Assembly: GCF_029029505.1 (NCBI RefSeq)
Contig: NZ_JAKJSD010000015.1
Location: forward strand, 1-64,000
Length of the DNA: 64,000 nucleotides
DNA from: Ancylomarina sp. DW003
GTDB lineage: Bacteria > Bacteroidota > Bacteroidia > Bacteroidales > Marinifilaceae
Direction: 5' to 3'
The notes beneath the pieces are model-generated. The model saw only the letters and a list, made by a program, of their open reading frames with translations. It searched no databases and was not told the DNA's origin. A program made the translations under genes and the position numbers. Of the stretch, positions 1 to 64,000 are shown piece by piece (positions within the stretch are counted from its first letter, which is position 1; every line of letters starts with the position of its first letter).

Positions 1-28
1 TTTCAATTTTATCGAAAAGAGATTTAAA

Positions 29-1624
29 TTACTCCTTCATATCTATCACATAATCAATCGTTTTATCCAGATGTCTAATAATTGGATAAAATCCCTCATC
101 ATCAATTAAATCGCGAGCGATATATGCTTTTGTTTGTGTCTCAATTATTTTTAGTGAGTGTTTTAAACCTTTTTTATTTGTTTTAACACCTGCTTTCTGA
201 CAATAATTTGTAAGATCCTTTATCAGTGGTTTATTCTTTAAATAGGCTAGAATTTCTTCCACCTTGGTGAAATCTTTCATCTCATCTCTATGCTCATCTA
301 CATAGTAAAATGCAAATCTGTAGATCAAGCCTTTACGACTCAATTCTCTGAAATAATTTGAATAACCAGTTGTATCAACAGGGATGAAAACATCTGGCAT
401 AATACCTCCACCACCATACACAATATTTCCTCCAGCGGTTTTGAATTTTAACGAATCTGCAAAATGAATTGAATCCCTTTTCTCAAATTCTCCATGAACA
501 TATCGCATGTTAATATCGTTATTGTAAGCCTCTTTTCCATTTGAGTATGATTTCTGAATACAACGGCCTGTTGGAGTATAATAGCGAGCAACTGTTAATC
601 GCATTGCCGATCCATCAGGTAACATACGTTGTTCCTGAACCAAACCTTTACCAAATGATCGACGACCAACAACCTTACCTCTATCATTATCCTGAATAGC
701 TCCTGCAAAAATCTCGCTTGCCGATGCTGAAAGTTCATCAATCAGAATCGTAATTGGAAGGTCTTGACAGTCCCCTCTACCAGTAGAAACATAATCGGTT
801 TTTGCCTGTGATTTTCCTTCTGTGTAAACAATCATCTTACCCTCTGGCAAGAATTCGTTAATCATATTGGTTGCAGCTGACATATAACCACCCGTGTTAC
901 CTCTAAGATCAACTACCAACCTTTTTAAACCTTCATTTTTAAGCTTTTCTAAACCTTTCGAAAACTCATGAAAAGTTGTAGCACCAAAACGACTCACTTT
1001 GATATAGCCCAATTCTTTATTTATCATGTAGGCAACATCGACACTTGCTACCGGAATAGAACCACGAATAATATCAAATTCTAATAAATCTTTAACTCCA
1101 CGACGAACAACTTGTACCTTAACCCCTGTTCCTTTAGGCCCTTTAAGTTTTCCTTGAATGAACTCAGTCGTTAAATCAGAACCTATTATGGGTATACTAT
1201 CAACTTTTACAATTCTATCTCCGGCAAGTATTCCAGCATGTTCAGATGGCCCTCCTTCAACTGCTCTAACAACAGTAACTGTATCACGGTAGGTAATATA
1301 TTGTACTCCAATTCCACCAAAATTTCCTTTCAAATCTTCATTGAAACGCTGTAAATCTTCAGCAGGTATATAAACTGTATGAGGATCAAGATCTTTGAGG
1401 ATAGCGGGAATAGCCTGCTCAACTAATCTGGAAGCAGAAACCGTATCTACATAATCTTCCACAATCATATCCAATACTGCATCAAGCTTATGACTTGCTG
1501 ATATTGCTGGTGCTTTAAAAACACCTAAGTTTGAATTTGGTTGAAAAAACGAATTAATAAACATACCCAAAATAATAGCCAAGGCTAATAAAACGGGAAG
1601 AAACATCTTAGTTTTGTTATTCAT
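29..1624 (-). CDS. S41 family C-terminal processing peptidase
   Basis: A 531-residue serine protease of the S41 (CtpA/Prc) family. Residues 7-27 form an uncleaved-looking hydrophobic anchor, so the enzyme probably faces the periplasm. A PDZ-like region spans roughly residues 100-185 and should bind the C-terminus of substrates. The catalytic core shows SASASEIF (299-306) and SFGKG (323-327); by spacing to Prc and CtpA the Ser/Lys dyad is Ser301 and Lys326. Family members cut proteins near their C-termini in the envelope; the substrate here is unknown. It lies 11 bp downstream of the deaminase gene on the same strand, so the two are probably co-transcribed. The ATG start directly precedes the anchor. 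Confidence 0.93.
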   Translation of the reverse strand: MNNKTKMFLPVLLALAIILGMFINSFFQPNSNLGVFKAPAISASHKLDAVLDMIVEDYVDTVSASRLVEQAIPAILKDLDPHTVYIPAEDLQRFNEDLKGNFGGIGVQYITYRDTVTVVRAVEGGPSEHAGILAGDRIVKVDSIPIIGSDLTTEFIQGKLKGPKGTGVKVQVVRRGVKDLLEFDIIRGSIPVASVDVAYMINKELGYIKVSRFGATTFHEFSKGLEKLKNEGLKRLVVDLRGNTGGYMSAATNMINEFLPEGKMIVYTEGKSQAKTDYVSTGRGDCQDLPITILIDELSASASEIFAGAIQDNDRGKVVGRRSFGKGLVQEQRMLPDGSAMRLTVARYYTPTGRCIQKSYSNGKEAYNNDINMRYVHGEFEKRDSIHFADSLKFKTAGGNIVYGGGGIMPDVFIPVDTTGYSNYFRELSRKGLIYRFAFYYVDEHRDEMKDFTKVEEILAYLKNKPLIKDLTNYCQKAGVKTNKKGLKHSLKIIETQTKAYIARDLIDDEGFYPIIRHLDKTIDYVIDMKE

Positions 1625-1635
1625 CCTATATGATT

Positions 1636-2088
1636 TTATAAATTCTTACTATCAATAAATTTAACCTCTATACCTGCTCTTATCAGTAGATCTTTACCAT
1701 CATTGCAATGATAAGGTTCAGAATAAACAACTCGATTAATTCCTGCTTGAATTATCAATTTTGCACATTCGATACATGGTGTTGCTGTCACATAAAGAGT
1801 TGCTCCCTCACTACTATTACTAGACTTTGCCACTTTGGTAATTGCATTGGCTTCAGCATGTAACACATAAGGTTTGGTCTTATTATCATCATCTTCGCAT
1901 ATGTTTTCAAAACCCGATGGTGTTCCATTATAACCATCAGAAATAATCATCTTATCTTTCACTATTAGTGCTCCAACCTGACGACGAATGCAATATGAAT
2001 TTTCGGCCCATACAATAGCCATTCTCAAGTATCTACAATCAAGCTTCTCTTGCTTTTCCAAAAGTTCTGTACTTAAAATCTCCTGCAT
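1636..2088 (-). CDS. dCMP deaminase family protein (zinc cytidine/deoxycytidylate deaminase)
   Basis: A 150-residue cytosolic zinc deaminase. The sequence shows the HAE signature (His77, Glu79) and the PCIEC motif (Cys105, Cys108) that bind zinc and activate water. The N-terminal half has the family's GYNGTP stretch (52-57), as in deoxycytidylate deaminases and ComE-like proteins, so conversion of dCMP to dUMP for thymidylate synthesis is the likely reaction. The exact substrate is inferred from family only. It is the first gene of a probable two-gene operon with the S41 protease. A -7-like box (TATTTTTG on the minus strand, 2117-2124) lies about 30 bp upstream of the start, without a clear -33 element. 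Confidence 0.88.
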   Translation of the reverse strand: MQEILSTELLEKQEKLDCRYLRMAIVWAENSYCIRRQVGALIVKDKMIISDGYNGTPSGFENICEDDDNKTKPYVLHAEANAITKVAKSSNSSEGATLYVTATPCIECAKLIIQAGINRVVYSEPYHCNDGKDLLIRAGIEVKFIDSKNL

Positions 2089-2475
2089 GTTATTGGTTTA
2101 TTTAGTAGGTATTAAACAAAAATAGAAAAAAATAGAGCTCACTGAATCTAATTTGCATCAAGTTTCTTATTTATTTCAGAAATGTTCCAAATAAGAGATG
2201 AAATAAGCCACATTTAACCCGTTTGAGAAGAATTTGGATTTTAATTCTATTAATCATTTTTATATCATAAGTAAAATCAATTGAAATGTGTCAATAAAAA
2301 GGGAATTTAGTCGATTCATTTTTAGATGATTTTAGTATATTAGCCAAACAAAGATCAAAAAAAACACTTTTCTTAGAACGAAACTCATCCCCTATATTCT
2401 TTCACAAGGTATAACCATCTTTGGGTCTACAAATTCGAATAAGATATTTAAGGGGAAAATAAAATTGATTGATAT
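2089..2475. other. Intergenic region between divergent genes
   Basis: About 390 bp of AT-rich sequence separating the deaminase gene (minus) from the T9SS cargo gene (plus). It must hold both promoters. Only a minus-strand -7-like box at 2117-2124 is recognisable. I see no RNA gene or repeat. Confidence 0.5.
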
Positions 2476-4467
2476 ATGCCCCACTATACCCATTCAAAGT
2501 ATTTCTATAAATTTTACATCATACTCCTTTCATTCATTCTACTTGCGCAAATAAGTATTGCTTCCCAAGTAACACCAGATACTTCCGTTGAAGTTTCAAC
2601 AAACGATTCCAAACTGTGCAAAGGAGAAACTTGTATCATTTCACTTAATACAACTGAATCTGGGGTGCAATATCAACTTAAGAATAACAATACCGGACTT
2701 TTTACTTCAAATACAATTGTTGGAAACGGTTCAGCAGCTAGTTTTAATCAAATTTCACCCATCGAAAATACAAGTTATACAGTTGTTGCAACTCATATTG
2801 CCAGTTCTGAATCTATCGATCTCACTCCTGCTATTAATATCGAAGTTGTTAATCTTCCTAACACGAATTTAGACATAACACCAACACACAATTCAATTTG
2901 CGTTGGCGAACAAACAAGTATTACAATCAATAATAGTGAAACAGATGTCAGGTATCAGATTAATGGAGGTGCCAATACCAGTGAGAATTCCTTTCCGGGA
3001 AATGGAACTGAGCTTGTAATTGATAATTTTGAACCATTTAGAAGTGCAACCTACAAGGTGAATGCAATTAGAGAGGCTTGCCAAACAGAAGTTTCTTTAG
3101 ATCAACAGTTTCATCTTGATGTGCGCCTTCCACCAGAAACACAGCTACATATATTCTCTGATAAAAGAACTATTTGTGAAGGTGAAGATGTCACACTTTC
3201 CCTTTCACCATCTGACCCCGATGCTGATTATCAACTAACTGATGGCATTACACCTATTGGAAATGCGATTACAGGTAATAGTGGTTTCATCGATTTTGAA
3301 ACCGTAAATCCTCTTATTACCACAACTTATTCTGTTAATGCAAAGGGGCATTATTGTATTGATCCTGTAAAGGTTGATTTTACCTTCAAAGTAGATGTTC
3401 ATCACCCGGCAAGCACAAATAGAGAATTAGTTAGTAACAAAACTGAAGTTTGTGAAGGTGAAGCTTTTATTATTAGCGTAGAGGACAGCCAGGAAGAAGT
3501 TGTTTACCAATTACATGATGGAGATAATTTTCTCGACCCTCAAATTATTGGGAATAACAAACTTGTAAGTTTTCCTGAAATTTATCCTGAAGCTACAACA
3601 AGTTACTTTGTTTATGCAAGAGAAATGATTTGTCCTAATAAACTGAAGTTAAACGATCAGGTTGACCTGAAATTAATTAAAACCTCTGAGTTTCCAATTG
3701 ACAATTTTGCAACACCCGGAGAAATTTGCCTTGGTGAAACCTTTGATATTGAACTACCTATAACTGAGAACAATGTCACTTACCATTTGTATGATAATAA
3801 TGTAAGTGTTGAAAGTATAACAAGCGATGGAGGCCAACTCGTTTTTGAAAATCTTTCAGCAGAACTTGATTCTAAATACAAGATATTAATCGAAAATTGT
3901 GTAGATGAAATTGTTGCTGCAGAACCAAAACTAGAGATACACTCAACACCTCATGCTGATCTCATTACAGCAGATGAAGTTGATGGTTCAGATGGAAAAG
4001 TTAGTGTACTCATTCATGGAGGCAAAGCGCCTTACACTTATATTCTCGAAAATCTTAAAACAATCGTAAGTGACAATCATCTAATAGAAATAAGTGAATT
4101 GAAAGCGGGTGATTACAAGCTGGCTGTTGTGGATGCTAATTCTTGCAAATCGACACTTAACGGGCACGAATTCCAAATTGGGTTTAACAACTCTAAAGAT
4201 TACGCTGTAAATGGTGTTTTAACACCTAATGGAGATGGCAGAAACGATAATTGGACAATTAGTTACAAGCCAGAATGGGATGCCCCGGAAGTAACTATAT
4301 TTAATATTTATGGACAGAAAGTCTATCATACACATTCCTATAAAAACGATTGGAAAGGAACTTTTAATGGAGCAAAACTACCCAATGGGTCTTATTTTTA
4401 TCTCATCGAATTTAACCGTGATGAAGTACGTCCAATAAAAGGTATTCTATCTATTCTAGGCAATTAA
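2476..4467 (+). CDS. T9SS type B secreted multi-repeat protein
   Basis: A 663-residue secreted protein with a signal peptide (about residues 10-30). Five related segments follow, each starting near a CxGE motif (CKGET, CVGEQ, CEGED, CEGEA, CLGET) and continuing to a YQL/YHL-type strand, which suggests tandem Ig-like beta-sandwich domains. The last ~90 residues match the gliding-motility-associated type B sorting domain: LTPNGDGRNDNW, VTIFNIYGQKVY, and a final LPNGSYFYLIEF block. Such proteins are exported through the type IX system and attached at or released from the cell surface. The next gene, 36 bp downstream, encodes a PorP/SprF protein, the usual partner class for type B cargo. A binding role is likely but the ligand is unknown. 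Confidence 0.9.
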   Translation: MPHYTHSKYFYKFYIILLSFILLAQISIASQVTPDTSVEVSTNDSKLCKGETCIISLNTTESGVQYQLKNNNTGLFTSNTIVGNGSAASFNQISPIENTSYTVVATHIASSESIDLTPAINIEVVNLPNTNLDITPTHNSICVGEQTSITINNSETDVRYQINGGANTSENSFPGNGTELVIDNFEPFRSATYKVNAIREACQTEVSLDQQFHLDVRLPPETQLHIFSDKRTICEGEDVTLSLSPSDPDADYQLTDGITPIGNAITGNSGFIDFETVNPLITTTYSVNAKGHYCIDPVKVDFTFKVDVHHPASTNRELVSNKTEVCEGEAFIISVEDSQEEVVYQLHDGDNFLDPQIIGNNKLVSFPEIYPEATTSYFVYAREMICPNKLKLNDQVDLKLIKTSEFPIDNFATPGEICLGETFDIELPITENNVTYHLYDNNVSVESITSDGGQLVFENLSAELDSKYKILIENCVDEIVAAEPKLEIHSTPHADLITADEVDGSDGKVSVLIHGGKAPYTYILENLKTIVSDNHLIEISELKAGDYKLAVVDANSCKSTLNGHEFQIGFNNSKDYAVNGVLTPNGDGRNDNWTISYKPEWDAPEVTIFNIYGQKVYHTHSYKNDWKGTFNGAKLPNGSYFYLIEFNRDEVRPIKGILSILGN

Positions 4468-4503
4468 AATCAAATAATTAGGATTAAACACAAGACCTCA
4501 TCT

Positions 4504-6093
4504 ATGAGAAAACGCTATACCACTTCCTCTTTCTTTCGATTCTTTACACTTAGCCTTGTGCTTCTTGTGTGTTGTATGTCTAAAACTAAAGCACAACAAG
4601 TTTCATTGGTCGATCAATATTATATCAACCCAAGTATTTATAATCCTGCAGTTGTTGGATACAACGATTTATTCCAAGCTTACCTTATAAGAAATGAAAA
4701 ATTTAGAGATTTTGATGGCGGGCAAACCTATCATGCTTTTACTCTGGATGCTGGTTTGCGAGAAGGTAAATATGGAGTAGGAATAAATCTCTCAAACAAT
4801 AATGTTGGAATATTTAATACCACACAAGCTGATTTTGCTTACGCCTATCGAATCAAAATAAATAAGGAACAGTTTCTTCGTTTAGGTCTATCTGCAGGAA
4901 TCTCAGATTTTCGTTTGAATCTTAGTAAAACCAATGCAGATATGAATGACGAATTGTTGCAAGCAAGTCATTACAACAATACCGAATTTGTAGCCAACTT
5001 TGGAGCCTATTACACGAATAAACAGTTAACTATTGGTTTTGCAATTCCACAGCTTATCAATAAATCTAAGCTCGCAAAATACGATGGTAAGGATTTGTAC
5101 AGACAAACTCGCCACTATCTTTTATCGGGAAGTTATGAACTACCTATTCGCAGTATAAAAGATCTCTCATTTGTTCCCAATTTTATGATGCGATTTATTA
5201 AAAACACACCTTTACAATATGACATTAATGCCTTACTAAAACTTAAAAATAAAGGTTGGTTCAGCGTAAATTACAGGAATAAGTATGCGATTGGTTTAAA
5301 CATTGGTGTTCATGCATTAAAGAATTTTAAAGTTGGTTATTCATATAATGTCAACACTCAAAATTCAGCACATATTTCAGCAACCAATCACGAATTTCTT
5401 ATCGGATATTCGTTCAATAAAAAAACGCATAAAGAGAAAGTTGATCAGTCTGAAGAATTAAAATATCTCAAAGATATTCTTGAAAATAAATACAATAGAA
5501 TTAATAAACTTGAAGAAGAGCTGGAGAAATATGCCACTGACAGTCGTTTGAATGATCAGGATAGAGATGGCGTAACTGACGATATGGACGCCTGTCCAAA
5601 CACACCGCCTTTCTATAGAGTTGATGAAAGAGGCTGTTCGTTAGATACCGATGGTGATGGCATTGTAGATAGTGAGGATATGTGTCCGGAAAAAGTTGGA
5701 AGCATTAATAATGATGGTTGCCCTGAGCTTACTGAAAAACGAATTGCCTTAGACAAAAAATTACAAAATTTGTTCTTTGAATTTGGCAAAGCTAACCTAA
5801 CCGAGTTATCAAAGGAGAAGGCTGACAAGATCATTGAAATCATGCATGAGCATGAAAATTACGTCTTGAAACTTCATGGGCATACCGATGATATTGGTTC
5901 AGAGAAACTCAATAGAGAGCTTGCATATAAACGTCTGAACACAATACACGATTATCTCATTCAAAACGTTATTCCTGAGAGTCGAATTTTGATTCTTCCA
6001 CACGGAGAAAATTCTCCTTTGGTTGAAAACACAAATGAAAAGAGCCGTGCTTTCAATCGAAGAGTTTATTTAGAGATCTATTCCTACGAATAG
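4504..6093 (+). CDS. PorP/SprF family outer-membrane protein fused to OmpA domain
   Basis: A 529-residue protein with a signal peptide ending near KAQQ. Residues ~30-305 match the PorP/SprF family (QYYINPSIYNPAVVGYN near the mature N-terminus), an outer-membrane beta-barrel group that helps secrete or anchor type B T9SS cargo. A short coiled-coil-like linker (~310-345) leads to thrombospondin type 3 calcium repeats with DQDRDGVTDD and DTDGDGIVD (~345-405). The C-terminus (~425-528) is an OmpA-like peptidoglycan-binding domain with LFFEFG, HTDDIG and NRRVYLEIY. The fusion would tie a cargo-handling barrel to the cell wall. It probably forms an operon with the upstream cargo gene. Family assignment is strong; partnership with that cargo is inferred from adjacency. 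Confidence 0.9.
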   Translation: MRKRYTTSSFFRFFTLSLVLLVCCMSKTKAQQVSLVDQYYINPSIYNPAVVGYNDLFQAYLIRNEKFRDFDGGQTYHAFTLDAGLREGKYGVGINLSNNNVGIFNTTQADFAYAYRIKINKEQFLRLGLSAGISDFRLNLSKTNADMNDELLQASHYNNTEFVANFGAYYTNKQLTIGFAIPQLINKSKLAKYDGKDLYRQTRHYLLSGSYELPIRSIKDLSFVPNFMMRFIKNTPLQYDINALLKLKNKGWFSVNYRNKYAIGLNIGVHALKNFKVGYSYNVNTQNSAHISATNHEFLIGYSFNKKTHKEKVDQSEELKYLKDILENKYNRINKLEEELEKYATDSRLNDQDRDGVTDDMDACPNTPPFYRVDERGCSLDTDGDGIVDSEDMCPEKVGSINNDGCPELTEKRIALDKKLQNLFFEFGKANLTELSKEKADKIIEIMHEHENYVLKLHGHTDDIGSEKLNRELAYKRLNTIHDYLIQNVIPESRILILPHGENSPLVENTNEKSRAFNRRVYLEIYSYE

Positions 6094-6408
6094 TTATTAT
6101 AGGTTTGTGAGAAATTCCAGAGTCTCAATCCAGATAAAATTTATCAAGCTATTTTGAAACGAAGTTAACATCAGACATTAGTTCATTATCTTAGAAATAT
6201 TTTACAGCATTCTGTTTCAGTAGAAAAGTTAATCCTCAGTAACATTTCTTTATATATTTATAGTTCAGAACAACACACGTTTTTCTGGCTCAAAAAACAT
6301 GTCTTTCTGCTTTGATAAAAAATAGTTGTTACATTTATCAATACAATAACATAAAGAATGCAAAATTTTCATTTTATAAAGCTCCAATATTGAAAGCATA
6401 TTGAAAAT
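6094..6408. other. Intergenic region upstream of the Omp85 gene
   Basis: About 315 bp of AT-rich DNA. It presumably contains the terminator of the PorP/SprF operon and a promoter for the Omp85-TamB pair, but no convincing hairpin or TAnnTTTG box was recognised. No gene seen. Confidence 0.4.
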
Positions 6409-8217
6409 ATGATTAAAAATATCATCCTTATTATATGTCTGTTTCTTTCTCTTTCCTCTAATGCTCAAGAAGGATATAAACTTAAAAAAGTTGATTTTAA
6501 AGGGAATAGTGAAATAAAATCCAATGAACTTGAAAGCGTTACTTCTTTACGTGCAAAAAGTTTATTCAATAGGTTACAGTTTTGGAAAAAAGCACCACCC
6601 TTCCAAAAAGAATTACTAATCAAAGATTTGGGAAACTTGCATAAAATTTATCAATCGCAAGGTTATATTGATGTAAACGTAAAAGATAGCCTCGCCATTG
6701 ACGAGGAAAAAATGCATATTCGAGTTTATTATTTAATCGAAGAGAATACGCCTACACGGGTTAAATCTTTTGCCTGGGAGGTGGCAAAATCGAACCAAGA
6801 GGTTAAAGAAACCATCTTAGAGATATTGCCTAAGCAAAAGCTCATCAACACCAATGATATCTTTACAGATAAAGCCGTTTATAATTTGATGGAACGTGCT
6901 CAAAATTCCTTAATGAATCAAGGCTATGTCTATGCTAAAACCAGCCCCTCTTTTCATATCGATACAGTTAGAAAAACAGTTGACATTACCCTCAAGCTTA
7001 AACAGGGGAATAAATACACCAATGGTGAAATTTATTTTGAAGGCCTGAAAAAAGTGCCTGAAAAACTTCTTTTAAAAAGGTTAAATTTAAACTCAGGCGA
7101 TGTTTTTTCAGCAAAAAAACTCAACGAAGCCCAAAGTCGTGCCTTTAATATGCAATTGTTTAAATATATCACAATCAAACCCGAAAAAGACTCAATACAA
7201 AATCAGCTTATCAATTATAAAGTTAAGCTGGAGGAATTAAATCAATGGGATCTCAACCTTGGTTTAGGGTATGGGACTGAAGACAGAATAAGAGCTCAAG
7301 TACTCCTCACAAAGCGTGCGTTTTTAGGAGGTATCAGGCAATTCGATTTGGGAATTAAGACCTCTTATTTCGAACCTATAAATATCTATCTCAAATTTCG
7401 TCAGCCTAATTTGTTTGCCGATAAAGTCGATTTTATTTGGAATCCCTACTACAGTCGGGAACGAGAACTGAGTTATAATGTTGAACGACTCGGAGCCAAT
7501 TTCACGATTGAAAAAAAATTAAACAGCAAGGCTTCAACTTTTCTAGCTTATAATATCGAGAACTCAGATGTTACTAAGAAAGGAGAAAGTAATGATCAGA
7601 ATTCAGAAATCGTAGAAGGTTCCAAACAGAAATCAGGAATTACCTGGGGGTATCAATATCGCAGTGTCGATCATTATTTTAACCCAACTAAAGGTTGGTA
7701 TGCACAAAGTTTAACAAGCTACAATGGTTTGGGTATTAAAACAGACTATTCCTATTTCAAGCTTCTTTTAGACGGAAGAACCTATCGTCCCTTTTGGAGG
7801 CAATGGGTATTCGCCGCCCGATTGCATATGGGTTATATCAGATCGACAAATTCGAATCACTTAACACCCATTGAGGATCGGTTTCTTTTGGGAGGAGGAA
7901 ATTCGATAAGAGCTTACCAAAGAAATTCGATAAGTGCCAATGATAAGGGCTCGGAAATTATTGGTGGTAACAGTATGTTAGAAATGAGTATGGAAGCTCG
8001 GTTTCCTATTTATAACGCCTTGGAAGGTGCTTTACTGGCCGATGCTGGTAATGTATGGGCAAAATCCGGACAATACCGTTTAAATGATCTCAAATATGGG
8101 TTTGGCTTAGGCTTGCGTTACAATACGCCCATTGGCCCTATTCGTATAGATGCTTCAGCTCCTGTTTGGGACAGCTTTAAAATGCAATTATATATAACTT
8201 TTGGCCATGCTTTCTAA
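6409..8217 (+). CDS. Omp85 family outer-membrane assembly protein (BamA/TamA-like)
   Basis: A 602-residue Omp85 protein. A signal peptide occupies residues 1-19 (ending SNAQ). The region up to ~residue 300 resembles POTRA repeats (for example LKKVDFKGN, NGEIYFEGLKKVPEKLLLKRL), and the C-terminal half is the 16-strand surface-antigen barrel with conserved ERFLLGGGNSIRAY and GFGLGLRYNTPIGPIRIDASAP. It is shorter than BamA (usually ~800 residues) and is followed 7 bp later by a TamB-like gene. That pairing points to a TamA-type role in outer-membrane assembly or lipid transport rather than the essential BamA. The TamA role is inferred from context. Confidence 0.9.
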   Translation: MIKNIILIICLFLSLSSNAQEGYKLKKVDFKGNSEIKSNELESVTSLRAKSLFNRLQFWKKAPPFQKELLIKDLGNLHKIYQSQGYIDVNVKDSLAIDEEKMHIRVYYLIEENTPTRVKSFAWEVAKSNQEVKETILEILPKQKLINTNDIFTDKAVYNLMERAQNSLMNQGYVYAKTSPSFHIDTVRKTVDITLKLKQGNKYTNGEIYFEGLKKVPEKLLLKRLNLNSGDVFSAKKLNEAQSRAFNMQLFKYITIKPEKDSIQNQLINYKVKLEELNQWDLNLGLGYGTEDRIRAQVLLTKRAFLGGIRQFDLGIKTSYFEPINIYLKFRQPNLFADKVDFIWNPYYSRERELSYNVERLGANFTIEKKLNSKASTFLAYNIENSDVTKKGESNDQNSEIVEGSKQKSGITWGYQYRSVDHYFNPTKGWYAQSLTSYNGLGIKTDYSYFKLLLDGRTYRPFWRQWVFAARLHMGYIRSTNSNHLTPIEDRFLLGGGNSIRAYQRNSISANDKGSEIIGGNSMLEMSMEARFPIYNALEGALLADAGNVWAKSGQYRLNDLKYGFGLGLRYNTPIGPIRIDASAPVWDSFKMQLYITFGHAF

Positions 8218-8224
8218 GCATTGA

Positions 8225-11200
8225 ATGTCGGAAAATACAGAAAGTAGATTTATGAAGAAAAGAAAAAAAAGACATATTTTTTTGATTCTTATTTTACTCA
8301 TAATTGGGTCAGTATTACTTTATACCCAAAGCAATAGCTTCAGAAACAATCTGAAAACGGGGATTGAGTACTATGGTAGTCAGGCTATACATGGCAATAT
8401 CAATATCGCTTCTCTGGATGGTAATATTTTTACAGGCTTAGAGCTGCATAAGTTTGAGGTAAGAGACAGTATGAATAATCTTGCTGTTTACCTTCATTAT
8501 TTTAAAGCCAGATGGGATCTTAAAAAGCTAATTCACAAAACTTTATTGCTGAAAGAAATCAAAATCGATTCGTTAAACCTTTATGTTTCTCAGGAAAAGG
8601 ATGGCTCTCTTTCTATCCAAAAGCTAATAAAAGAAGAAGAACAACAGAAAAAGGATGAAGAAACATCCGGTAAAGCTCTTCCCATAAATATTGATCTCAG
8701 GGAATTTAAAATAGAACGTTCTTCCACTTTTTTAGACTTTCCTGACTCTACAAAAATTCCCAAAACCATACACTTTAATAGTCAGTTATCAGCAAAAATA
8801 AAGGCCGATACGAGTACCCTAAAACTACAAGAGTTCAATTTGAAGTGTAAAAATCCGAACTTTGAAGTATTAGCTCTTACAACTGATCTTCTGTTTACAC
8901 CAACACATCTTAAGCTCAATAATATGAAGCTTAAGACCAAACAATCTAACTTATCGGCCAAGGCAGACATTCCTTTTGATAATATTATAAAAGGAAAAGC
9001 GGAGATTTCATTTAGCCCGCTTAGCTTAAATGAATTTCAACCCTTTATCGATCAAAAGATTCAAGGTTCACCCGAAATAGAACTCAAAATTTACAACAAA
9101 AACCAAGAGGCTAATTTCGATATCGAAGTAAATGAACACTTACAAAATATAAGTGTTACAGGTAATATTAACCGTTTAGATACAAATGCACGTTACAAAG
9201 CTAGCTTAAATAGCAAGCAATTTAATCTTGGATATTGGGTCGATAATGAAAATTTGCAAACGAATATAAATGGTCAATTAGATATTGAAGGTCAGAATCT
9301 AGATCCGGAACAAAGCCGTTTTAAGCTTGTCTCTCAATTTAAAGGAAGCCAAATGGATGCCTACCCTTTGGACTCTCTGAATATGGCTATTAATAAACAA
9401 AGAGATTCGATCTTAGTAAGTATGGAACTCTCAAGCTTATTAGGTCAGATGAACTTAAATGCAAATGCAACACAGCTTTTCGACCGTATTACCTACCAAC
9501 TAAACTCCAATTTACAAGGCGTAGATCTGGGTCGCATCATTCAACAGGGCAGCTTACAGACAAATATAAATGCTCAAGTAAATCTTGAAGGCGCCGGGAA
9601 AGAACTAAGGGAAATGACAAGTCAGCTTAAGCTGAGAATAAAGCCTTCAAACATTAACGGTTTAAAAATAGACAAAGCTGAAGTATCAGGACACCTGTCT
9701 CAAGGCAATTACCATGTAGACATGCTTCTTTTTAAAAGTAACGATCTTGATATTGAAGCTGGTGGCAAGGGGCATATCGACAACAAGCACAATTGGCTTT
9801 ACAAACTGCAAGTTAAATCCCTAAATTCATTGTCATCTTTTATTAAACTACCCGCTATAAATGGTAAGGGGCAATTAGAAGGACAAATATCAGGCAAACA
9901 GGACAGTTTATTTTTGAAATCAAAACTTCAACTTTCGGATTTTTATTACGACACACTGAAAATAAAGAAGCTCAGTGGTGAAGCTCAATTATCTTTTATC
10001 AACAACCTTCTAAATGGAAATTCCGATATCGAGATTCATGATATTGAAGCAGGTAAGAAATTCAATCTAAACCTGTTTAAAAGCAAGCAGAGCATAAAGG
10101 ACAATGTGTTTAGTGGTAGGTATAAAGTACAGTCAGGCGATTCTATCGAACTCAATACCCACCTTCGTGTCAGCAAAAAAAATGATATCCTCATTCAGCT
10201 ATCACAATTTTCACTGAGAGCATTCTCACAACATTGGCAAAACGAAAAAGATACGGTTCAATTCATTTTTACGCCCAAGGAGCTAAAATTTACCGACGTG
10301 AATTTTTCTTCCAGAGATCAATATATTCGCCTAAATGGTATTTATTCGTTTAAGGGACAAGAAGATCTTAAACTTGAACTTTCGAACATTCAGCTAGGTC
10401 ATATTCCTGAACTAAATCGACTTATTCCCTACCCAATAGCCGGCGAAATAAATGGAAGTTTGGCTCTTAATGGGAAAGCTTCGGAACCTGAAATTTTAAG
10501 TCACCTATCGCTTAAAAAGGGACGAATTGGAGAATTTAATTTAGACTCTCTTTTTTTCAAGTTCGATTATAGAAACGAAACCTTACAACACGAAGGTGTT
10601 CTAATTTCAAACAGGGATACCCTTATCGATACAGAAGTTTATTTACCCATTCACCTTTCACTAACAGATTCGATATATCTTGTTGATGCTGAAAAAGGGA
10701 ATTACCTGCGACTTCGTACAAACGATCTGGACTTATCACAGTTTAATGAGATGCTTCAAGATAAAGGCGTAAGCATAGCAGGTAAATTTAACACACAGAT
10801 AGAGGCTCAAATTGAAAACAAAGACATCGACTTCGATGGCAAATTCCGTTTAAATGCAGGTGCCTTGAAAATACCTGAGCAAGGCGTAGATTATGAAAAC
10901 ATAGCGCTTTCTCTTTCTCTCAATAAGGATCAACTGAATTTGGATTCTCTTTACATAGCTTCAGGAAAAAAAGGCTACCTGGCGTTAAAAGGAAATGCCA
11001 AACTACCTAAAAATATGAATGAAGTGATACACGATATCGATTTTCATATTCAGGCACAAAACTTTACAGCTCTAAAATCGTACTATGCTCAGTTGATTCT
11101 TGATGCTGACTCACGACTAAAAGGGAGTCTTAAGAAACCTATTATTTCGGGCGGATTAACCCTCGTAAGAAGCAAAATCAATATCGATCCGTTTGTCGAA

Positions 11201-12091
11201 AACACATCCGTAAAAACATTGGACACACCTCTTTTAATCGCAGCTTTGGAAGAAGAAAAAAACATGGCATTAAATACCGATAGTCTCAATATTGAAATAG
11301 ACTCTAGCCTATCTGTTCAGAATAACTTTTTTAAAAACCTTCGGGGTGAGTTTAATATTGATATTCCTAAGAATACTTGGGTTACAGGCTCAAATATGCA
11401 ACTTGAGTTATCGGGACTAATACGAATGATTAAAACAAAAGACGAGCCCGAATTTTTTGGCAACATTTCATTGGTAAGAGGCTATATTGAAATATCGGGA
11501 CGAAAATTTAAGATAAACAAAGGTGATATCAACCTACGAGGTGGAAATGAGATTAATCCCAATATAGATATTGCTATGGTTTATAAATTTAGAGATTCAA
11601 ATAAAAAAACAAAATCTCTGGAACTAAAGCTAAACGGAACAATAAAAAAACCATCCTACACCTTTCGTTTGGATAACGAATACATTGAAGAAAAGGATGC
11701 TATCTCTTATCTTGTTTTTGGTAAAAAAATGGACGAGTTAGGTACAAGTGAACAAGGCCAGATTACAAGTAGAAGCGATCAGGCAAAATCACTGGTATAC
11801 TCTCAGGTATCGAACCTTTTTCAAAAGTTGATTGCCCAAAGTCTCGGTTTAGATACCATAGAGGTTAGTGGTGAAGACAATTGGGAAACAGGTGCCGTAA
11901 CCTTTGGTAAATATATTACAAATGACTTGTATATGAGCTACTCTCAGCTTTTTTCTATTGATAGTGAAAATAAGCAGTTGGTACCTTACCGTTTAATCAT
12001 AGAGTATCATATCATTCGTTCTCTTTTGCTGCAAGCATCCAATGAAGGCAACAAATCCGGCTTCGATTTGCTTTGGAAAATTAAATTGTGA
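8225..12091 (+). CDS. TamB-like translocation and assembly module protein
   Basis: A 1288-residue AsmA/TamB-like protein. An N-terminal membrane anchor is clear (about residues 18-34, with FLILILLIIGSVLLY). The body is a long series of repetitive beta-strand segments, as expected for the lipid-conducting beta-groove of TamB. The last ~350 residues carry the TamB (DUF490) domain, with GNISLVRGYIEISGRKFKINKGDINLRGG and a YLVFGKKMDEL stretch in parts. It spans the periplasm from the inner membrane towards the partner barrel encoded just upstream. A second possible start is Met10 (8252), closer to the anchor. The likely role is phospholipid transport or outer-membrane protein assembly. Confidence 0.9.
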   Translation: MSENTESRFMKKRKKRHIFLILILLIIGSVLLYTQSNSFRNNLKTGIEYYGSQAIHGNINIASLDGNIFTGLELHKFEVRDSMNNLAVYLHYFKARWDLKKLIHKTLLLKEIKIDSLNLYVSQEKDGSLSIQKLIKEEEQQKKDEETSGKALPINIDLREFKIERSSTFLDFPDSTKIPKTIHFNSQLSAKIKADTSTLKLQEFNLKCKNPNFEVLALTTDLLFTPTHLKLNNMKLKTKQSNLSAKADIPFDNIIKGKAEISFSPLSLNEFQPFIDQKIQGSPEIELKIYNKNQEANFDIEVNEHLQNISVTGNINRLDTNARYKASLNSKQFNLGYWVDNENLQTNINGQLDIEGQNLDPEQSRFKLVSQFKGSQMDAYPLDSLNMAINKQRDSILVSMELSSLLGQMNLNANATQLFDRITYQLNSNLQGVDLGRIIQQGSLQTNINAQVNLEGAGKELREMTSQLKLRIKPSNINGLKIDKAEVSGHLSQGNYHVDMLLFKSNDLDIEAGGKGHIDNKHNWLYKLQVKSLNSLSSFIKLPAINGKGQLEGQISGKQDSLFLKSKLQLSDFYYDTLKIKKLSGEAQLSFINNLLNGNSDIEIHDIEAGKKFNLNLFKSKQSIKDNVFSGRYKVQSGDSIELNTHLRVSKKNDILIQLSQFSLRAFSQHWQNEKDTVQFIFTPKELKFTDVNFSSRDQYIRLNGIYSFKGQEDLKLELSNIQLGHIPELNRLIPYPIAGEINGSLALNGKASEPEILSHLSLKKGRIGEFNLDSLFFKFDYRNETLQHEGVLISNRDTLIDTEVYLPIHLSLTDSIYLVDAEKGNYLRLRTNDLDLSQFNEMLQDKGVSIAGKFNTQIEAQIENKDIDFDGKFRLNAGALKIPEQGVDYENIALSLSLNKDQLNLDSLYIASGKKGYLALKGNAKLPKNMNEVIHDIDFHIQAQNFTALKSYYAQLILDADSRLKGSLKKPIISGGLTLVRSKINIDPFVENTSVKTLDTPLLIAALEEEKNMALNTDSLNIEIDSSLSVQNNFFKNLRGEFNIDIPKNTWVTGSNMQLELSGLIRMIKTKDEPEFFGNISLVRGYIEISGRKFKINKGDINLRGGNEINPNIDIAMVYKFRDSNKKTKSLELKLNGTIKKPSYTFRLDNEYIEEKDAISYLVFGKKMDELGTSEQGQITSRSDQAKSLVYSQVSNLFQKLIAQSLGLDTIEVSGEDNWETGAVTFGKYITNDLYMSYSQLFSIDSENKQLVPYRLIIEYHIIRSLLLQASNEGNKSGFDLLWKIKL

Positions 12092-12663
12092 TCAGTCCCA
12101 ACCGTTTGTAAATAAACCTTACAATTATTAGCGATTATCACGAGTTAAATGTTATATACCATAACAATAACATCCTAAATAAATTGGCGCTTCGCCCAAC
12201 CGAGCTTGCGAGCTCATGAGCTTTACGAATAAACCAGACTTCATTTTTTAGCTTGATCCAAAAAACGAAGCAAAAAAAATCAAGGCTACTTTTTAAATAT
12301 CTTTCTTATTAGCTCATAAGTGTCTTCTCTATAGGGCATTCATGATTTCCGCTACGCTCCAATGTGCCTCATGCTTAAGTGCGGCCGGGTGATTTCCTCG
12401 ACAAGCTCGGATGTTGACTTCGTCGATTTCGCAAACTCAATTCCCGGTTTTACTAATCATCCATTGGGTTTATAAGATCTCTTAAATCAATGTTCAATGA
12501 TTACAGTTATAAAAAACAGTGTGATCTAACAAATAGTACTTCACCCACTACATTCGGCATAGAGCCATAAATCTCATGTCCAGAATCTGATATCTCACAA
12601 TTTATTATTCTAAAGTACCCTTAAAAACTTATAAAGAACTAGCAGGCTTACTCTCACCTTCTA
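12092..12663. other. Non-coding stretch rich in short hairpins
   Basis: About 570 bp with no credible gene. It contains small perfect hairpins: GGCG-ctt-CGCC (12186-12196), GAGCT-tgcg-AGCTC (12202-12215), and ends AGCTTGAT/ATCAAGGCT that can pair across 12250-12287. Around 12340-12460 the sequence is clearly richer in G+C than the surrounding intergenic DNA and contains phrases such as GACTTCGTCGA. It resembles a patchwork of extragenic palindromic repeats. The TamB terminator may be one of these hairpins, but none has a convincing T-run. Confidence 0.5.
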
Positions 12664-12824
12664 TACCTATTTAATTTCAAAATGAGCTTTAATTAAAATG
12701 GAATAGTTTTTAGCTAGATCAAGACAAAAAAGCAAGAGATAGCAGAGTTACCTCGCATCTTTTTTAACGAAGATATAGCTGAAAAGAACCATTTTATAAG
12801 ATTGGTTTTGATGTTAATTTGGTA
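12664..12824 (+). repeat. 161-bp MITE-like dispersed repeat, copy A
   Basis: This stretch is repeated in inverted orientation at 24601-24761. Aligned by eye, the two copies are the same length, need no gaps and differ at about 21 of 161 positions. Each begins TACC and ends GGTA, and the ends form imperfect terminal inverted repeats of ~50 bp, so it looks like a miniature inverted-repeat element with no coding capacity. Its right edge touches the stop codon of the thioredoxin-like gene (12825-12827). The base after GGTA is followed by TTA; the left flank is CTA. Confidence 0.85.
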
Positions 12825-13334
12825 TTATCTTAAGATCTCAAGTAAATCAGCTTCGAGGCTCACTTTAGGTGTTTCTATAATTCGCCCCAATTCTTCTTTC
12901 CCCCTATAAATGATAAGGGTTGGCACCCGTTTAACATCGATAGCTTTTACATCAATATCAGGTGCTTGTTTGTTGGTATCCATGGCAAAAATCTCTAAAC
13001 CCGACATAGGAAATTTCACCGCTTTTAGCAACTTAATCATTCTTGGTACTTGCATATGACTATCGTGGCACCAAGTTCCCAAAACAAGGGTCATTTTAAG
13101 CCCTGATAGATCCTTTTTCTTCAATTGCGAAAGAATATCCACATCAACTTTATAGTCTTTAAATTCCGGCTTAAACCAATCAGAACAAAGTGTGTCATTT
13201 AAGCCATCAAGAGTCACTTTTCCAAATAAAATAGAACGCCTAATACGATCATCAACTTTAGTTTGATTTATATCTTGAGATTTAGCACTCACAGATAGTA
13301 AAATTATAACAAGAGCTAAAATTAGAGTTTTCAT
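12825..13334 (-). CDS. Thioredoxin-like family secreted protein
   Basis: A 169-residue exported protein with a thioredoxin-like fold. The chosen ATG at 13334 gives a typical signal peptide (MKTLILALVIILLSVSAKSQ); the longer reading frame adds 34 unlikely residues and would run through a terminator hairpin. The active-site region reads GTWCHDSHMQVPR, a CxxS variant, followed by the cis-proline strand RVPTLIIYR. Only one cysteine remains in the motif, so a classical dithiol-disulfide exchange is unlikely; related Bacteroidota thioredoxin-like proteins often carry a WCxDS motif. Function unknown, periplasmic or outer-membrane side. The stop codon abuts the 161-bp repeat. Confidence 0.75.
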   Translation of the reverse strand: MKTLILALVIILLSVSAKSQDINQTKVDDRIRRSILFGKVTLDGLNDTLCSDWFKPEFKDYKVDVDILSQLKKKDLSGLKMTLVLGTWCHDSHMQVPRMIKLLKAVKFPMSGLEIFAMDTNKQAPDIDVKAIDVKRVPTLIIYRGKEELGRIIETPKVSLEADLLEILR

Positions 13335-13389
13335 TTTGAGAATTTTAATTATCAGTAATTGGTCGACTGCAAGATAATTAATTCCATAA

Positions 13390-13421
13390 AAAAAACCTGC
13401 CAGAAAACTAGCAGGTTTAAA
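13390..13421 (-). terminator. Rho-independent terminator of the lipoprotein gene
   Basis: On the minus strand a stem AACCTGCTAG/TGGCAGGTT-type hairpin is followed by a run of eight T, just downstream of the lipoprotein gene at 13437. A near-copy of this terminator lies at 14424-14453. Confidence 0.85.
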
Positions 13422-13436
13422 ATATTCACATTTCAA

Positions 13437-14267
13437 CTAAATACGATCAGCATTGATATATTTTAAATTCGTTGTGGTTCGGTGCGATACTTCTTGCCCA
13501 CCATTATATGTAATTTCATTCTTTACCATGATTACAGGATAATTATAAGTTCTGTAAGTGTAAGCATAAGTTGTTTTGCTTATTTCATGATTATCATCCG
13601 AAACTGTAGTTCTCAAAATGTTGTGTTCTGAAAATAAACAAGGCAACATGACTCTAAGGTAATCTACCGAATTTTTATCATCGTAATCATATAAAGATTT
13701 TTGAATTGTCGAATTATCTCCCTCGCTTAAAGTGTAATCCATACTAACAAAACTATTACCTGATCTTTTAAAATTCATCATATGCAACTGATTTCCAACA
13801 TTCCAGCTAACATCATTCACGCAACCATCACGCCCCATACTATAAACTCTGGTATTAGATATATCGTCATTATCAGTCACAGTTAGTTTATTCGTACCAT
13901 ATTGAATGGTATAATCTGATGGAAGCAAATCATTCAATATGACATTTTCATGATATTTACTATCTGAAAGCAAGACAGAACGTTTACATTGAATTAAACG
14001 GTTCTGTTCATCATACTTCATCTTAAGATCGTATTTTTTAAATCCAAATTTGTATAGATCAATCTGTTTTAAACGAATCTTATCATTAACTCTTTCGTAC
14101 GAATAAACATTCTTATAATCTCCTTGTTCTGCCTCCGAGACATAAATTGGATAATTAACTTCTTCCTCTTCAATAATTACTGACTCTTCATCCTTGCTAC
14201 AAGCTATAAAAGACATAGAAACAGTAATAAAGAATACCCACAAGCTGTATTTAAACTTAAAACTCAT
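13437..14267 (-). CDS. Lipoprotein of unknown function
   Basis: A 276-residue predicted lipoprotein. The N-terminus has a hydrophobic segment ending at the lipobox FIAC (Cys23), followed by an acidic SKDEE stretch as seen in surface-exposed Bacteroidota lipoproteins. The body is rich in Tyr, Asn and Asp and has short repeating patterns such as YDEQNRL and YDYDDKN, somewhat like the YD-repeat-like lipoproteins of gut and marine Bacteroidota. I do not recognise a specific family. It is flanked on both sides by near-identical terminators and is likely a single-gene transcript. Confidence 0.7.
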   Translation of the reverse strand: MSFKFKYSLWVFFITVSMSFIACSKDEESVIIEEEEVNYPIYVSEAEQGDYKNVYSYERVNDKIRLKQIDLYKFGFKKYDLKMKYDEQNRLIQCKRSVLLSDSKYHENVILNDLLPSDYTIQYGTNKLTVTDNDDISNTRVYSMGRDGCVNDVSWNVGNQLHMMNFKRSGNSFVSMDYTLSEGDNSTIQKSLYDYDDKNSVDYLRVMLPCLFSEHNILRTTVSDDNHEISKTTYAYTYRTYNYPVIMVKNEITYNGGQEVSHRTTTNLKYINADRI

Positions 14268-14423
14268 AATCTTTTTTTTATTTTTTACTTAAAAAACAAA
14301 GTTAAAGTATTCCTATTTAAATATCCACTAGTGTAAGAATTTTAACATTTTATCACTCATAAAGACATTTTAATGTAAACAGAGTGTTTGTAATTAATCT
14401 ATGGATTCAAGAGTTTATGTATA

Positions 14424-14453
14424 AAAAAAACCTGCCAGTAAACTGACAGGTTT
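14424..14453 (-). terminator. Rho-independent terminator of the mutA-mutB operon
   Basis: Minus-strand hairpin AACCTGTCAG-ttta-CTGGCAGGTT followed by a T-run, about 70 bp downstream of mutB. It is almost the same sequence as the terminator at 13390-13421. Confidence 0.85.
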
Positions 14454-14481
14454 CTAATATTTATATACATTTCTGAAATTA

Positions 14482-14501
14482 CCCTTCGACTCCGCTCAGG
14501 G
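14482..14501. repeat. Short extragenic palindrome
   Basis: CCCTTCGACTCCGCTCAGGG lies between mutB and its terminator. CCCT/AGGG ends can form a small hairpin. Such GC-rich palindromes stand out from the AT-rich surroundings and resemble dispersed extragenic repeats common in Bacteroidota. Confidence 0.5.
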
Positions 14502-14522
14502 CTCAATCATCATATATCTTAT

Positions 14523-16679
14523 TTATTCCTGATTGTTTTCAATCAAAAGATCCAACATCTGGATAGCACATTTTGATACTTTGGTACCAGGACCAAATAC
14601 ACCAACAACACCAGCTTCGTATAAGAAATCGTAATCCTGAGCTGGAATAACACCACCTGCAGTAACCATGATATCTTCACGACCCAATTTCTTCAATTCC
14701 TCGATAATAGCAGGAACCAAAGTCTTGTGACCAGCAGCCAATGAAGAAACACCAACGATGTGTACATCATTCTCTACAGCTTGCTTAGCAGACTCTTCCG
14801 GAGTTTGGAACAGTGGTCCCATATCAACGTCAAATCCTATATCAGCAAAACCAGTAGCAACAACTTTACCACCACGGTCGTGACCGTCCTGACCCATTTT
14901 TGCAACCATGATACGAGGACGACGTCCTGACAATTCTGCAAATTTATCAGCTAACTCTTTCGCTTTAGCGAAGTCAGCATCTTGTTTTGATTCTGATGAA
15001 TACACGCCTGATACAGTTCTAATTACAGCTTTATATCTTCCACATACTTCTTCACATGCATCTGAAATCTCACCTAACGAAGCACGTAATTGTGCAGCCT
15101 TAACAGCAAGATCCAATAGGTTACCTTCGCCACCATTTGCACATGCAGTAATCGCTTTAAGAGCAGCTTTAACAGCAGCCTCATCACGGTTAGCACGAAG
15201 CTTATTCAATCTTTCGATTTGAGCAGTACGTACAGCAGTATTATCTACTTCAAGAATATCCAATGGATCTTCTTTCTCCAGACGGTACTTGTTAGTTCCT
15301 ACAATAGTTTGAGTATTAGCGTCAATCTTAGCTTGAGTACGAGCAGCCGCTTCTTCGATACGAAGTTTTGGAATACCAGACTCAATTGCTTTAGACATAC
15401 CACCTAATTTCTCAACCTCTTCGATATGAGCCCAAGCTTTGTCTACCAACTCCTGAGTCAATGACTCAACGTAGTATGAACCAGCCCAAGGATCTACAGC
15501 CTTACAGATTGTAGTCTCATCTTGAATATAAATTTGAGTATTACGAGCAATACGTGCAGAGAAGTCAGTTGGCAATGCAATCGCCTCATCCAATGCATTT
15601 GTATGCAACGACTGAGTGTGACCCAATGCAGCAGCCATAGCCTCGATACAAGTACGTCCAACGTTGTTGAAAGGATCCTGCTCAGTTAATGACCAACCTG
15701 AAGTCTGTGAGTGAGTACGCAATGCCATTGACTTAGGGTTCTTAGGATTGAATTGTTTTACAATCTTAGACCAAAGTAAACGACCAGCACGCATCTTAGC
15801 AATCTCCATAAAGTGATTCATTCCAATCGCCCAGAAGAAAGACAAACGAGGAGCAAAAGCATCAACGTCCATACCTGCAGCAACACCTTTCTTCAAGTAC
15901 TCAAGACCATCAGCAAGAGTGTAAGCTAACTCGATATCTGCGGTTGCACCTGCTTCTTGCATGTGGTAACCTGAGATAGAAATAGAGTTAAACTTAGGCA
16001 TCTTCTGAGAAGTAAATTCGAAGATGTCAGCAATAATTTTCATTGAAAACTCTGGTGGGTAAATGTAAGTATTACGCACCATGAATTCCTTAAGGATATC
16101 ATTTTGGATGGTTCCTGAAAGTTCTTCCAACTTAGCTCCTTGCTCCAAACCTGCAACAATATAGAAAGCCAATACTGGAAGTACAGCACCATTCATAGTC
16201 ATAGAAACAGACATCTTATTCAATGGAATTTGATCGAAAAGGATCTCCATATCAAGAATAGAGTCAATAGCAACACCTGCTTTACCAACATCACCAACTA
16301 CACGAGCGTGATCTGAATCATAACCACGGTGTGTAGCCAAGTCAAATGCTACAGAAAGACCTTTCTGACCAGCAGCAAGGTTACGACGGTAGAATGCATT
16401 TGATTCTTCAGCAGTAGAGAAACCTGCGTACTGACGAACTGTCCAAGGACGCAAAGGATACATAGCTGAATAAGGTCCACGTAGGAATGGTGGTAAACCT
16501 GAAACATAGTTCAAGTGCTCCATACCTTCTAAATCTTCCTTGTTAAAAGCTGTTTTAACCGGAATTTGCTCTGGTGTCATCCAAGATTTTTCAATGCCGT
16601 TTTCCTTTTCCCATTCCTGAGAAGTAGCAGCAGCTCTTTGAGATGACTTGATATTTATATCTTTAAAATTTGGTTTCAT
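14523..16679 (-). CDS. mutB: Methylmalonyl-CoA mutase large subunit
   Basis: A 718-residue catalytic subunit that interconverts succinyl-CoA and (R)-methylmalonyl-CoA using adenosylcobalamin. The N-terminal TIM-barrel mutase domain is followed by a B12-binding domain with the DxHxxG motif (Asp598, His600, Gly603 in GQDGHDRGG), whose histidine ligates cobalt. Length matches the family. I chose the ATG at 16679; the longer frame starts at an ATG inside a palindromic repeat (16702-16721). It lies downstream of mutA on the same strand with ~60 bp between. In Bacteroidota this enzyme works in the succinate-propionate pathway, in either direction. Confidence 0.96.
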
Positions 16680-16697
16680 TTTTTCTGTTTTTATCCT

Positions 16698-16725
16698 GTA
16701 GAGACGTAGCATGCTACGTCTTTAC
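16698..16725. repeat. Perfect palindrome between mutA and mutB
   Basis: The core AGACGTAGCATGCTACGTCT (16702-16721) is a perfect 20-bp palindrome, extended outwards by GTA/TAC with one imperfect pair. It fills the short gap between the two mutase genes and would form a strong hairpin in their mRNA. Sequences of the GACGTAGCATGCTACGTC type are known as dispersed repeats in other bacteria. Confidence 0.75.
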
Positions 16726-16741
16726 CGTGCAACATCTCTAA

Positions 16742-18604
16742 TTAAATTCCAAGATTAGCTTGGTAAGCTTTTAAAGTTTCAAGAACGTTAGATTTCACGT
16801 TAACGAAGTTCTCGATACCTTTAGCTTTTAACTCGTCAGCACATGCAGGAGCACCTGCTACAACAAGAGTTGCGCTTCCTTTAAGTGCTTCGAAAAGCTC
16901 AGGAGCGATAGTTGCGTACTCATCATCTGATGAACAAATAACAACAATCTTAGCGTTCTTCTCTGTTACGAATTTCACACCTTCTTCAACCGAAGTAAAA
17001 CCATTGTGGTCTTCAACATCGAATCCAGCACAAGCGAAGAAGTTACATGCAAACTGTGCACGAGCCTTACGCATATTCAAGTTTCCGATAGGGAACATCA
17101 TCACCTTAGGACGACCATTTTCCTTAGCGTAAATATCAGTTTTGTTACGAAGAGTTTCGAAAGCCTGAGCACCACGGTATGGCTTCAATGTTTCGCAAAC
17201 TGCGTTGTCAGCAGTTTTATCTTCTGGAGAAAGAGTTGCTTCTGGAATGGTTTCAAGAACCTCACCGAAGTTAGGGAATTGATTTGTTCCTAAGAAGTTT
17301 TCTTTACGAGTCGCAATAGCTAAATCTCTCTTCTGAGCAGTAGCCTTAATTGTTTCCTGAATGAATCCAGCTTTGAAAGCAGCAAGGTATCCACCTTTGT
17401 CTTCAACAGCTAAGAATAATTTCCAAGCCTCATCAGCGATTGATTCAGTTAATGACTCAATATAGTATGAACCAGCAGCAGGGTCAGCAATCTTACCCAA
17501 GTGCGATTCTTCTTTTAATAATAATTGTTGGTTACGAGCAATTCTTTCGGAGAATACTGAAGATTCAGCATAAACAGAATCGAAAGGTTTCACTGTGAAT
17601 GAATCCAAACCACCTAAAACAGCAGACATAGATTCAGTTTGAGTACGCAACATGTTCACATAAGGATCATAAACAGACTTGTTCCACTCTGAAGTTTCAC
17701 CATGTACAAACATTTTACAAACAGTTTCGTTTGAAGCACCAAATGCTTTAACGATGTTTGCCCATAGCATACGACCAGCTCTTAACTTAGCAATCTCCAT
17801 GAAATACTTAGAGCTTGTTGCAAAGTTGAAACGCATTTTAGGAGCAACTTCGTCCACTGAAAGACCAGCTTCGATCATTTTTCCTAAATACTCAGCACCC
17901 GATGCTAAAGAGAAACCTAATTCTTCAACAATTGAAGATCCGGAGTTGTTGAATACACTACCTGTAACTGCAATAACTTTGTAGTTAGGAAGAGCCTTAG
18001 CAGCTTCAACAGCTTCTTTCACATATGCGAAAGCGCTCTCTTCAGTTCCACAATAGTTACCTACTGTACTGAACCCTTTAATAACATCGATAGCAACACC
18101 ACCTTGAACCTTGTCTAAAGCAATACCTTTTTCAGTAGCTAATGCTTGTAGGTTTTGAAGAAGCTCAACAGAAGAATGTGTCTTTTCGAAGTTAATCTCA
18201 ACACAATCCATATAGATACCTTCTAATAAAGTAGCTAATTCTTCTTTGCTGATAGATTTCCAGTTAAGAACGAATCCTACTGAATCGATACCTTTGTTTA
18301 AGATGTCCAACGCTTTTTCGTTAGCTGCTTTTACATCTTCAACAATAATATCCTGGCGAACTAACCAATCATTGTTATCCTTCTTGTTTCCACGAACATA
18401 TGGAAAATCTCCAGGATAAGTATTCATGAAGGCTTTGTCATCCATGTTCTCCAGTCTGTAGAAAGGCTGTACATTGAATCCTTCATTCGTTCTCCAAACT
18501 AACTTTCTATCGTAGTCAGCCCCTTTAAGATCTTTAGTGATTTTGTCAATCCACTCTTGAGTTGATTGAGGAGCAAAGTCACTAAAAAGTTTATTATCTG
18601 CCAT
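16742..18604 (-). CDS. mutA: Methylmalonyl-CoA mutase small subunit
   Basis: A 620-residue homologue of the catalytic subunit. It aligns along the mutase barrel (for example AEYLGKMIEAGLSVDEVAPKMRF, LRAGRMLWANIVKAF) and has a C-terminal cobalamin-like fold, but the DxHxxG cobalt-ligand motif is absent; the equivalent place reads MMFPIGNLNMRKAR. That is the normal state for MutA, which supports the heterodimer but does not bind B12. It is the first gene of the mutA-mutB operon. Three ACAGTTA-type direct repeats sit immediately upstream of the ATG (18605-18628). Confidence 0.94.
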   Translation of the reverse strand: MADNKLFSDFAPQSTQEWIDKITKDLKGADYDRKLVWRTNEGFNVQPFYRLENMDDKAFMNTYPGDFPYVRGNKKDNNDWLVRQDIIVEDVKAANEKALDILNKGIDSVGFVLNWKSISKEELATLLEGIYMDCVEINFEKTHSSVELLQNLQALATEKGIALDKVQGGVAIDVIKGFSTVGNYCGTEESAFAYVKEAVEAAKALPNYKVIAVTGSVFNNSGSSIVEELGFSLASGAEYLGKMIEAGLSVDEVAPKMRFNFATSSKYFMEIAKLRAGRMLWANIVKAFGASNETVCKMFVHGETSEWNKSVYDPYVNMLRTQTESMSAVLGGLDSFTVKPFDSVYAESSVFSERIARNQQLLLKEESHLGKIADPAAGSYYIESLTESIADEAWKLFLAVEDKGGYLAAFKAGFIQETIKATAQKRDLAIATRKENFLGTNQFPNFGEVLETIPEATLSPEDKTADNAVCETLKPYRGAQAFETLRNKTDIYAKENGRPKVMMFPIGNLNMRKARAQFACNFFACAGFDVEDHNGFTSVEEGVKFVTEKNAKIVVICSSDDEYATIAPELFEALKGSATLVVAGAPACADELKAKGIENFVNVKSNVLETLKAYQANLGI

Positions 18605-18828
18605 AACTGTAACTGTTAATGTAACTGTTTTAAAATTAGAGCCTAAAAATAAGGCCTTTTTATCACTTAGGGAATTAAAATTTTAATGTTTTGCATCATG
18701 TTTAAGGATACGTTAATTTGAGGATAAATTGATGTGTTAATTAGATCAGAATTTGCACACTATCCCTATTATAATGTTTAAATCTAAATCATCGAACCAT
18801 CACATTCTCTAATCTTAACATCATCAAA

Positions 18829-19872
18829 TTACCACATTACAACAATTGGTGCATGATCTGAGGCCTCCATCCAATCTTGAATGGTTTGTCCAGAACCAGA
18901 AACAAAAGCCTTATTTGTAAAAATGTAGTCTGTTTTACGGTTCCAAAAGCCATTTTTATCAGTTGTGTGAGTGAAATGTTTCAAATTATTATTCGAATAT
19001 TCTCCCAAGCAAATTGCAGATTGATAACTTTCGTAATAAGGCAACATCCAATCCGTTTCTGTACTGTAATCATCTGCATCAAAATCTCCATCCTCACAAA
19101 CAGAATCGCCAAAATTCTGAGTCTGTTTGGTATTTGGAGGCAAAGCATTAAAATCTCCTGCCAAAATAAATGGCAATCCTTGAGAGTTTAAAGAATCAGC
19201 ATAGTGCTTAATAATTTCGAGTTGCTGTTTCTTTGTGTTGTCCTTAGCATAAGCTGAAGCATGTGTATTGACTAAATTCAGTTCCCCATTTGAACTTTTC
19301 AATTTAGCATGTAAGAGGTTTCGTTTCAAATAAAAGTAGCGAACAATCGCATTTTGCTCTGCAATTAATGGAAGTCCAATTCGTTTTGCATCATTAAGTT
19401 GCCATTTACTTAAAATTGCATTACCAGAATTCATTCTCCCTATACCATCGCTGGGAATATATTTCGCCTTCCATTGAGAAGCATACACCCCAAAATTAAG
19501 TTCTGTTTTATCCAATAAAAACTGAACCTGATTCATTAAAGCCGAACGCTTGGCATTGATATCCACTTCCTGCAAAAAAAGGATATCCGGATTCACTTCA
19601 CGAATCTTCTCTACCAATAAATTCATATTTTGTTCCACCTCTTCCTTTTTCATAATTACCCTATCCCCATGGCAATCAAAAAAGAAATCAATTCGTCCCC
19701 CACCAAACTTCACATTCCAGGTCATCACTTTGAGTGTATCTGGAAATGAAACGGTTTCAGGTTCTGCAGCTTCAAAATAACTCACCTCATCCCCTATCTT
19801 CGTCCCGAAAGGATCACATGCAGCTGACAAAAAAGACAGAATGACTAAATGTATTTTTGCTAAAGTCCTCAT
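18829..19872 (-). CDS. Endonuclease/exonuclease/phosphatase family lipoprotein
   Basis: A 347-residue protein of the DNase I-like metallophosphoesterase superfamily. The chosen ATG (19872) gives a lipoprotein signal MRTLAKIHLVILSFLSAAC with Cys19 as acyl site; a longer frame would overlap fumC. Family motifs are in order: MTWNVKFGGG, FLQEVD (catalytic Glu), NTHASAY, PFILAGDFNALPPN, TDYIFT and the final SDHAPIV (catalytic Asp-His). It should be a membrane-anchored phosphodiesterase outside the cytoplasm. Substrate could be nucleic acid, a nucleotide or a phosphosugar; the sequence alone does not decide. Its start lies within ~55 bp of the fumC stop codon, so read-through from fumC is possible. 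Confidence 0.88.
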   Translation of the reverse strand: MRTLAKIHLVILSFLSAACDPFGTKIGDEVSYFEAAEPETVSFPDTLKVMTWNVKFGGGRIDFFFDCHGDRVIMKKEEVEQNMNLLVEKIREVNPDILFLQEVDINAKRSALMNQVQFLLDKTELNFGVYASQWKAKYIPSDGIGRMNSGNAILSKWQLNDAKRIGLPLIAEQNAIVRYFYLKRNLLHAKLKSSNGELNLVNTHASAYAKDNTKKQQLEIIKHYADSLNSQGLPFILAGDFNALPPNTKQTQNFGDSVCEDGDFDADDYSTETDWMLPYYESYQSAICLGEYSNNNLKHFTHTTDKNGFWNRKTDYIFTNKAFVSGSGQTIQDWMEASDHAPIVVMW

Positions 19873-19924
19873 ATTAATACTCTTCGTTAACATCAACATG
19901 AATTTTAAAGTTTTTGTCTGATGA

Positions 19925-21325
19925 TTATTTTTTCTCAAGATCAATCATCTTAGAAGGATCTACCCATTTGTCAAAGTCAGCTTGACTGACATAACCCAAT
20001 TCAAGGGCTGCCTCTCTAAGACTTTTATTTTCAACATAAGCCTTTTTGGCTATTTCTGCTGATTTAGCATAGCCAATGTGTGTGTTTAATGCCGTAACCA
20101 ACATCAAAGAATTATCAAGATGCAACTTTATTCTCGTTTTATCAGGACGAATCCCCTCTATACAGTTTTTGGCAAAGGAGGCACATACATCACCAAGCAA
20201 TTGAGCTGATTGTAGGAAATTGTAAATGATAACCGGTTTAAAAACATTCAACTCAAACTGGCCGCTAGATCCTGCAATAGTTATCGTTGTGTCATTCCCA
20301 ATAACTTGAGAGCAAACCATACTTAAGGCTTCAACTTGAGTGGGATTAACTTTTCCGGGCATAATAGACGATCCGGGCTCATTAGTAGGAAGAATCAATT
20401 CACCTATTCCCGAACGCGGTCCTGACGCCATCATGCGAATATCATTGGCAATTTTTAAAAGGGACACTGCCGCTTGTTTTAATGTACCATGCGTTTCGAC
20501 AAGAGCATCGTGGCTTGCCATTGCCTCAAATTTATTTTTAGCCGATTTAAAAGGAAATTCTGTAAATTTTGAGATATATTCTGCAACAAGTCTAGCATAA
20601 TTAACTGGCGAATTAAGCCCTGTTCCAACTGCAGTCCCCCCCAAGGCAATTTCTCTTAGATGAGAAAGACTGTTGTGAATCGCCTTTAAAGCATGGTTCA
20701 ATTGGGCAACATATCCCGAAAACTCTTGTTCTAAGCTTAAAGGTGTTGCATCCATTAGATGAGTTCTTCCAATTTTAACAATATCAGCCATATCCTTAGC
20801 TCTATCAGCAAGAGCATTTTTTAAATTCTCAATATTCGGAATAGTATGAGTGACTATTTTTTTATAGGCAGAAATATTCATCGCAGTAGGAAAAGTATCA
20901 TTCGATGATTGGGATTTATTAACATCATCATTGGGATGAATAAACCTATCCCCTTTTCCCAGCTCGCATCCTTTCAAAACATGAGCTCTATTAGCAATCA
21001 CCTCGTTAACATTCATATTGGTTTGGGTACCAGAACCGGTTTGCCAAACAACCAGTGGGAAATGCTCATCGAGGTCCCCCCTAATTATTTCATCACAAAC
21101 TTGAGAAATAACCTCTCTTTTTTCGACAGATAATACACCCAATTGATGATTGGTATATGCAGCAGCTTTCTTTATAATTCCATAGGCTCTTATCAAGTCA
21201 ATAGGCATAGAAGCACCGGGTCCTATTCGAAAATTTTCAAGGGACCTTTGAGTTTGAGCTCCCCAGTATTTGTCTTCAGGAACTTTAACTTCTCCAAGCA
21301 TATCATACTCAAACCTATATTTCAT
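19925..21325 (-). CDS. fumC: Class II fumarate hydratase
   Basis: A 466-residue cytosolic enzyme for reversible hydration of fumarate to L-malate. Family landmarks are [12 protein letters not shown] (98-109), [11 protein letters not shown] with catalytic-site His189, and the signature [10 protein letters not shown] (318-327). Length equals the usual ~460-470 residues. Final residues [17 protein letters not shown] are typical of FumC rather than aspartase or adenylosuccinate lyase. It lies 56 bp downstream of the ArsC-like gene and just upstream of the lipoprotein phosphoesterase gene on the same strand. Confidence 0.96.
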
Positions 21326-21381
21326 GTCTTAGGTATTTCGGTTGATAATCTAATTCAGAAAACAAAAGCAACAACTCGGTA

Positions 21382-21723
21382 TTATAAAATCGAATCCATT
21401 TCTTCGGCTGGGACTGCAAAAATAGCTTTGTGCTTATTCACAATAATAGGACGTTGAATAAGCTGTGGCGATTCTAACAGAATCTTAATCCACTCATCGT
21501 GATTAAAGATCTTATCTTTATAATTCGTTTTAAATAACTTTTCGTGAGTACGGACAATTTCTTGAGGCTCCTTATGCATTCGCTTCAACACATCTTCCAT
21601 TTCTTCAACCGTATAGGGCTCTTTTAAATACAAACGAATCTCTGGTTTTAATCCTTTTTCTTCAAGGTAAGCAAGTGCTGCACGTGATTTTGAGCAACGT
21701 GGGTTGTGGTAAATTTTTAACAT
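21382..21723 (-). CDS. ArsC/Spx family protein (arsenate reductase-like)
   Basis: A 113-residue thioredoxin-fold protein. The N-terminus has NPRCSKSR with the catalytic Cys10 placed as in glutaredoxin-dependent arsenate reductases of the ArsC/YfgD type. A conserved QRPIIV segment follows near residue 90 and matches the arginine-containing loop of the family. There is no second cysteine of the CxxC Spx redox switch. No other arsenic-resistance genes are nearby, so a general thiol or arsenate reductase function is inferred only from family. It may share a transcript with fumC downstream. Confidence 0.85.
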   Translation of the reverse strand: MLKIYHNPRCSKSRAALAYLEEKGLKPEIRLYLKEPYTVEEMEDVLKRMHKEPQEIVRTHEKLFKTNYKDKIFNHDEWIKILLESPQLIQRPIIVNKHKAIFAVPAEEMDSIL

Positions 21724-22029
21724 TCTATAAAATAATTTTAGATCTCAGAACTGAGAGTGTTGGTTTATAATTTGTCGCAAAAGCTTATTGCCCCAGCGAA
21801 TAACAAAGTTAAGAATAAAGATTCGCTTGAGAAATAAATACTTTGAAGTCTTAATGTCAGTATATCAAAATTCATTTTCAGTATTTTGTTGTCTAAAATT
21901 GGATTATGAGCAGCTGTAACATTGAAAAGATGAAATGAAGAGTTAAATCCAATCAGTTAACTTCATCTTAACACTCGTATTCGGTTTTCTTTACTAAATT
22001 TGAATCATTAAATATATAGATATGTAAGT
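21724..22029. other. Intergenic region between divergent genes
   Basis: About 300 bp separating the ArsC-like gene (minus) from the small membrane protein (plus). A plus-strand -7-like box TAAATTTG is at 21995-22002, about 28 bp before the small gene; no clear -33 element. No repeat or RNA seen. Confidence 0.45.
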
Positions 22030-22230
22030 ATGATGCGATTGATAAAAAAAAGGAAATTTGAAATAATTGGTGGACTCCCAGGGATAATTGGTGGTTACCT
22101 CTATTGGAAATACGTGGGTTGTATTAGCGGCACTTGTCCTATTCAAGCTAACTGGTACTCTATGATTCCTTATGGACTTGTTTTGGGTATTCTGGTGGGA
22201 GGCTTATTCAAACCTAAAAAGAAGGAGTAA
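22030..22230 (+). CDS. Small membrane protein, DUF6132-like
   Basis: A 66-residue protein with two predicted membrane helices (about residues 12-27 and 42-60) joined by a loop GCISGTCPIQANW that contains two cysteines, and a lysine-rich tail. The GTCPI-type loop is typical of a small Bacteroidota family I recall as DUF6132; function unknown. The cysteine pair could bind metal or form a disulfide, which is a guess. Two adjacent ATG codons could serve as start. A -7-like box lies just upstream. Confidence 0.7.
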   Translation: MMRLIKKRKFEIIGGLPGIIGGYLYWKYVGCISGTCPIQANWYSMIPYGLVLGILVGGLFKPKKKE

Positions 22231-22253
22231 ATACTTTCAAGTCTGAATTCACC

Positions 22254-22282
22254 TTGTCATTTGCTAATAATGCTTAGATTTG
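22254..22282 (+). promoter_or_regulatory. Candidate promoter of the thioesterase gene
   Basis: TTG at 22254-22256 and TAGATTTG at 22275-22282, spaced by 18 bp, fit the Bacteroidota -33/-7 pattern (TTTG, ~19 bp, TAnnTTTG). The start codon follows 19 bp later. Confidence 0.55.
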
Positions 22283-22300
22283 TTTTCTTAAAACAGAAAT

Positions 22301-22720
22301 ATGGACTTCAATCACAAAAAGAGAATACAAATTCGCTTTGGCGATATCGATATCATGGGACACGTTAATAATGGCGTGCAATTAAGTTATTTGGATTTAG
22401 GACGATTAGATTATTTCGAACAGGTTTACGGACAAACCATCGATTGGAATGATGCAGCACTTATTGTCGCTCACCTTGAAATTGATTACTTATCTCCCAT
22501 CCTTTTAAAAGATAAGATTGAAGTGCACACCTGCATTCACAAAATTGGGACCAAGAGTGTTAGTATGACACAGAATATTGTAGATATAGCTACTGGTGAA
22601 ATCAAGACCAGAACAAATCAAGTCATGGTTGCTTATAGTCAGAAGTTTGGAGAAAGTATTGAAGTTCCTGAAACCTTGAAAATTAGAATTAGAGAATTTG
22701 AAGAAGCCACAATTGGATAA
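22301..22720 (+). CDS. Acyl-CoA thioesterase, 4HBT hotdog family
   Basis: A 139-residue hotdog-fold protein of the 4-hydroxybenzoyl-CoA thioesterase/YbgC group. The N-terminal block RFGDIDIMGHVNNGVQLSYLD contains the family's D-x-x-G-H-V-N-N pattern, with the aspartate expected to act as catalytic residue. It should hydrolyse acyl-CoA thioesters in the cytosol; chain length is not predictable. It has its own promoter-like sequence and converges on the pfp gene, sharing a bidirectional terminator with it. Confidence 0.85.
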   Translation: MDFNHKKRIQIRFGDIDIMGHVNNGVQLSYLDLGRLDYFEQVYGQTIDWNDAALIVAHLEIDYLSPILLKDKIEVHTCIHKIGTKSVSMTQNIVDIATGEIKTRTNQVMVAYSQKFGESIEVPETLKIRIREFEEATIG

Positions 22721-22739
22721 AATTTCAAGTTGAAATATA

Positions 22740-22780
22740 AAAAAAGCGCTAATCTTTAAATAAGATTAGCGCTTTTTTTA
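22740..22780. terminator. Bidirectional terminator between thioesterase and pfp
   Basis: AAAAAAGCGCTAATCTT/AAGATTAGCGCTTTTTTT forms a long perfect stem with an A-run on one side and a T-run on the other, between two convergent genes. Confidence 0.92.
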
Positions 22781-22783
22781 GAA

Positions 22784-24445
22784 CTACACCTTAGTCAGTT
22801 CTATCTGAATTTTAGATTCTCGTTCCAACAATAGAGTTTCTGACGGAGAATCACAAACCTCACTAGGTCCAAAGTATTGAATTGGTCCTGGGTAGATATA
22901 ATCTGTATTCGTAGCCCACTCTTTCCTTTTAGAACGGAAGGTTAAAAAAGGATTACCTTTCAGATCAACCAAAGCTTTTTGAATCACAGGTTTCATATGT
23001 CCATGACGTTTTTCCATATTCATCATCATGGTAATTGGTACGCCACCAGCTAGCCATTGATCTGAACTTTGTGATGTATTTTTAATAAAAGCCATATAGC
23101 CTGTCCTTCCGGAATTGATTAACAAAGCAGCCGTATACCCTAGAGAATAACAATAGTCTGCATCGAAATTCGACGGAGCTGCACAACGTCCCTCATAGCC
23201 AAAGAAATGGTTTTGTGCATTAAATTTACCATGGAATGATTTATCTTTGGCCAATCGGTCTGCCACCATATCAATCAAAAGCTTCTCTGTTTCGATTTTA
23301 GATACCTGAACATTACCATGCGGATCTCTATCCAAAGTTAGCTGCTTCGCAAATGAAGCCGGGAGGCTTGAATAAACTTTTGCAGATTCCTCACTCAAGA
23401 GTTCAGTAATAAAATTTCTTTTTTCCTGACTGGTTGTTAATTCATAATATTCTGTCTTAGTAGCCAGAATATCATTTAGCTCAGATATTAATTTTTTAAT
23501 TGAAGGCATAAACTCAACCAAGCCTTCTGGAATAAGAACGGTTCCAAAGTTTTCACCATTATTTGCTCGCTTTTTTACGATCTCAGCAATCTGGCCAACA
23601 ATCTTATTTAAGGTCAGTTTATATTTCTCAATCTCTTCTGAGATAATAGCAATATTCGGTTGTGTTTTAAGTGCACACTCAAGACTAATATGAGATGCTG
23701 AACGGCCCATTAGTTTAATAAAGTGCCAATATTTTTTTGCAGAATTTGCATCTCTCTGAATATTACCAATCAGCTCGCTATATACTTTACAAGCCGTATC
23801 AAAACCAAAAGATGTTTCAATAAAATCATTTTTTAAATCCCCATCAATGGTTTTAGGACAGCCTATAACCTGAATTCCCGTTTTCTTTTCTTTGAAATAC
23901 TCAGCTAATACACAAGCATTAGTATTAGAATCATCACCTCCAACAATAACCAGGGCATTGATATTATTTTTTAGGCAATTCAAAATCACCTTATCATATG
24001 AAGCCTCATCTTCAATCTTTGTTCTACCAGAACCAATAATATCGAACCCACCTGTATTTCTATATTCGCTAACGATTGCGGAATCTAGTTCAATAAACGA
24101 ATTATTTAGCAAACCATCAGGACCACCAATAAAACCGAACAATTTACTTCGAGAATTTAGTTTTGTTAGTGCATCAAACAAACCTGAAATAACATTATGC
24201 CCTCCTGGTGCTTGTCCACCTGAAAGTACAACGCCGACATTTAAAATTTGATTATTGGCAGTATCTCCTGATTCAAAAGTCACCAAGGGCATACCATATG
24301 TATTAGGAAACATACTTTTTATCGCATCCTTGTCAGCGACAGCCTCACTTTCTTCGCCAATAATTAACTTGACATTTTCTTCTAATGATTTTGGTAATTT
24401 GGGAGTATACTTAGCTCTTGCCTTCTGCAACGGACTTTTAATCAT
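22784..24445 (-). CDS. pfp: Pyrophosphate-dependent phosphofructokinase
   Basis: A 553-residue cytosolic enzyme transferring phosphate from PPi to fructose 6-phosphate in a reversible glycolytic step. The long form (~550 residues) matches the plant beta-subunit-like bacterial PFPs. Motifs: SGGQAPGGHN near the N-terminus, GGDDSN (169-174) with the second Asp that blocks ATP use, and PKTIDGD (197-203) with the lysine typical of PPi enzymes. I chose the ATG at 24445; the longer frame begins with TTG and adds eight residues. A copy of the 161-bp repeat lies ~155 bp upstream. Confidence 0.94.
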   Translation of the reverse strand: MIKSPLQKARAKYTPKLPKSLEENVKLIIGEESEAVADKDAIKSMFPNTYGMPLVTFESGDTANNQILNVGVVLSGGQAPGGHNVISGLFDALTKLNSRSKLFGFIGGPDGLLNNSFIELDSAIVSEYRNTGGFDIIGSGRTKIEDEASYDKVILNCLKNNINALVIVGGDDSNTNACVLAEYFKEKKTGIQVIGCPKTIDGDLKNDFIETSFGFDTACKVYSELIGNIQRDANSAKKYWHFIKLMGRSASHISLECALKTQPNIAIISEEIEKYKLTLNKIVGQIAEIVKKRANNGENFGTVLIPEGLVEFMPSIKKLISELNDILATKTEYYELTTSQEKRNFITELLSEESAKVYSSLPASFAKQLTLDRDPHGNVQVSKIETEKLLIDMVADRLAKDKSFHGKFNAQNHFFGYEGRCAAPSNFDADYCYSLGYTAALLINSGRTGYMAFIKNTSQSSDQWLAGGVPITMMMNMEKRHGHMKPVIQKALVDLKGNPFLTFRSKRKEWATNTDYIYPGPIQYFGPSEVCDSPSETLLLERESKIQIELTKV

Positions 24446-24885
24446 TTTTCTGAAATTAATCTTTATCAAAAATGGTTGTAAATGTCTAAATATTTAAACT
24501 TAATAGCTCAAACACCTATTTCAAACGATTGCGGCAAATGTCGGCAAAATATATCTATCAGGCAAGATTTTACTAAACTGTTTAGTTACAAACCATGTTA
24601 TACCAAATTAAAATCAAAACCTATCTTATAAAATGTTTCTTTTTACCTATATCTTCGTTAAAAAAGATGCAAGGTAACTTGGCTATCTTTTACTTTTTTG
24701 CCTCGATATAGCTAAAAATCATTTCATCTTATTTAAAGATGATTTTGAAATTAAATTGGTATTAAAGCAAATTTGCAGATATAATTCCAGCTTTAGGCTA
24801 CTAATATTGGGGTACACAAAATCAATCTAAACTTCTTTAGATTAAGAAAACAAGTTGATAAGGTTAATCGAGGTTGATGCTTAGC
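24446..24885. other. Intergenic region holding repeat copy B
   Basis: About 440 bp between rimM and pfp. It holds the 161-bp repeat (24601-24761) and a small perfect hairpin ATCTAAA-cttc-TTTAGAT (24825-24842) that may end the rpsP-rimM transcript, although no strong T-run follows. The pfp promoter should be between the repeat and 24445; no clear TAnnTTTG box seen. Confidence 0.5.
24601..24761 (-). repeat. 161-bp MITE-like dispersed repeat, copy B
   Basis: Inverted partner of copy A at 12664-12824, same length and about 87% identical by hand alignment. It starts TACCAAATT and ends AATTGGTA. Its two arms (about 24601-24655 and 24705-24761) are imperfect inverted repeats. Both flanks read TTA immediately outside the element, consistent with a short target-site duplication or with TA-directed insertion. 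No reading frame. Confidence 0.87.
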
Positions 24886-25428
24886 TTAGTCTTCCAGGTA
24901 AAGATCGATTAAACCTTCCGGAGTTTCCATGATGATAGATTTTTCTTCCTCATTTATTTCAATGAAGTTCTCATCAGCAAATGGAATTAAGACTTCTTGC
25001 CCATTCAGTTCAAGAACCAATACAATATTGCCTGAATAATCCTGAATGTCTTCAATCGTTCCTATTTCGCCTCTTTCTTCATCAATATAGGAGAAACCAA
25101 TTAAAGCACTTGCTTCAATCTCTTCTTTATCTTCAAAATAGTCTGGAGCATCCTTAAAAGGAACATAAATTTCGCAACCAATAAATCGGGTTGCTTTTGC
25201 TTCGCTATCCATATCCTCGAGAAGAATACGAACCGTGGCATGGTTTCTTGGGGTTAAACCATTAGGGGTAATGAAAAAAGGAACCAGTCCTCCGTCGATA
25301 TCGACAAGGACTGATTCCAATTTATATTTTTCGAGAAGATCGCTAGATTTTTTTGCTACAAGTTCACCTTTTACTCCGTGAGTTTTGACGAAACTCCCTA
25401 CAAAAAAACAATCCTCCTTCTTAAACAT
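24886..25428 (-). CDS. rimM: Ribosome maturation factor RimM
   Basis: A 180-residue 16S rRNA processing factor that assists 30S maturation by binding ribosomal protein S19. The N-terminal barrel begins FVGSFVKTHGVKGELV; the C-terminal PRC-barrel contains IGTIEDIQDYSGNIVLVLE and LIPFADENFIEI, all typical of RimM. I chose the ATG at 25428 because the longer frame merely reads back through the rpsP C-terminal tail. It follows rpsP by 10 bp, the conserved rpsP-rimM pairing. Confidence 0.95.
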   Translation of the reverse strand: MFKKEDCFFVGSFVKTHGVKGELVAKKSSDLLEKYKLESVLVDIDGGLVPFFITPNGLTPRNHATVRILLEDMDSEAKATRFIGCEIYVPFKDAPDYFEDKEEIEASALIGFSYIDEERGEIGTIEDIQDYSGNIVLVLELNGQEVLIPFADENFIEINEEEKSIIMETPEGLIDLYLED

Positions 25429-25438
25429 GCAATTTGAA

Positions 25439-25987
25439 TTAAGCTTCAGTAGATTCTGTTCCTTCTTCGTTTGCAGCTTCTTCCGGAGCATTTTTAGCAG
25501 CTTCAGCAGCAGCAAGTTCAGCGGCAGCATCTGCAGCTTTCTTTGCAATAGCTTCTGCTCTATCAGTAGAAACCTTAGTTTCTGCTTCTAAACGAGCTTT
25601 AGCTGAATCAGACGCAGCAGTAGAAAGACCTTCTTTCTTAGCGTTGATTTTAGCTTCTTTCTCTTTCTTCCAAGCTTCGAATTTTACTTCTGCAGCAGCC
25701 TCGTCGAAAGCTCCTTTTTTAACACCACCTTGTAAGTGCTTCTTCATCATTACACCTTCGTAAGATAAAATTGCTCTTGCAGTGTCAGTTGGTTGTGCTC
25801 CTGTATTTAACCAAGTCAATGCTTTATCAAAGTCCAAGTTAATAGTAGCTGGGTTTGTATTAGGATTGTAAGATCCAATACGCTCAATGTACTTACCATC
25901 ACGTGGCGCTCTGCTATCTGCTACCACAATGTGGTAAAATGGTCTACCTTTGCGACCATGTCGGGCTAATCTAATCTTTGTTGCCAT
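25439..25987 (-). CDS. rpsP: 30S ribosomal protein S16
   Basis: A 182-residue S16 protein. Residues 1-80 are the canonical domain ([32 protein letters not shown]). A long tail rich in Ala, Glu and Lys occupies ~95-182, making it about twice the length of E. coli S16; extended tails are known in Bacteroidota S16. It is the first gene of the rpsP-rimM operon. A minus-strand -7-like box (TATCTTTG at 26036-26043) lies ~50 bp upstream of the start. Confidence 0.96.
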
Positions 25988-26245
25988 AGCTTTTTTTAAT
26001 ATAAATTGTTATAAAATTGCTTTTATTAAGCGCGACAAAGATACATGTTTATTTTTGATATAAAATAGCTTTCTCAAATATTTTCAATGACTTATAAAAG
26101 AGACAGATTGCTTCAAATAAATAACCATTGCTACCAAGCACATTCCAAAATTAAAACTATAAGTACTCATAAATACTTTTAACTCTAAGTACTTAAAGAT
26201 TCAAAAATACCTATTTTTGCTTGACACAAAACAAAGTTTTAGGAT

Positions 26246-27172
26246 ATGCTAAAAGGAAGATTTTCTCAATTATCTAATTTTAATCAGGTATTACTAAGCC
26301 TGAGCCTTGTTGTTGGCTCAACTTTTATCCTTCTTTTTATAGGCTCTATACTTTGCTACTTGTTTTTTGGTGTCAATATCATGACCGACACACAAGCTCT
26401 CGATATTAACGGAACAAATCCGAATATTTCTGCGCTTAAATTTTATCAAGCCATTTACTCAATAGGCATGTTTGTTCTTCCTCCTTTCATGATTGCCTTT
26501 TTGCTTTCGGATCATGTGAAAAAATATCTCAGAATCAATCAATCTGCACAATTGTCCAAATTTATTCAAGCTTTCCTGCTTATTCTTGTTTCGCTTCCTC
26601 TTATCAATTTTATGGGGGAACTTAATTCCCAAATTCATTTTCCTGAGTTCTTAAAAGGAACCGAACAGTGGATGAGAGAATCAGAAGAACAAGCCGCCTT
26701 GGTCACTCAGAAGTTTCTAAACATGGAAAACCTTGGAGATTTATTTGTGAACCTGATACTGATTGCTGTCATTCCTGCTTTAGGTGAAGAATTACTATTT
26801 AGGGGTGTTTTACAGAAACAACTAGCTAAATGGACAGGAAGTATCCATTGGGGAATTTTCATCTCTGCAGTTCTTTTCTCAGCCTTACATATGCAATTTT
26901 TTGGCTTCTTTCCTCGCCTTTTTCTAGGAATGTTATTTGGTTACCTTTTCGTTTGGACAGGTTCTTTATGGGTGCCAATCATAGCTCATTTTGCTAATAA
27001 TGGTATGGCTGTTACAGCTCAATACTTTATAAGTGAAGGGCAACTTCCTGAAAACGCTGATAATATTGGTTCAACAAATTTAATGTGGGAATCAAGTATC
27101 TTATCACTTATTCTTTTTTCTATGCTAACCTATCAACTATTCCGAACTAGAAAAAGGCAAATTGAGGGTTGA
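26246..27172 (+). CDS. CPBP family intramembrane metalloprotease
   Basis: A 308-residue polytopic membrane protein with about eight hydrophobic segments. It carries the CPBP (Abi/Rce1-like) motifs: EELLFRG (Glu181, Glu182, Arg186), FSALHM with His215, and AHFANN with His248. These residues form the glutamate/histidine active site of CAAX-type prenyl proteases and bacterial relatives linked to peptide maturation or immunity. The substrate is unknown. A -7-like box TATTTTTG at 26212-26219 lies 26 bp upstream. Its 3' end overlaps the convergent hypothetical gene by 36 bp. Confidence 0.88.
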   Translation: MLKGRFSQLSNFNQVLLSLSLVVGSTFILLFIGSILCYLFFGVNIMTDTQALDINGTNPNISALKFYQAIYSIGMFVLPPFMIAFLLSDHVKKYLRINQSAQLSKFIQAFLLILVSLPLINFMGELNSQIHFPEFLKGTEQWMRESEEQAALVTQKFLNMENLGDLFVNLILIAVIPALGEELLFRGVLQKQLAKWTGSIHWGIFISAVLFSALHMQFFGFFPRLFLGMLFGYLFVWTGSLWVPIIAHFANNGMAVTAQYFISEGQLPENADNIGSTNLMWESSILSLILFSMLTYQLFRTRKRQIEG

Positions 27173-27892
27173 ATGCTGGGCTGATTCCAATTGTTTTTGA
27201 CGCTCAAGCTCGGATTTCCTCCATACATAAACCAAACCATAACGAGAACAAATCTCTCTTCGTTCAGTTTCTGGCTTATCCTTATAGTTTGCTTCAACTT
27301 CGTTCCAGATATCTAATATCAGTTGGTCCGCCTGATGACGTCTCTCAGCAACTTGCTCTGAAAAACGTTGTGTATTACTCTGCAATGTTTTTTGATAGTT
27401 ATATGCATCCTTAAACTTATCACAATTCACTCGAACCAATGCAATAGAGGGACTATAGATTGGGTTACCACCTGCACCAACTCTTAATCGCTCCCCTTCA
27501 ATTAACTTTTTACCCCACTCGATTAGTTTCACATCCTTAACTAAAGAAGGTATCTTTTGAGAATTGATATTCAAACCATAAAACTCCCTAACCTCTGGCT
27601 TCAATTCTTCGCGTGCTATTGTAAAATTTAACACCTGGATAAAATGCGATACATACAAGCGTGCTTTCTTTTGCCTCTCGTTATATTCCTTACTTTTTAC
27701 AGATTGTTCAGATACTGCCTGACGATGATTTTTAATCGCCAATTCAAAATGGGGCAAGAAATCGTGCAATTTTCTTAAAAGAATAAATGAAAAACCCAGT
27801 TCTGAAGAAGAAAGTAACTCGCCCATATCTTGAGCAGAACGCAATGCTCTTATTCGAGCTAAATCAGTATTAGGCAGTCTACGGTATGGCAT
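27137..27892 (-). CDS. Conserved-looking hypothetical protein
   Basis: A 251-residue soluble protein without signal peptide or membrane segment. It is charged and helix-rich, with several KxxE/RRxxA stretches towards the C-terminus (AERRHQADQLI, KPETERREICSRYG). I do not recognise the family, though the intact frame, codon use and ATG start argue for a real gene. It is convergent with the CPBP gene and overlaps its last 36 bp, so the two mRNAs are complementary at their 3' ends. Confidence 0.65.
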   Translation of the reverse strand: MPYRRLPNTDLARIRALRSAQDMGELLSSSELGFSFILLRKLHDFLPHFELAIKNHRQAVSEQSVKSKEYNERQKKARLYVSHFIQVLNFTIAREELKPEVREFYGLNINSQKIPSLVKDVKLIEWGKKLIEGERLRVGAGGNPIYSPSIALVRVNCDKFKDAYNYQKTLQSNTQRFSEQVAERRHQADQLILDIWNEVEANYKDKPETERREICSRYGLVYVWRKSELERQKQLESAQHSTLNLPFSSSE

Positions 27893-28027
27893 ATCAAGTG
27901 TATTTAGGGTTGTCTATTACGAAGATACAAAATATCAAAGACAAGCTAAAGCCATTCGTATATCACATAATATCATTTTATGAATCGCATTTATTTCTAT
28001 TTCAACTGTAGATTAGTATAAACTAAA

Positions 28028-28060
28028 ACAAAAAAAGCTGCCCATATGGGCAGCTTTTAA
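28028..28060. terminator. Terminator of the TonB receptor-lipoprotein operon
   Basis: AAAAGCTGCCC-atat-GGGCAGCTTTT, a perfect 11-bp stem, ends ~20 bp downstream of the lipoprotein gene. A-tracts and T-tracts on both sides allow action in either direction. Confidence 0.9.
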
Positions 28061-28079
28061 ATAATTTTATCTGAGATTA

Positions 28080-29972
28080 TTATCTTTCAGGTAATCCTTC
28101 AATATAAGTAAATTCAGGAGATGGTCCAGATTTAGTACACTGGAATTTAAGTGTATATTCTCCATCTACATACCCACCATCACCTTCTTCAAAAGTAATA
28201 ACAGTTACATTATAGAAAACATCAATTCCATTAACTTGAGTTGTTGCTTCAGGATATTTCTTCCCTAGCATTATTTCAACCCCTTCAGACATTCTTTCAT
28301 CCATCAACGCAATGGTTTCCTCATCAGATAACCCATCATATCCATCAATTTTATAAACAGGGTCTCTTCTATTCTTAATTCTCAAGTCAAAATTATCGTA
28401 ATTTGAACTAGATCCATAATAATATTCTGATGTACTATATTTCGAAGTTTCGCCATGCTCAGCAATTGAATAAACAACAATCGAATGATAATCTTCCTTT
28501 GACATTTTAAAGCTCACTGTAGGATCAAATACCCATCCTAATTCGCCAGCTGCATAAATGTACTGTTCAGATTTTTCAGGCATTGTTGACCAAGCACCTT
28601 CCTTATATGTATATTCAGATGCAATAGTCTTAGTTCCTCCTGAGTAATACTTATATACCATAACCATCATATCACCTTCCTGGGCATATGGGTATTTATT
28701 CATTAAGAAAATTGGCAAGTAATCCTCAGGTGCTACACTACTTGAAAAGTTACCATATTTCCCAGGACCTGAGCCCATTTCAGTATAATCACCTCTCTGC
28801 AGGTTATACACATTCTCAGGCATTTCCCAATCACTACCATCAAAAGCATAGAATACCTTAAAAGTTTCACCTTCTGGACGACCATAACCTTTAACACTTA
28901 GCTGAGAAATTTGCCAAGTAGATGCATCATCTGGAGCTGCTGATTTATATACAAAGGCAATATGAATTTTCTTACCATTGTAAGCAGATAACGAAATATC
29001 ACCAGATTCAACGTAAGAATAACTGTCACCAGCTGGTTTATTTTCATCAGCTAATACAATTTCAGTCCAATCAGCTACATCAAGAGCATCGCCCGCAGTA
29101 TATCCTTCTCTTACATAAATAAAAGTCTGTTGCCAATCACCTGACAAAAAGTTTTGTGCTTGAGAGAAGTTAAGAATTGCATCAGGCGTTTCAGTTAAAT
29201 CAATTTCAGCAGTAATTAACCAATCTTCATTATCATGTCGAGCCCCACTACTATATCCACTCATCTTAGCATATCCAGCTCCACTATATGAAGATTGATA
29301 CCATTCTTGATCACCTACAACCGAACGAGTTTCAAACTGATCTATATTATCTGAAAAATCAGCTTCAAATACAGTTACAACATCAACTTCACTAGGATCG
29401 TAATTTGTTTCTCTTGAATCATAGCTTACTAACACAACATCACCATCTACTGCCTCAGTGTACTTAGCTTTCAAGATATCATTCAAATAATCCTCAGCAG
29501 GAAAATTTGGTGTAAAAAATCCAGCTTCACCAGTAGTAGCATCCACTGAAGCATATTCATCCTTTCCTAATTTGAAATACTCTGAATCTGTATACTTCAA
29601 TAAATACTCTGCATCTCTGGTATCATAACTAAAAGTTACATTTGCAGATGAAGTTTTATCAAAATTCTTATAAGTATCATTTAAAAAAGCAGGAATGTAG
29701 TTTGCTGCTGGTCTGTCATCACTAAAACTTAACAATGAAGCAATAGCCTTAGCCTTTGTCGAATCAGCTTCAATTTTTGCGCTCTTCAGAGCTAATTTGC
29801 TAATCGCTGAATAATCTTCTGCAGATAATGTACGTTCTAAAGCTTGTGCATTCTCGGTCCCCGTTTTTGCGGCGTCCAATTCATCGTAGAACTCATCATT
29901 TACATCACATGATGAAAAAACACCAAGTCCGAAGAAAATGAAGGCTCCTAATAATATTTTTGAGTATTTCAT
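28080..29972 (-). CDS. Outer-membrane lipoprotein with choice-of-anchor J-like and repeated modules
   Basis: A 630-residue lipoprotein; the ATG at 29972 gives the signal MKYSKILLGAFIFFGLGVFSSC with acyl Cys22. Three segments share a pattern AxxYxxxFLxxxYxxxxxGDxxxVxYxY (ANYIPAFLNDTY, AEDYLNDILKAKY, PEDYLPIFLMNKY), suggesting a tandem ligand-handling module. Between them residues ~205-370 look like a choice-of-anchor J or cleaved-adhesin (DUF5017-type) jelly-roll, with NEDWLITAEIDL and KKIHIAFVYKS. It follows a TonB receptor gene by ~57 bp in one operon, as SusD-like or other partner lipoproteins do, but it is not SusD. Ligand unknown. Confidence 0.8.
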   Translation of the reverse strand: MKYSKILLGAFIFFGLGVFSSCDVNDEFYDELDAAKTGTENAQALERTLSAEDYSAISKLALKSAKIEADSTKAKAIASLLSFSDDRPAANYIPAFLNDTYKNFDKTSSANVTFSYDTRDAEYLLKYTDSEYFKLGKDEYASVDATTGEAGFFTPNFPAEDYLNDILKAKYTEAVDGDVVLVSYDSRETNYDPSEVDVVTVFEADFSDNIDQFETRSVVGDQEWYQSSYSGAGYAKMSGYSSGARHDNEDWLITAEIDLTETPDAILNFSQAQNFLSGDWQQTFIYVREGYTAGDALDVADWTEIVLADENKPAGDSYSYVESGDISLSAYNGKKIHIAFVYKSAAPDDASTWQISQLSVKGYGRPEGETFKVFYAFDGSDWEMPENVYNLQRGDYTEMGSGPGKYGNFSSSVAPEDYLPIFLMNKYPYAQEGDMMVMVYKYYSGGTKTIASEYTYKEGAWSTMPEKSEQYIYAAGELGWVFDPTVSFKMSKEDYHSIVVYSIAEHGETSKYSTSEYYYGSSSNYDNFDLRIKNRRDPVYKIDGYDGLSDEETIALMDERMSEGVEIMLGKKYPEATTQVNGIDVFYNVTVITFEEGDGGYVDGEYTLKFQCTKSGPSPEFTYIEGLPER

Positions 29973-30029
29973 ATTTTCAATTTTATATTTTACGTATTTC
30001 GTTTTCAATAACTCTGGAACCCGAAATCC

Positions 30030-32615
30030 TTAAAATTTGAATTTTAAACTAGCTGTCCAAGTTCTACCGAAGCCATAAAATACAGTTGCATCCTGCCATT
30101 TGTTAGTCGTAGCATAAGAGTCTGCAATATATTCTGCATCGAATAAGTTCATAACCTTGGCTGAAGCAATTGCTGTAAATGGACCTACTGCAAATGTATA
30201 CTTCACGTTAGCATCTACAACACCATAATCAGGTGCTTCCCAAGTATTAGTTCCTGTTAGGTCTGTAACATTTATAGGATTAGAAAATAAACGTGCAAAA
30301 TAGTTATAGTCAGCACCAATCTTAAGATCCTTTGTTAACATATAGTTTGCTCCAATAGCAGCTGTCGTTTGAGCAGCATCACCAACGCTTACGTTAGCAA
30401 TATTTGCATTTACTTTATTCTGCTTATCAGATCCTGCCTCAACAACATTACCATTTTCGTCAACTGGCTTGCCATCACGATTAAAAATTAAAGCTTCTGC
30501 GTCATCTTTCCATTTCCAATCACCTATAGATAACATGGCATAGATAGACAAACCTTCAACTGGCTTAGCTTTTAAATCAACTTCAATACCTTTATGCAAA
30601 GCATTAACACCTGTCATATTATAACTACCAGCGTCCGGATCAGTACTATCAACCAAACCAGTTACTGCCTTATCATTCCACATAGTATAATAAGCATTTA
30701 CATTTGCTGACAAAACTGAAGTTTTTAAACCATAACCTACTTCAAATGAGTAAATTTTCTCATTTACAGCATCTTCATTAGCCACATTACTAAAATCTTT
30801 CGCGGTATATACATTACTAAAATAAGGCGCTCTAGAAATAACACCTACATTAGCAAAAACGTTATGATATTCATTGATATTATAGTTGGCACCACCTTTT
30901 AATGTTCCTCCTAAGAAATTATGAGAATCAGACGTTTTGTCATCATAGTAAAAACGATCTCTACGTTTGTAATTAGTGTTAGATACAGCACCAGATACAA
31001 ATGAACTTAAATTACCTGTAGTATACTCCAATTGGCCAAAAACACCACTAGATAAAACAATACCATCATAATCTCTACTTATCACATCACCCTCTTTAAG
31101 CTTTTCATCATTTGCCAAGACATCAGAATCTTCTCTGTCTGGGTCAATAAAAAATGCTCCGCCTAATAAATCCTCAACTGTTCTTGTATGCTCACCAATA
31201 TAGTAACGCATATCTATACCAGCAGAAAGATTAAGTTCATCTGTTAAATCTTTATTAATAGAAGAAAGTAAGCCAAACCATTGGTGATTATTATTTGATA
31301 CACCAATTATCGCTTGTGATCCATTCGGATCTGCCGCATTTTCTTGCTGAATTCTTGCGTAATCTTTATAACCTTCAATAGTTCTATACTCTGTATCAGA
31401 TCCATACAAGCGACTTCTTTCATTCCCACGAGCACTCCATCCTCCACCTGTTGCAATAGATGCATACACAGCAGTAGACACAGAAGTTTTATCATCTATA
31501 GTCCAAAAGTGATTTAATGAAATTTGTGGTTTATGATAGAAGTTATGAGATACATTCATATATTCTCCATTAACATCGAAACCATATGTAGCATTGAACT
31601 TATAACCATCTTTAAAATCTCTCCACTCTTCTATTTTACGAGCATCGTAACGACTACGTTGGTCGTGCCATTGAGGCGCTCCAAATGCAGTAAAAGATAA
31701 TTGATGATTATCATTAATTTGCTTTGATACATTTAAGAAATATGAATAACCTTCAAATGGTGTTCCCTGAACATACCCATCACCTTCAGTCTTTGAACCA
31801 GAAAAAGTAATTGCATAACCATTATCCATTAAACCAGTAGAAAGAGTAACAGCAGTCTTTTTATAACCATCATTACCTACTCCAGAAAATACAGAACCAC
31901 CTTTTTTCATATCGGTAGTCTTGGTTAAGATATTGATAGATCCTCCTACAGATGGAGCTGCAATTTTAGCTGCTCCCAAGCCACGTTGTGTTTGCATAGA
32001 ACGAGTAACATCAGATAAACCAGCCCAATTCGACCAGTAAATTCCGCCCCATTCCATATCATTTACAGGAATACCGTTAATCATTACGGCGATATTCTCA
32101 GAAGCAAAACCACGCATATTTATACGAGAGTCTCCAAACCCACCACCTCGCTTAGAAGCATATACTCCAGGAGTTGACTTTAAAACTTCAGGAAATTCTT
32201 GTGTTCCTAATTTTTCCTCAATAATTTCAGGAGAAATTGATGAAACAGCAACTGGTGTCTTACGTTGAATAGCTACCGAAGCCATTACACTTACCTCGTT
32301 AAGACCAACAGCGTCTGACTCTAACTTAATTGTACCGAAATCTTGTGTTCCATTTAATGCAAGTTCCTTATCAAGGAAACCCACAAAACTCACTAAAAGT
32401 GTTTCAGTTCCATCTGGCACCTCTAATACAAAGGCTCCATCAAAACCAGTAACAGTTCCTGTTGCTGTACCAGGAATAATAATAGAAGCACCAGGTAAAG
32501 TTTCATTGGTACTACCATCTACAACCACCCCTTTCACAGTGGTTTGAGCAATAGCTGCAACAGACAACATCATAAGCGCTGCCATTGACAAAATACTTCT
32601 CATCGCTTTTTTCAT
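30030..32615 (-). CDS. TonB-dependent receptor with carboxypeptidase-like N-terminal domain
   Basis: An 861-residue outer-membrane importer. Signal peptide residues 1-23 (ending AIAQ); a carboxypeptidase regulatory-like beta-sandwich at ~24-110 (VKGVVVDGSTNETLPGAS); a plug at ~115-235 with RINMRGFASENIAVMINGIPV and GGSINILTK; then a 22-strand barrel ending in FGRTWTASLKFKF with terminal Phe. It imports a large ligand using TonB-ExbBD energy. It heads an operon with the anchor-J lipoprotein. It is not a typical SusC since no SusD gene follows. The plug resembles that of the receptor at 46287-49055, so they are probably related paralogues. Confidence 0.92.
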   Translation of the reverse strand: MKKAMRSILSMAALMMLSVAAIAQTTVKGVVVDGSTNETLPGASIIIPGTATGTVTGFDGAFVLEVPDGTETLLVSFVGFLDKELALNGTQDFGTIKLESDAVGLNEVSVMASVAIQRKTPVAVSSISPEIIEEKLGTQEFPEVLKSTPGVYASKRGGGFGDSRINMRGFASENIAVMINGIPVNDMEWGGIYWSNWAGLSDVTRSMQTQRGLGAAKIAAPSVGGSINILTKTTDMKKGGSVFSGVGNDGYKKTAVTLSTGLMDNGYAITFSGSKTEGDGYVQGTPFEGYSYFLNVSKQINDNHQLSFTAFGAPQWHDQRSRYDARKIEEWRDFKDGYKFNATYGFDVNGEYMNVSHNFYHKPQISLNHFWTIDDKTSVSTAVYASIATGGGWSARGNERSRLYGSDTEYRTIEGYKDYARIQQENAADPNGSQAIIGVSNNNHQWFGLLSSINKDLTDELNLSAGIDMRYYIGEHTRTVEDLLGGAFFIDPDREDSDVLANDEKLKEGDVISRDYDGIVLSSGVFGQLEYTTGNLSSFVSGAVSNTNYKRRDRFYYDDKTSDSHNFLGGTLKGGANYNINEYHNVFANVGVISRAPYFSNVYTAKDFSNVANEDAVNEKIYSFEVGYGLKTSVLSANVNAYYTMWNDKAVTGLVDSTDPDAGSYNMTGVNALHKGIEVDLKAKPVEGLSIYAMLSIGDWKWKDDAEALIFNRDGKPVDENGNVVEAGSDKQNKVNANIANVSVGDAAQTTAAIGANYMLTKDLKIGADYNYFARLFSNPINVTDLTGTNTWEAPDYGVVDANVKYTFAVGPFTAIASAKVMNLFDAEYIADSYATTNKWQDATVFYGFGRTWTASLKFKF

Positions 32616-33287
32616 AAAATGAATTGTTAGATTAGTAATTTTGTGGCGATTAATCCACAGAAAAACGTTTCACCCTCACTGAGAGTTTCGGATCACAAAA
32701 TGGTTGTTGAATTCAATCGTTTTCACGCTTGGAATTCGTTCACAAAAATGGTTAGTTAAATACGATTTAACAAAAATTAAGAATTCTATTTTCGAGCATT
32801 CATCGCTTTTTTTCAGATGTTCATCGAAAAAAATGTGATTCAACCATCTATTTAAAGACTTTTCTCTCCGATTTACAAATTGACAACAAGGAATTGACAA
32901 CTCACAAAACAAAATTCTTAAATTGGGTCTTTGAATATAGTATTTTTCAATCAACATAAGTGTATCATTTTGATTTAAAGAGGATCATACCGATATCACT
33001 TAAACGAATCTTCTTCTACATGGCTTTTAAAATCGGCTTACATGGCCTTTTTTTTAAAGCGTCTAAATATGTATTTGCGTTCAGAATTTGTTTTTATCTT
33101 TCAGAACACCCTATTCATCAATTCCCAATTCTATTATTTCTATTTCAACTTATATTTTCAGAACTTTTCATTACAAAACAATAGAATTAATCAGGTTTAT
33201 AGGTTAAATCAATCTTAAGAAATTAAATAGAAAAGGTTTCCGTCAAATTTAATTTCACAGATCTGATGTATTCCAAAAAATAAACTG
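32616..33287. other. Intergenic region between divergent receptor and typA genes
   Basis: About 670 bp, very AT-rich. It should contain the receptor operon promoter, but no clear TAnnTTTG box was found. Two open frames of 93 and 74 codons lie here; their composition (many Phe, Leu, Ile, Asn) and lack of start context look like random AT-rich translation, so I do not call them genes. Confidence 0.45.
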
Positions 33288-33295
33288 TACTTTTG
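33288..33295 (+). promoter_or_regulatory. Candidate -7 box for typA
   Basis: TACTTTTG matches the Bacteroidota -7 consensus TAnnTTTG. It lies ~210 bp before the typA ATG, implying a leader of ~200 nt. A -33 TTTG at the right distance is not clear. Confidence 0.45.
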
Positions 33296-33442
33296 CAGCC
33301 GCATTTAAAGCAAGGCAATCAATTATAAAACAATGGTTTTAATGAAGTTATTGGTTGTTACAAATGTCCAATATTGATTGTAAATTTATTCCGAAAGCAT
33401 TCGAAATATTCACTTTTTGCAATTTGTATTAAACATCATCTT

Positions 33443-33485
33443 GGAGATAAGTTGTAATTAAGATCTGAAATTTGTGATTATCTCC
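33443..33485 (+). promoter_or_regulatory. Inverted repeat in the typA leader
   Basis: GGAGATAA (33443-33450) and TTATCTCC (33478-33485) are perfectly complementary over 8 bp with a 27-nt loop, and the hairpin ends 20 nt before the typA start codon. Both copies are purine/pyrimidine tracts; the first resembles a Shine-Dalgarno sequence. A regulatory role is possible but inferred. Confidence 0.4.
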
Positions 33486-33505
33486 TTAGTTAAGCTAATA
33501 AGAAC

Positions 33506-35305
33506 ATGAGAAAACTAAGAAACATTGCCATTATCGCCCACGTAGACCATGGGAAAACAACATTGGTTGATAAAATGATAATGCATAGCGACATTTTCAG
33601 AAAGAATGAAACTCCAGGTGAGTTAATTCTAGACAACAACGATTTGGAGCGTGAAAGAGGCATTACAATTCTATCGAAAAACGTTTCTTTAGAATATAAA
33701 GGTGTTAAAATTAATATTATTGACACACCTGGTCACTCCGACTTTGGTGGTGAGGTAGAGCGTGTGTTAAACATGGCTGATGGCGTGCTTCTTCTAGTAG
33801 ATGCCTTTGAAGGAACTATGCCTCAAACGCGTTTTGTATTGCAAAAAGCATTGAATTTAGGTCTTAAACCTGTTGTTGTTGTCAATAAGGTTGACAAACC
33901 TAATTGTCGTCCTGAAGAAGTACAAGAACAAGTGTTTGACTTGATGTTTAACCTTGAAGCGACTGAAGAACAACTTGATTTCCCAACTATTTATGGTTCG
34001 GCTAAACAAGGCTGGATGTCAACTGACTGGCAAAAACCAACTACAGATATCACAGCTATTCTTGATGCGGTAATCGAATTTATTCCTGAACCAAAAATGC
34101 TGGAAGGAACACCTCAAATGTTGATCACATCCTTAGATTTCTCCGCATATGTTGGTCGTATTGCTGTAGGTCGTGTTCACCGTGGCGAACTAAGAGAAGG
34201 TATGGATGTGAATTTGGTTAAGCCTGATGGTAGTATCAAAAAACAACGAATTAAAGAACTACATGTCTTTACAGGTCTTGGTAAAGAAAGAGTACAGTCT
34301 GTATCTTCAGGTGAACTTTGTGCCTTAGTAGGTATCGAAGGTTTTGATATTGGAGATTCAATTTGTGATCTTGAGGAACCAGAAGCACTAGATCCTATCG
34401 CAATTGATGAACCAACAATGAGTATGTTATTTACGATTAATAACTCTCCTTTTTACGGACAGGATGGTAAATATGTAACTTCTCGTCACTTAATAGATCG
34501 ATTAAATAAAGAATTGGAGAAAAACCTTGCTCTTAGAGTTGAGGCTACTGATTCAGCTGATTCTTATAACGTATTCGGACGTGGTGTACTTCACTTGTCT
34601 GTATTGATTGAAACCATGCGTCGTGAAGGTTACGAATTACAGGTTGGTCAACCTCAGGTTATTATCAAAAACATTGGTGGTGAGAAATGCGAGCCTATCG
34701 AACTTCTATTCATCGATCTTCCGGAAGAAGTATCAGGTAAAGCCATTGAGTTGGTAACTCAGCGTAAAGGTGAGATGTTGACTATGGAACGTAAGAATGA
34801 CCGTATTCATCTTGAATTCCAAATTCCATCACGTGGTATTATTGGATTAAGAAACCAGATCTTGACCGCTACTGCTGGTGAAGCTGTGATGTCACATCGT
34901 TTCCACGAATACATGCCACATAAAGGAGATATTCCTGGACGTATTAACGGTTCATTAATTGCTATGGAAACTGGTCTTACTTTTGCTTATGCATTAAATA
35001 AACTTCAGGATAGAGGAACCTTCTTTGTTGCTCCAACAACTGAAATTTACGAAGGACAGGTTATTGGTGAAAATAACCGTGCTGGAGACTTGGTACTAAA
35101 TGTAACTAAGACCAAAAAATTAACTAACATGCGTACTTCAGGTACTGATGATAAGGTAAGATTAGCTCCTCCAATTATTCACTCTCTTGAGGAAGCTTTG
35201 GAGTATATTCAAAGTGATGAGTATGTTGAGGTAACACCTAATAACATTCGCTTAAGAAAAGTCATGTTGAAAGAAACGGATCGTAAAAGAGCTGGTAAAG
35301 CATAG
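33506..35305 (+). CDS. typA: Translational GTPase TypA/BipA
   Basis: A 599-residue ribosome-associated GTPase of the elongation factor family, involved in 50S assembly and stress adaptation. The G1 loop AHVDHGKTT is at residues 11-19, the switch regions contain ERERGITI and DTPGHSDFGGEVER, and NKVDKP is the guanine-specificity motif. The C-terminal portion has the TypA-specific region with EGQVIGENNRAGDL and NMRTSGTDDKVRL, separating it from LepA and EF-G. Single-gene transcript with a long leader and a strong terminator. Confidence 0.97.
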   Translation: MRKLRNIAIIAHVDHGKTTLVDKMIMHSDIFRKNETPGELILDNNDLERERGITILSKNVSLEYKGVKINIIDTPGHSDFGGEVERVLNMADGVLLLVDAFEGTMPQTRFVLQKALNLGLKPVVVVNKVDKPNCRPEEVQEQVFDLMFNLEATEEQLDFPTIYGSAKQGWMSTDWQKPTTDITAILDAVIEFIPEPKMLEGTPQMLITSLDFSAYVGRIAVGRVHRGELREGMDVNLVKPDGSIKKQRIKELHVFTGLGKERVQSVSSGELCALVGIEGFDIGDSICDLEEPEALDPIAIDEPTMSMLFTINNSPFYGQDGKYVTSRHLIDRLNKELEKNLALRVEATDSADSYNVFGRGVLHLSVLIETMRREGYELQVGQPQVIIKNIGGEKCEPIELLFIDLPEEVSGKAIELVTQRKGEMLTMERKNDRIHLEFQIPSRGIIGLRNQILTATAGEAVMSHRFHEYMPHKGDIPGRINGSLIAMETGLTFAYALNKLQDRGTFFVAPTTEIYEGQVIGENNRAGDLVLNVTKTKKLTNMRTSGTDDKVRLAPPIIHSLEEALEYIQSDEYVEVTPNNIRLRKVMLKETDRKRAGKA

Positions 35306-35324
35306 TAAAACCTCATGTTTAGAT

Positions 35325-35360
35325 ATAAAAAGAGCCATTGATTAGTCAATGGCTCTTTTC
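35325..35360. terminator. Bidirectional terminator after typA
   Basis: AAAGAGCCATTGA-ttag-TCAATGGCTCTTTT makes a 13-bp perfect stem between typA and the convergent T9SS type A gene. Confidence 0.92.
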
Positions 35361-35379
35361 TATTTTATCAAATTGATAT

Positions 35380-35781
35380 TTATTTCTTAACAATCTTCCT
35401 TGCTACTCGCTTCCCATCTTTCAAATCAAAATTAATAAGATACATTCCCTTGGAAAGATGGCTAAGGTTGATGCTTTTTTCTTTTGTTTTGATATCTAAA
35501 AGTGTTTTTCCTGTTAAACTAATAACACGAACTCTAACAACATTTTCCTGATGTGTTAGATAAATAACATCGCGAACCGGATTAGGATAAAAACCAGGTT
35601 CTTTCTTACTAATTGGATTCGTTTGTTCTTGAATACCATCAACCGATAAAACCCATTCGGAGTAATCACTACTTGACAATTCAGGGTGCACATTCTTATT
35701 TGCCTTTATATTAACCGTAGAGATTAAAAGCAGAACAAGTAATAGATAGAGATGTTTTTTTACGAGTAAAAGTCTCAGCAT
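35380..35781 (-). CDS. Minimal T9SS type A sorting-domain protein
   Basis: A 133-residue exported protein. A signal peptide (about residues 9-27) is followed by only ~35 residues before a type A sorting domain: FYPNPVRDVIYL, VRVISLTGKTLLDI, INLSHLSKGMYLINF, and a basic end VARKIVKK. Usual type A cargo carries a large enzyme or adhesin ahead of this domain; here there is practically no passenger. It may be a decaying remnant, a small surface peptide, or a decoy for the sortase. The frame is intact and starts at ATG. It stands alone between typA and radC. Confidence 0.8.
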   Translation of the reverse strand: MLRLLLVKKHLYLLLVLLLISTVNIKANKNVHPELSSSDYSEWVLSVDGIQEQTNPISKKEPGFYPNPVRDVIYLTHQENVVRVRVISLTGKTLLDIKTKEKSINLSHLSKGMYLINFDLKDGKRVARKIVKK

Positions 35782-36008
35782 ATGCTTCTTTTTTGAATGT
35801 AATTCAAAATGCCCAACAAATTTGCTAGTGTATAAATTATCACATGCAAGATAATAATTTAATACCTAGTAACTCTATTATTTTAGTGTTTTCACATTTT
35901 TTATTATTCAATTCAACTCCATAACTAATTGGGAAGTCGTGTTCTTTAATTAAAAAACATTAATTTTAATTGTCTCATTACAATCAAAATAACTAATTCA
36001 GTTCTAGC

Positions 36009-36704
36009 ATGAGTGATTACAAAAGCCTTAGTATAAAAGATTGGGCATTAGAAGACCGTCCACGTGAGAAAATGATGTCTAAGGGTTCTAAAAGCCTTTC
36101 TACAGCCGAATTACTTGCTATCATAATTGGTAGTGGTAATCGAAAACAATCTGCCGTAGAAGTGGCCAAAATGCTTCTAGCCGAAAATCAAAATAACTTA
36201 AACGAACTGGCTAAAAAATCCATTCGTGATTTGATGAAAACACCTGGTATTGGATCTGCCAAAGCGATTAGTATTCTTGCTGTATTAGAACTAGGTAGTC
36301 GGCAAAAATCATTCTCTGCAAAACAGAAATTAAAAATTACAAGTAGTATGGATGCCTACGAAAGGCTTCAACCCTATGTCGAAAATCTGAATCGCGAAGA
36401 GTTTTGGGTAGTATATCTGAATCGCGGGAATAAAATTCTTGAAATAAAAAATATCTCATCGGGTGGAATTACAGGAACTATATTCGATATGCGCTTGGTT
36501 TTCAAAGATGCTATTCTTTTAGAGTCTACCAATATCATTTTATGCCATAACCACCCATCAGGAAATTTAACCCCCTCGGAAGCTGATAAAGATTTAACCT
36601 ACAAAACTCATGAGGCTGGAAAACTAATGAGCATCGAGGTGCTAGATCATCTCATTATAGCAGATCATGGCTATTATAGTTTTGCAGATGAAGGACTTTT
36701 GTAA
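36009..36704 (+). CDS. radC: RadC family JAB-domain protein
   Basis: A 231-residue RadC protein. Residues ~30-95 form a helix-hairpin-helix-like region (LMKTPGIGSAKA), and residues ~105-230 a JAMM/MPN metalloprotease-like domain with Glu130 or Glu131 and the zinc motif HNHPSG (His180, His182) plus Asp193. RadC was named for DNA repair but its biochemical role is unsettled; the intact zinc ligands suggest a functional metalloenzyme. It stands as a single gene on the plus strand, convergent with the outer-membrane protein gene 28 bp later. Confidence 0.95.
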   Translation: MSDYKSLSIKDWALEDRPREKMMSKGSKSLSTAELLAIIIGSGNRKQSAVEVAKMLLAENQNNLNELAKKSIRDLMKTPGIGSAKAISILAVLELGSRQKSFSAKQKLKITSSMDAYERLQPYVENLNREEFWVVYLNRGNKILEIKNISSGGITGTIFDMRLVFKDAILLESTNIILCHNHPSGNLTPSEADKDLTYKTHEAGKLMSIEVLDHLIIADHGYYSFADEGLL

Positions 36705-36732
36705 TAGATGATTAACAATTAGTATTAATTGT

Positions 36733-37425
36733 TTAGAAGCGATAATACATACCAACAGTAAGTGAGGCTGATGTAATTTTATCAAAGCCAAGGTATCTGT
36801 ATTTTTGAAGATCACTCAACTCAGCACCCTCTTCCAGACGTGGCTTAATCTTCTTCTTTTCCAGTTTTTCATCGAAATTTGGAATATAAGTCAACTTAAG
36901 ATTGACATCTACAGCTAACTTCTTACTCAAGTTGTACATGAAACCCACGTTAGGAATTAAACCAACTTTACCTGTAGAGACTGTATATTCTGATTTAACT
37001 GGAGTATAGGTGTTCGTTGGTATTGACTCTACATGGTTTCTATAAAGAAAATAACCAAACCCGAGTGATGCATAGGGTCTGAAATCTAAATCGTAGGCTT
37101 GTATAAAATAGGTTCCCGTTAAAACAATAGGAATTATTTGATAATTGACATCATTCTTAACACGACTATCTCCTGCCCATAAATCATCATTCTGAGCAAA
37201 ATCCATATAGCCCACAGAAAGACCAACAGCTAGTTTGGGGTTCAAAAGCATTTTAGCATTCAAACTTATTTCAGTACCTAATTTGCTCTCATCGGCAAAA
37301 TCACCCATAGGGTTTACGACACCTGCGTTTAAACCAACAATAAACCGATCATCTTTATTGGAATACTGAGCAGATAAGGAACTTGTAAAAAGAAGGGCAA
37401 AAAATATTAGAAATAGAGTTCTCAT
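36733..37425 (-). CDS. Outer-membrane beta-barrel protein
   Basis: A 230-residue OprF/OmpW-sized barrel. The ATG at 37425 gives a signal peptide MRTLFLIFFALLFTSSLSAQ; the longer frame reads back through the kbl terminator. The mature part alternates short hydrophobic strands and loops (FIVGLNAGVVNPMGDFADES, KLAVGLSVGYMDFAQ), ending in VGMYYRF with terminal Phe, the barrel assembly signal. Function is unknown; such proteins are usually small porin-like or structural barrels. It is transcribed after kbl on the same strand but separated by a terminator. Confidence 0.85.
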   Translation of the reverse strand: MRTLFLIFFALLFTSSLSAQYSNKDDRFIVGLNAGVVNPMGDFADESKLGTEISLNAKMLLNPKLAVGLSVGYMDFAQNDDLWAGDSRVKNDVNYQIIPIVLTGTYFIQAYDLDFRPYASLGFGYFLYRNHVESIPTNTYTPVKSEYTVSTGKVGLIPNVGFMYNLSKKLAVDVNLKLTYIPNFDEKLEKKKIKPRLEEGAELSDLQKYRYLGFDKITSASLTVGMYYRF

Positions 37426-37435
37426 GATGTAAAAA

Positions 37436-37476
37436 AGAAAGCCTGACAAGTTCATTGAGAACCTGTCAGGCTTTTA
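37436..37476 (-). terminator. Terminator downstream of kbl
   Basis: Minus-strand stem AGCCTGACAGG/TTGTCAGGCTT-type hairpin with a T-rich tail, 10 bp after the kbl stop codon. Confidence 0.88.
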
Positions 37477-37485
37477 TAATAAGAA

Positions 37486-38676
37486 TTACTTAATCACTTT
37501 AAGTTCTTTACCTACTTTAATGAAAGCAGCTAAAGCTTTGTCAAGATGCTCTTTAGTATGAGCAGCAGATAATTGAATTCTAATACGAGCCTGCTCCTTT
37601 GGAACAACCGGGAAGAAGAAACCAATTACATAAATGCCTTCTTCCAGTAATTTTGCAGCAAACTGCTGAGATAAAACTGCATCATAAAGCATCAATGCGT
37701 TAATTGCAGAATCAGAAGGTTTCACATCGAAGCCAGCTTCACGCAATTGTGTACTGAAGTATTTTGCATTCCAGATCACCTTATCTCTCAACTCAGTTGA
37801 CTCACTTAACATATCAAATACTGCGATAGAAGCACCGACGATTGCTGGTGATAATGAATTTGAGAATAAGTATGGACGAGAACGCTGACGTAACATGTCG
37901 ATAATCTCTTTCTTTCCTGTTGTGAATCCACCTAATCCGCCACCTAGAGCTTTACCCAAAGTGCTTGTGATAATATCAACACGATCCATGCAGTTATGAT
38001 ACTCGTGAGTTCCACGACCTGTTTCTCCAATAAATCCTGAAGAGTGAGAATCGTCAACCATGACTAAAGCATTATACTTATCTGCCAGATCACAAATTTC
38101 GTTTAACTTAGCAATATCACCGTCCATAGAGAATACACCATCAGTAACGATAATTCTGTAACGTTGAGCTTGTGCAACTTTCAATTGTGCTTCCAAATCA
38201 GCCATATCAGCATGCTTGTAGCGGTAACGAGCCGATTTACACAAACGAACACCATCGATAATTGAAGCGTGATTCAATTCATCAGAAATAATGGCATCTT
38301 CTTTAGAGAAAAGTGGTTCGAAAACCCCGCCATTTGCATCAAATGCAGCAGCGTAAAGAATGGTATCTTCAGTACCAAAAAACTTGGCAATTTTACCTTC
38401 CAATTCTTTATGAATATCAGTTGTTCCGCAAATGAAACGAACCGAAGACATACCATAACCGTGAGTATCTAAGGCTTTCTTAGCACCTTCGATTACTCTT
38501 GGATGAGATGATAATCCCAAATAATTGTTGGCACAAAAATTTAATACCTCATCACCAGTTGATACTTTAATTTCAGCACCTTGAGGAGAAGTAATAATTC
38601 TCTCGTTTTTGTACAAGCCCGATTCTTTAATAGATTCGATCTCACCAGCCAAATAGTCTTTGAATTTTCCGTACAT
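37486..38676 (-). CDS. kbl: 2-amino-3-ketobutyrate CoA ligase (glycine C-acetyltransferase)
   Basis: A 396-residue PLP enzyme of the alpha-oxoamine synthase family, exactly the usual KBL length. The PLP lysine is Lys242 in STLGKALGG; other motifs are NNYLGLSSHP, ELNHASIIDG and VDDSHSSGF. The reaction cleaves 2-amino-3-ketobutyrate with CoA to glycine and acetyl-CoA, the second step of threonine breakdown. In Bacteroidota related enzymes also make sphingoid bases, but the KBL-like GFFFPVVPKEQARIRIQLSA ending supports this call. Start at 38676 chosen by alignment with the E. coli enzyme. No threonine dehydrogenase gene is adjacent. Confidence 0.9.
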   Translation of the reverse strand: MYGKFKDYLAGEIESIKESGLYKNERIITSPQGAEIKVSTGDEVLNFCANNYLGLSSHPRVIEGAKKALDTHGYGMSSVRFICGTTDIHKELEGKIAKFFGTEDTILYAAAFDANGGVFEPLFSKEDAIISDELNHASIIDGVRLCKSARYRYKHADMADLEAQLKVAQAQRYRIIVTDGVFSMDGDIAKLNEICDLADKYNALVMVDDSHSSGFIGETGRGTHEYHNCMDRVDIITSTLGKALGGGLGGFTTGKKEIIDMLRQRSRPYLFSNSLSPAIVGASIAVFDMLSESTELRDKVIWNAKYFSTQLREAGFDVKPSDSAINALMLYDAVLSQQFAAKLLEEGIYVIGFFFPVVPKEQARIRIQLSAAHTKEHLDKALAAFIKVGKELKVIK

Positions 38677-39120
38677 AAGTATTTGTTGTATAGATTGAAA
38701 TAACAAACCCCGAAGCTTATCGGGAATGGATTGGAATTAAGTATAAGGATTCTCAATCCGAATCAAAATTACAATAAAAATTCTTCAGGTCTATAAATCA
38801 AGAACTGATTTTAAACATTTTGTGAAAATAGGATTCTCTCATTCATATTTTAGTTTATTCAATATCGACAACTTATGAACTTAATCAAAACAGTTGATAA
38901 ACACATTTTTTTATCATAAATTTAGGATGCTCTAAATCCATAAATTTTGAATCATAATAAATAATGGAGTGTACAAATCGATTCGAAAGATAAAACGCAA
39001 AAAATAAGAAGTAATTTGAAAAAGTAAAGAAACTTTAAATTCATCTCATAAGAGGAAAAGGCTAAAGCTTGATAGCCTATCAATATCAAGCCCTAACAAA
39101 TATAATTAAGACCTGAAATT
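38677..39120. other. Intergenic region between kbl and the double-glycine peptide gene
   Basis: About 440 bp separating divergent genes. A small palindrome CCCCGAAGCTTATCGGG (38708-38724), of a kind often seen between Bacteroidota genes, lies in the kbl leader. The rest is AT-rich and should hold both promoters; none was clearly recognised. Confidence 0.45.
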
Positions 39121-39348
39121 ATGACAAAACTATCAGCTTTAAAGGGTGCTAAAAAACTTAGCAAATTAGATCAAAAAAATATTATGGGCGGAAAACATTG
39201 GGGCGCTACCCCAGATCCAATTGCTGGTCAGGATGGCGACGGAGGTGGTGGAACTTCAACAAATATGGGAGTTTGCTTTGGAAGCCCGGTAATGATACCA
39301 TGTGATCAATACTGCGCAGATGGTACACAACCACTTTGTTCAAATTAA
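39121..39348 (+). CDS. Double-glycine leader peptide (bacteriocin-like precursor)
   Basis: A 75-residue precursor. Residues 1-24 look like a leader peptide recognised by C39 peptidase-containing ABC exporters: LKGAKKLSKLDQKNIMGG, with the GG cleavage point at 23-24. The predicted core of 51 residues begins KHWGATPDP, includes a Gly/Asp-rich stretch (36-44) and ends in a cysteine-rich tail with Cys52, Cys61, Cys65 and Cys73, enough for two disulfides or other modification. No exporter, modification enzyme or immunity gene lies nearby. A strong terminator follows, supporting independent expression. Class assignment rests on leader pattern only; toxin, signal or surface peptide are all possible. 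Confidence 0.78.
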   Translation: MTKLSALKGAKKLSKLDQKNIMGGKHWGATPDPIAGQDGDGGGGTSTNMGVCFGSPVMIPCDQYCADGTQPLCSN

Positions 39349-39408
39349 TCTTTTGAGAAAAAAAGATCACTTAACTCTGTGCTTTTAAAAAGTATGTGAG
39401 TAATAACT

Positions 39409-39447
39409 AAGGGCAGTTACAAACTTTATATTTGTAGCTGCCCTTTG
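39409..39447 (+). terminator. Terminator of the double-glycine peptide gene
   Basis: AAGGGCAGTTACAAA and TTTGTAGCTGCCCTTT pair over ~15 bp with one G-T pair, about 60 bp after the peptide gene stop. Confidence 0.85.
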
Positions 39448-39644
39448 AATCTAGAACAGAAATCCGAAGGTATGGATATCTCATAATGAATAGTTACCCT
39501 TGCCTTAATTCAAATATTCAGCTAAAAAGCAATAACGATGAATTATCATAGCCACCTAAAGTGTTATAAAAGCTTGGAACATAGCAAATATAGCTGTGTG
39601 GTTTAAAAAATAAGGCTATGCACGAATAACGTATGTGTCTAATT

Positions 39645-39686
39645 CAAAAAAATGCCCTGATTGCTATCAATAAGCATCAGGGCTAT
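39645..39686 (-). terminator. Terminator of the endonuclease I operon
   Basis: On the minus strand GCCCTGATGCT and AGCAATCAGGGC form a bulged stem followed by ATTTTTTT, just after the last nuclease gene. Confidence 0.82.
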
Positions 39687-39690
39687 ATTT

Positions 39691-40524
39691 TTACCAGATA
39701 TAATCTACAAATTCGGGATGATCGATAAATGGATTTCGGTTCCCCTGAATTTCAAATATCGTCTGATTACGATTCTTCTCGAAGGCATCAACAGGATCTT
39801 GTTTATGCCATTCAATTAATGTTGATAACTTGCCTATAAAAGGGCCATTACTCGATGTACTTTCAGCCAACTCCAAATCTGGATTTCCATTTTCACCCTC
39901 GTAGCGCACGGCCATATAAAACATCATTCGTGCCACATCACCTTTAACGGCATCACGTGGCTCCCAAGTACTAGAAGTGTATCTACAATCAGTTGCTTCA
40001 GAATGTGTATTCCCGCCCTCATCAAAAGCCTTAGCTGAGCGAGATGTGTTCACTGAACGATCGGCTGGACGTAAGTGATGAATATCTGTTGAAGCTGGTT
40101 TAGATGTACTCGGATAACCACCGAATCCACGAGATTTTGCCCAAACGTGCTCTCGATTCCAAGCATTATTATCATTTTGACCATGATCTTTATAGGACTT
40201 TGCCTGAGAACGTCCTGTATACAACAAAATAACATTGTTCGAATTATCAGGATCTTCGTCTGTCTCGTCTAAAGCATCCCAAACATCAAAACTTGAAGCT
40301 GTGTAGGGTAAAACCTTATTACCATCAATCAAATCATGAAGCTCAGCTTTCAGTTCATCAGACGATATGCCATCGATAAACTCATAATAAGAATTATAAG
40401 CTGATCTATTCTCAATCTCTATTGTTCCAGATTTGCCTGGCTTCGGCTCAGATGGTGCGTCATTACCCGTTGAGCAAGAAAAAGAAAATAATACGATTAA
40501 AACAAGATATAAGGATCTACGCAT
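39691..40524 (-). CDS. Endonuclease I family lipoprotein, third of three
   Basis: A 277-residue secreted nuclease. The N-terminus is a lipoprotein signal with lipobox FSFSC (Cys17), so it should sit on the outer membrane, probably facing outward. The endonuclease I (EndA/NucM) domain fills the rest: NREHVWAK (123-130) and DIHHLRP (147-153) contribute the beta-beta-alpha-metal active site. Enzymes of this family cut DNA non-specifically with Mg2+. It is the last gene of a three-gene paralogue array, 16 bp after its neighbour. Confidence 0.9.
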   Translation of the reverse strand: MRRSLYLVLIVLFSFSCSTGNDAPSEPKPGKSGTIEIENRSAYNSYYEFIDGISSDELKAELHDLIDGNKVLPYTASSFDVWDALDETDEDPDNSNNVILLYTGRSQAKSYKDHGQNDNNAWNREHVWAKSRGFGGYPSTSKPASTDIHHLRPADRSVNTSRSAKAFDEGGNTHSEATDCRYTSSTWEPRDAVKGDVARMMFYMAVRYEGENGNPDLELAESTSSNGPFIGKLSTLIEWHKQDPVDAFEKNRNQTIFEIQGNRNPFIDHPEFVDYIW

Positions 40525-40540
40525 AATTGGTCTATTTTAC

Positions 40541-41353
40541 TTATTGGCCAACAAAAATATAATTAGCAAAATCTGGGAAGTCGATAAATGGGTTACGATT
40601 ACCTTGTATTGAGTATATCGTTTCGTTACGTTTAGTTTCGAAAGCATCAACAGGGTCAGCTTTATGCCAGGCCATTAATGTAGATAATACACCATGCTCC
40701 GGATCTTTATTATCTTGTGGATTATTGGTCAATTCCAAATCTAAACCTCCTTCAGATTCATATCGAACTGCCATATAAAATAACATACGAGCTACATCAC
40801 CTTTTACAGCATCACGAGGCTCCCATGAATCTGAGTCCGTTTTACATTCTTTAGCTTCAGCATGAAAATTTCCTCCATTATCGAACCATTTGTTTCCGCG
40901 TGCAGAGTTTACTGTAGCATCGGAAGGACGTAAGTGGTGCAAATCTGTCCCAGCACCTAAAGAAGTTCCAAAATCGCCTCTCGATTTAGCCCAAACATGT
41001 TCACGATTCCAATAATCTCCTTGATTATTCTTTGCTTTATTGGCTTTTGGAATCGATTTTCCTAAATAAAGCAAAATCACATTGTCAGGATTATTCGGAT
41101 CTTCATCCGTTTTTTCCAAAGCACGCCACACATCCATATCCGAACTATTGTCAGTATACTCTATTCTGGTATGCCCTTTAATAATATTATGAAGAACCGT
41201 TTTTAAATCTACTTGTTCATAACTCTTCACAGCTTTGTAATAGCCACTATAGGCAGTTTCAAACTCACTTGGTTTCTTATCTGAATTGCTATCACTATCG
41301 CTACATGAGAATGTAAATGTGGCAATTATCAGGAGTAATAATATTTTACGCAT
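40541..41353 (-). CDS. Endonuclease I family lipoprotein, second of three
   Basis: A 270-residue paralogue of its two neighbours. Lipobox TFSC with Cys17, an acidic/serine linker, then the endonuclease I domain with NREHVWAK (116-123) and DLHHLRP (137-143). It is closest to the gene at 39691-40524 in length and motif order, pointing to a recent duplication. Predicted surface-attached DNase acting with the import locus upstream. Gap to the previous gene in the array is 63 bp. Confidence 0.9.
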   Translation of the reverse strand: MRKILLLLIIATFTFSCSDSDSNSDKKPSEFETAYSGYYKAVKSYEQVDLKTVLHNIIKGHTRIEYTDNSSDMDVWRALEKTDEDPNNPDNVILLYLGKSIPKANKAKNNQGDYWNREHVWAKSRGDFGTSLGAGTDLHHLRPSDATVNSARGNKWFDNGGNFHAEAKECKTDSDSWEPRDAVKGDVARMLFYMAVRYESEGGLDLELTNNPQDNKDPEHGVLSTLMAWHKADPVDAFETKRNETIYSIQGNRNPFIDFPDFANYIFVGQ

Positions 41354-41416
41354 ATTTTTTTTAATAATTGATGATTCGTAATTTCGAATTATAATTAGCT
41401 AACTAAAGTGGTTGAC

Positions 41417-42364
41417 TTAGTTTTTCCAAATAGCCGTTTTTTTATCTCCAAAAATATATTTCACTAACTCTGGATGATCGATAAATGGATTACGGTTATT
41501 TTGGAAACTATATATCACATTGTTTCTTCTTATTTCATAAGGATCTACAGGATCTAGCTCATTCCATTCCAAAAGATCAGATAATCTTCCATGATAAGCT
41601 ATAGATCCACTCCCACCAGTTTCATTTACTGTGAAACCATAACGTACGGCCATATAAAAGATAGAACGAGCAACATCACCTTTAGCACTCAATGGAGGCT
41701 CATAAAATGATCCATTCTTCGTTCTAGGCCCATTTACATCAGCCATGTCTAGATTCCCTCTGTTTCCATTTTCTTTCGCATCAGAAGCTCTTAAATGGTG
41801 CCCATCAGTTCCAGGACCTTTAGAAGTTCCAAAGTCGCCATGTGATTTTGCCCATACGTGTTCACGATTCCAGCCTGTGTTGCCACTAACATGAGCTGAT
41901 TTACTTATACCTTGCTCTTTATATATTTGCCATACTTGCGAAGCATTATCAGGATTTTGATCTCCTGATTCACACATATCCCAAACATCAGATGATGAGC
42001 TTGAATAAGGTAACTTCTTAGCTCCTTCAGAAATGATCAACTTTAATTTATTTCTCAACTCAGTTCCCGATAAGGTGGAAGCTGAGGTATAGTAATTAGC
42101 TGGAATTCTAACAGAATTCATATGCTGTCCTAGCTCTACCGTTCCCACATATTCTTTTGGGGTAAGCTTCACAATAATTTTACCTTCTGAATCTACCTCT
42201 CCTGTTATGAAATTATCATGATCCCCATTTGTCGTACCACCTGTATTATCGCCATTATTATCACCACCATCTGGTTGTTCAGTATCAACCGTAGGATTAT
42301 TTCCTGAATCGCAGGCATAAATAAAAATGGATAGGAAAAATAATAGATAAAGTGCTTTCTTCAT
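41417..42364 (-). CDS. Endonuclease I family lipoprotein, first of three
   Basis: A 315-residue member from the ATG at 42364 (the longer frame adds 53 residues and would swallow the promoter). Lipobox IYAC with Cys18, followed by a long Gly/Asn/Asp-rich spacer (~20-50) and an extra ~40-residue region before the nuclease domain. NREHVWAK (166-173) is intact; the second motif reads DGHHLRA (187-193), with alanine where the other two have proline, a change next to rather than in the catalytic histidines. It is the most divergent of the three and heads the operon. Confidence 0.88.
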   Translation of the reverse strand: MKKALYLLFFLSIFIYACDSGNNPTVDTEQPDGGDNNGDNTGGTTNGDHDNFITGEVDSEGKIIVKLTPKEYVGTVELGQHMNSVRIPANYYTSASTLSGTELRNKLKLIISEGAKKLPYSSSSSDVWDMCESGDQNPDNASQVWQIYKEQGISKSAHVSGNTGWNREHVWAKSHGDFGTSKGPGTDGHHLRASDAKENGNRGNLDMADVNGPRTKNGSFYEPPLSAKGDVARSIFYMAVRYGFTVNETGGSGSIAYHGRLSDLLEWNELDPVDPYEIRRNNVIYSFQNNRNPFIDHPELVKYIFGDKKTAIWKN

Positions 42365-42504
42365 TTTATAAGTATCTAGATCCCAATATGAGATGAGTAA
42401 TATGCATCTTGATTGAATCAAAATGACACAAATTTCAATTAATAAATTTCGTCGGGAGAGAAATGTCATACAGGCTTGTAGACATCGCTTATAAAATGGT
42501 GTGA

Positions 42505-42535
42505 CAAAAATAAAGAAAATCACCTGATTTTCAAG
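42505..42535 (-). promoter_or_regulatory. Promoter of the endonuclease I operon
   Basis: On the minus strand CTTG, 19 bp, then TATTTTTG matches the Bacteroidota -33/-7 consensus precisely (TTG at 42532-42534, -7 box at 42505-42512). The leader to the first ATG is ~135 nt. It shows that the nuclease genes are transcribed separately from the receptor operon upstream. Confidence 0.7.
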
Positions 42536-42572
42536 TAATCGGACTATTAATTGAATATTTAAAGCAGTGATA

Positions 42573-42607
42573 CAAAAAAAGCATCCCCGAAAGGATGCTT
42601 TTTTAAA
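42573..42607. terminator. Terminator of the receptor-DUF5689-lamin-tail operon
   Basis: AAAAAAGCATCC-ccgaaa-GGATGCTTTTTT, a perfect 12-bp stem, ends 23 bp after the lamin-tail gene. Confidence 0.92.
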
Positions 42608-42629
42608 TATTTTGAAAATTTCACTTCAA

Positions 42630-44576
42630 TTAGTTCATTGTATGAGAACCAAGGTTGGTTATAACTTCTTTATCTAAAATTTCCCATTCAGCAGTATCCC
42701 ATGTCGTAACAGGACTTGTCACTGTAGCTTTTCTAACAAAAGTATGATCAACTGTTGCATTAGCAGTACCATTAACTTCCCAGCCTTTTCCTGGATCTTC
42801 ACCTACTACACCAAAAATATCAATTAAAGCATCACCTTTGAATAAACCAATTGCATCATCACCATTGAACCAAGTAGCTTTAGATAATTCAACATTTGCT
42901 GTTTTACCTTCTGGCAAAGTTAAAGCTGCAGATGAATTTGCAATTAAAAAAGTTGCTCCATTAGGTAAAGTTCCGCTTAAAGCTAAAGGTGTTCCTTCTG
43001 AAAATGCTTTACCATTAACACCTAAGATAATTGAATATCCTGATAAATCTACGTCAGCACCTGTACCATTGAAAATTTCAAGATACTTATTGCTTGATCC
43101 ACCTTCAACATACTCTGAAATGAATAGATCAGAAGCTCCTGAAGCATTAGTATCACCAGCATTTATTCCAGTAGCTTCTTCATTGCCTCCTTCATTACCT
43201 CCATTATCTTCACCTTCACCACGAATACCAATACTTCCCCAGTAGTCTTTATCTTTAACCACCCACTCAGTAGCAGCCGTAGTCCAATCAGGATTACCAA
43301 CAGTAGTTGCTTCTTTTCTAATTAAAGTATGATCCATTGTAGCATTTTCTACTGTTGCAACAGTCCACCCTTTATCTTTACCAGGATCTTCACCTTGTAC
43401 ACCAACAACGTCACAAAGACTCCACTTTTCACCTACTTTTTTAAATAGACCTACAGCATCGTTACCGTTAAAGTGAGCTGGAGAAGGGTAAGCTAGTTTT
43501 AAGTCTGCCTTTTCAAGAATTGAAGCATCTAATTGATCAGTTCCAATTACATAAATAGCTTTATCAGCTAATTTACCGGTCAATTCAATTGCATCACTCC
43601 AATCGCCACCATTCGATCCTGAACGAATTGTATAATTAGCTAAGTCAATTTCAGCACCAGAAGCATTATAAATCTCTACAAACTTATTATTTGAAGAACC
43701 TTCAGTGTATTCTGAAAAGTATACTTTAGAATCAGTTGTTGCATCAGGCTCCCCAGCTTCTTCGAATAAAGTTGCCGTAAAATTAAGATCAGCTACAGAA
43801 CGTAAAACCAATTGAGGTTTTCCGCTATAAATACTTAAAACAGCTGTTACTGTACCACTATTTGCACCTTTAACAGCTTCAGAACCAAAAGTTGCAGTCT
43901 TATAAGTGCTAATAGCAATCTTATTTCCTTCTGCATCAATCAGGTTAGTTGTTGCGTATGAGTTCTCACCAAAATAGTATGATTTAGCTTGATCTGCTTT
44001 AGCAAACTGAACACCTTCAATACTTACAACTGTTCCAACCATAGCAAGTGGAGATGCAACATCAGCAATAGTTACTACCTTAGGTGTTACTTCTTTGACA
44101 GTTTCAGTATCAATAGTCAATACTTCTTTTAACTTCTCATCACTAATCAACCCTACTTTGTATTTATCATCAGCACTCGCTCCAATTACCGGAACGTCAT
44201 AGCTAACACCAATATAAAGACCTTGAGCTTTTAAAAATACTCTCTGCCCCACTTGTAATGACTTAAATGTTGCTCCTGAATCATCAACACTTAATTTTAT
44301 GGCTGCATCACCAACTTGAATAAATAGACTTTTAGGTAAATTCATCGTAGCAGGGTCAGTTACTACTGTTCCTTCAAGGACAATTTCATCTGAAATTTCT
44401 ACACCTACACCGTCATTTCCTGTTGCTAATGCCTTTAAAGCTGCAAGTGTACTTTTCACTTCTGGAAATTCTACACCTGGTACAACTGGTGCGTCATCGT
44501 CGTCACTGCTACATGATGTAAATGAAACTGAAAGTCCCAAAATCAAAGCGAACACTAAATAATGTAATTTTCTCAT
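42630..44576 (-). CDS. Lipoprotein with OB-fold-like region and two lamin-tail domains
   Basis: A 648-residue lipoprotein with lipobox SFTSC (Cys22) and an acidic SSDDDD tether. Residues ~35-265 resemble the DUF5689/OB-fold type seen in the next gene (VGQRVFLKAQGLYIGVSYDVPVIG). Two lamin-tail-like domains follow, starting VYFSEYTEG at ~285 and LFISEYVEG at ~485, each with NKFVEIYN or NKYLEIFN and a later WFNGDDAIGLF or HFNGNDAVGLF block. Lamin-tail domains are common in secreted bacterial nucleases and phosphoesterases, but no catalytic nuclease domain is seen here. It is the last gene of the receptor operon and probably a surface binding protein for nucleic acid or its fragments. Confidence 0.85.
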   Translation of the reverse strand: MRKLHYLVFALILGLSVSFTSCSSDDDDAPVVPGVEFPEVKSTLAALKALATGNDGVGVEISDEIVLEGTVVTDPATMNLPKSLFIQVGDAAIKLSVDDSGATFKSLQVGQRVFLKAQGLYIGVSYDVPVIGASADDKYKVGLISDEKLKEVLTIDTETVKEVTPKVVTIADVASPLAMVGTVVSIEGVQFAKADQAKSYYFGENSYATTNLIDAEGNKIAISTYKTATFGSEAVKGANSGTVTAVLSIYSGKPQLVLRSVADLNFTATLFEEAGEPDATTDSKVYFSEYTEGSSNNKFVEIYNASGAEIDLANYTIRSGSNGGDWSDAIELTGKLADKAIYVIGTDQLDASILEKADLKLAYPSPAHFNGNDAVGLFKKVGEKWSLCDVVGVQGEDPGKDKGWTVATVENATMDHTLIRKEATTVGNPDWTTAATEWVVKDKDYWGSIGIRGEGEDNGGNEGGNEEATGINAGDTNASGASDLFISEYVEGGSSNKYLEIFNGTGADVDLSGYSIILGVNGKAFSEGTPLALSGTLPNGATFLIANSSAALTLPEGKTANVELSKATWFNGDDAIGLFKGDALIDIFGVVGEDPGKGWEVNGTANATVDHTFVRKATVTSPVTTWDTAEWEILDKEVITNLGSHTMN

Positions 44577-44654
44577 TTTACAATTTTTTGTGAGTTAGTA
44601 ATGGATTATAAAAAATAGAATAGCAGGCCATTTAAATAACCTGCTTAAATAGTA

Positions 44655-46262
44655 TTAAAATCTAGTTGAAGCTAATTCAATATCAGATGTTTTTCTGATT
44701 AGAAGCTGCCATGTTGAATCAAACTTTGACAAAACACCAGTTATTGAACCACTCTTATTCGATATAGTAAAATCAGCAAAGCTTGAAGTGTTAGCTGTTC
44801 GAACAACAATTGTATTTCCATCCTTATCTGTAATAGTACGATTCTCACTAAACTTGAAATCACCTGATTTATTAGCAAGAGTTTTACCTGTATCGGCATC
44901 GATAAATTGAATTTCGTCAAAACGAACCAAAGTACTTATTGCAGCATTATTAACCTCTGAAATTTTAATTGTGTTAGCTGCAAGATTGTTATTTGCACCA
45001 TTACGGAACACTTTTGCTTTTGCATCTGTATCGCCAAGTCCACCAACACCACCATTAAAATCGACTCCAATCTGAGTCACACCTTTATATTCCCCTATCT
45101 TCATGTTGCTAGCATTGATAACAACTTTCTGTCCAAGTGCCAAACCATCTAAAAATTTAGACTTGTATGATCTTAATTGGATTCCACCAGTAGCATCCTG
45201 AATATAAACTTGATTATAGAAGTTTCCTGACTCTCCCTGATTAGAAATAACCGTACCTTCAATTACAAAATTTGAAGAAATAGTTCCTATTGAACCACTA
45301 TATAGTGAATTTAAATCAGCAATTGTTTTTGTAACTGTTGGAGCGTTAGAGTCAACGTAATCATTTTTTCCTGAACTAGCTCCAAATCTATCTTCATCCA
45401 TATCAACATCTGACAAGCTATTGATTACAAGTTGTGACTCTCCATTATGAGCACTCAACACACCTGTAATAGTTCCACTACCAGTTGGAGTTAATTTGGA
45501 TCCAAAATCAGAATAATTAGATGTAAAAACAGTTAATGTTTCTCCATTAGCATCTTCAATAATTGTTGATTTAAAAGGGAAAACCTCAGAATGATCTCCT
45601 AAAACATTTCCCCAGGTTGTACCAGCATCTGCTCCTTTAAACTGCACATTTTCCAATGTAACAAGTGTAAAACGATCATCCGCAGTCAAATTATCAATGC
45701 TTACAGTTTTCGCAGGAACAACCTGTATAGCTCCATCTTTAAAGATGTGAGACGAAATAGCAGGAGACAAAATTGGCGATAAACGGAATTCCTTGAATTT
45801 ATACCAGTAATTACCGCCACCAATTTGAATATTGTTTCCATAAAGCCCTAAGGTTAAACCTTTACACTTCACAAAAACTTTCTGTCCTATCGCAAATTTT
45901 GCATTCAAATCAGATTCTCCTATAGAGATATTAATACCTTCAGATGAACCATTAAGTTCGCCTTGTATTACAATATTTTTATAAAAGTTACCAAACTCAT
46001 CATTGGAAACAACATAACCTGATACATAGATATCTTCTTCAACTACTAGAAACAAATCCGAATTCTTAATTGGATTCGAGGCAGTAGGGTTAGCATCTCT
46101 ATAAATCTTTTTAAGCTCAGTGATTGTCTTTACAACACCACCTTCTGGTACTTGAAAAGAAGGTACTTCGAATACTGGTTCTGCATAATCATCATCGACA
46201 CAACTATTTAAAAATAGTAAGCCGAATAATGAAACAATTATATATAATGATATTTTTTTCAT
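44655..46262 (-). CDS. DUF5689-type lipoprotein with duplicated OB-fold-like halves
   Basis: A 535-residue lipoprotein, lipobox FLNSC (Cys21). Two halves (~45-285 and ~305-535) repeat the same order of motifs: VVKTITELKKIY and VTKTIADLNSLY, then DIYVSGYVVSNDEFGNFYKNIVIQ-like and FVIEGTVISNQGESGNFYNQVYIQ-like strands, then IGQKVFVKCKGL and LGQKVVINASNM, and a GVLSAHNGESQLVINSLSD or GVLSKFDSTWQLLIRKTSD ending. Such strands recall OB-folds that bind nucleic acid. It lies 24 bp after the TonB receptor gene and is likely its partner lipoprotein, taking the place SusD has in glycan systems. Confidence 0.85.
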   Translation of the reverse strand: MKKISLYIIVSLFGLLFLNSCVDDDYAEPVFEVPSFQVPEGGVVKTITELKKIYRDANPTASNPIKNSDLFLVVEEDIYVSGYVVSNDEFGNFYKNIVIQGELNGSSEGINISIGESDLNAKFAIGQKVFVKCKGLTLGLYGNNIQIGGGNYWYKFKEFRLSPILSPAISSHIFKDGAIQVVPAKTVSIDNLTADDRFTLVTLENVQFKGADAGTTWGNVLGDHSEVFPFKSTIIEDANGETLTVFTSNYSDFGSKLTPTGSGTITGVLSAHNGESQLVINSLSDVDMDEDRFGASSGKNDYVDSNAPTVTKTIADLNSLYSGSIGTISSNFVIEGTVISNQGESGNFYNQVYIQDATGGIQLRSYKSKFLDGLALGQKVVINASNMKIGEYKGVTQIGVDFNGGVGGLGDTDAKAKVFRNGANNNLAANTIKISEVNNAAISTLVRFDEIQFIDADTGKTLANKSGDFKFSENRTITDKDGNTIVVRTANTSSFADFTISNKSGSITGVLSKFDSTWQLLIRKTSDIELASTRF

Positions 46263-46286
46263 CTTATTTTCTTTTACATCAATGTA

Positions 46287-49055
46287 TTAAAATCTAAAAC
46301 TCACGTTTAAAAAGAAGTTTCTTCCGTAAGCATAATATTGCTTTGGAGTAAAATTATCTACACTTTGTAGCATCTCTTCTTTATTACCACCATAATCAAC
46401 TCTAGATTGTTCATATCCACCAGTTACAAAGTCTGTATTATCAAGAATATTAGATATTGAAAGGTTGACATTGATATAGTACTTGTAATCTATTCTCCAT
46501 GATTTTCCAATATTGAAGTCCATTGTAAATTGATCATCAAGTCCTTGTTGAGCAATAACCTTATCATATCCCTCAGGATCTGACTGGAAAGTATTGAATA
46601 CATCTTGTATTCTTCTAAGAGGATTGTAACTCAAATACATCTCTCTATAGTAATTGGCATTTAATCCAACCCACCAATATTTGTCGCTAGAATACTTTAG
46701 ACCTACTGTATAAGCTTGCTGTGGATAACCTGTTTCTTTAAATCCTTTCACGTAAACTGGTTCATTTTCCATATAAGCTTCATCTCTGTTATCAGCATAC
46801 ATGCTAACTAATGGTCTTGATTCAATTGTATGTTCTCCAACTGCAATAGCACCAATCAACGAAAGCTCATCAAGAAGTTTATAGTCGAATCCTAATTCAA
46901 CTCCAACATGCTGTTTGTCAATACCTGATTGAATTTGATTAACAAATGTCTTCTCAGTATCATTATAAAGCCCCATGGTTTTAATCTGATCTACAAACTT
47001 GGTATAATATGCATTCGCTTTCAATTTGAAGTTTGGCGAACGATATTGATATCCAAAATCAACAGTCATGATTTTCTCATCATCATTTTGTCCTTTATCA
47101 GCTAAAGTTAGATTACGAGTACGTGGTGATAGAAACACATTGCGGAAAGCTGGTGCTTTTGTCATATAACCTGCATTTGCAGAGAAATAGTTCTTACCAT
47201 CCATTTTATAAGTTGCTCCTGCCTTTATACCATAGTTAAAGTAATCCAACTTCTGACTTTCACCATAAGAGTCATTCCCATTTGGAAATAATCCTTTTCT
47301 CACTTTAGAGTCTCTCCACATCGTTGTTTGAGTTACCCCAAGTGATGCGTAATAATCAAAATTCTCATATGAAAAATTTGCTTGTGCAAATCCAGAAATT
47401 TTATCAACATGAGCATCGTAGTTATGTCCATATTTATCTCCCTCTTTCAACGTTTGAGCTTTACCATTAGCGCGGTAATAATCCAAATCATTTTGAATTC
47501 TCTCAGCAAATTCCTGATCTGTATAAACATATTTAGGATCCATTCTATCCGCAAACTTGTCTGTATTTTCAACAAAGTCAGCACCTAACAAATCATCTAC
47601 AAGCGTATAAGTGTGAGCTGTATATGAGTTATAATTTGCACCACCAACAAGTTCAATATTCTTATTCAACTCATGTTTGATATTGATATTTGCAATAATT
47701 TGCTCCACATCTCTTCTTCTATCTTCAAGAAAATATCTAGCCTCTCCTGTTGGGTTGTTATATAAGTTAGCCTCATACATTTTATCCCAATCAATCTGAG
47801 AGTTATTTTTAAAATCTTCTGCAGCATTAGGATTATTCAGATTACCAGAATAACCAGGAAGGTTACGATAGTAATCAGGACGAGGATCCGGAGCATTTAC
47901 CCAATTTAAAGCAGTACGTCCACTTTCGCCATTCATATAAGCAAAACTAGTCTCAATCTTTGTTTTTGAATTCAAATCCCAGTAATGCTTCAATATAGCC
48001 ATAGGCATATGCGTTTTTTGCATTTTCGCATTACGCTTTTTGCCATCTTGCCATCCCCAATTAGGATTGTAATAGTTAGATCCAACAAGATCATTCGCCT
48101 CTTGAGAAGAAGCTCCTAATCCCCCTCTTTCACTAGGTGCACCAAATACAGTTAAGCCAATAGAGTGTTTTTCATTAATCTTCTTAAGAGCAGAAAGAAA
48201 GTAACCATATGCATCATATGAGGTTCCTTCAATATAGCCTTCATCGCCCCATCGTTTAGATCCAGAAACAGTCAATGCCCATCCATTCTCCATCATACCT
48301 GTAGAGTGCGTAATCATAGTACGATTACTGTAAGAACGGTTCGATCGTGAATAAACAATTTTCGTTCCCTTTCGGTAAGCATCAGCTTTAGTATTAATGT
48401 TTGTGTTTCCACCGAATAAACCAAAACCATGATTCGTAGGAGTTAAACCATCAGTCACTTCCTGATCACGAGTGACGTCGTTAAGACCGCCCCACAAATA
48501 CCAGTACGCTCTACCGTTTTCCATATTATTCATTTGAATACCATTGAAAAACAAACCTGATTCCTCAGAACCATAACCACGACGACGAAAACGAGCAGAA
48601 CTAAACGTATAGGCAGCTGCCGCATTAAATGGATCTTTTGAAGAACTCAAAATACCAGAAACAGCCATATCACCTAAATCAGCATCAATCTCATCATCTG
48701 AAATCGAAGTCACATCTAATTCGTCAAGTGACGGCAAGAATTTATTGATTTCCAGAACTAAAGTTCCAACTGAAGTATTTCTACTCTCAACCACATCAAT
48801 GGTTTCAGTTAAACTGATAAAACCTTCTAGATTTACTTCTATTAAGTGCTTTCCTGTTGGAACATCTGCAATCGAAAATTGACCATTTGCATCAGTAAAC
48901 ACAATATTACTTGTACCTAGAACCTGAACTTGAACATGTTCAAGAAAATGTCCATCCTTAGCACTTTTCACTTTTCCACTTACAGAACCCGTTTGAGCTT
49001 GCAAGGTAAAAGACATCAGAGCTCCTAGCATTAGGAACAGAAAAATCTTCTTCAT
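46287..49055 (-). CDS. TonB-dependent receptor, head of the putative nucleic-acid uptake operon
   Basis: A 922-residue outer-membrane transporter. Signal peptide to ~residue 21 (SFTLQAQ), a carboxypeptidase regulatory-like domain at ~24-105 (GSVSGKVKSAKDGHFLEHVQVQ in parts), a plug at ~110-235 (RRRGYGSEESGLFFNGIQM, GGNTNINTK) and a barrel ending GRNFFLNVSFRF with terminal Phe. The first gene of an operon with DUF5689 and lamin-tail lipoproteins. No SusD is present. Import of nucleic-acid-derived ligand is inferred from neighbours. A -7-like box (TACTTTTG on the minus strand, 49307-49314) lies ~250 bp upstream. Confidence 0.92.
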   Translation of the reverse strand: MKKIFLFLMLGALMSFTLQAQTGSVSGKVKSAKDGHFLEHVQVQVLGTSNIVFTDANGQFSIADVPTGKHLIEVNLEGFISLTETIDVVESRNTSVGTLVLEINKFLPSLDELDVTSISDDEIDADLGDMAVSGILSSSKDPFNAAAAYTFSSARFRRRGYGSEESGLFFNGIQMNNMENGRAYWYLWGGLNDVTRDQEVTDGLTPTNHGFGLFGGNTNINTKADAYRKGTKIVYSRSNRSYSNRTMITHSTGMMENGWALTVSGSKRWGDEGYIEGTSYDAYGYFLSALKKINEKHSIGLTVFGAPSERGGLGASSQEANDLVGSNYYNPNWGWQDGKKRNAKMQKTHMPMAILKHYWDLNSKTKIETSFAYMNGESGRTALNWVNAPDPRPDYYRNLPGYSGNLNNPNAAEDFKNNSQIDWDKMYEANLYNNPTGEARYFLEDRRRDVEQIIANINIKHELNKNIELVGGANYNSYTAHTYTLVDDLLGADFVENTDKFADRMDPKYVYTDQEFAERIQNDLDYYRANGKAQTLKEGDKYGHNYDAHVDKISGFAQANFSYENFDYYASLGVTQTTMWRDSKVRKGLFPNGNDSYGESQKLDYFNYGIKAGATYKMDGKNYFSANAGYMTKAPAFRNVFLSPRTRNLTLADKGQNDDEKIMTVDFGYQYRSPNFKLKANAYYTKFVDQIKTMGLYNDTEKTFVNQIQSGIDKQHVGVELGFDYKLLDELSLIGAIAVGEHTIESRPLVSMYADNRDEAYMENEPVYVKGFKETGYPQQAYTVGLKYSSDKYWWVGLNANYYREMYLSYNPLRRIQDVFNTFQSDPEGYDKVIAQQGLDDQFTMDFNIGKSWRIDYKYYINVNLSISNILDNTDFVTGGYEQSRVDYGGNKEEMLQSVDNFTPKQYYAYGRNFFLNVSFRF

Positions 49056-49727
49056 AAGAATTATTAAAGTTTGATATAAATAGTCAATGACAGAAATCAG
49101 TCAATCATGTTTATGTTTCCCCCGAAACACAATCGATTGCAAATACAATGACAGTTGAAATTTTACTTTAAAAATGAAGGTGGAGAATAGCATTTCTTAG
49201 AATAACTCGCTAAATACTAATAAGCGGTACGAATACTATTGATCTGTAGAAACAGTTATACAGCCTATTCTAGAATTGAACAGGATAAAATGGTGTCTAG
49301 GACTGGCAAAAGTAATATATTTTTTCAAAATGACCTTAGGTGAGCATATAAAAATCGATTATTCAACAACTTAAAGACTTTCAGTAATATAGATTCAATC
49401 TAGCTAAAAAAATAATCCTGATAATAAAAGAATTAGGCAATTCTCAGAAATTGTTTTAATTTCGCCAACGGAAAACAATCATTTTTAGCAAAAAAGGCAA
49501 ATCATTATTCGATCCCCCCGAATTATAATGCCTCATTTCCTTTCCACTCCCAGCGAAGACAAATTTCAAAACAAACTTTGCAAAATTCTGTATCATTATA
49601 AAAATATACATTTTGTAATTTTTGAACTTATTAGTCGTAAAATCAAATTTGATATAAGACAATATATATTGTGAAAATCTTTAATGATATTGGCTTATAA
49701 CAAGGTTTACAATAGAAAAATAAACAC
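49056..49727. other. Intergenic region between the receptor operon and the divergent nuclease-like gene
   Basis: About 670 bp, AT-rich. A minus-strand TACTTTTG box at 49307-49314 may start the receptor operon with a ~250-nt leader; no firm -33. No plus-strand promoter was recognised for the gene at 49728. A 68-codon open frame (49456-49662) has no coding features. Confidence 0.45.
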
Positions 49728-50771
49728 ATGAAGAATTTTAAATTCAAACATTTAGGTCTATTCATTCTGTTAGCATGTTTCCTTTTAAATGTAAATGGTG
49801 TATCTGCTCAGAAAAAAGAGAAAGAAATTTCTTGTATCGGTTTTTATAATCTTGAAAATTTGTTCGATACCATTGACGACCCTGAAAAAAGAGACGAAGA
49901 TTATTTACCAGGGGGCAAGAATAAATGGACTGAGAGTAAATACAAAGCCAAACTTTTCAATATGGCTCATGTTATTTCTTTGATTGGAAAAGAAGGTAGC
50001 AAGGATGGTCTATCAATTCTGGGTGTATGTGAAGTTGAAAACCGTAAAGTTCTTGAAGATTTGGTTGCCGAACCAGCATTAGTAAATCGTAACCTTCAAA
50101 TTGTTCACCACAGTTCTCCTGATAAGCGTGGTATTGATGTTGGGCTTCTTTATAACCCTAAGCGCTTTGAGCTAATCGAATCGAAAAGCTTTAGATTAAA
50201 TGCTTTTAGAAATGATGGAGATACTTTATTTACCAGAGATCAATTGTTAGTGACAGGATTACTTGATAAAGAAAAAGTACATGTAATCGTAAATCACTGG
50301 CCATCGAGAAGTGGCGGAGAAAAAGTGAGCCGTCCAAGTAGAAATAAGGCTGCTCAACTTAGTCGTTCTATTTGTGACTCTATAAGTAAAGCAGATCCTT
50401 CAGCAAAAATTCTTGTTATGGGTGACTTAAATGACGATCCATTTAATGATTCTGTGAAAAAATACATGAACACCAAAGCTAAAATCTCAAAAATGGGTAC
50501 TGAGAATTTTTATAATCCTTGGGAGAATATTTTAGCTAAAGGTTATGGAACTCTTGCATATAGAGATACATGGAATCTTTTTGATCAAATATTATTATCG
50601 AATCCACTTGTTGACAAGAAAACTACAGGATACAAGTTCCTTACATCTAAGATATTCAAGAAGAAGTTTATGATTCAGCAAGAGGGCCGTTATAAAGGTT
50701 ACCCTAAACGACGTGAAGGTGGTTATTCCGATCACTTCCCAGTATACGTTTATCTTATTCGTAACAAATAA
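49728..50771 (+). CDS. Secreted endonuclease/exonuclease/phosphatase family protein
   Basis: A 347-residue DNase I-like protein with a classical signal peptide (ending SAQ near residue 28), thus periplasmic or secreted. Motifs in order: FYNLENLFDTIDDP, GVCEVENRKVLEDL (catalytic Glu), RGIDVGLLYN, VNHWPSRSGG, VMGDLNDDP and GYSDHFPVYVYL with the Asp-His pair. It would hydrolyse phosphodiester bonds in nucleic acids or nucleotides. It is divergent from the TonB receptor operon, which fits a joint role in extracellular nucleic-acid use. It differs from the lipoprotein relative at 18829-19872. Confidence 0.9.
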   Translation: MKNFKFKHLGLFILLACFLLNVNGVSAQKKEKEISCIGFYNLENLFDTIDDPEKRDEDYLPGGKNKWTESKYKAKLFNMAHVISLIGKEGSKDGLSILGVCEVENRKVLEDLVAEPALVNRNLQIVHHSSPDKRGIDVGLLYNPKRFELIESKSFRLNAFRNDGDTLFTRDQLLVTGLLDKEKVHVIVNHWPSRSGGEKVSRPSRNKAAQLSRSICDSISKADPSAKILVMGDLNDDPFNDSVKKYMNTKAKISKMGTENFYNPWENILAKGYGTLAYRDTWNLFDQILLSNPLVDKKTTGYKFLTSKIFKKKFMIQQEGRYKGYPKRREGGYSDHFPVYVYLIRNK

Positions 50772-50789
50772 CTCAGAATAATATACAAT

Positions 50790-50821
50790 ACTAAGCTGCC
50801 TCAAAAAGGCAGCTTTTTTTG
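50790..50821 (+). terminator. Terminator of the secreted nuclease-like gene
   Basis: AAGCTGCCT-caaaa-AGGCAGCTTTTTTT, 9-bp stem and T-run, 20 bp after the stop codon. Confidence 0.92.
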
Positions 50822-50920
50822 TGCCTTGTCAAACAACAAAAGGTCGCACAAATACTGTCCTTTATGTATTAAATCTATTAATTATATAGATAGGAGATCA
50901 TTAATAAATAATTAATTCAA

Positions 50921-50984
50921 AACTAACTTTTTCGTTGATTAACTAATTTTTTAGTTGCAGTGACGAAATAATTAGTTATATTTG
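50921..50984 (+). promoter_or_regulatory. Promoter and candidate BlaI-type operator
   Basis: GTTG (50954-50957), 19 bp, TATATTTG (50977-50984) matches the -33/-7 consensus. Half-sites AACTAA at 50921-50926 and 50941-50946 mirror TTAGTT at 50951-50956 and 50972-50977; the inner pair overlaps the -33 element and the outer right site abuts the -7 box. That layout is what a dimeric winged-helix repressor operator would look like, and the next gene encodes such a repressor. Confidence 0.65.
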
Positions 50985-51024
50985 TTTTGTCAACATTATT
51001 CATGGTATATAAAAAGGCAAAGTG

Positions 51025-51399
51025 ATGATAACAAAACGATTAACAAAACGAGAAGAAGATGTAATGAAAATATTGTGGGAAGCGGGAAAAGGGTTTGTTA
51101 AAGATTTAATGACACAACATCCTGAACCTAAACCTCATTACAATACTTTTAGTACAATTATTCGAGGCTTAGAAGAGAAAGGGTATGTGGCACACAATTC
51201 ATATGGCAATACTCATGAATATTATCCTGTGATCACTAAAGAAGTATACCGAAAACTATTTATAAAAAATGTTGTTTATGATTATTTTGGTTCTTCATAT
51301 AAAAATGTGGTCTCTTTTTTCTTAAACGAAGAGAAATTAGATGTTGATGACCTTAAGGAACTTATTGATTTGATCGAAAAGAAAAATGATAAAAAGTAA
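51025..51399 (+). CDS. BlaI/MecI/CopY family transcriptional repressor
   Basis: A 124-residue winged-helix repressor. The DNA-binding N-terminal half reads LTKREEDVMKILWEAGKGFVKDLM and YNTFSTIIRGLEEKGYV, the recognisable BlaI pattern; the C-terminal part (FFLNEEKLDVDDLKELIDLI) is the dimerisation helix. I chose ATG at 51025; the frame can also begin with GTG three bases earlier. BlaI proteins hold a gene pair off until their membrane protease partner triggers cleavage. The partner, an M56 protease, starts 3 bp after this stop. The signal sensed here is unknown; no beta-lactamase is nearby. Confidence 0.92.
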   Translation: MITKRLTKREEDVMKILWEAGKGFVKDLMTQHPEPKPHYNTFSTIIRGLEEKGYVAHNSYGNTHEYYPVITKEVYRKLFIKNVVYDYFGSSYKNVVSFFLNEEKLDVDDLKELIDLIEKKNDKK

Positions 51400-51402
51400 A
51401 TT

Positions 51403-52683
51403 ATGGTAGTAGAATTTCTAGAGTTTCTGATAAAAAGTGGAAGTATTTTAGCGATTTCAGTGCTTGTATATGTACTTGTATTATCAAACGATGTTTTTTT
51501 TAAATTAAATAGGCTGTGGCTGATTGGTAGCCTTATTTTACCATGGATAATACCTCTATTAACCATGCCTGTTTGGATTAAAGAATTATTGTTTACAAGT
51601 GGAGAAACAGCTGTTCAATTTAGTACTTCGATTTTGAATTATGCAATGGGGCAAGCGCCTGTTACCATCTCTTCTCAAAATTCTTTTTCATGGGAAATGT
51701 TAGGATTGGCTCTATATTCCTTCGTCAGTTTTATTTTCTTGATAAGGCTTATGTGGGGCTATCGTTCAATCATTCAGCTAAAAAGACAATCCAATCATAA
51801 AATCTATAAAGGTCTTTCATTAGCAGTTTTTTCGGATGTAAACGCAAGTCCATTCTCATTTTTCCGCACCATTTATATACCTAAAGAAATGGAAAAAAGA
51901 GGTGACAAAGATCTAATATTAGAACATGAAAGAAAACATTGTGTCGAATTGCATTCAATTGATCTCGCTTTGGCAGAATGCTTATTAATTTTCCAATGGT
52001 GGAATCCTTTTGCTTGGTGGGCGCGAAAATTAATTGCCCAAAATCATGAATTTTGTGTTGACAACGCGGTGATAAAGCAAATTGAACAACCAAAGGATTA
52101 TCAATATTTATTAGTCAATTTGTTATCTAACCAAAAACAAAATCAGTTAGTTAATAATTTTAATAAAAGTCTTACTAAAAAACGGATTATTATGATGAAT
52201 ATCTCAAATACTAAGAATATTACAGGTTGGTTAAAAGGATTAATCGTTGTGCCATTTTTAGCCTTAATTTTAATGGCATTTACCAATCCAGACTTATCTA
52301 GTGAAAATAAAACGAAGGATAAGGCTAAAGAAACTATTGCCAATGATATGGATTTTAGAAATTTTATCGCCAGAAGCATTAAGTATCCTTTAGAAGCTCA
52401 AAAGAATGGTATGCAAGCTGATATAACAGTTCATTTTTCAGTAAATAAAAAAGGTAAATCTAGCTCTATCACTATGGGGCCAGCTCAAGGAAACAAAGTG
52501 TTCATTATAGACGAAGTAGTTGTAACGGCTCTTAAGAAAGGTAGTATCAAACAAGAGATCAATAGTCGAAATATAATACTAGAAAAAGAGGTCGCTAGAT
52601 TGTTAAAAAAATTACCTTCTATTTCAGATCAAAGGATGTTAGGAAAAACGATTCAAATGAAAGTTAAATTTAGATTACAATAA
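51403..52683 (+). CDS. M56 (BlaR1-like) membrane metallopeptidase with TonB C-terminal domain
   Basis: A 426-residue membrane protein. Helices near residues 10-30, 40-58 and 100-120 precede the cytoplasmic zinc site HERKH (175-179), with the third ligand likely in the following helix (HSIDLALAE). A further helix at ~273-290 leads to a periplasmic TonB-C-like domain (~315-426: FIARSIKYPLEAQKNGMQADITVHFSV). The M56 core normally cleaves the BlaI partner upon signal; in place of a penicillin-binding sensor it has a TonB-type domain, a layout found in Bacteroidota M56 proteins. Start lies 3 bp from the repressor stop, suggesting translational coupling. Confidence 0.9.
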   Translation: MVVEFLEFLIKSGSILAISVLVYVLVLSNDVFFKLNRLWLIGSLILPWIIPLLTMPVWIKELLFTSGETAVQFSTSILNYAMGQAPVTISSQNSFSWEMLGLALYSFVSFIFLIRLMWGYRSIIQLKRQSNHKIYKGLSLAVFSDVNASPFSFFRTIYIPKEMEKRGDKDLILEHERKHCVELHSIDLALAECLLIFQWWNPFAWWARKLIAQNHEFCVDNAVIKQIEQPKDYQYLLVNLLSNQKQNQLVNNFNKSLTKKRIIMMNISNTKNITGWLKGLIVVPFLALILMAFTNPDLSSENKTKDKAKETIANDMDFRNFIARSIKYPLEAQKNGMQADITVHFSVNKKGKSSSITMGPAQGNKVFIIDEVVVTALKKGSIKQEINSRNIILEKEVARLLKKLPSISDQRMLGKTIQMKVKFRLQ

Positions 52684-52689
52684 TCTATT

Positions 52690-52735
52690 GTAAAAAAAAG
52701 CCTCACAGAATAAGTAAATTCTGTGAGGCTTTTCA
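52690..52735. terminator. Bidirectional terminator between M56 gene and frr
   Basis: AAAAAAGCCTCACAGAAT-aagta-AATTCTGTGAGGCTTTT gives a ~14-bp stem between convergent genes. Confidence 0.9.
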
Positions 52736-52783
52736 TATTACAAATACCCCAAGAGGCAATCCAATATATGATATTACTACCTA

Positions 52784-53347
52784 TTAGATAGTCATGATAT
52801 CTTTTTCTTTAGCTTGGAATAAGTCATCAATCTTCTTGCCAAAAGCATCTGTTAATTTCTGAACCTCACCCTCAGCATCTTTCTCAGCATCTTCAGATAA
52901 ACCTTCCTTAATTAATTTCTTAAGCTCAACGATTGTATCACGACGTGCATTTCGAACACTTACCTTAGCATTCTCACACTCCGCCTTAGCTTGTTTTGCT
53001 AAATCGCTACGACGTTCTTCAGTTAGAGCTGGAATATTAATACGAATAATCTCACCATTATTATCTGGGTTCAAACCCAAATTAGAGTTCATAATAGCCT
53101 TTTCGATAGGAACGATCATAGCTCTTTCCCATGGCTGAACTGCTAGTGTTCTAGGATCTGGAACACTCACATTGGCAACTTGTGTCAATGGAACCATACT
53201 TCCATAATAATCAACAGACACGCCTGCGATCATATTTACGTTCGCTTTTCCTGCACGAACTTTCACTAATTCTGCATCAAGATGCACGATTGCTGCATCC
53301 ATCTTTTCCTTTGCATCCTCTAGATACATTTGAACTTCTTCATTCAT
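52784..53347 (-). CDS. frr: Ribosome recycling factor
   Basis: A 187-residue RRF, full family length (~185). The three-helix bundle and beta domain are recognisable from the N-terminal AKEKMDAAIVHLDAELVKVRAGKAN, then YYGSMVPLTQVANVSVPDPRTLAVQPWE and the C-terminal VRNARRDTIVELKKLIKEG. It dissociates post-termination ribosomes together with EF-G. It lies 125 bp downstream of pyrH on the same strand, the usual pyrH-frr order. Confidence 0.97.
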   Translation of the reverse strand: MNEEVQMYLEDAKEKMDAAIVHLDAELVKVRAGKANVNMIAGVSVDYYGSMVPLTQVANVSVPDPRTLAVQPWERAMIVPIEKAIMNSNLGLNPDNNGEIIRINIPALTEERRSDLAKQAKAECENAKVSVRNARRDTIVELKKLIKEGLSEDAEKDAEGEVQKLTDAFGKKIDDLFQAKEKDIMTI

Positions 53348-53472
53348 AGGAGAAAGAGTTTAAGTATTTTGTTTTTATATAGATTACATTTCTTATGTCA
53401 GCCAAGAAGACCTCACACAAAAATAATAAAAAAATCTATATCAGCTTATTTCGTATTAATGAGGCATAAAAC

Positions 53473-54183
53473 CTACACGTGAACCAAGGTTCCAATATTT
53501 TCTCCATTTATAACTTTCAGTAAGTTACCTTTGGTATCCATATCAAAAACGACGATTGGTAAATTATTCTCTTTACACATAGTCGTGGCCGTTAAATCCA
53601 TAACACGCAAGTCTTTGTGATAAATTTCATCGAAACTGATTTTATCATACTTTTTCGCAGTAGGATCTTTTTCAGGATCAGCTGTATACACGCCGTCAAC
53701 ACGTGTCCCCTTCAACATCACATCAGCCTCAATTTCAATACCACGTAAAGACGAACCTGTATCCGTTGTAAAATATGGATTTCCTGTCCCTGCAGAGAAG
53801 ATTGCCACATATCCGTCAGATAGATAGTCAACCGCCTTTTGCTTTGAATAGAACTCTCCTATTGGCTCCATACGTATTGCAGTAAGTACTCTGGACTTAC
53901 AACCAATAGCTTCAAGTGCTGAGTTTAGTGCTAAACTATTTATTACAGTAGCAAGCATTCCCATTGAGTCCCCCTTAACACGATCAAAACCTTTAGAAGC
54001 ACCACTTAGTCCACGGAAAATATTTCCTCCGCCAATCACAATACCAACTTGAACCCCTTGGGCTACAATTTCTTTAATCTGCTCTGCATAGTCATTTAAT
54101 CTTTGAGAATCGATACCGTATTGTTGCTCTCCCATTAGCGACTCTCCGCTAAGTTTTAGTAAGACACGTTTATATTGTAACAT
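53473..54183 (-). CDS. pyrH: Uridylate kinase
   Basis: A 236-residue UMP kinase of the amino-acid kinase fold, which makes UDP from UMP and ATP. Motifs: VLLKLSGESLMG at the N-terminus, GGGNIFRGLSGASKGFDR-type glycine loop with RVKGDSMGM, YFTTDTGSSLRGIEI for UMP binding and RVDGVYTADPEKDP. Single-gene or pyrH-frr transcript, separated from tsf by a terminator. Confidence 0.97.
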   Translation of the reverse strand: MLQYKRVLLKLSGESLMGEQQYGIDSQRLNDYAEQIKEIVAQGVQVGIVIGGGNIFRGLSGASKGFDRVKGDSMGMLATVINSLALNSALEAIGCKSRVLTAIRMEPIGEFYSKQKAVDYLSDGYVAIFSAGTGNPYFTTDTGSSLRGIEIEADVMLKGTRVDGVYTADPEKDPTAKKYDKISFDEIYHKDLRVMDLTATTMCKENNLPIVVFDMDTKGNLLKVINGENIGTLVHV

Positions 54184-54325
54184 TTTTATTAAAGTATTTT
54201 ATAGATATGAAATATAGCGACCGATAAACATCGGAGAAATTAACTCTATTTAAAAGCAATGCTCAAGATAAGAATTAAAAGACTAATCTTTATACTTTTA
54301 GATAGGTCAGAAAAATATAAGTCCA

Positions 54326-54358
54326 AAAAAAAGAGTCCCTAAAAGGAACTCTTTTTAT
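54326..54358 (-). terminator. Terminator downstream of tsf
   Basis: AAAGAGTCC-ctaaa-AGGAACTCTTTTT-type hairpin with flanking A and T runs, 20 bp after the tsf stop; separates the rpsB-tsf and pyrH-frr units. Confidence 0.88.
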
Positions 54359-54375
54359 ATGTAATAATAATTGTA

Positions 54376-55200
54376 TTAAGCATTCAAAGTGAAACGCATC
54401 ATTGAAGTTGCTGTTAAGTCTTTATCAGCACTTGCTAAATATTGCTTAACGCTCATTTTGTTATCTTTTACAAAATCTTGGTTCAATAAAGTAGTCTCTT
54501 TGAAGAATTTACCTAAGCGACCTTGAGCAATTTTGTCAAGCATAGCTTCTGGCTTACCTTCAAGGCGAGCTTTCTCTTTACCAATCTCCAATTCTTTTGC
54601 AATAACATCTTCTGCAACACCATCTTTATCGACAGCAATAGGAGCCATAGCTGCTGCTTGCATAGCAACATCACGACCCATTTGTATATCAACCTCTTTG
54701 TTGAAACCAATTAGCGTAGCTAATTTGTTTCCAGCGTGGATATATGCAACTGCAGCTTCTGCTTCAATTTTACCGAAATAACTTAAATCGATTTTTTCAC
54801 CGATTACACCAGTTTGTTCAGTAACGTGCTCTTCAATTTTTCTTCCTTCTAGATCCATAGCTTTCAAAGCTTCAAGATCAGCTGGATTGTTTGCGATAGC
54901 TACGTCAAGGATTTTACCTGCAAATGCAACAAAACTATCGTTCTTAGCAACGAAGTCTGTTTCACAATTTAGGCTAATCATTGCACCTAGTTTTCCGTTT
55001 TCAGAAACTTTTGCTAAAACAACACCTTCAGTAGCTTCTCTGTCAGCACGTTTGTTAGCAATAGCCATTCCTTTTTTACGGATTATCTCAACAGCTTTGT
55101 CAAAGTCACCTTCGGCTTCAACAAGAGCATTTTTACAATCCATCATTCCTGCGCCCATTGCTTTACGCAATTTGGCTACATCTGCTGCTTTTATAGACAT
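54376..55200 (-). CDS. tsf: Elongation factor Ts
   Basis: A 274-residue nucleotide exchange factor for EF-Tu. The UBA-like N-terminus reads VAKLRKAMGAGMMDCKNALVEAEGD; next comes EGVVLAKVSENGKLGAMISLNCETDFVAKND, the conserved TDFVA core of the family. Length agrees with EF-Ts of 270-290 residues. It follows rpsB by 26 bp, the conserved rpsB-tsf pair. Confidence 0.97.
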   Translation of the reverse strand: MSIKAADVAKLRKAMGAGMMDCKNALVEAEGDFDKAVEIIRKKGMAIANKRADREATEGVVLAKVSENGKLGAMISLNCETDFVAKNDSFVAFAGKILDVAIANNPADLEALKAMDLEGRKIEEHVTEQTGVIGEKIDLSYFGKIEAEAAVAYIHAGNKLATLIGFNKEVDIQMGRDVAMQAAAMAPIAVDKDGVAEDVIAKELEIGKEKARLEGKPEAMLDKIAQGRLGKFFKETTLLNQDFVKDNKMSVKQYLASADKDLTATSMMRFTLNA

Positions 55201-55226
55201 CTCAATAGAAATTTTAAAGTTAATTA

Positions 55227-56045
55227 TTACTCCTTATCTTTTTTTACTTCTTCAGTAGCTGGTGCTGCTGGAGCTGCTTCAGCCTTAGGGGCTTCAGTTT
55301 TAGGAGCTTTTTTAGCCTTAGCTGATTTCTTATCAGCTGCTTCTTTTTCTTTCTCGTTCTTTCTTTCAGATAAACCTTCCTGAATTGCTCCGGTAACTTT
55401 GTCTAAAATAATAGAGATTGAATTAGAAGCATCGTCATTAGCTGGAATAACAAATTCCACACCTTCCGGGCTTGAATTTGTATCTACCATAGCAAATACA
55501 GGAATTCCCAAACGGTTAGCTTCTTTAACAGCGATATATTCTTTCATTACGTCAACTACAAACAAAGCTGCTGGCAATCTGGTCAGATCAGCAATGCTAC
55601 CTAAGTTTTTCTCTAACTTAGCTCTCTGACGAGATACTTGTAGTCTTTCTCTTTTTGAAAGGTGGTTCAAAGTACCATCAGCGTCCATTTTGTCAATAGT
55701 TGACATCTTTTTCACTGCCTTTCTGATAGTAGGGAAGTTTGTTAACATTCCACCTGGCCAACGCTCAGTTACATATGGCATGTTAACGTTGTTTACTTTT
55801 TCAGAAACAATACCTTTAGCTTGTTTCTTAGTAGCAACGAATAAAATCTTTCTTCCTGATTTTGCAATTTGTTTCAATGCTGCAGCAGCATCGTCTACTT
55901 TAACGGCGGTTTTGTGCAAGTCGATAATGTGAATACCGTTACGTTCCATAAAAATATACGGAGCCATTTTTGGATTCCATTTTCTGGTCAAGTGACCAAA
56001 GTGACAACCTGCTTCTAATAATTCTTCAAATGTAGTATTAGACAT
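55227..56045 (-). CDS. rpsB: 30S ribosomal protein S2
   Basis: A 272-residue S2 protein. The ATG at 56045 gives MSNTTFEELLEAGCHFGHLTRKWNPKM in parts, the normal S2 N-terminus; the longer frame adds ten residues. The body has RWPGGMLTNFPTIRKA and LPAALFVVDVMKEYIAVKEANRLGIPVFAMVDTN segments. The tail (~225-272) is a Lys/Ala/Glu-rich extension typical of Bacteroidota. Together with tsf, rpsI and rplM it forms a ribosomal run, with a 114-bp gap to rpsI. Confidence 0.97.
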   Translation of the reverse strand: MSNTTFEELLEAGCHFGHLTRKWNPKMAPYIFMERNGIHIIDLHKTAVKVDDAAAALKQIAKSGRKILFVATKKQAKGIVSEKVNNVNMPYVTERWPGGMLTNFPTIRKAVKKMSTIDKMDADGTLNHLSKRERLQVSRQRAKLEKNLGSIADLTRLPAALFVVDVMKEYIAVKEANRLGIPVFAMVDTNSSPEGVEFVIPANDDASNSISIILDKVTGAIQEGLSERKNEKEKEAADKKSAKAKKAPKTEAPKAEAAPAAPATEEVKKDKE

Positions 56046-56159
56046 TTTGTTTTTTTTAAAATTGTTTACATTCATCTTAATGGCAATTGCTAGGTAGTCC
56101 TATAGTTGAAAACTGATAGAAGTCTTAACAATTTTGATACTAAACCTGCCACAAAAATA

Positions 56160-56546
56160 TTAACGCTTGCTAAATTGAAATTTCTTACGAGCTTTTGGTT
56201 GACCTGGTTTCTTACGCTCAACCTCACGAGGATCACGTGTCATGAATCCAGCTACTCTTAAAGCTGATTTAGATTCAGCATCGATTTTAACTAGAGCTCT
56301 AGAGATAGCCAAACGAAGTGCTTCTGCTTGACCTGTAACTCCACCTCCATCAAGGTTAACCTTGATATCATACTTATCAGCAACCTCAAGAAGGTTTAAT
56401 GGCTGTAGTACAACATACTGAAGAGTCCCGGTAGTAAAGTACTCTTTAAGCTCTTTTTTATTGATGGTAATCTGACCTTTACCTTCGCTAACGTATACAC
56501 GAGCAACTGCTGCTTTTCTACGTCCAATAGCATTAATAACTTCCAT
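56160..56546 (-). CDS. rpsI: 30S ribosomal protein S9
   Basis: A 128-residue S9 with the typical start INAIGRRKAAVARVYVSEGKG and the invariant basic C-terminus KARKKFQFSKR, whose last Lys-Arg reaches the P-site tRNA. GGGVTGQAEALRLAISRALV is the conserved core. It follows rplM by 5 bp, so the two are translated from one mRNA. Confidence 0.98.
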   Translation of the reverse strand: MEVINAIGRRKAAVARVYVSEGKGQITINKKELKEYFTTGTLQYVVLQPLNLLEVADKYDIKVNLDGGGVTGQAEALRLAISRALVKIDAESKSALRVAGFMTRDPREVERKKPGQPKARKKFQFSKR

Positions 56547-56551
56547 ACCTA

Positions 56552-57007
56552 TTATTTAATAGTGTTTAAATCTAATTTCTTAGGCTGCTGAGCTTCGTGC
56601 TTGTGCTCAGGACCTACATAAACGTTAAGGTTTCTGTAAAGTTGACTACCTAAACGATTCTTAGGAAGCATACCTTTAACAGCCATCTCAACCACTCTCT
56701 CTGGGTGTTTAGCAAGAACAATCTCCGGATTTGCAAAACGCTGTCCCCCTGGGTATCCAGTGTAACGAACATACTGCTTATCAGTCATTTTCTTACCTGT
56801 CAAACGGATTTTCTCAGCATTGATAATAATCACGTTATCTCCACAATCAACATGAGGAGTGTAGTTTGGCTTCAACTTACCTCTTAGTAACAATGCTACC
56901 TTAGAAGCAAGACGTCCCAACACTTCGTTTTCTGCATCAATAACAACCCACTCTTTAGAAACGGTTGCTTTATTGGCAGAAACTGTTTTGTAACTTAATG
57001 TATCCAC
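56552..57007 (-). CDS. rplM: 50S ribosomal protein L13, GTG start
   Basis: A 151-residue L13. Landmarks: VIDAENEVLGRLASKVALLLRGK, TPHVDCGDNVIIINAEKIRLTGKK, and VEMAVKGMLPKNRLG. The initiation codon is GTG; the encoded MDTLSYKTVSANK matches the N-terminus expected for the family, so no shorter ATG start fits. First gene of rplM-rpsI. A strong promoter lies ~55 bp upstream. Confidence 0.97.
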   Translation of the reverse strand: MDTLSYKTVSANKATVSKEWVVIDAENEVLGRLASKVALLLRGKLKPNYTPHVDCGDNVIIINAEKIRLTGKKMTDKQYVRYTGYPGGQRFANPEIVLAKHPERVVEMAVKGMLPKNRLGSQLYRNLNVYVGPEHKHEAQQPKKLDLNTIK

Positions 57008-57426
57008 TTTATAAAGTTTTAATAATTAATACTTCAATACAATTATTCAATTTGGCCTGCAAAAGTATCTGTTTCCAATAAATACACCAATTTTTCAACA
57101 ATTTATTTATGAATAACTTAAACCCTGTGTGGATAATCGGGGGCAAAATGGATTTTCTAAGTTATCCCAATAAATCAAATTCATGTACCTCTATACAAAT
57201 TGACTCAATTACTTGCTAAGGGTAGTAAAATCAATCCTTTAAGATGAAAATTCAGAGCTATTAATAGCCATATTGCATAAATGCTCTGCAAAAGTATAAA
57301 ATTTATTTGGGATAGAAACTTTATTTTTCTAATTATTTTATCCTGACTGAGTTGGAAGGATAAAATACACATGAAATTATTTCGCACATGCTATGAAAAC
57401 ATCGATAAATAAAAGGAAGTATACAA
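57008..57426. other. Upstream region of the rplM operon
   Basis: About 420 bp between the outer-membrane protein gene and rplM. Besides the promoter at 57060-57090 it holds a second minus-strand -7-like box (TACTTTTG, 57289-57296) and a perfect palindrome GCTATTAATAGC (57257-57268) nested in AGAGC/GCTCT. A single perfect DnaA-box match (57128-57136) is probably chance. Confidence 0.5.
57060..57090 (-). promoter_or_regulatory. Promoter of rplM-rpsI
   Basis: On the minus strand TTG (57088-57090), 20 bp, TACTTTTG (57060-57067) fits the Bacteroidota consensus. The leader to the GTG start is ~45 nt. Confidence 0.7.
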
Positions 57427-58569
57427 TTAATTCCACTTTAGTTTCTTCAAAAAGAATTCACCATTTATTCTCACAAAAACAGAAGCTGCATAAGATAAGT
57501 CAGTAATAAAACTGACATCAAGATAAGCGTCTACTTGCCCTCCTACCAAAATACCCTTACTTATAGATTTTTGAATTCTATATTTAGCAGTAAACATATT
57601 TATATGGCTAACAAGAATCTTCTCATCGAAAACTGAGCTAGATTGGAATAAAGCAGAACCTCTTGAAGAGTTAAATTTATTTCCTGCCCAATAACCAATC
57701 TTTATATCCGAGTGTTTTGTATTTGCACCTAATCTAAAATGAAGAGCACTTCCACTGTTATACCCAAACTCACCAGATGAAGAGTTATCTTTAAATTGAA
57801 GACTTAAGGCCTCTAATTGATAGCTCTTAAATCGTGAATTGTGCAATTTCTTGGTAAGAGACAAGCCTGTCACTAAATTTCGAATTGTTTGCTTGTTCTT
57901 ATCTGATGCATCTATCTCCCCTCCTCTATGTGAAAATAAAACCTGAACCGGTAATTTTAGAGAAAAATCAGAATCTGTATTATTTAACTGCATATCAGCA
58001 GTCAAGCCAAAAGTAAAAACCTCATTAAACGGGTCGTCTTGAAAAATAAATTGCTCCCAGTTAATCCAAGTATCAACATTTAACGACTTACTATTGTAAA
58101 TTGCTTGAATACCATTTTCAGCATTATCAGTAAAATATCTTTCCGGTTCAAAGATAGCTTCATGCAGATGATGGTTATCCTCCTGATTCAGACTTCCTAA
58201 AATAAGAGATAAATTTTTATTAGCCTGATAGTGAACTGAAAATATAGGTTCACTTTCAGAAAAATTAGTACGTCCGGAGTATTTTTGCAAACGAACTCCA
58301 GCCTCAATTCTAAAATCAGAAGTTGGATAATAAATCAATTTTGGGCTGGCAATATAGCCGATATGTGTTACACCTTTTACAAAATCCCCATTGTATTCAT
58401 TATTCTTTACAAAATTTAAGTTCTCAAATCTGAAATACAAATTATCCTTCGCTTCCGGATTAAATTTAGAATAATGAGAATAAAAAGGGTTGAACTGCTG
58501 AGCTTCTGATGACAAAGTCATCAGCCCCAGAAGGAATATACTTATAATGATTAATTTCTTCACTAGCAT
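57427..58569 (-). CDS. Outer-membrane beta-barrel protein of unknown family
   Basis: A 380-residue exported protein; ATG at 58569 gives MLVKKLIIISIFLLGLMTLSSEAQ as signal peptide. The mature region is a regular alternation of amphipathic strands with Tyr/Phe/Trp girdle residues (LYFRFENLNFVKN, LSLILGSLNQEDNHH, SDIKIGYWAGNKF), ending in INGEFFLKKLKWN. This is typical of a 12-16-strand barrel. The His-rich spot NHHLHEAIFEP could bind metal. I do not recognise a family. It stands alone between the ribosomal and ATPase units. Confidence 0.72.
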   Translation of the reverse strand: MLVKKLIIISIFLLGLMTLSSEAQQFNPFYSHYSKFNPEAKDNLYFRFENLNFVKNNEYNGDFVKGVTHIGYIASPKLIYYPTSDFRIEAGVRLQKYSGRTNFSESEPIFSVHYQANKNLSLILGSLNQEDNHHLHEAIFEPERYFTDNAENGIQAIYNSKSLNVDTWINWEQFIFQDDPFNEVFTFGLTADMQLNNTDSDFSLKLPVQVLFSHRGGEIDASDKNKQTIRNLVTGLSLTKKLHNSRFKSYQLEALSLQFKDNSSSGEFGYNSGSALHFRLGANTKHSDIKIGYWAGNKFNSSRGSALFQSSSVFDEKILVSHINMFTAKYRIQKSISKGILVGGQVDAYLDVSFITDLSYAASVFVRINGEFFLKKLKWN

Positions 58570-58689
58570 AATAAATGGTCGGTTTTGGGCGAACAATATA
58601 TAAAAAGATCTTCGCTTTTAAACCTTTAATTAGAATGAATTGATCCTAATTAAAAATTTCATGGCTTACTAGTAATAGAAATTGGTGAA

Positions 58690-58722
58690 TACAAAAAAAT
58701 CCTCACCAATAGTGAGGATTCA
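58690..58722 (-). terminator. Terminator of the ATP synthase operon
   Basis: Minus-strand stem AATCCTCAC-tattg-GTGAGGATT followed by TTTTTTG, 20 bp after atpG. Confidence 0.9.
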
Positions 58723-58743
58723 TTTCGAATTATTTTAAATAAT

Positions 58744-59619
58744 CTATTGTGCCAAAGCGTTCGCTCCGGACACAATCTCAAGTATTTCATTTGTAATAGC
58801 AGCCTGACGAGCTTGATTATAATGCAATTTAAGGTCTTGAATCAAGTCACTAGCATTATCGGTCGCTTTATGCATCGATGTCATTCGAGCGCCGTGTTCT
58901 GATGCTATAGAGTCCAATATAGCTCCAAAGAATTGTGTTTTCAGAGATTTAGGAATCAACTCACCAACAATTGCTTCTTTTCCAGGCTCAAAGATATAAT
59001 CAGCCTGAGCTTTTGAATCATCAGCTTCCTCAGTAAGAATTGGTAAAAATTGCTCATTGGTTAAGATCTGAACACCAGCATTTTTAAATCGGTTATAAAC
59101 CAGTTCAACTCTGTCGTAAGCACCTGCTACATATTCCTCCATTATAGAATTAACAATTGCAGATGTGTTTTCAAAGTTCATATCATCAAAAAGCTCATTG
59201 TGATGGCCAATAACATCCTGAACTTTAGATAAATCTTTAAATCCCTGCTTACCAATAGCAAGTACCTTTAAGTTACCTGCAGATTTTTGCTTAGAATACA
59301 CACCTCTCGCAAGTTCGTTAACGCGCTTAAATACATTAGAATTAAAAGCACCACACAAACCTTTATTCGATGTTATAGCAACTAATAAAACTTTATCAGT
59401 CTTACGCTCTCCGCCATAAATATTTTCTTCAGAATCGCTTAAACTACCTGATAAACTTCCAAGAATTTCTTGCAATTTATCAGCATAGGGACGAATTTGA
59501 ACAATTGCATCCTGAGCTTTCTTCAGTTTGGCAGCCGATACCATTTTCATTGCAGCAGTAACCTGTTTGGTTTTCTCTACAGATGATATTCGGGTACGTA
59601 TTTCCTTTAAATTGGCCAT
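58744..59619 (-). CDS. atpG: ATP synthase F1 gamma subunit
   Basis: A 291-residue rotor subunit. N-terminal MANLKEIRTRISSVEKTKQVTAAMKMVSAAKL and C-terminal MHKATDNASDLIQDLKLHYNQARQAAITNEILEIVSGANAL are the conserved coiled-coil ends that rotate inside the alpha3beta3 head. Last gene of the cluster here; the beta and epsilon genes that follow atpG in many bacteria are absent, as is common in Bacteroidota. Confidence 0.97.
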   Translation of the reverse strand: MANLKEIRTRISSVEKTKQVTAAMKMVSAAKLKKAQDAIVQIRPYADKLQEILGSLSGSLSDSEENIYGGERKTDKVLLVAITSNKGLCGAFNSNVFKRVNELARGVYSKQKSAGNLKVLAIGKQGFKDLSKVQDVIGHHNELFDDMNFENTSAIVNSIMEEYVAGAYDRVELVYNRFKNAGVQILTNEQFLPILTEEADDSKAQADYIFEPGKEAIVGELIPKSLKTQFFGAILDSIASEHGARMTSMHKATDNASDLIQDLKLHYNQARQAAITNEILEIVSGANALAQ

Positions 59620-59696
59620 TTTATAATCAAATTAAATGGCTTTTGTAATAACCATTGACTCCTAAACACATAGAAGTCAATGGTGATTTACTAAAG

Positions 59697-61301
59697 CTAG
59701 TTTTTATATTTCTCCGATACCTCAGCAGCAACTTTGCGCATTGTATCTTGTGCTTGATCTGTATATTTTCCTGCTCCCAACTCGCTTAAAACATCTTTGT
59801 GCTTCAAGTCCATCAAATCCAAGAAATCTTTCTCAAACTCATTTGTCTTTTCAACGGGTACGTCACGCAATAAACCTTGACTACCACAAAATAATATAGC
59901 AACTTGTCTTTCAACAGAATAAGGTGAATATTGACCTTGCTTAAGAATCTCAACATTTTTAGCACCTTTGTTTAGTACAGATAATGTTGCCGCATCCATA
60001 TCAGAGCCGAACTTGGCAAAAGCCTCAAGTTCACGATATTGTGCCTGATCAAGTTTCAAAGTACCTGCCACCTTCTTCATCGATTTAATCTGAGCATTAC
60101 CCCCCACACGCGATACCGAAATACCTACGTTAATAGCCGGACGAATACCTGCATTAAATAAATCTGACTCAAGGAAAATCTGTCCATCTGTAATCGAAAT
60201 TACATTGGTTGGTATATAAGCGGATACATCACCTGCCTGAGTTTCAATAATTGGAAGTGCAGTTAAAGAACCGCCACCTTTAATAATTGATTCTCCATTC
60301 TCATCCTTAGCCTCAACTAAACTTTTTGGTAAATCATTCATCTGACGAGCAATATCGTCAGAATCGATAATTTTTGCCGCACGCTCTAATAATCTTGAGT
60401 GAAGGTAAAATACATCACCTGGATATGCCTCACGCCCTGGTGGACGACGAAGTAGTAGAGAAACCTCACGATACGAAACCGCTTGTTTCGATAAATCATC
60501 ATAAATAATCAAAGCAGGACGACCTGTATCACGGAAAAATTCACCAATAGAAGCCCCTGCAAATGGTGCATAAAATTGGAGTGCAGCAGGATCAGATGCA
60601 GTTGCCATCACAATAGTTGTGTAAGCCATTGCGCCATGATCTTCTAATGTTTTAGCAATATTTGCTACCGTAGAACCTTTCTGCCCAATTGCAACATAGA
60701 TACAATAAACCGGCTCTCCTTTGTCGTAAAATTCCTTCTGGTTGATAATGGTATCAATCGCAATGGCAGTTTTACCTGTCTGACGGTCACCAATAATCAA
60801 CTCACGCTGTCCACGGCCAATAGGAATCATGGCATCAACCGATTTTAAACCTGTTTGAAGAGGCTCAGTAACTGGCTGACGATACAAAACACCAGGTGCT
60901 TTACGTTCCAAAGGCATCTCATAAGTTTTACCTTGTATCTCACCCTTACCATCAACTGGTTCACCAATGGTATTGATCACACGCCCTAACATACCTTCTC
61001 CCACATTAATGGAAGCAATACGTTTTGTTCGTTTTACTGTATCTCCTTCTTTAATACCCTGAGATTCGCCAAGCAATACAGCTCCAACATTATCCTCTTC
61101 AAGGTTGAGAACGATACCTAGAACTCCGTTCTGAAATTCGATAAGCTCGTTTGATCCAACGTGTGACAAACCGTAAATACGGGCAATTCCATCACCCACT
61201 TGTAGTACGGTTCCAACTTCTTCAAGTTGTGCTTCGGTTTTAAGACCTTCTAATTGTTGTTTTAGAATTTCCGAAACTTCAGCAGGTTTAATACTAGCCA
61301 T
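59697..61301 (-). CDS. atpA: ATP synthase F1 alpha subunit
   Basis: A 534-residue non-catalytic nucleotide-binding subunit. The Walker A loop [11 protein letters not shown], the Walker B region [13 protein letters not shown] and the signature [13 protein letters not shown] are all present. Residues 1-90 are the beta-barrel crown. Length is near the usual 510-530. It follows atpH by ~135 bp, a wider gap than in the usual tight operon; the gap has no promoter-like box that I can see. Confidence 0.98.
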
Positions 61302-61437
61302 ATTTTTTTTTGCTTTTGTTACGATTCAATACTTATATATGAGATTCAAGACCTAGATTTACTATAGAATAAAGGCTTTAGCCCCTTATCTTGAATTTCA
61401 ATATTCTAACTAAAAACTAGACCCTAATGTGTATAGT

Positions 61438-61974
61438 TTATTGTACTAATGTTCTCTTTATTTGATTCAACTGTGTAGACACACTCATATCTAATTCCTG
61501 ATCATCAACACGAAGTACAAAACCACCAATGATATCCTTATCCAGAACTTCTTCTAGCTCTATTTTTGAATCGAAAGCTTTCTTAAGCATTTCACTTAAA
61601 TTTGCTTTGCCTTCTTTATCGATCACACTTGCAGTTGTTAATTTCGCAGATACAACTCCTTTATCTTTTCGGCACAAGTCCAAAAAGTTACGAACCATAT
61701 CTTTAATGAAAATTTCACGACTATTTTCAAAAACCATATCTAAAAAATTCAGACTAATAGCATCCAACTTATCAGCTAAAACCTTTTTTACAGTCTGCCT
61801 TTTTTGAGATGTTTTAATGACCGGACTTTCCACCATCAGCCAGAAATCCTTCACTGTATTGCAAAGCTCATCAACAAGCTTCATATCAGTCACAATTGTG
61901 TCTAATACGTTCTTTTCTTTTCCTAACTGAAAAAGAGCTTTTGCATATCGAACCGAGATTTTACTTTCGTTCAT
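61438..61974 (-). CDS. atpH: ATP synthase F1 delta subunit
   Basis: A 178-residue stator subunit that links F1 to the b dimer (OSCP-like). Start SKISVRYAKALFQLGKEKN and the C-terminal DKDIIGGFVLRVDDQELDMSVSTQLNQIK carry the family signature. Located between atpF and atpA in the standard order. Confidence 0.95.
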   Translation of the reverse strand: MNESKISVRYAKALFQLGKEKNVLDTIVTDMKLVDELCNTVKDFWLMVESPVIKTSQKRQTVKKVLADKLDAISLNFLDMVFENSREIFIKDMVRNFLDLCRKDKGVVSAKLTTASVIDKEGKANLSEMLKKAFDSKIELEEVLDKDIIGGFVLRVDDQELDMSVSTQLNQIKRTLVQ

Positions 61975-62027
61975 ATCTTCTTATTAATTGCAATCCTTAA
62001 GGGGATAGACGTTCGACCTTCAATGAA

Positions 62028-62522
62028 TTAATTGATATTGACTTCCTTCATCAACTCCTGGAAATAATCCTTTTGTTTCTGATCTTCATCAAACTGGCGA
62101 CGTAAAACCTTCTCAGCGATTTCCACTGATAGTGTAGCCACTTGAGTTTTAATTTCACTTAAAGCAGCAGCTTTATCACTTTCAATTGCCTGACGAGCAG
62201 ACTCAACTACCTTCTCAGCTTCTTCAATTGCTTTAGTTTTGGCTTCACGAACAATTTGCTCACCCAATTCTTTAGCCTCCTTAATCATATTCTCTCTCTC
62301 ACGTCTGGCTTCCTTCAAAATCTTTTGATTATCAGCCTGTAGTTTAGCCATCTCTTCTTTTGCACTTTCTGCAGAAAGAAGCGCCTCCTTAATAGAATCA
62401 TTACGCTCTTCAATTGCATCAACAATCGAAGGCCATGCAAATTTCTTCAAAAGAAAAAACACACTTGCAAAAGCAATAAACATCCATATGAAAGTTCCCA
62501 ATTCGGGAGTTACTAAGCCCAT
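62028..62522 (-). CDS. atpF: ATP synthase F0 b subunit
   Basis: A 164-residue stator stalk. One N-terminal membrane helix (residues ~8-28, FIWMFIAFASVFFLLKKF) is followed by a long charged coiled coil rich in Ala, Glu and Lys, and a VEIAEKVLRRQFDED end. Between atpE and atpH, gaps of ~50-110 bp. Confidence 0.96.
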   Translation of the reverse strand: MGLVTPELGTFIWMFIAFASVFFLLKKFAWPSIVDAIEERNDSIKEALLSAESAKEEMAKLQADNQKILKEARRERENMIKEAKELGEQIVREAKTKAIEEAEKVVESARQAIESDKAAALSEIKTQVATLSVEIAEKVLRRQFDEDQKQKDYFQELMKEVNIN

Positions 62523-62632
62523 AGTATTCTATATTAATAATTACAATTTGTAATTAATGATTTAAAATTGAAATGTTGGGACCCACAATTTGTCGCCGAC
62601 AACCTCATTGAACAAATTGTGGGATAGTACCT

Positions 62633-62893
<261 letters not shown>

Positions 62894-62967
62894 TTAGTTT
62901 AAAATGTAAAAACTATAATGTCTCCATAAGGAGTTTGATTCAGGTTCAAAGCCCAAAGGCCTATTTC

Positions 62968-64000
62968 TTAATGATCTTCTTCTACTGCCATTCCAAAATA
63001 AAGAGCAGATAAGAACGTAAATACATAAGCTTGAATTAAGGCAACTAGAAGTTCAAGCACATTCATAAAAATAACGAAGCCTACAGAAATAACAGATGAT
63101 CCCAGTCCAAGTGTAGAGCTCATTTCTCCAAAAATGAAAATTAAAGAAATGAATGACAATACAATAATGTGCCCCGCAGTGATATTTGCAAAAAGTCGAA
63201 CCATCAATACAAATGGTTTTGTCATCATACCCATTAGTTCAACCAATGGCATCAAAGGCACAGGATACTTCAACCACCAAGGTACCCCAGGAGTGTTAAA
63301 AATATGTTTCCAGTAATTCTTATTCCCATTCACTAAGGTAATAATGAACGTGAACAGAGCAAGTACCATTGTAATAGTAATATTACCGGTTACATTAGCT
63401 CCTCCAGGAATAAATGGCATAAGTCCCATAAGATTATTTAACCAGATAAAGAAAAAAATGGTCAACAGGAATGGAACGAATTTTTTATATTTTTTTTCTC
63501 CAATTGCGGGTTTTGCAATTTCGTCAACTACAAAAACAATGATCGGCTCCAAGTATGCCTGAAGACCTTTTGGCTCCAATCCTTTTCTTCGAGTATAAGT
63601 TTTTGCTACCGATAAGAAAATCCAAAGTAGGAATATCATAGAGATCAGCATAGCCGAAACATTCTTAGTCATAGAAATATCAAAAGGACGCACTTGCTGT
63701 CCATTTACCATTTCGACTACTTTACCTCTGTATTCACCTTCTTTAGCTAATTCAAAACCATTATAAGATGAATGACCGTGATGAAACTTACTCGACATGA
63801 AGATATGAAAGCCTGAATGCTGAGAATAAACAATAACAGGTAAATGAGCCTTAAAATGAAAATCACCATATGAGAATACATGCCAATCGTAAGCATCGGC
63901 AATATGATCCATTATAAAGGGACCAGTTTCAAATTTTTCCTTATAGTGGCTCTCCTGATGAGTCTCGGAATGATGCTCTTTGCTAACTGAAGCAAAAGCA
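62968..64000 (-). CDS. atpB: ATP synthase F0 a subunit, 5' partial
   Basis: The reading frame stays open to the window edge, so the true start lies beyond 64000; 343 codons are visible. The first ~30 are histidine- and glutamate-rich (KEHHSETHQESH). A ~120-residue N-terminal region before the first core helix is typical of the extended Bacteroidota a subunit. The core includes the proton-channel helix with VRLFANITAGHIIVLSF (essential arginine) and the final ALIQAYVFTFLSALYFG. First visible gene of the ATPase operon, 80 bp before atpE. Confidence 0.95.
   Translation of the reverse strand, partial: AFASVSKEHHSETHQESHYKEKFETGPFIMDHIADAYDWHVFSYGDFHFKAHLPVIVYSQHSGFHIFMSSKFHHGHSSYNGFELAKEGEYRGKVVEMVNGQQVRPFDISMTKNVSAMLISMIFLLWIFLSVAKTYTRRKGLEPKGLQAYLEPIIVFVVDEIAKPAIGEKKYKKFVPFLLTIFFFIWLNNLMGLMPFIPGGANVTGNITITMVLALFTFIITLVNGNKNYWKHIFNTPGVPWWLKYPVPLMPLVELMGMMTKPFVLMVRLFANITAGHIIVLSFISLIFIFGEMSSTLGLGSSVISVGFVIFMNVLELLVALIQAYVFTFLSALYFGMAVEEDH

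Follow-up and report, generated by a model that had tools for sequence, protein, structure and literature searches.

The 161-bp repeat that occurs twice in the window (the whole 64-kb stretch of Ancylomarina sp. DW003 DNA analysed here) is a MITE (a non-autonomous DNA transposon), whose family extends across at least three genera of marine Bacteroidales. The element is real, mobile and ordinary in kind; what is unusual is the strength of its strand-specific fold and the bias in its orientation. Our preferred explanation, to which we give a probability of roughly 0.7 as a whole, is that of a MITE with a conserved + strand hairpin that would be kept behind genes as a 3'-UTR structure, either tolerated or slightly useful. 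Its mobility is evident from terminal repeats, a 3-bp TTA/TAA duplication, dispersed copies and element-free sites in close relatives; covariation computed in silico shows that the predicted fold of the + strand was kept while the family diverged; and the surviving insertions lie, as a bias, behind genes and more often with the folding strand transcribed. That the hairpin plays the role given to it is, as we infer it, probable.

The two copies in the window are inverted relative to each other and align without gaps over 161 bp with 87% identity, i.e. about 21 differences (E = 7.8e-51 in a whole-genome search), both starting with TACC and ending with GGTA. The element is non-coding, since the longest stop-free stretch spans only 27-53 codons when the six frames of 58 full-length copies, out of 70 listed, are considered. 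On all these points the sequence bears out the earlier note, which had described two inverted, gap-free, non-coding copies with these ends and about 87% identity. The features of the window are the following:

12376 to 12568, - strand: 74% relative of a second repeat of about 290 bp, beside copy A
12661 to 12663, no strand: left target duplication of copy A, CTA, with one mismatch against TTA
12664 to 12824, + strand: element copy A, 161 bp, the better-folding strand being the + strand
12664 to 12683, + strand: left terminal inverted repeat of copy A (TACC...)
12726 to 12765, + strand: apical part of the predicted fold of copy A, made up of a stem of A-tract and U-tract and, on a 3-bp stem that covaries, the conserved UAGC-NNN-GUUA hairpin
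12805 to 12824, - strand: right terminal inverted repeat of copy A (...GGTA)
12825 to 12827, no strand: right target duplication of copy A, TTA, identical with the TAA stop codon that closes the minus-strand ORF 12825-13436
24598 to 24600, no strand: target duplication of copy B, TTA
24601 to 24761, - strand: element copy B, 161 bp, in the opposite orientation to copy A
24762 to 24764, no strand: target duplication of copy B, TTA

The terminal inverted repeats are imperfect, with TACCAATTTAATTTCAAAA at the left end and TACCAAATTAACATCAAAA at the right end (reversed), and can be summarized as TACCAAWTTAA... Outside the ends each side is flanked by TTA or TAA in the same direction. Among 47 independent loci with both ends aligned, the flanking 3-mers are identical in 27, inverted in 2 and otherwise different in 18; among the 70 listed copies, a list that includes a palindromic copy once for each strand, identical TWA 3-mers flank 44 and inverted ones 3, and after dropping loci L105-L144, which were found by their end pattern, identical 3-mers are still present in 37 of 62 copies. 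When duplication lengths of 1, 2, 3, 4, 5 and 6 are compared, flank identity occurs in 2, 2, 44, 1, 0 and 0 of the 70 copies, respectively. Inverted flanks would be expected of a palindromic target; those observed are direct. At the site of copy A the gene ends without the element in all four congeners (G001-G004), a comparison of 13 loci in which eight from other genera escaped the motif used and in which the sequence past the stop codon is too diverged for a base-by-base alignment of the empty site. The stretch that follows RimM at the site of copy B likewise lacks the element in the four congeners, and the adjoining stretch, which in the window genome reads TTTGTAACTAAACAGTTTAG, can be made out in each of them with at most 3 mismatches. 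Mapping of flanks and empty sites, which the earlier note had proposed as a check, thus yielded both 3-bp duplications and congeners free of the element at either window site, and its tentative reading as a MITE gains support from these data together with the terminal repeats and the multi-copy state.

The same duplication accounts for the contact of copy A with a stop codon. Copy A abuts the TAA of the minus-strand ORF 12825-13436 because the right duplication TTA is that very stop codon, and the gene stays whole because a stop codon hit by the insertion is duplicated. The contact itself was therefore correctly seen in the earlier note; its description of the gene as thioredoxin-like was not confirmed, the protein encoded by this ORF matching no Pfam family at E <= 0.001. 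The duplicated target is a stop codon in 6 of 66 copies, a count in which two of the six represent one site shared by two species and a palindromic copy enters the 66 twice, and candidate TWA sites outside ORFs coincide with one in 187 of 5699 cases (3.3%), about 2 being expected. A mechanism targeting stop codons was considered and rejected, since the excess of 6/66 over 3.3% is small and non-independent and, with TTA/TAA as the target, was judged to be near the chance level. The suggestion that copy A might serve as mRNA 3' end or stabiliser for the gene that it abuts gained no support: copy A is antisense to this gene, so that what is transcribed is the strand that folds less well; the choice of TTA as target already explains the contact; and no intrinsic terminator came out of a simple scan around either window copy. 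Copy B has RimM (ending at 24886) on one side and a phosphofructokinase-family ORF (22784-24469) on the other; both genes are encoded on the minus strand, and the better-folding strand of copy B is in sense to RimM.

A search of the own genome gave 12 matches that define ten element loci, two of them split by an insert of about 30 bp, and this refutes the possibility, left by the earlier note, that only two copies exist. Seven of the ten are near-complete (87-100%), one of 128 bp lacks the centre, and the two split loci carry their insert near element position 126; the window contains two of the ten. Querying 58 genomes with the element DNA produced matches in eight, own genome included, with copy counts that are lower bounds because 14 candidates per genome were scored; the element was found in two congeners, G003 and G004, and the other two of the four, G001 and G002, gave no match. 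In named genomes the core pattern was found in 53 stretches, 52 of which belong to Labilibaculum, Marinifilum, Ancylomarina and other Marinifilaceae; a stretch of Pricia antarctica (L101), matching over 40 bp only, was judged to be chance. Labilibaculum genomes hold up to 27 matches each, fragments counted, and a divergent type of about 158 bp, whose first members match at 70-74%, occurs in the genera g5 and g9 and in Marinifilum breve. The plasmids and phages searched gave no element match; the left-end pattern appeared in three viral contigs with no partner end, which was judged chance, and the right-end pattern in none. Among the matches listed from the open-access literature, no title or abstract describes this element.

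Several copies depart from the common form. The insert of about 30 bp, TACGGCTTTAGCCCTCTTGAGCTTGCGAATC, near position 126 is common to two Ancylomarina species (L008, L009 and the 490-bp forms of Ancylomarina euxinus). In four copies of the latter species (490-bp forms; L048, L049, L050) the second repeat, of about 290 bp, sits within the element, with near-identical A-rich 8-mer flanks and the ends GGTTCTATG.../...TATAGCAGC; this 8-bp duplication is suggestive of an ISL3-type MITE. The same repeat also has matches elsewhere in five of the ten genomes searched, each of them an Ancylomarina. Another insert, about 164 bp long, lies within the element at 7480-7804 of L074 (the same copy as L208, genome G066), with the ends GAAACTGTTTAAA/TTTAAACAGCTTC and TAA on each side, and is a third nested mini-element. 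Elements of 133-135 bp (L131, L134 and L140, in G066 and G026) combine the common ends with a different hairpin centre, CTTGTCATGCTCTGAC..., unrelated to the usual one, which looks like an exchange of ends and centres. The copy at 2814-2974 of L041 (G026) bears a right-type end on both sides and forms a near-perfect outer palindrome, which is consistent with exchange between the palindrome arms. At alignment column 78, the L. euxinus copy has C and its orthologs in other Labilibaculum T in five of the ten ortholog clusters that include this species, three others showing no difference, one the opposite and one not being comparable; C occurs in 18 of 25 L. euxinus rows, some loci appearing twice. 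This pattern suggests gene conversion between dispersed copies. Finally, one site holds in two species either the full element or a 41-bp remnant of both ends (L113 in G072 and L125 in G066), which is an internal deletion rather than a clean excision.

Our preferred reading would have a cut-and-paste transposase that recognises the TACCAAWTTAA ends moving the element in trans. A full-length transposase element sharing the ends, which the earlier note had advised looking for, did not turn up at the loci fetched for three Pfam families. Ends forming a convergent pair were absent from the 30 fetched of 34 matches to PF01609 (DDE_Tnp_1), which hit nine of ten genomes, and from all 3 matches to PF13586 (DDE_Tnp_1_2), which hit three of ten; PF13359 (DDE_Tnp_4) matched none of the ten genomes, and neither did PF07592 (ISAzo13), a profile also silent in all 14 controls. 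No pair enclosing a transposase was seen among the end matches listed. Three candidates were discarded: a 1756-bp pair of ends in L110, in which the large ORFs did not look like transposases by eye and the flanks are unequal; a shortened transposase ORF that in G004 (L175) adjoins a single end-like sequence where a contig stops, and that is not a partner; and, in G003 (L047/L156), a transposase fragment separated by about 800 bp from a truncated end that has no second end to match. The enzyme must therefore have been lost, be unassembled, or lie outside the Pfam families searched. The IS1031 group of the IS5 family makes a 3-bp TNA target duplication, of the same form as that of our element, and differs from it in the ends; in the ten genomes, PF01609, PF13359 and PF13586 retrieved no transposase with the same ends.

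The distribution of the copies relative to genes was assessed from 143 hits of at least 90 bp, of which 8 with short flanks were dropped and the remaining 135 merged into 72 loci, 71 of them having an ORF on each side. Convergent gaps hold 20 and divergent gaps 5 of these 71, against 453 and 878 candidate TWA sites, respectively (p = 3e-6), this background coming from 33 convergent and 40 divergent gaps of fetched loci of at least 5 kb and not from whole genomes. At the 46 independent loci with co-directional neighbours the + strand is the one read in 33 and the - strand in 13 (p = 0.0045), a bias that rests on ORF-based gene calls, that persists at ORF cut-offs from 60 to 150 aa and with full-length copies only (p = 0.002-0.007), and that is stronger before orthologous copies are merged (30 to 5 of 62). 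The convergent excess and the 33-to-13 split together place the elements behind genes, more often in sense, and this preference of the family for gene 3' ends and sense orientation makes an effect at the 3'-UTR plausible for the family.

Copy A is predicted to fold end to end, with z = -4.3 for the + strand and -3.2 for the - strand, and this whole-length hairpin supports the idea, also present in the earlier note, of a structured intergenic repeat. The + strand folds lower in 57 of 58 full-length copies and in all three sequence types, with a mean difference of 13.4 kcal/mol, although these are not 58 independent tests because the copies are related; it is also lower in three copies of the 133-135-bp type, which has another centre and only the ends in common. 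In an alignment of 33 copies, the 57 pairs of the model are formed in 94.1% of cells. Compensatory changes on both sides occur at 15 of the 57 pairs versus 9.6 in shuffled alignments (3 of 500 shuffles reach 15), and the covariation score of 0.171 compares with 0.094 (sd 0.005) after shuffling, where 0 of 500 are as high, and with at most 0.049 for slid structures, the latter comparison favouring the real structure since the model was derived from the folding of copy A and edited by hand. At those pairs where Watson-Crick combinations are in the majority, G-U accounts for 65 cells versus 17 for A-C. The 3-bp stem under the apical UAGC-NNN-GUUA hairpin varies by copy (GAG/CUC, AAG/CUU, GUC/GAC, AAC/GUU, GCC/GGU), its middle pair failing in 13 of 33 copies and the first pair above it in 7 of 33. 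Covariation alone is no proof of RNA function, because the arms of a palindrome can exchange and keep pairing. Clusters of orthologous copies, examined with 117 copies of at least 140 bp, show the same share of variable columns among the paired (77/114) and the unpaired (33/49), and G-U versus A-C changes of 27 to 17 (p = 0.17). The fold was thus kept while the family spread and not measurably after insertion; either only source copies are constrained, or the orthologous clusters are too young to tell.

How much of this demands a role for the RNA can be argued in several ways. A MITE with no function at the RNA level, whose palindrome would be nothing more than outsized transposase-binding ends and whose positional biases would reflect selection against insertions that hit promoters or carry harmful signals, has in our judgement somewhat less than an even chance of being the full account. 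It agrees with the target duplication and the sites that lack the element, with paired columns that are unconstrained after insertion, and with the avoidance of divergent regions expected of any intergenic insertion; however, taken alone it predicts neither a strand-specific fold with G-U pairs at differing places across divergent types nor the 33-to-13 split. At the other extreme, the element could be a mobile 3'-UTR module, the sense transcript being a conserved folded RNA with the apical UAGC-NNN-GUUA hairpin, kept mainly in sense behind genes because there the fold would serve to protect, process or end the upstream mRNA, so that each new insertion would bring a ready-made signal for RNA processing to another place in the genome. 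We consider this unlikely, at about one chance in four.

A little less probable still is that the folding strand is required for spread itself, the RNA or single-stranded DNA hairpin of a source element being recognised by the mobilising machinery, so that only active source copies would be constrained. Conservation of the structure between sub-families and not detectably after insertion is what it would lead one to see, and the 133-135-bp type, with its different centre, also forms a long hairpin; yet the fixed 3-bp duplications point to ordinary double-strand cut-and-paste, and no candidate machinery was found with four Pfam families in ten genomes. Two further readings are already disfavoured. 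The element is short, palindromic, intergenic and multi-copy, as would be a REP/REPIN-like palindrome spread by a RAYT (IS200-type tyrosine) transposase, but REPINs are not known to leave a target duplication and here there is one of 3 bp, which makes this origin very improbable. A vertically inherited structured RNA, such as a riboswitch-like leader or a small RNA gene, duplicated by chance, would have a covarying fold, and we regard it as slightly more improbable again: the copies are dispersed at unrelated loci with target duplications, the element is absent from the same sites in congeners, and no Rfam family reaches its gathering score in the window, where a permissive Rfam search gave for copy A only one weak match, to the pntA RNA, far below the cut-off and rejected.

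Returning to the MITE with a conserved + strand hairpin, its history after transposition can be pictured as follows. The element, an extended imperfect palindrome with the better RNA fold on its + strand, would arrive, insertions behind genes would tend to survive, more often with that strand transcribed, and, as a likely consequence, the transcript of the upstream gene would end in, or read through, a long hairpin, as for ERIC. A MITE explains the interspersed repeats of these genomes and the exact ending of copy A at a stop codon, and the family represents a measured case, among bacterial MITEs, of strand-specific fold conservation combined with a bias in orientation. Should transcripts bear this picture out, Bacteroidales would have a mobile mRNA-processing signal of the ERIC kind, and the cultured Labilibaculum species offer tens of natural insertions for comparison.

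The main text of a 2024 review of prokaryotic MITEs has, by term search, no words beginning with bacteroid, marinifil or flavobacter (PMC10969869). The nearest described Bacteroidales MITE that we found is BrickBuilt, which together with MITEPgRS is reported from Porphyromonas gingivalis as intergenic MITEs with predicted stem-loops; their ends match IS5-family elements (GAGACC...), whereas ours are TACCAA..., and, unlike them, our element duplicates a TWA 3-mer and is a single palindrome and not a minisatellite (PMC4596501). Closer in behaviour, by description, are two repeats of other bacteria. ERIC (IRU, RU-1), of 127 bp in enterobacteria, is presented as a small intergenic mobile repeat with TA at its ends, a target duplication and a long stem-loop transcript, whose orientation is said to be crucial for effects on the upstream mRNA in Yersinia (PMC2229807); our element, of 161 bp and from another host group, has in this respect a positional orientation bias only. 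The Correia or NEMIS repeats of Neisseria (107-155 bp) are likewise described as MITEs with terminal repeats and TA-containing ends, their stem-loop transcript being proposed to be cut by RNase III (PMC2229807); their hosts belong to a different phylum. By this comparison of descriptions, the Ancylomarina element would work most like ERIC or NEMIS, a likeness of behaviour by which we do not claim membership of either family.
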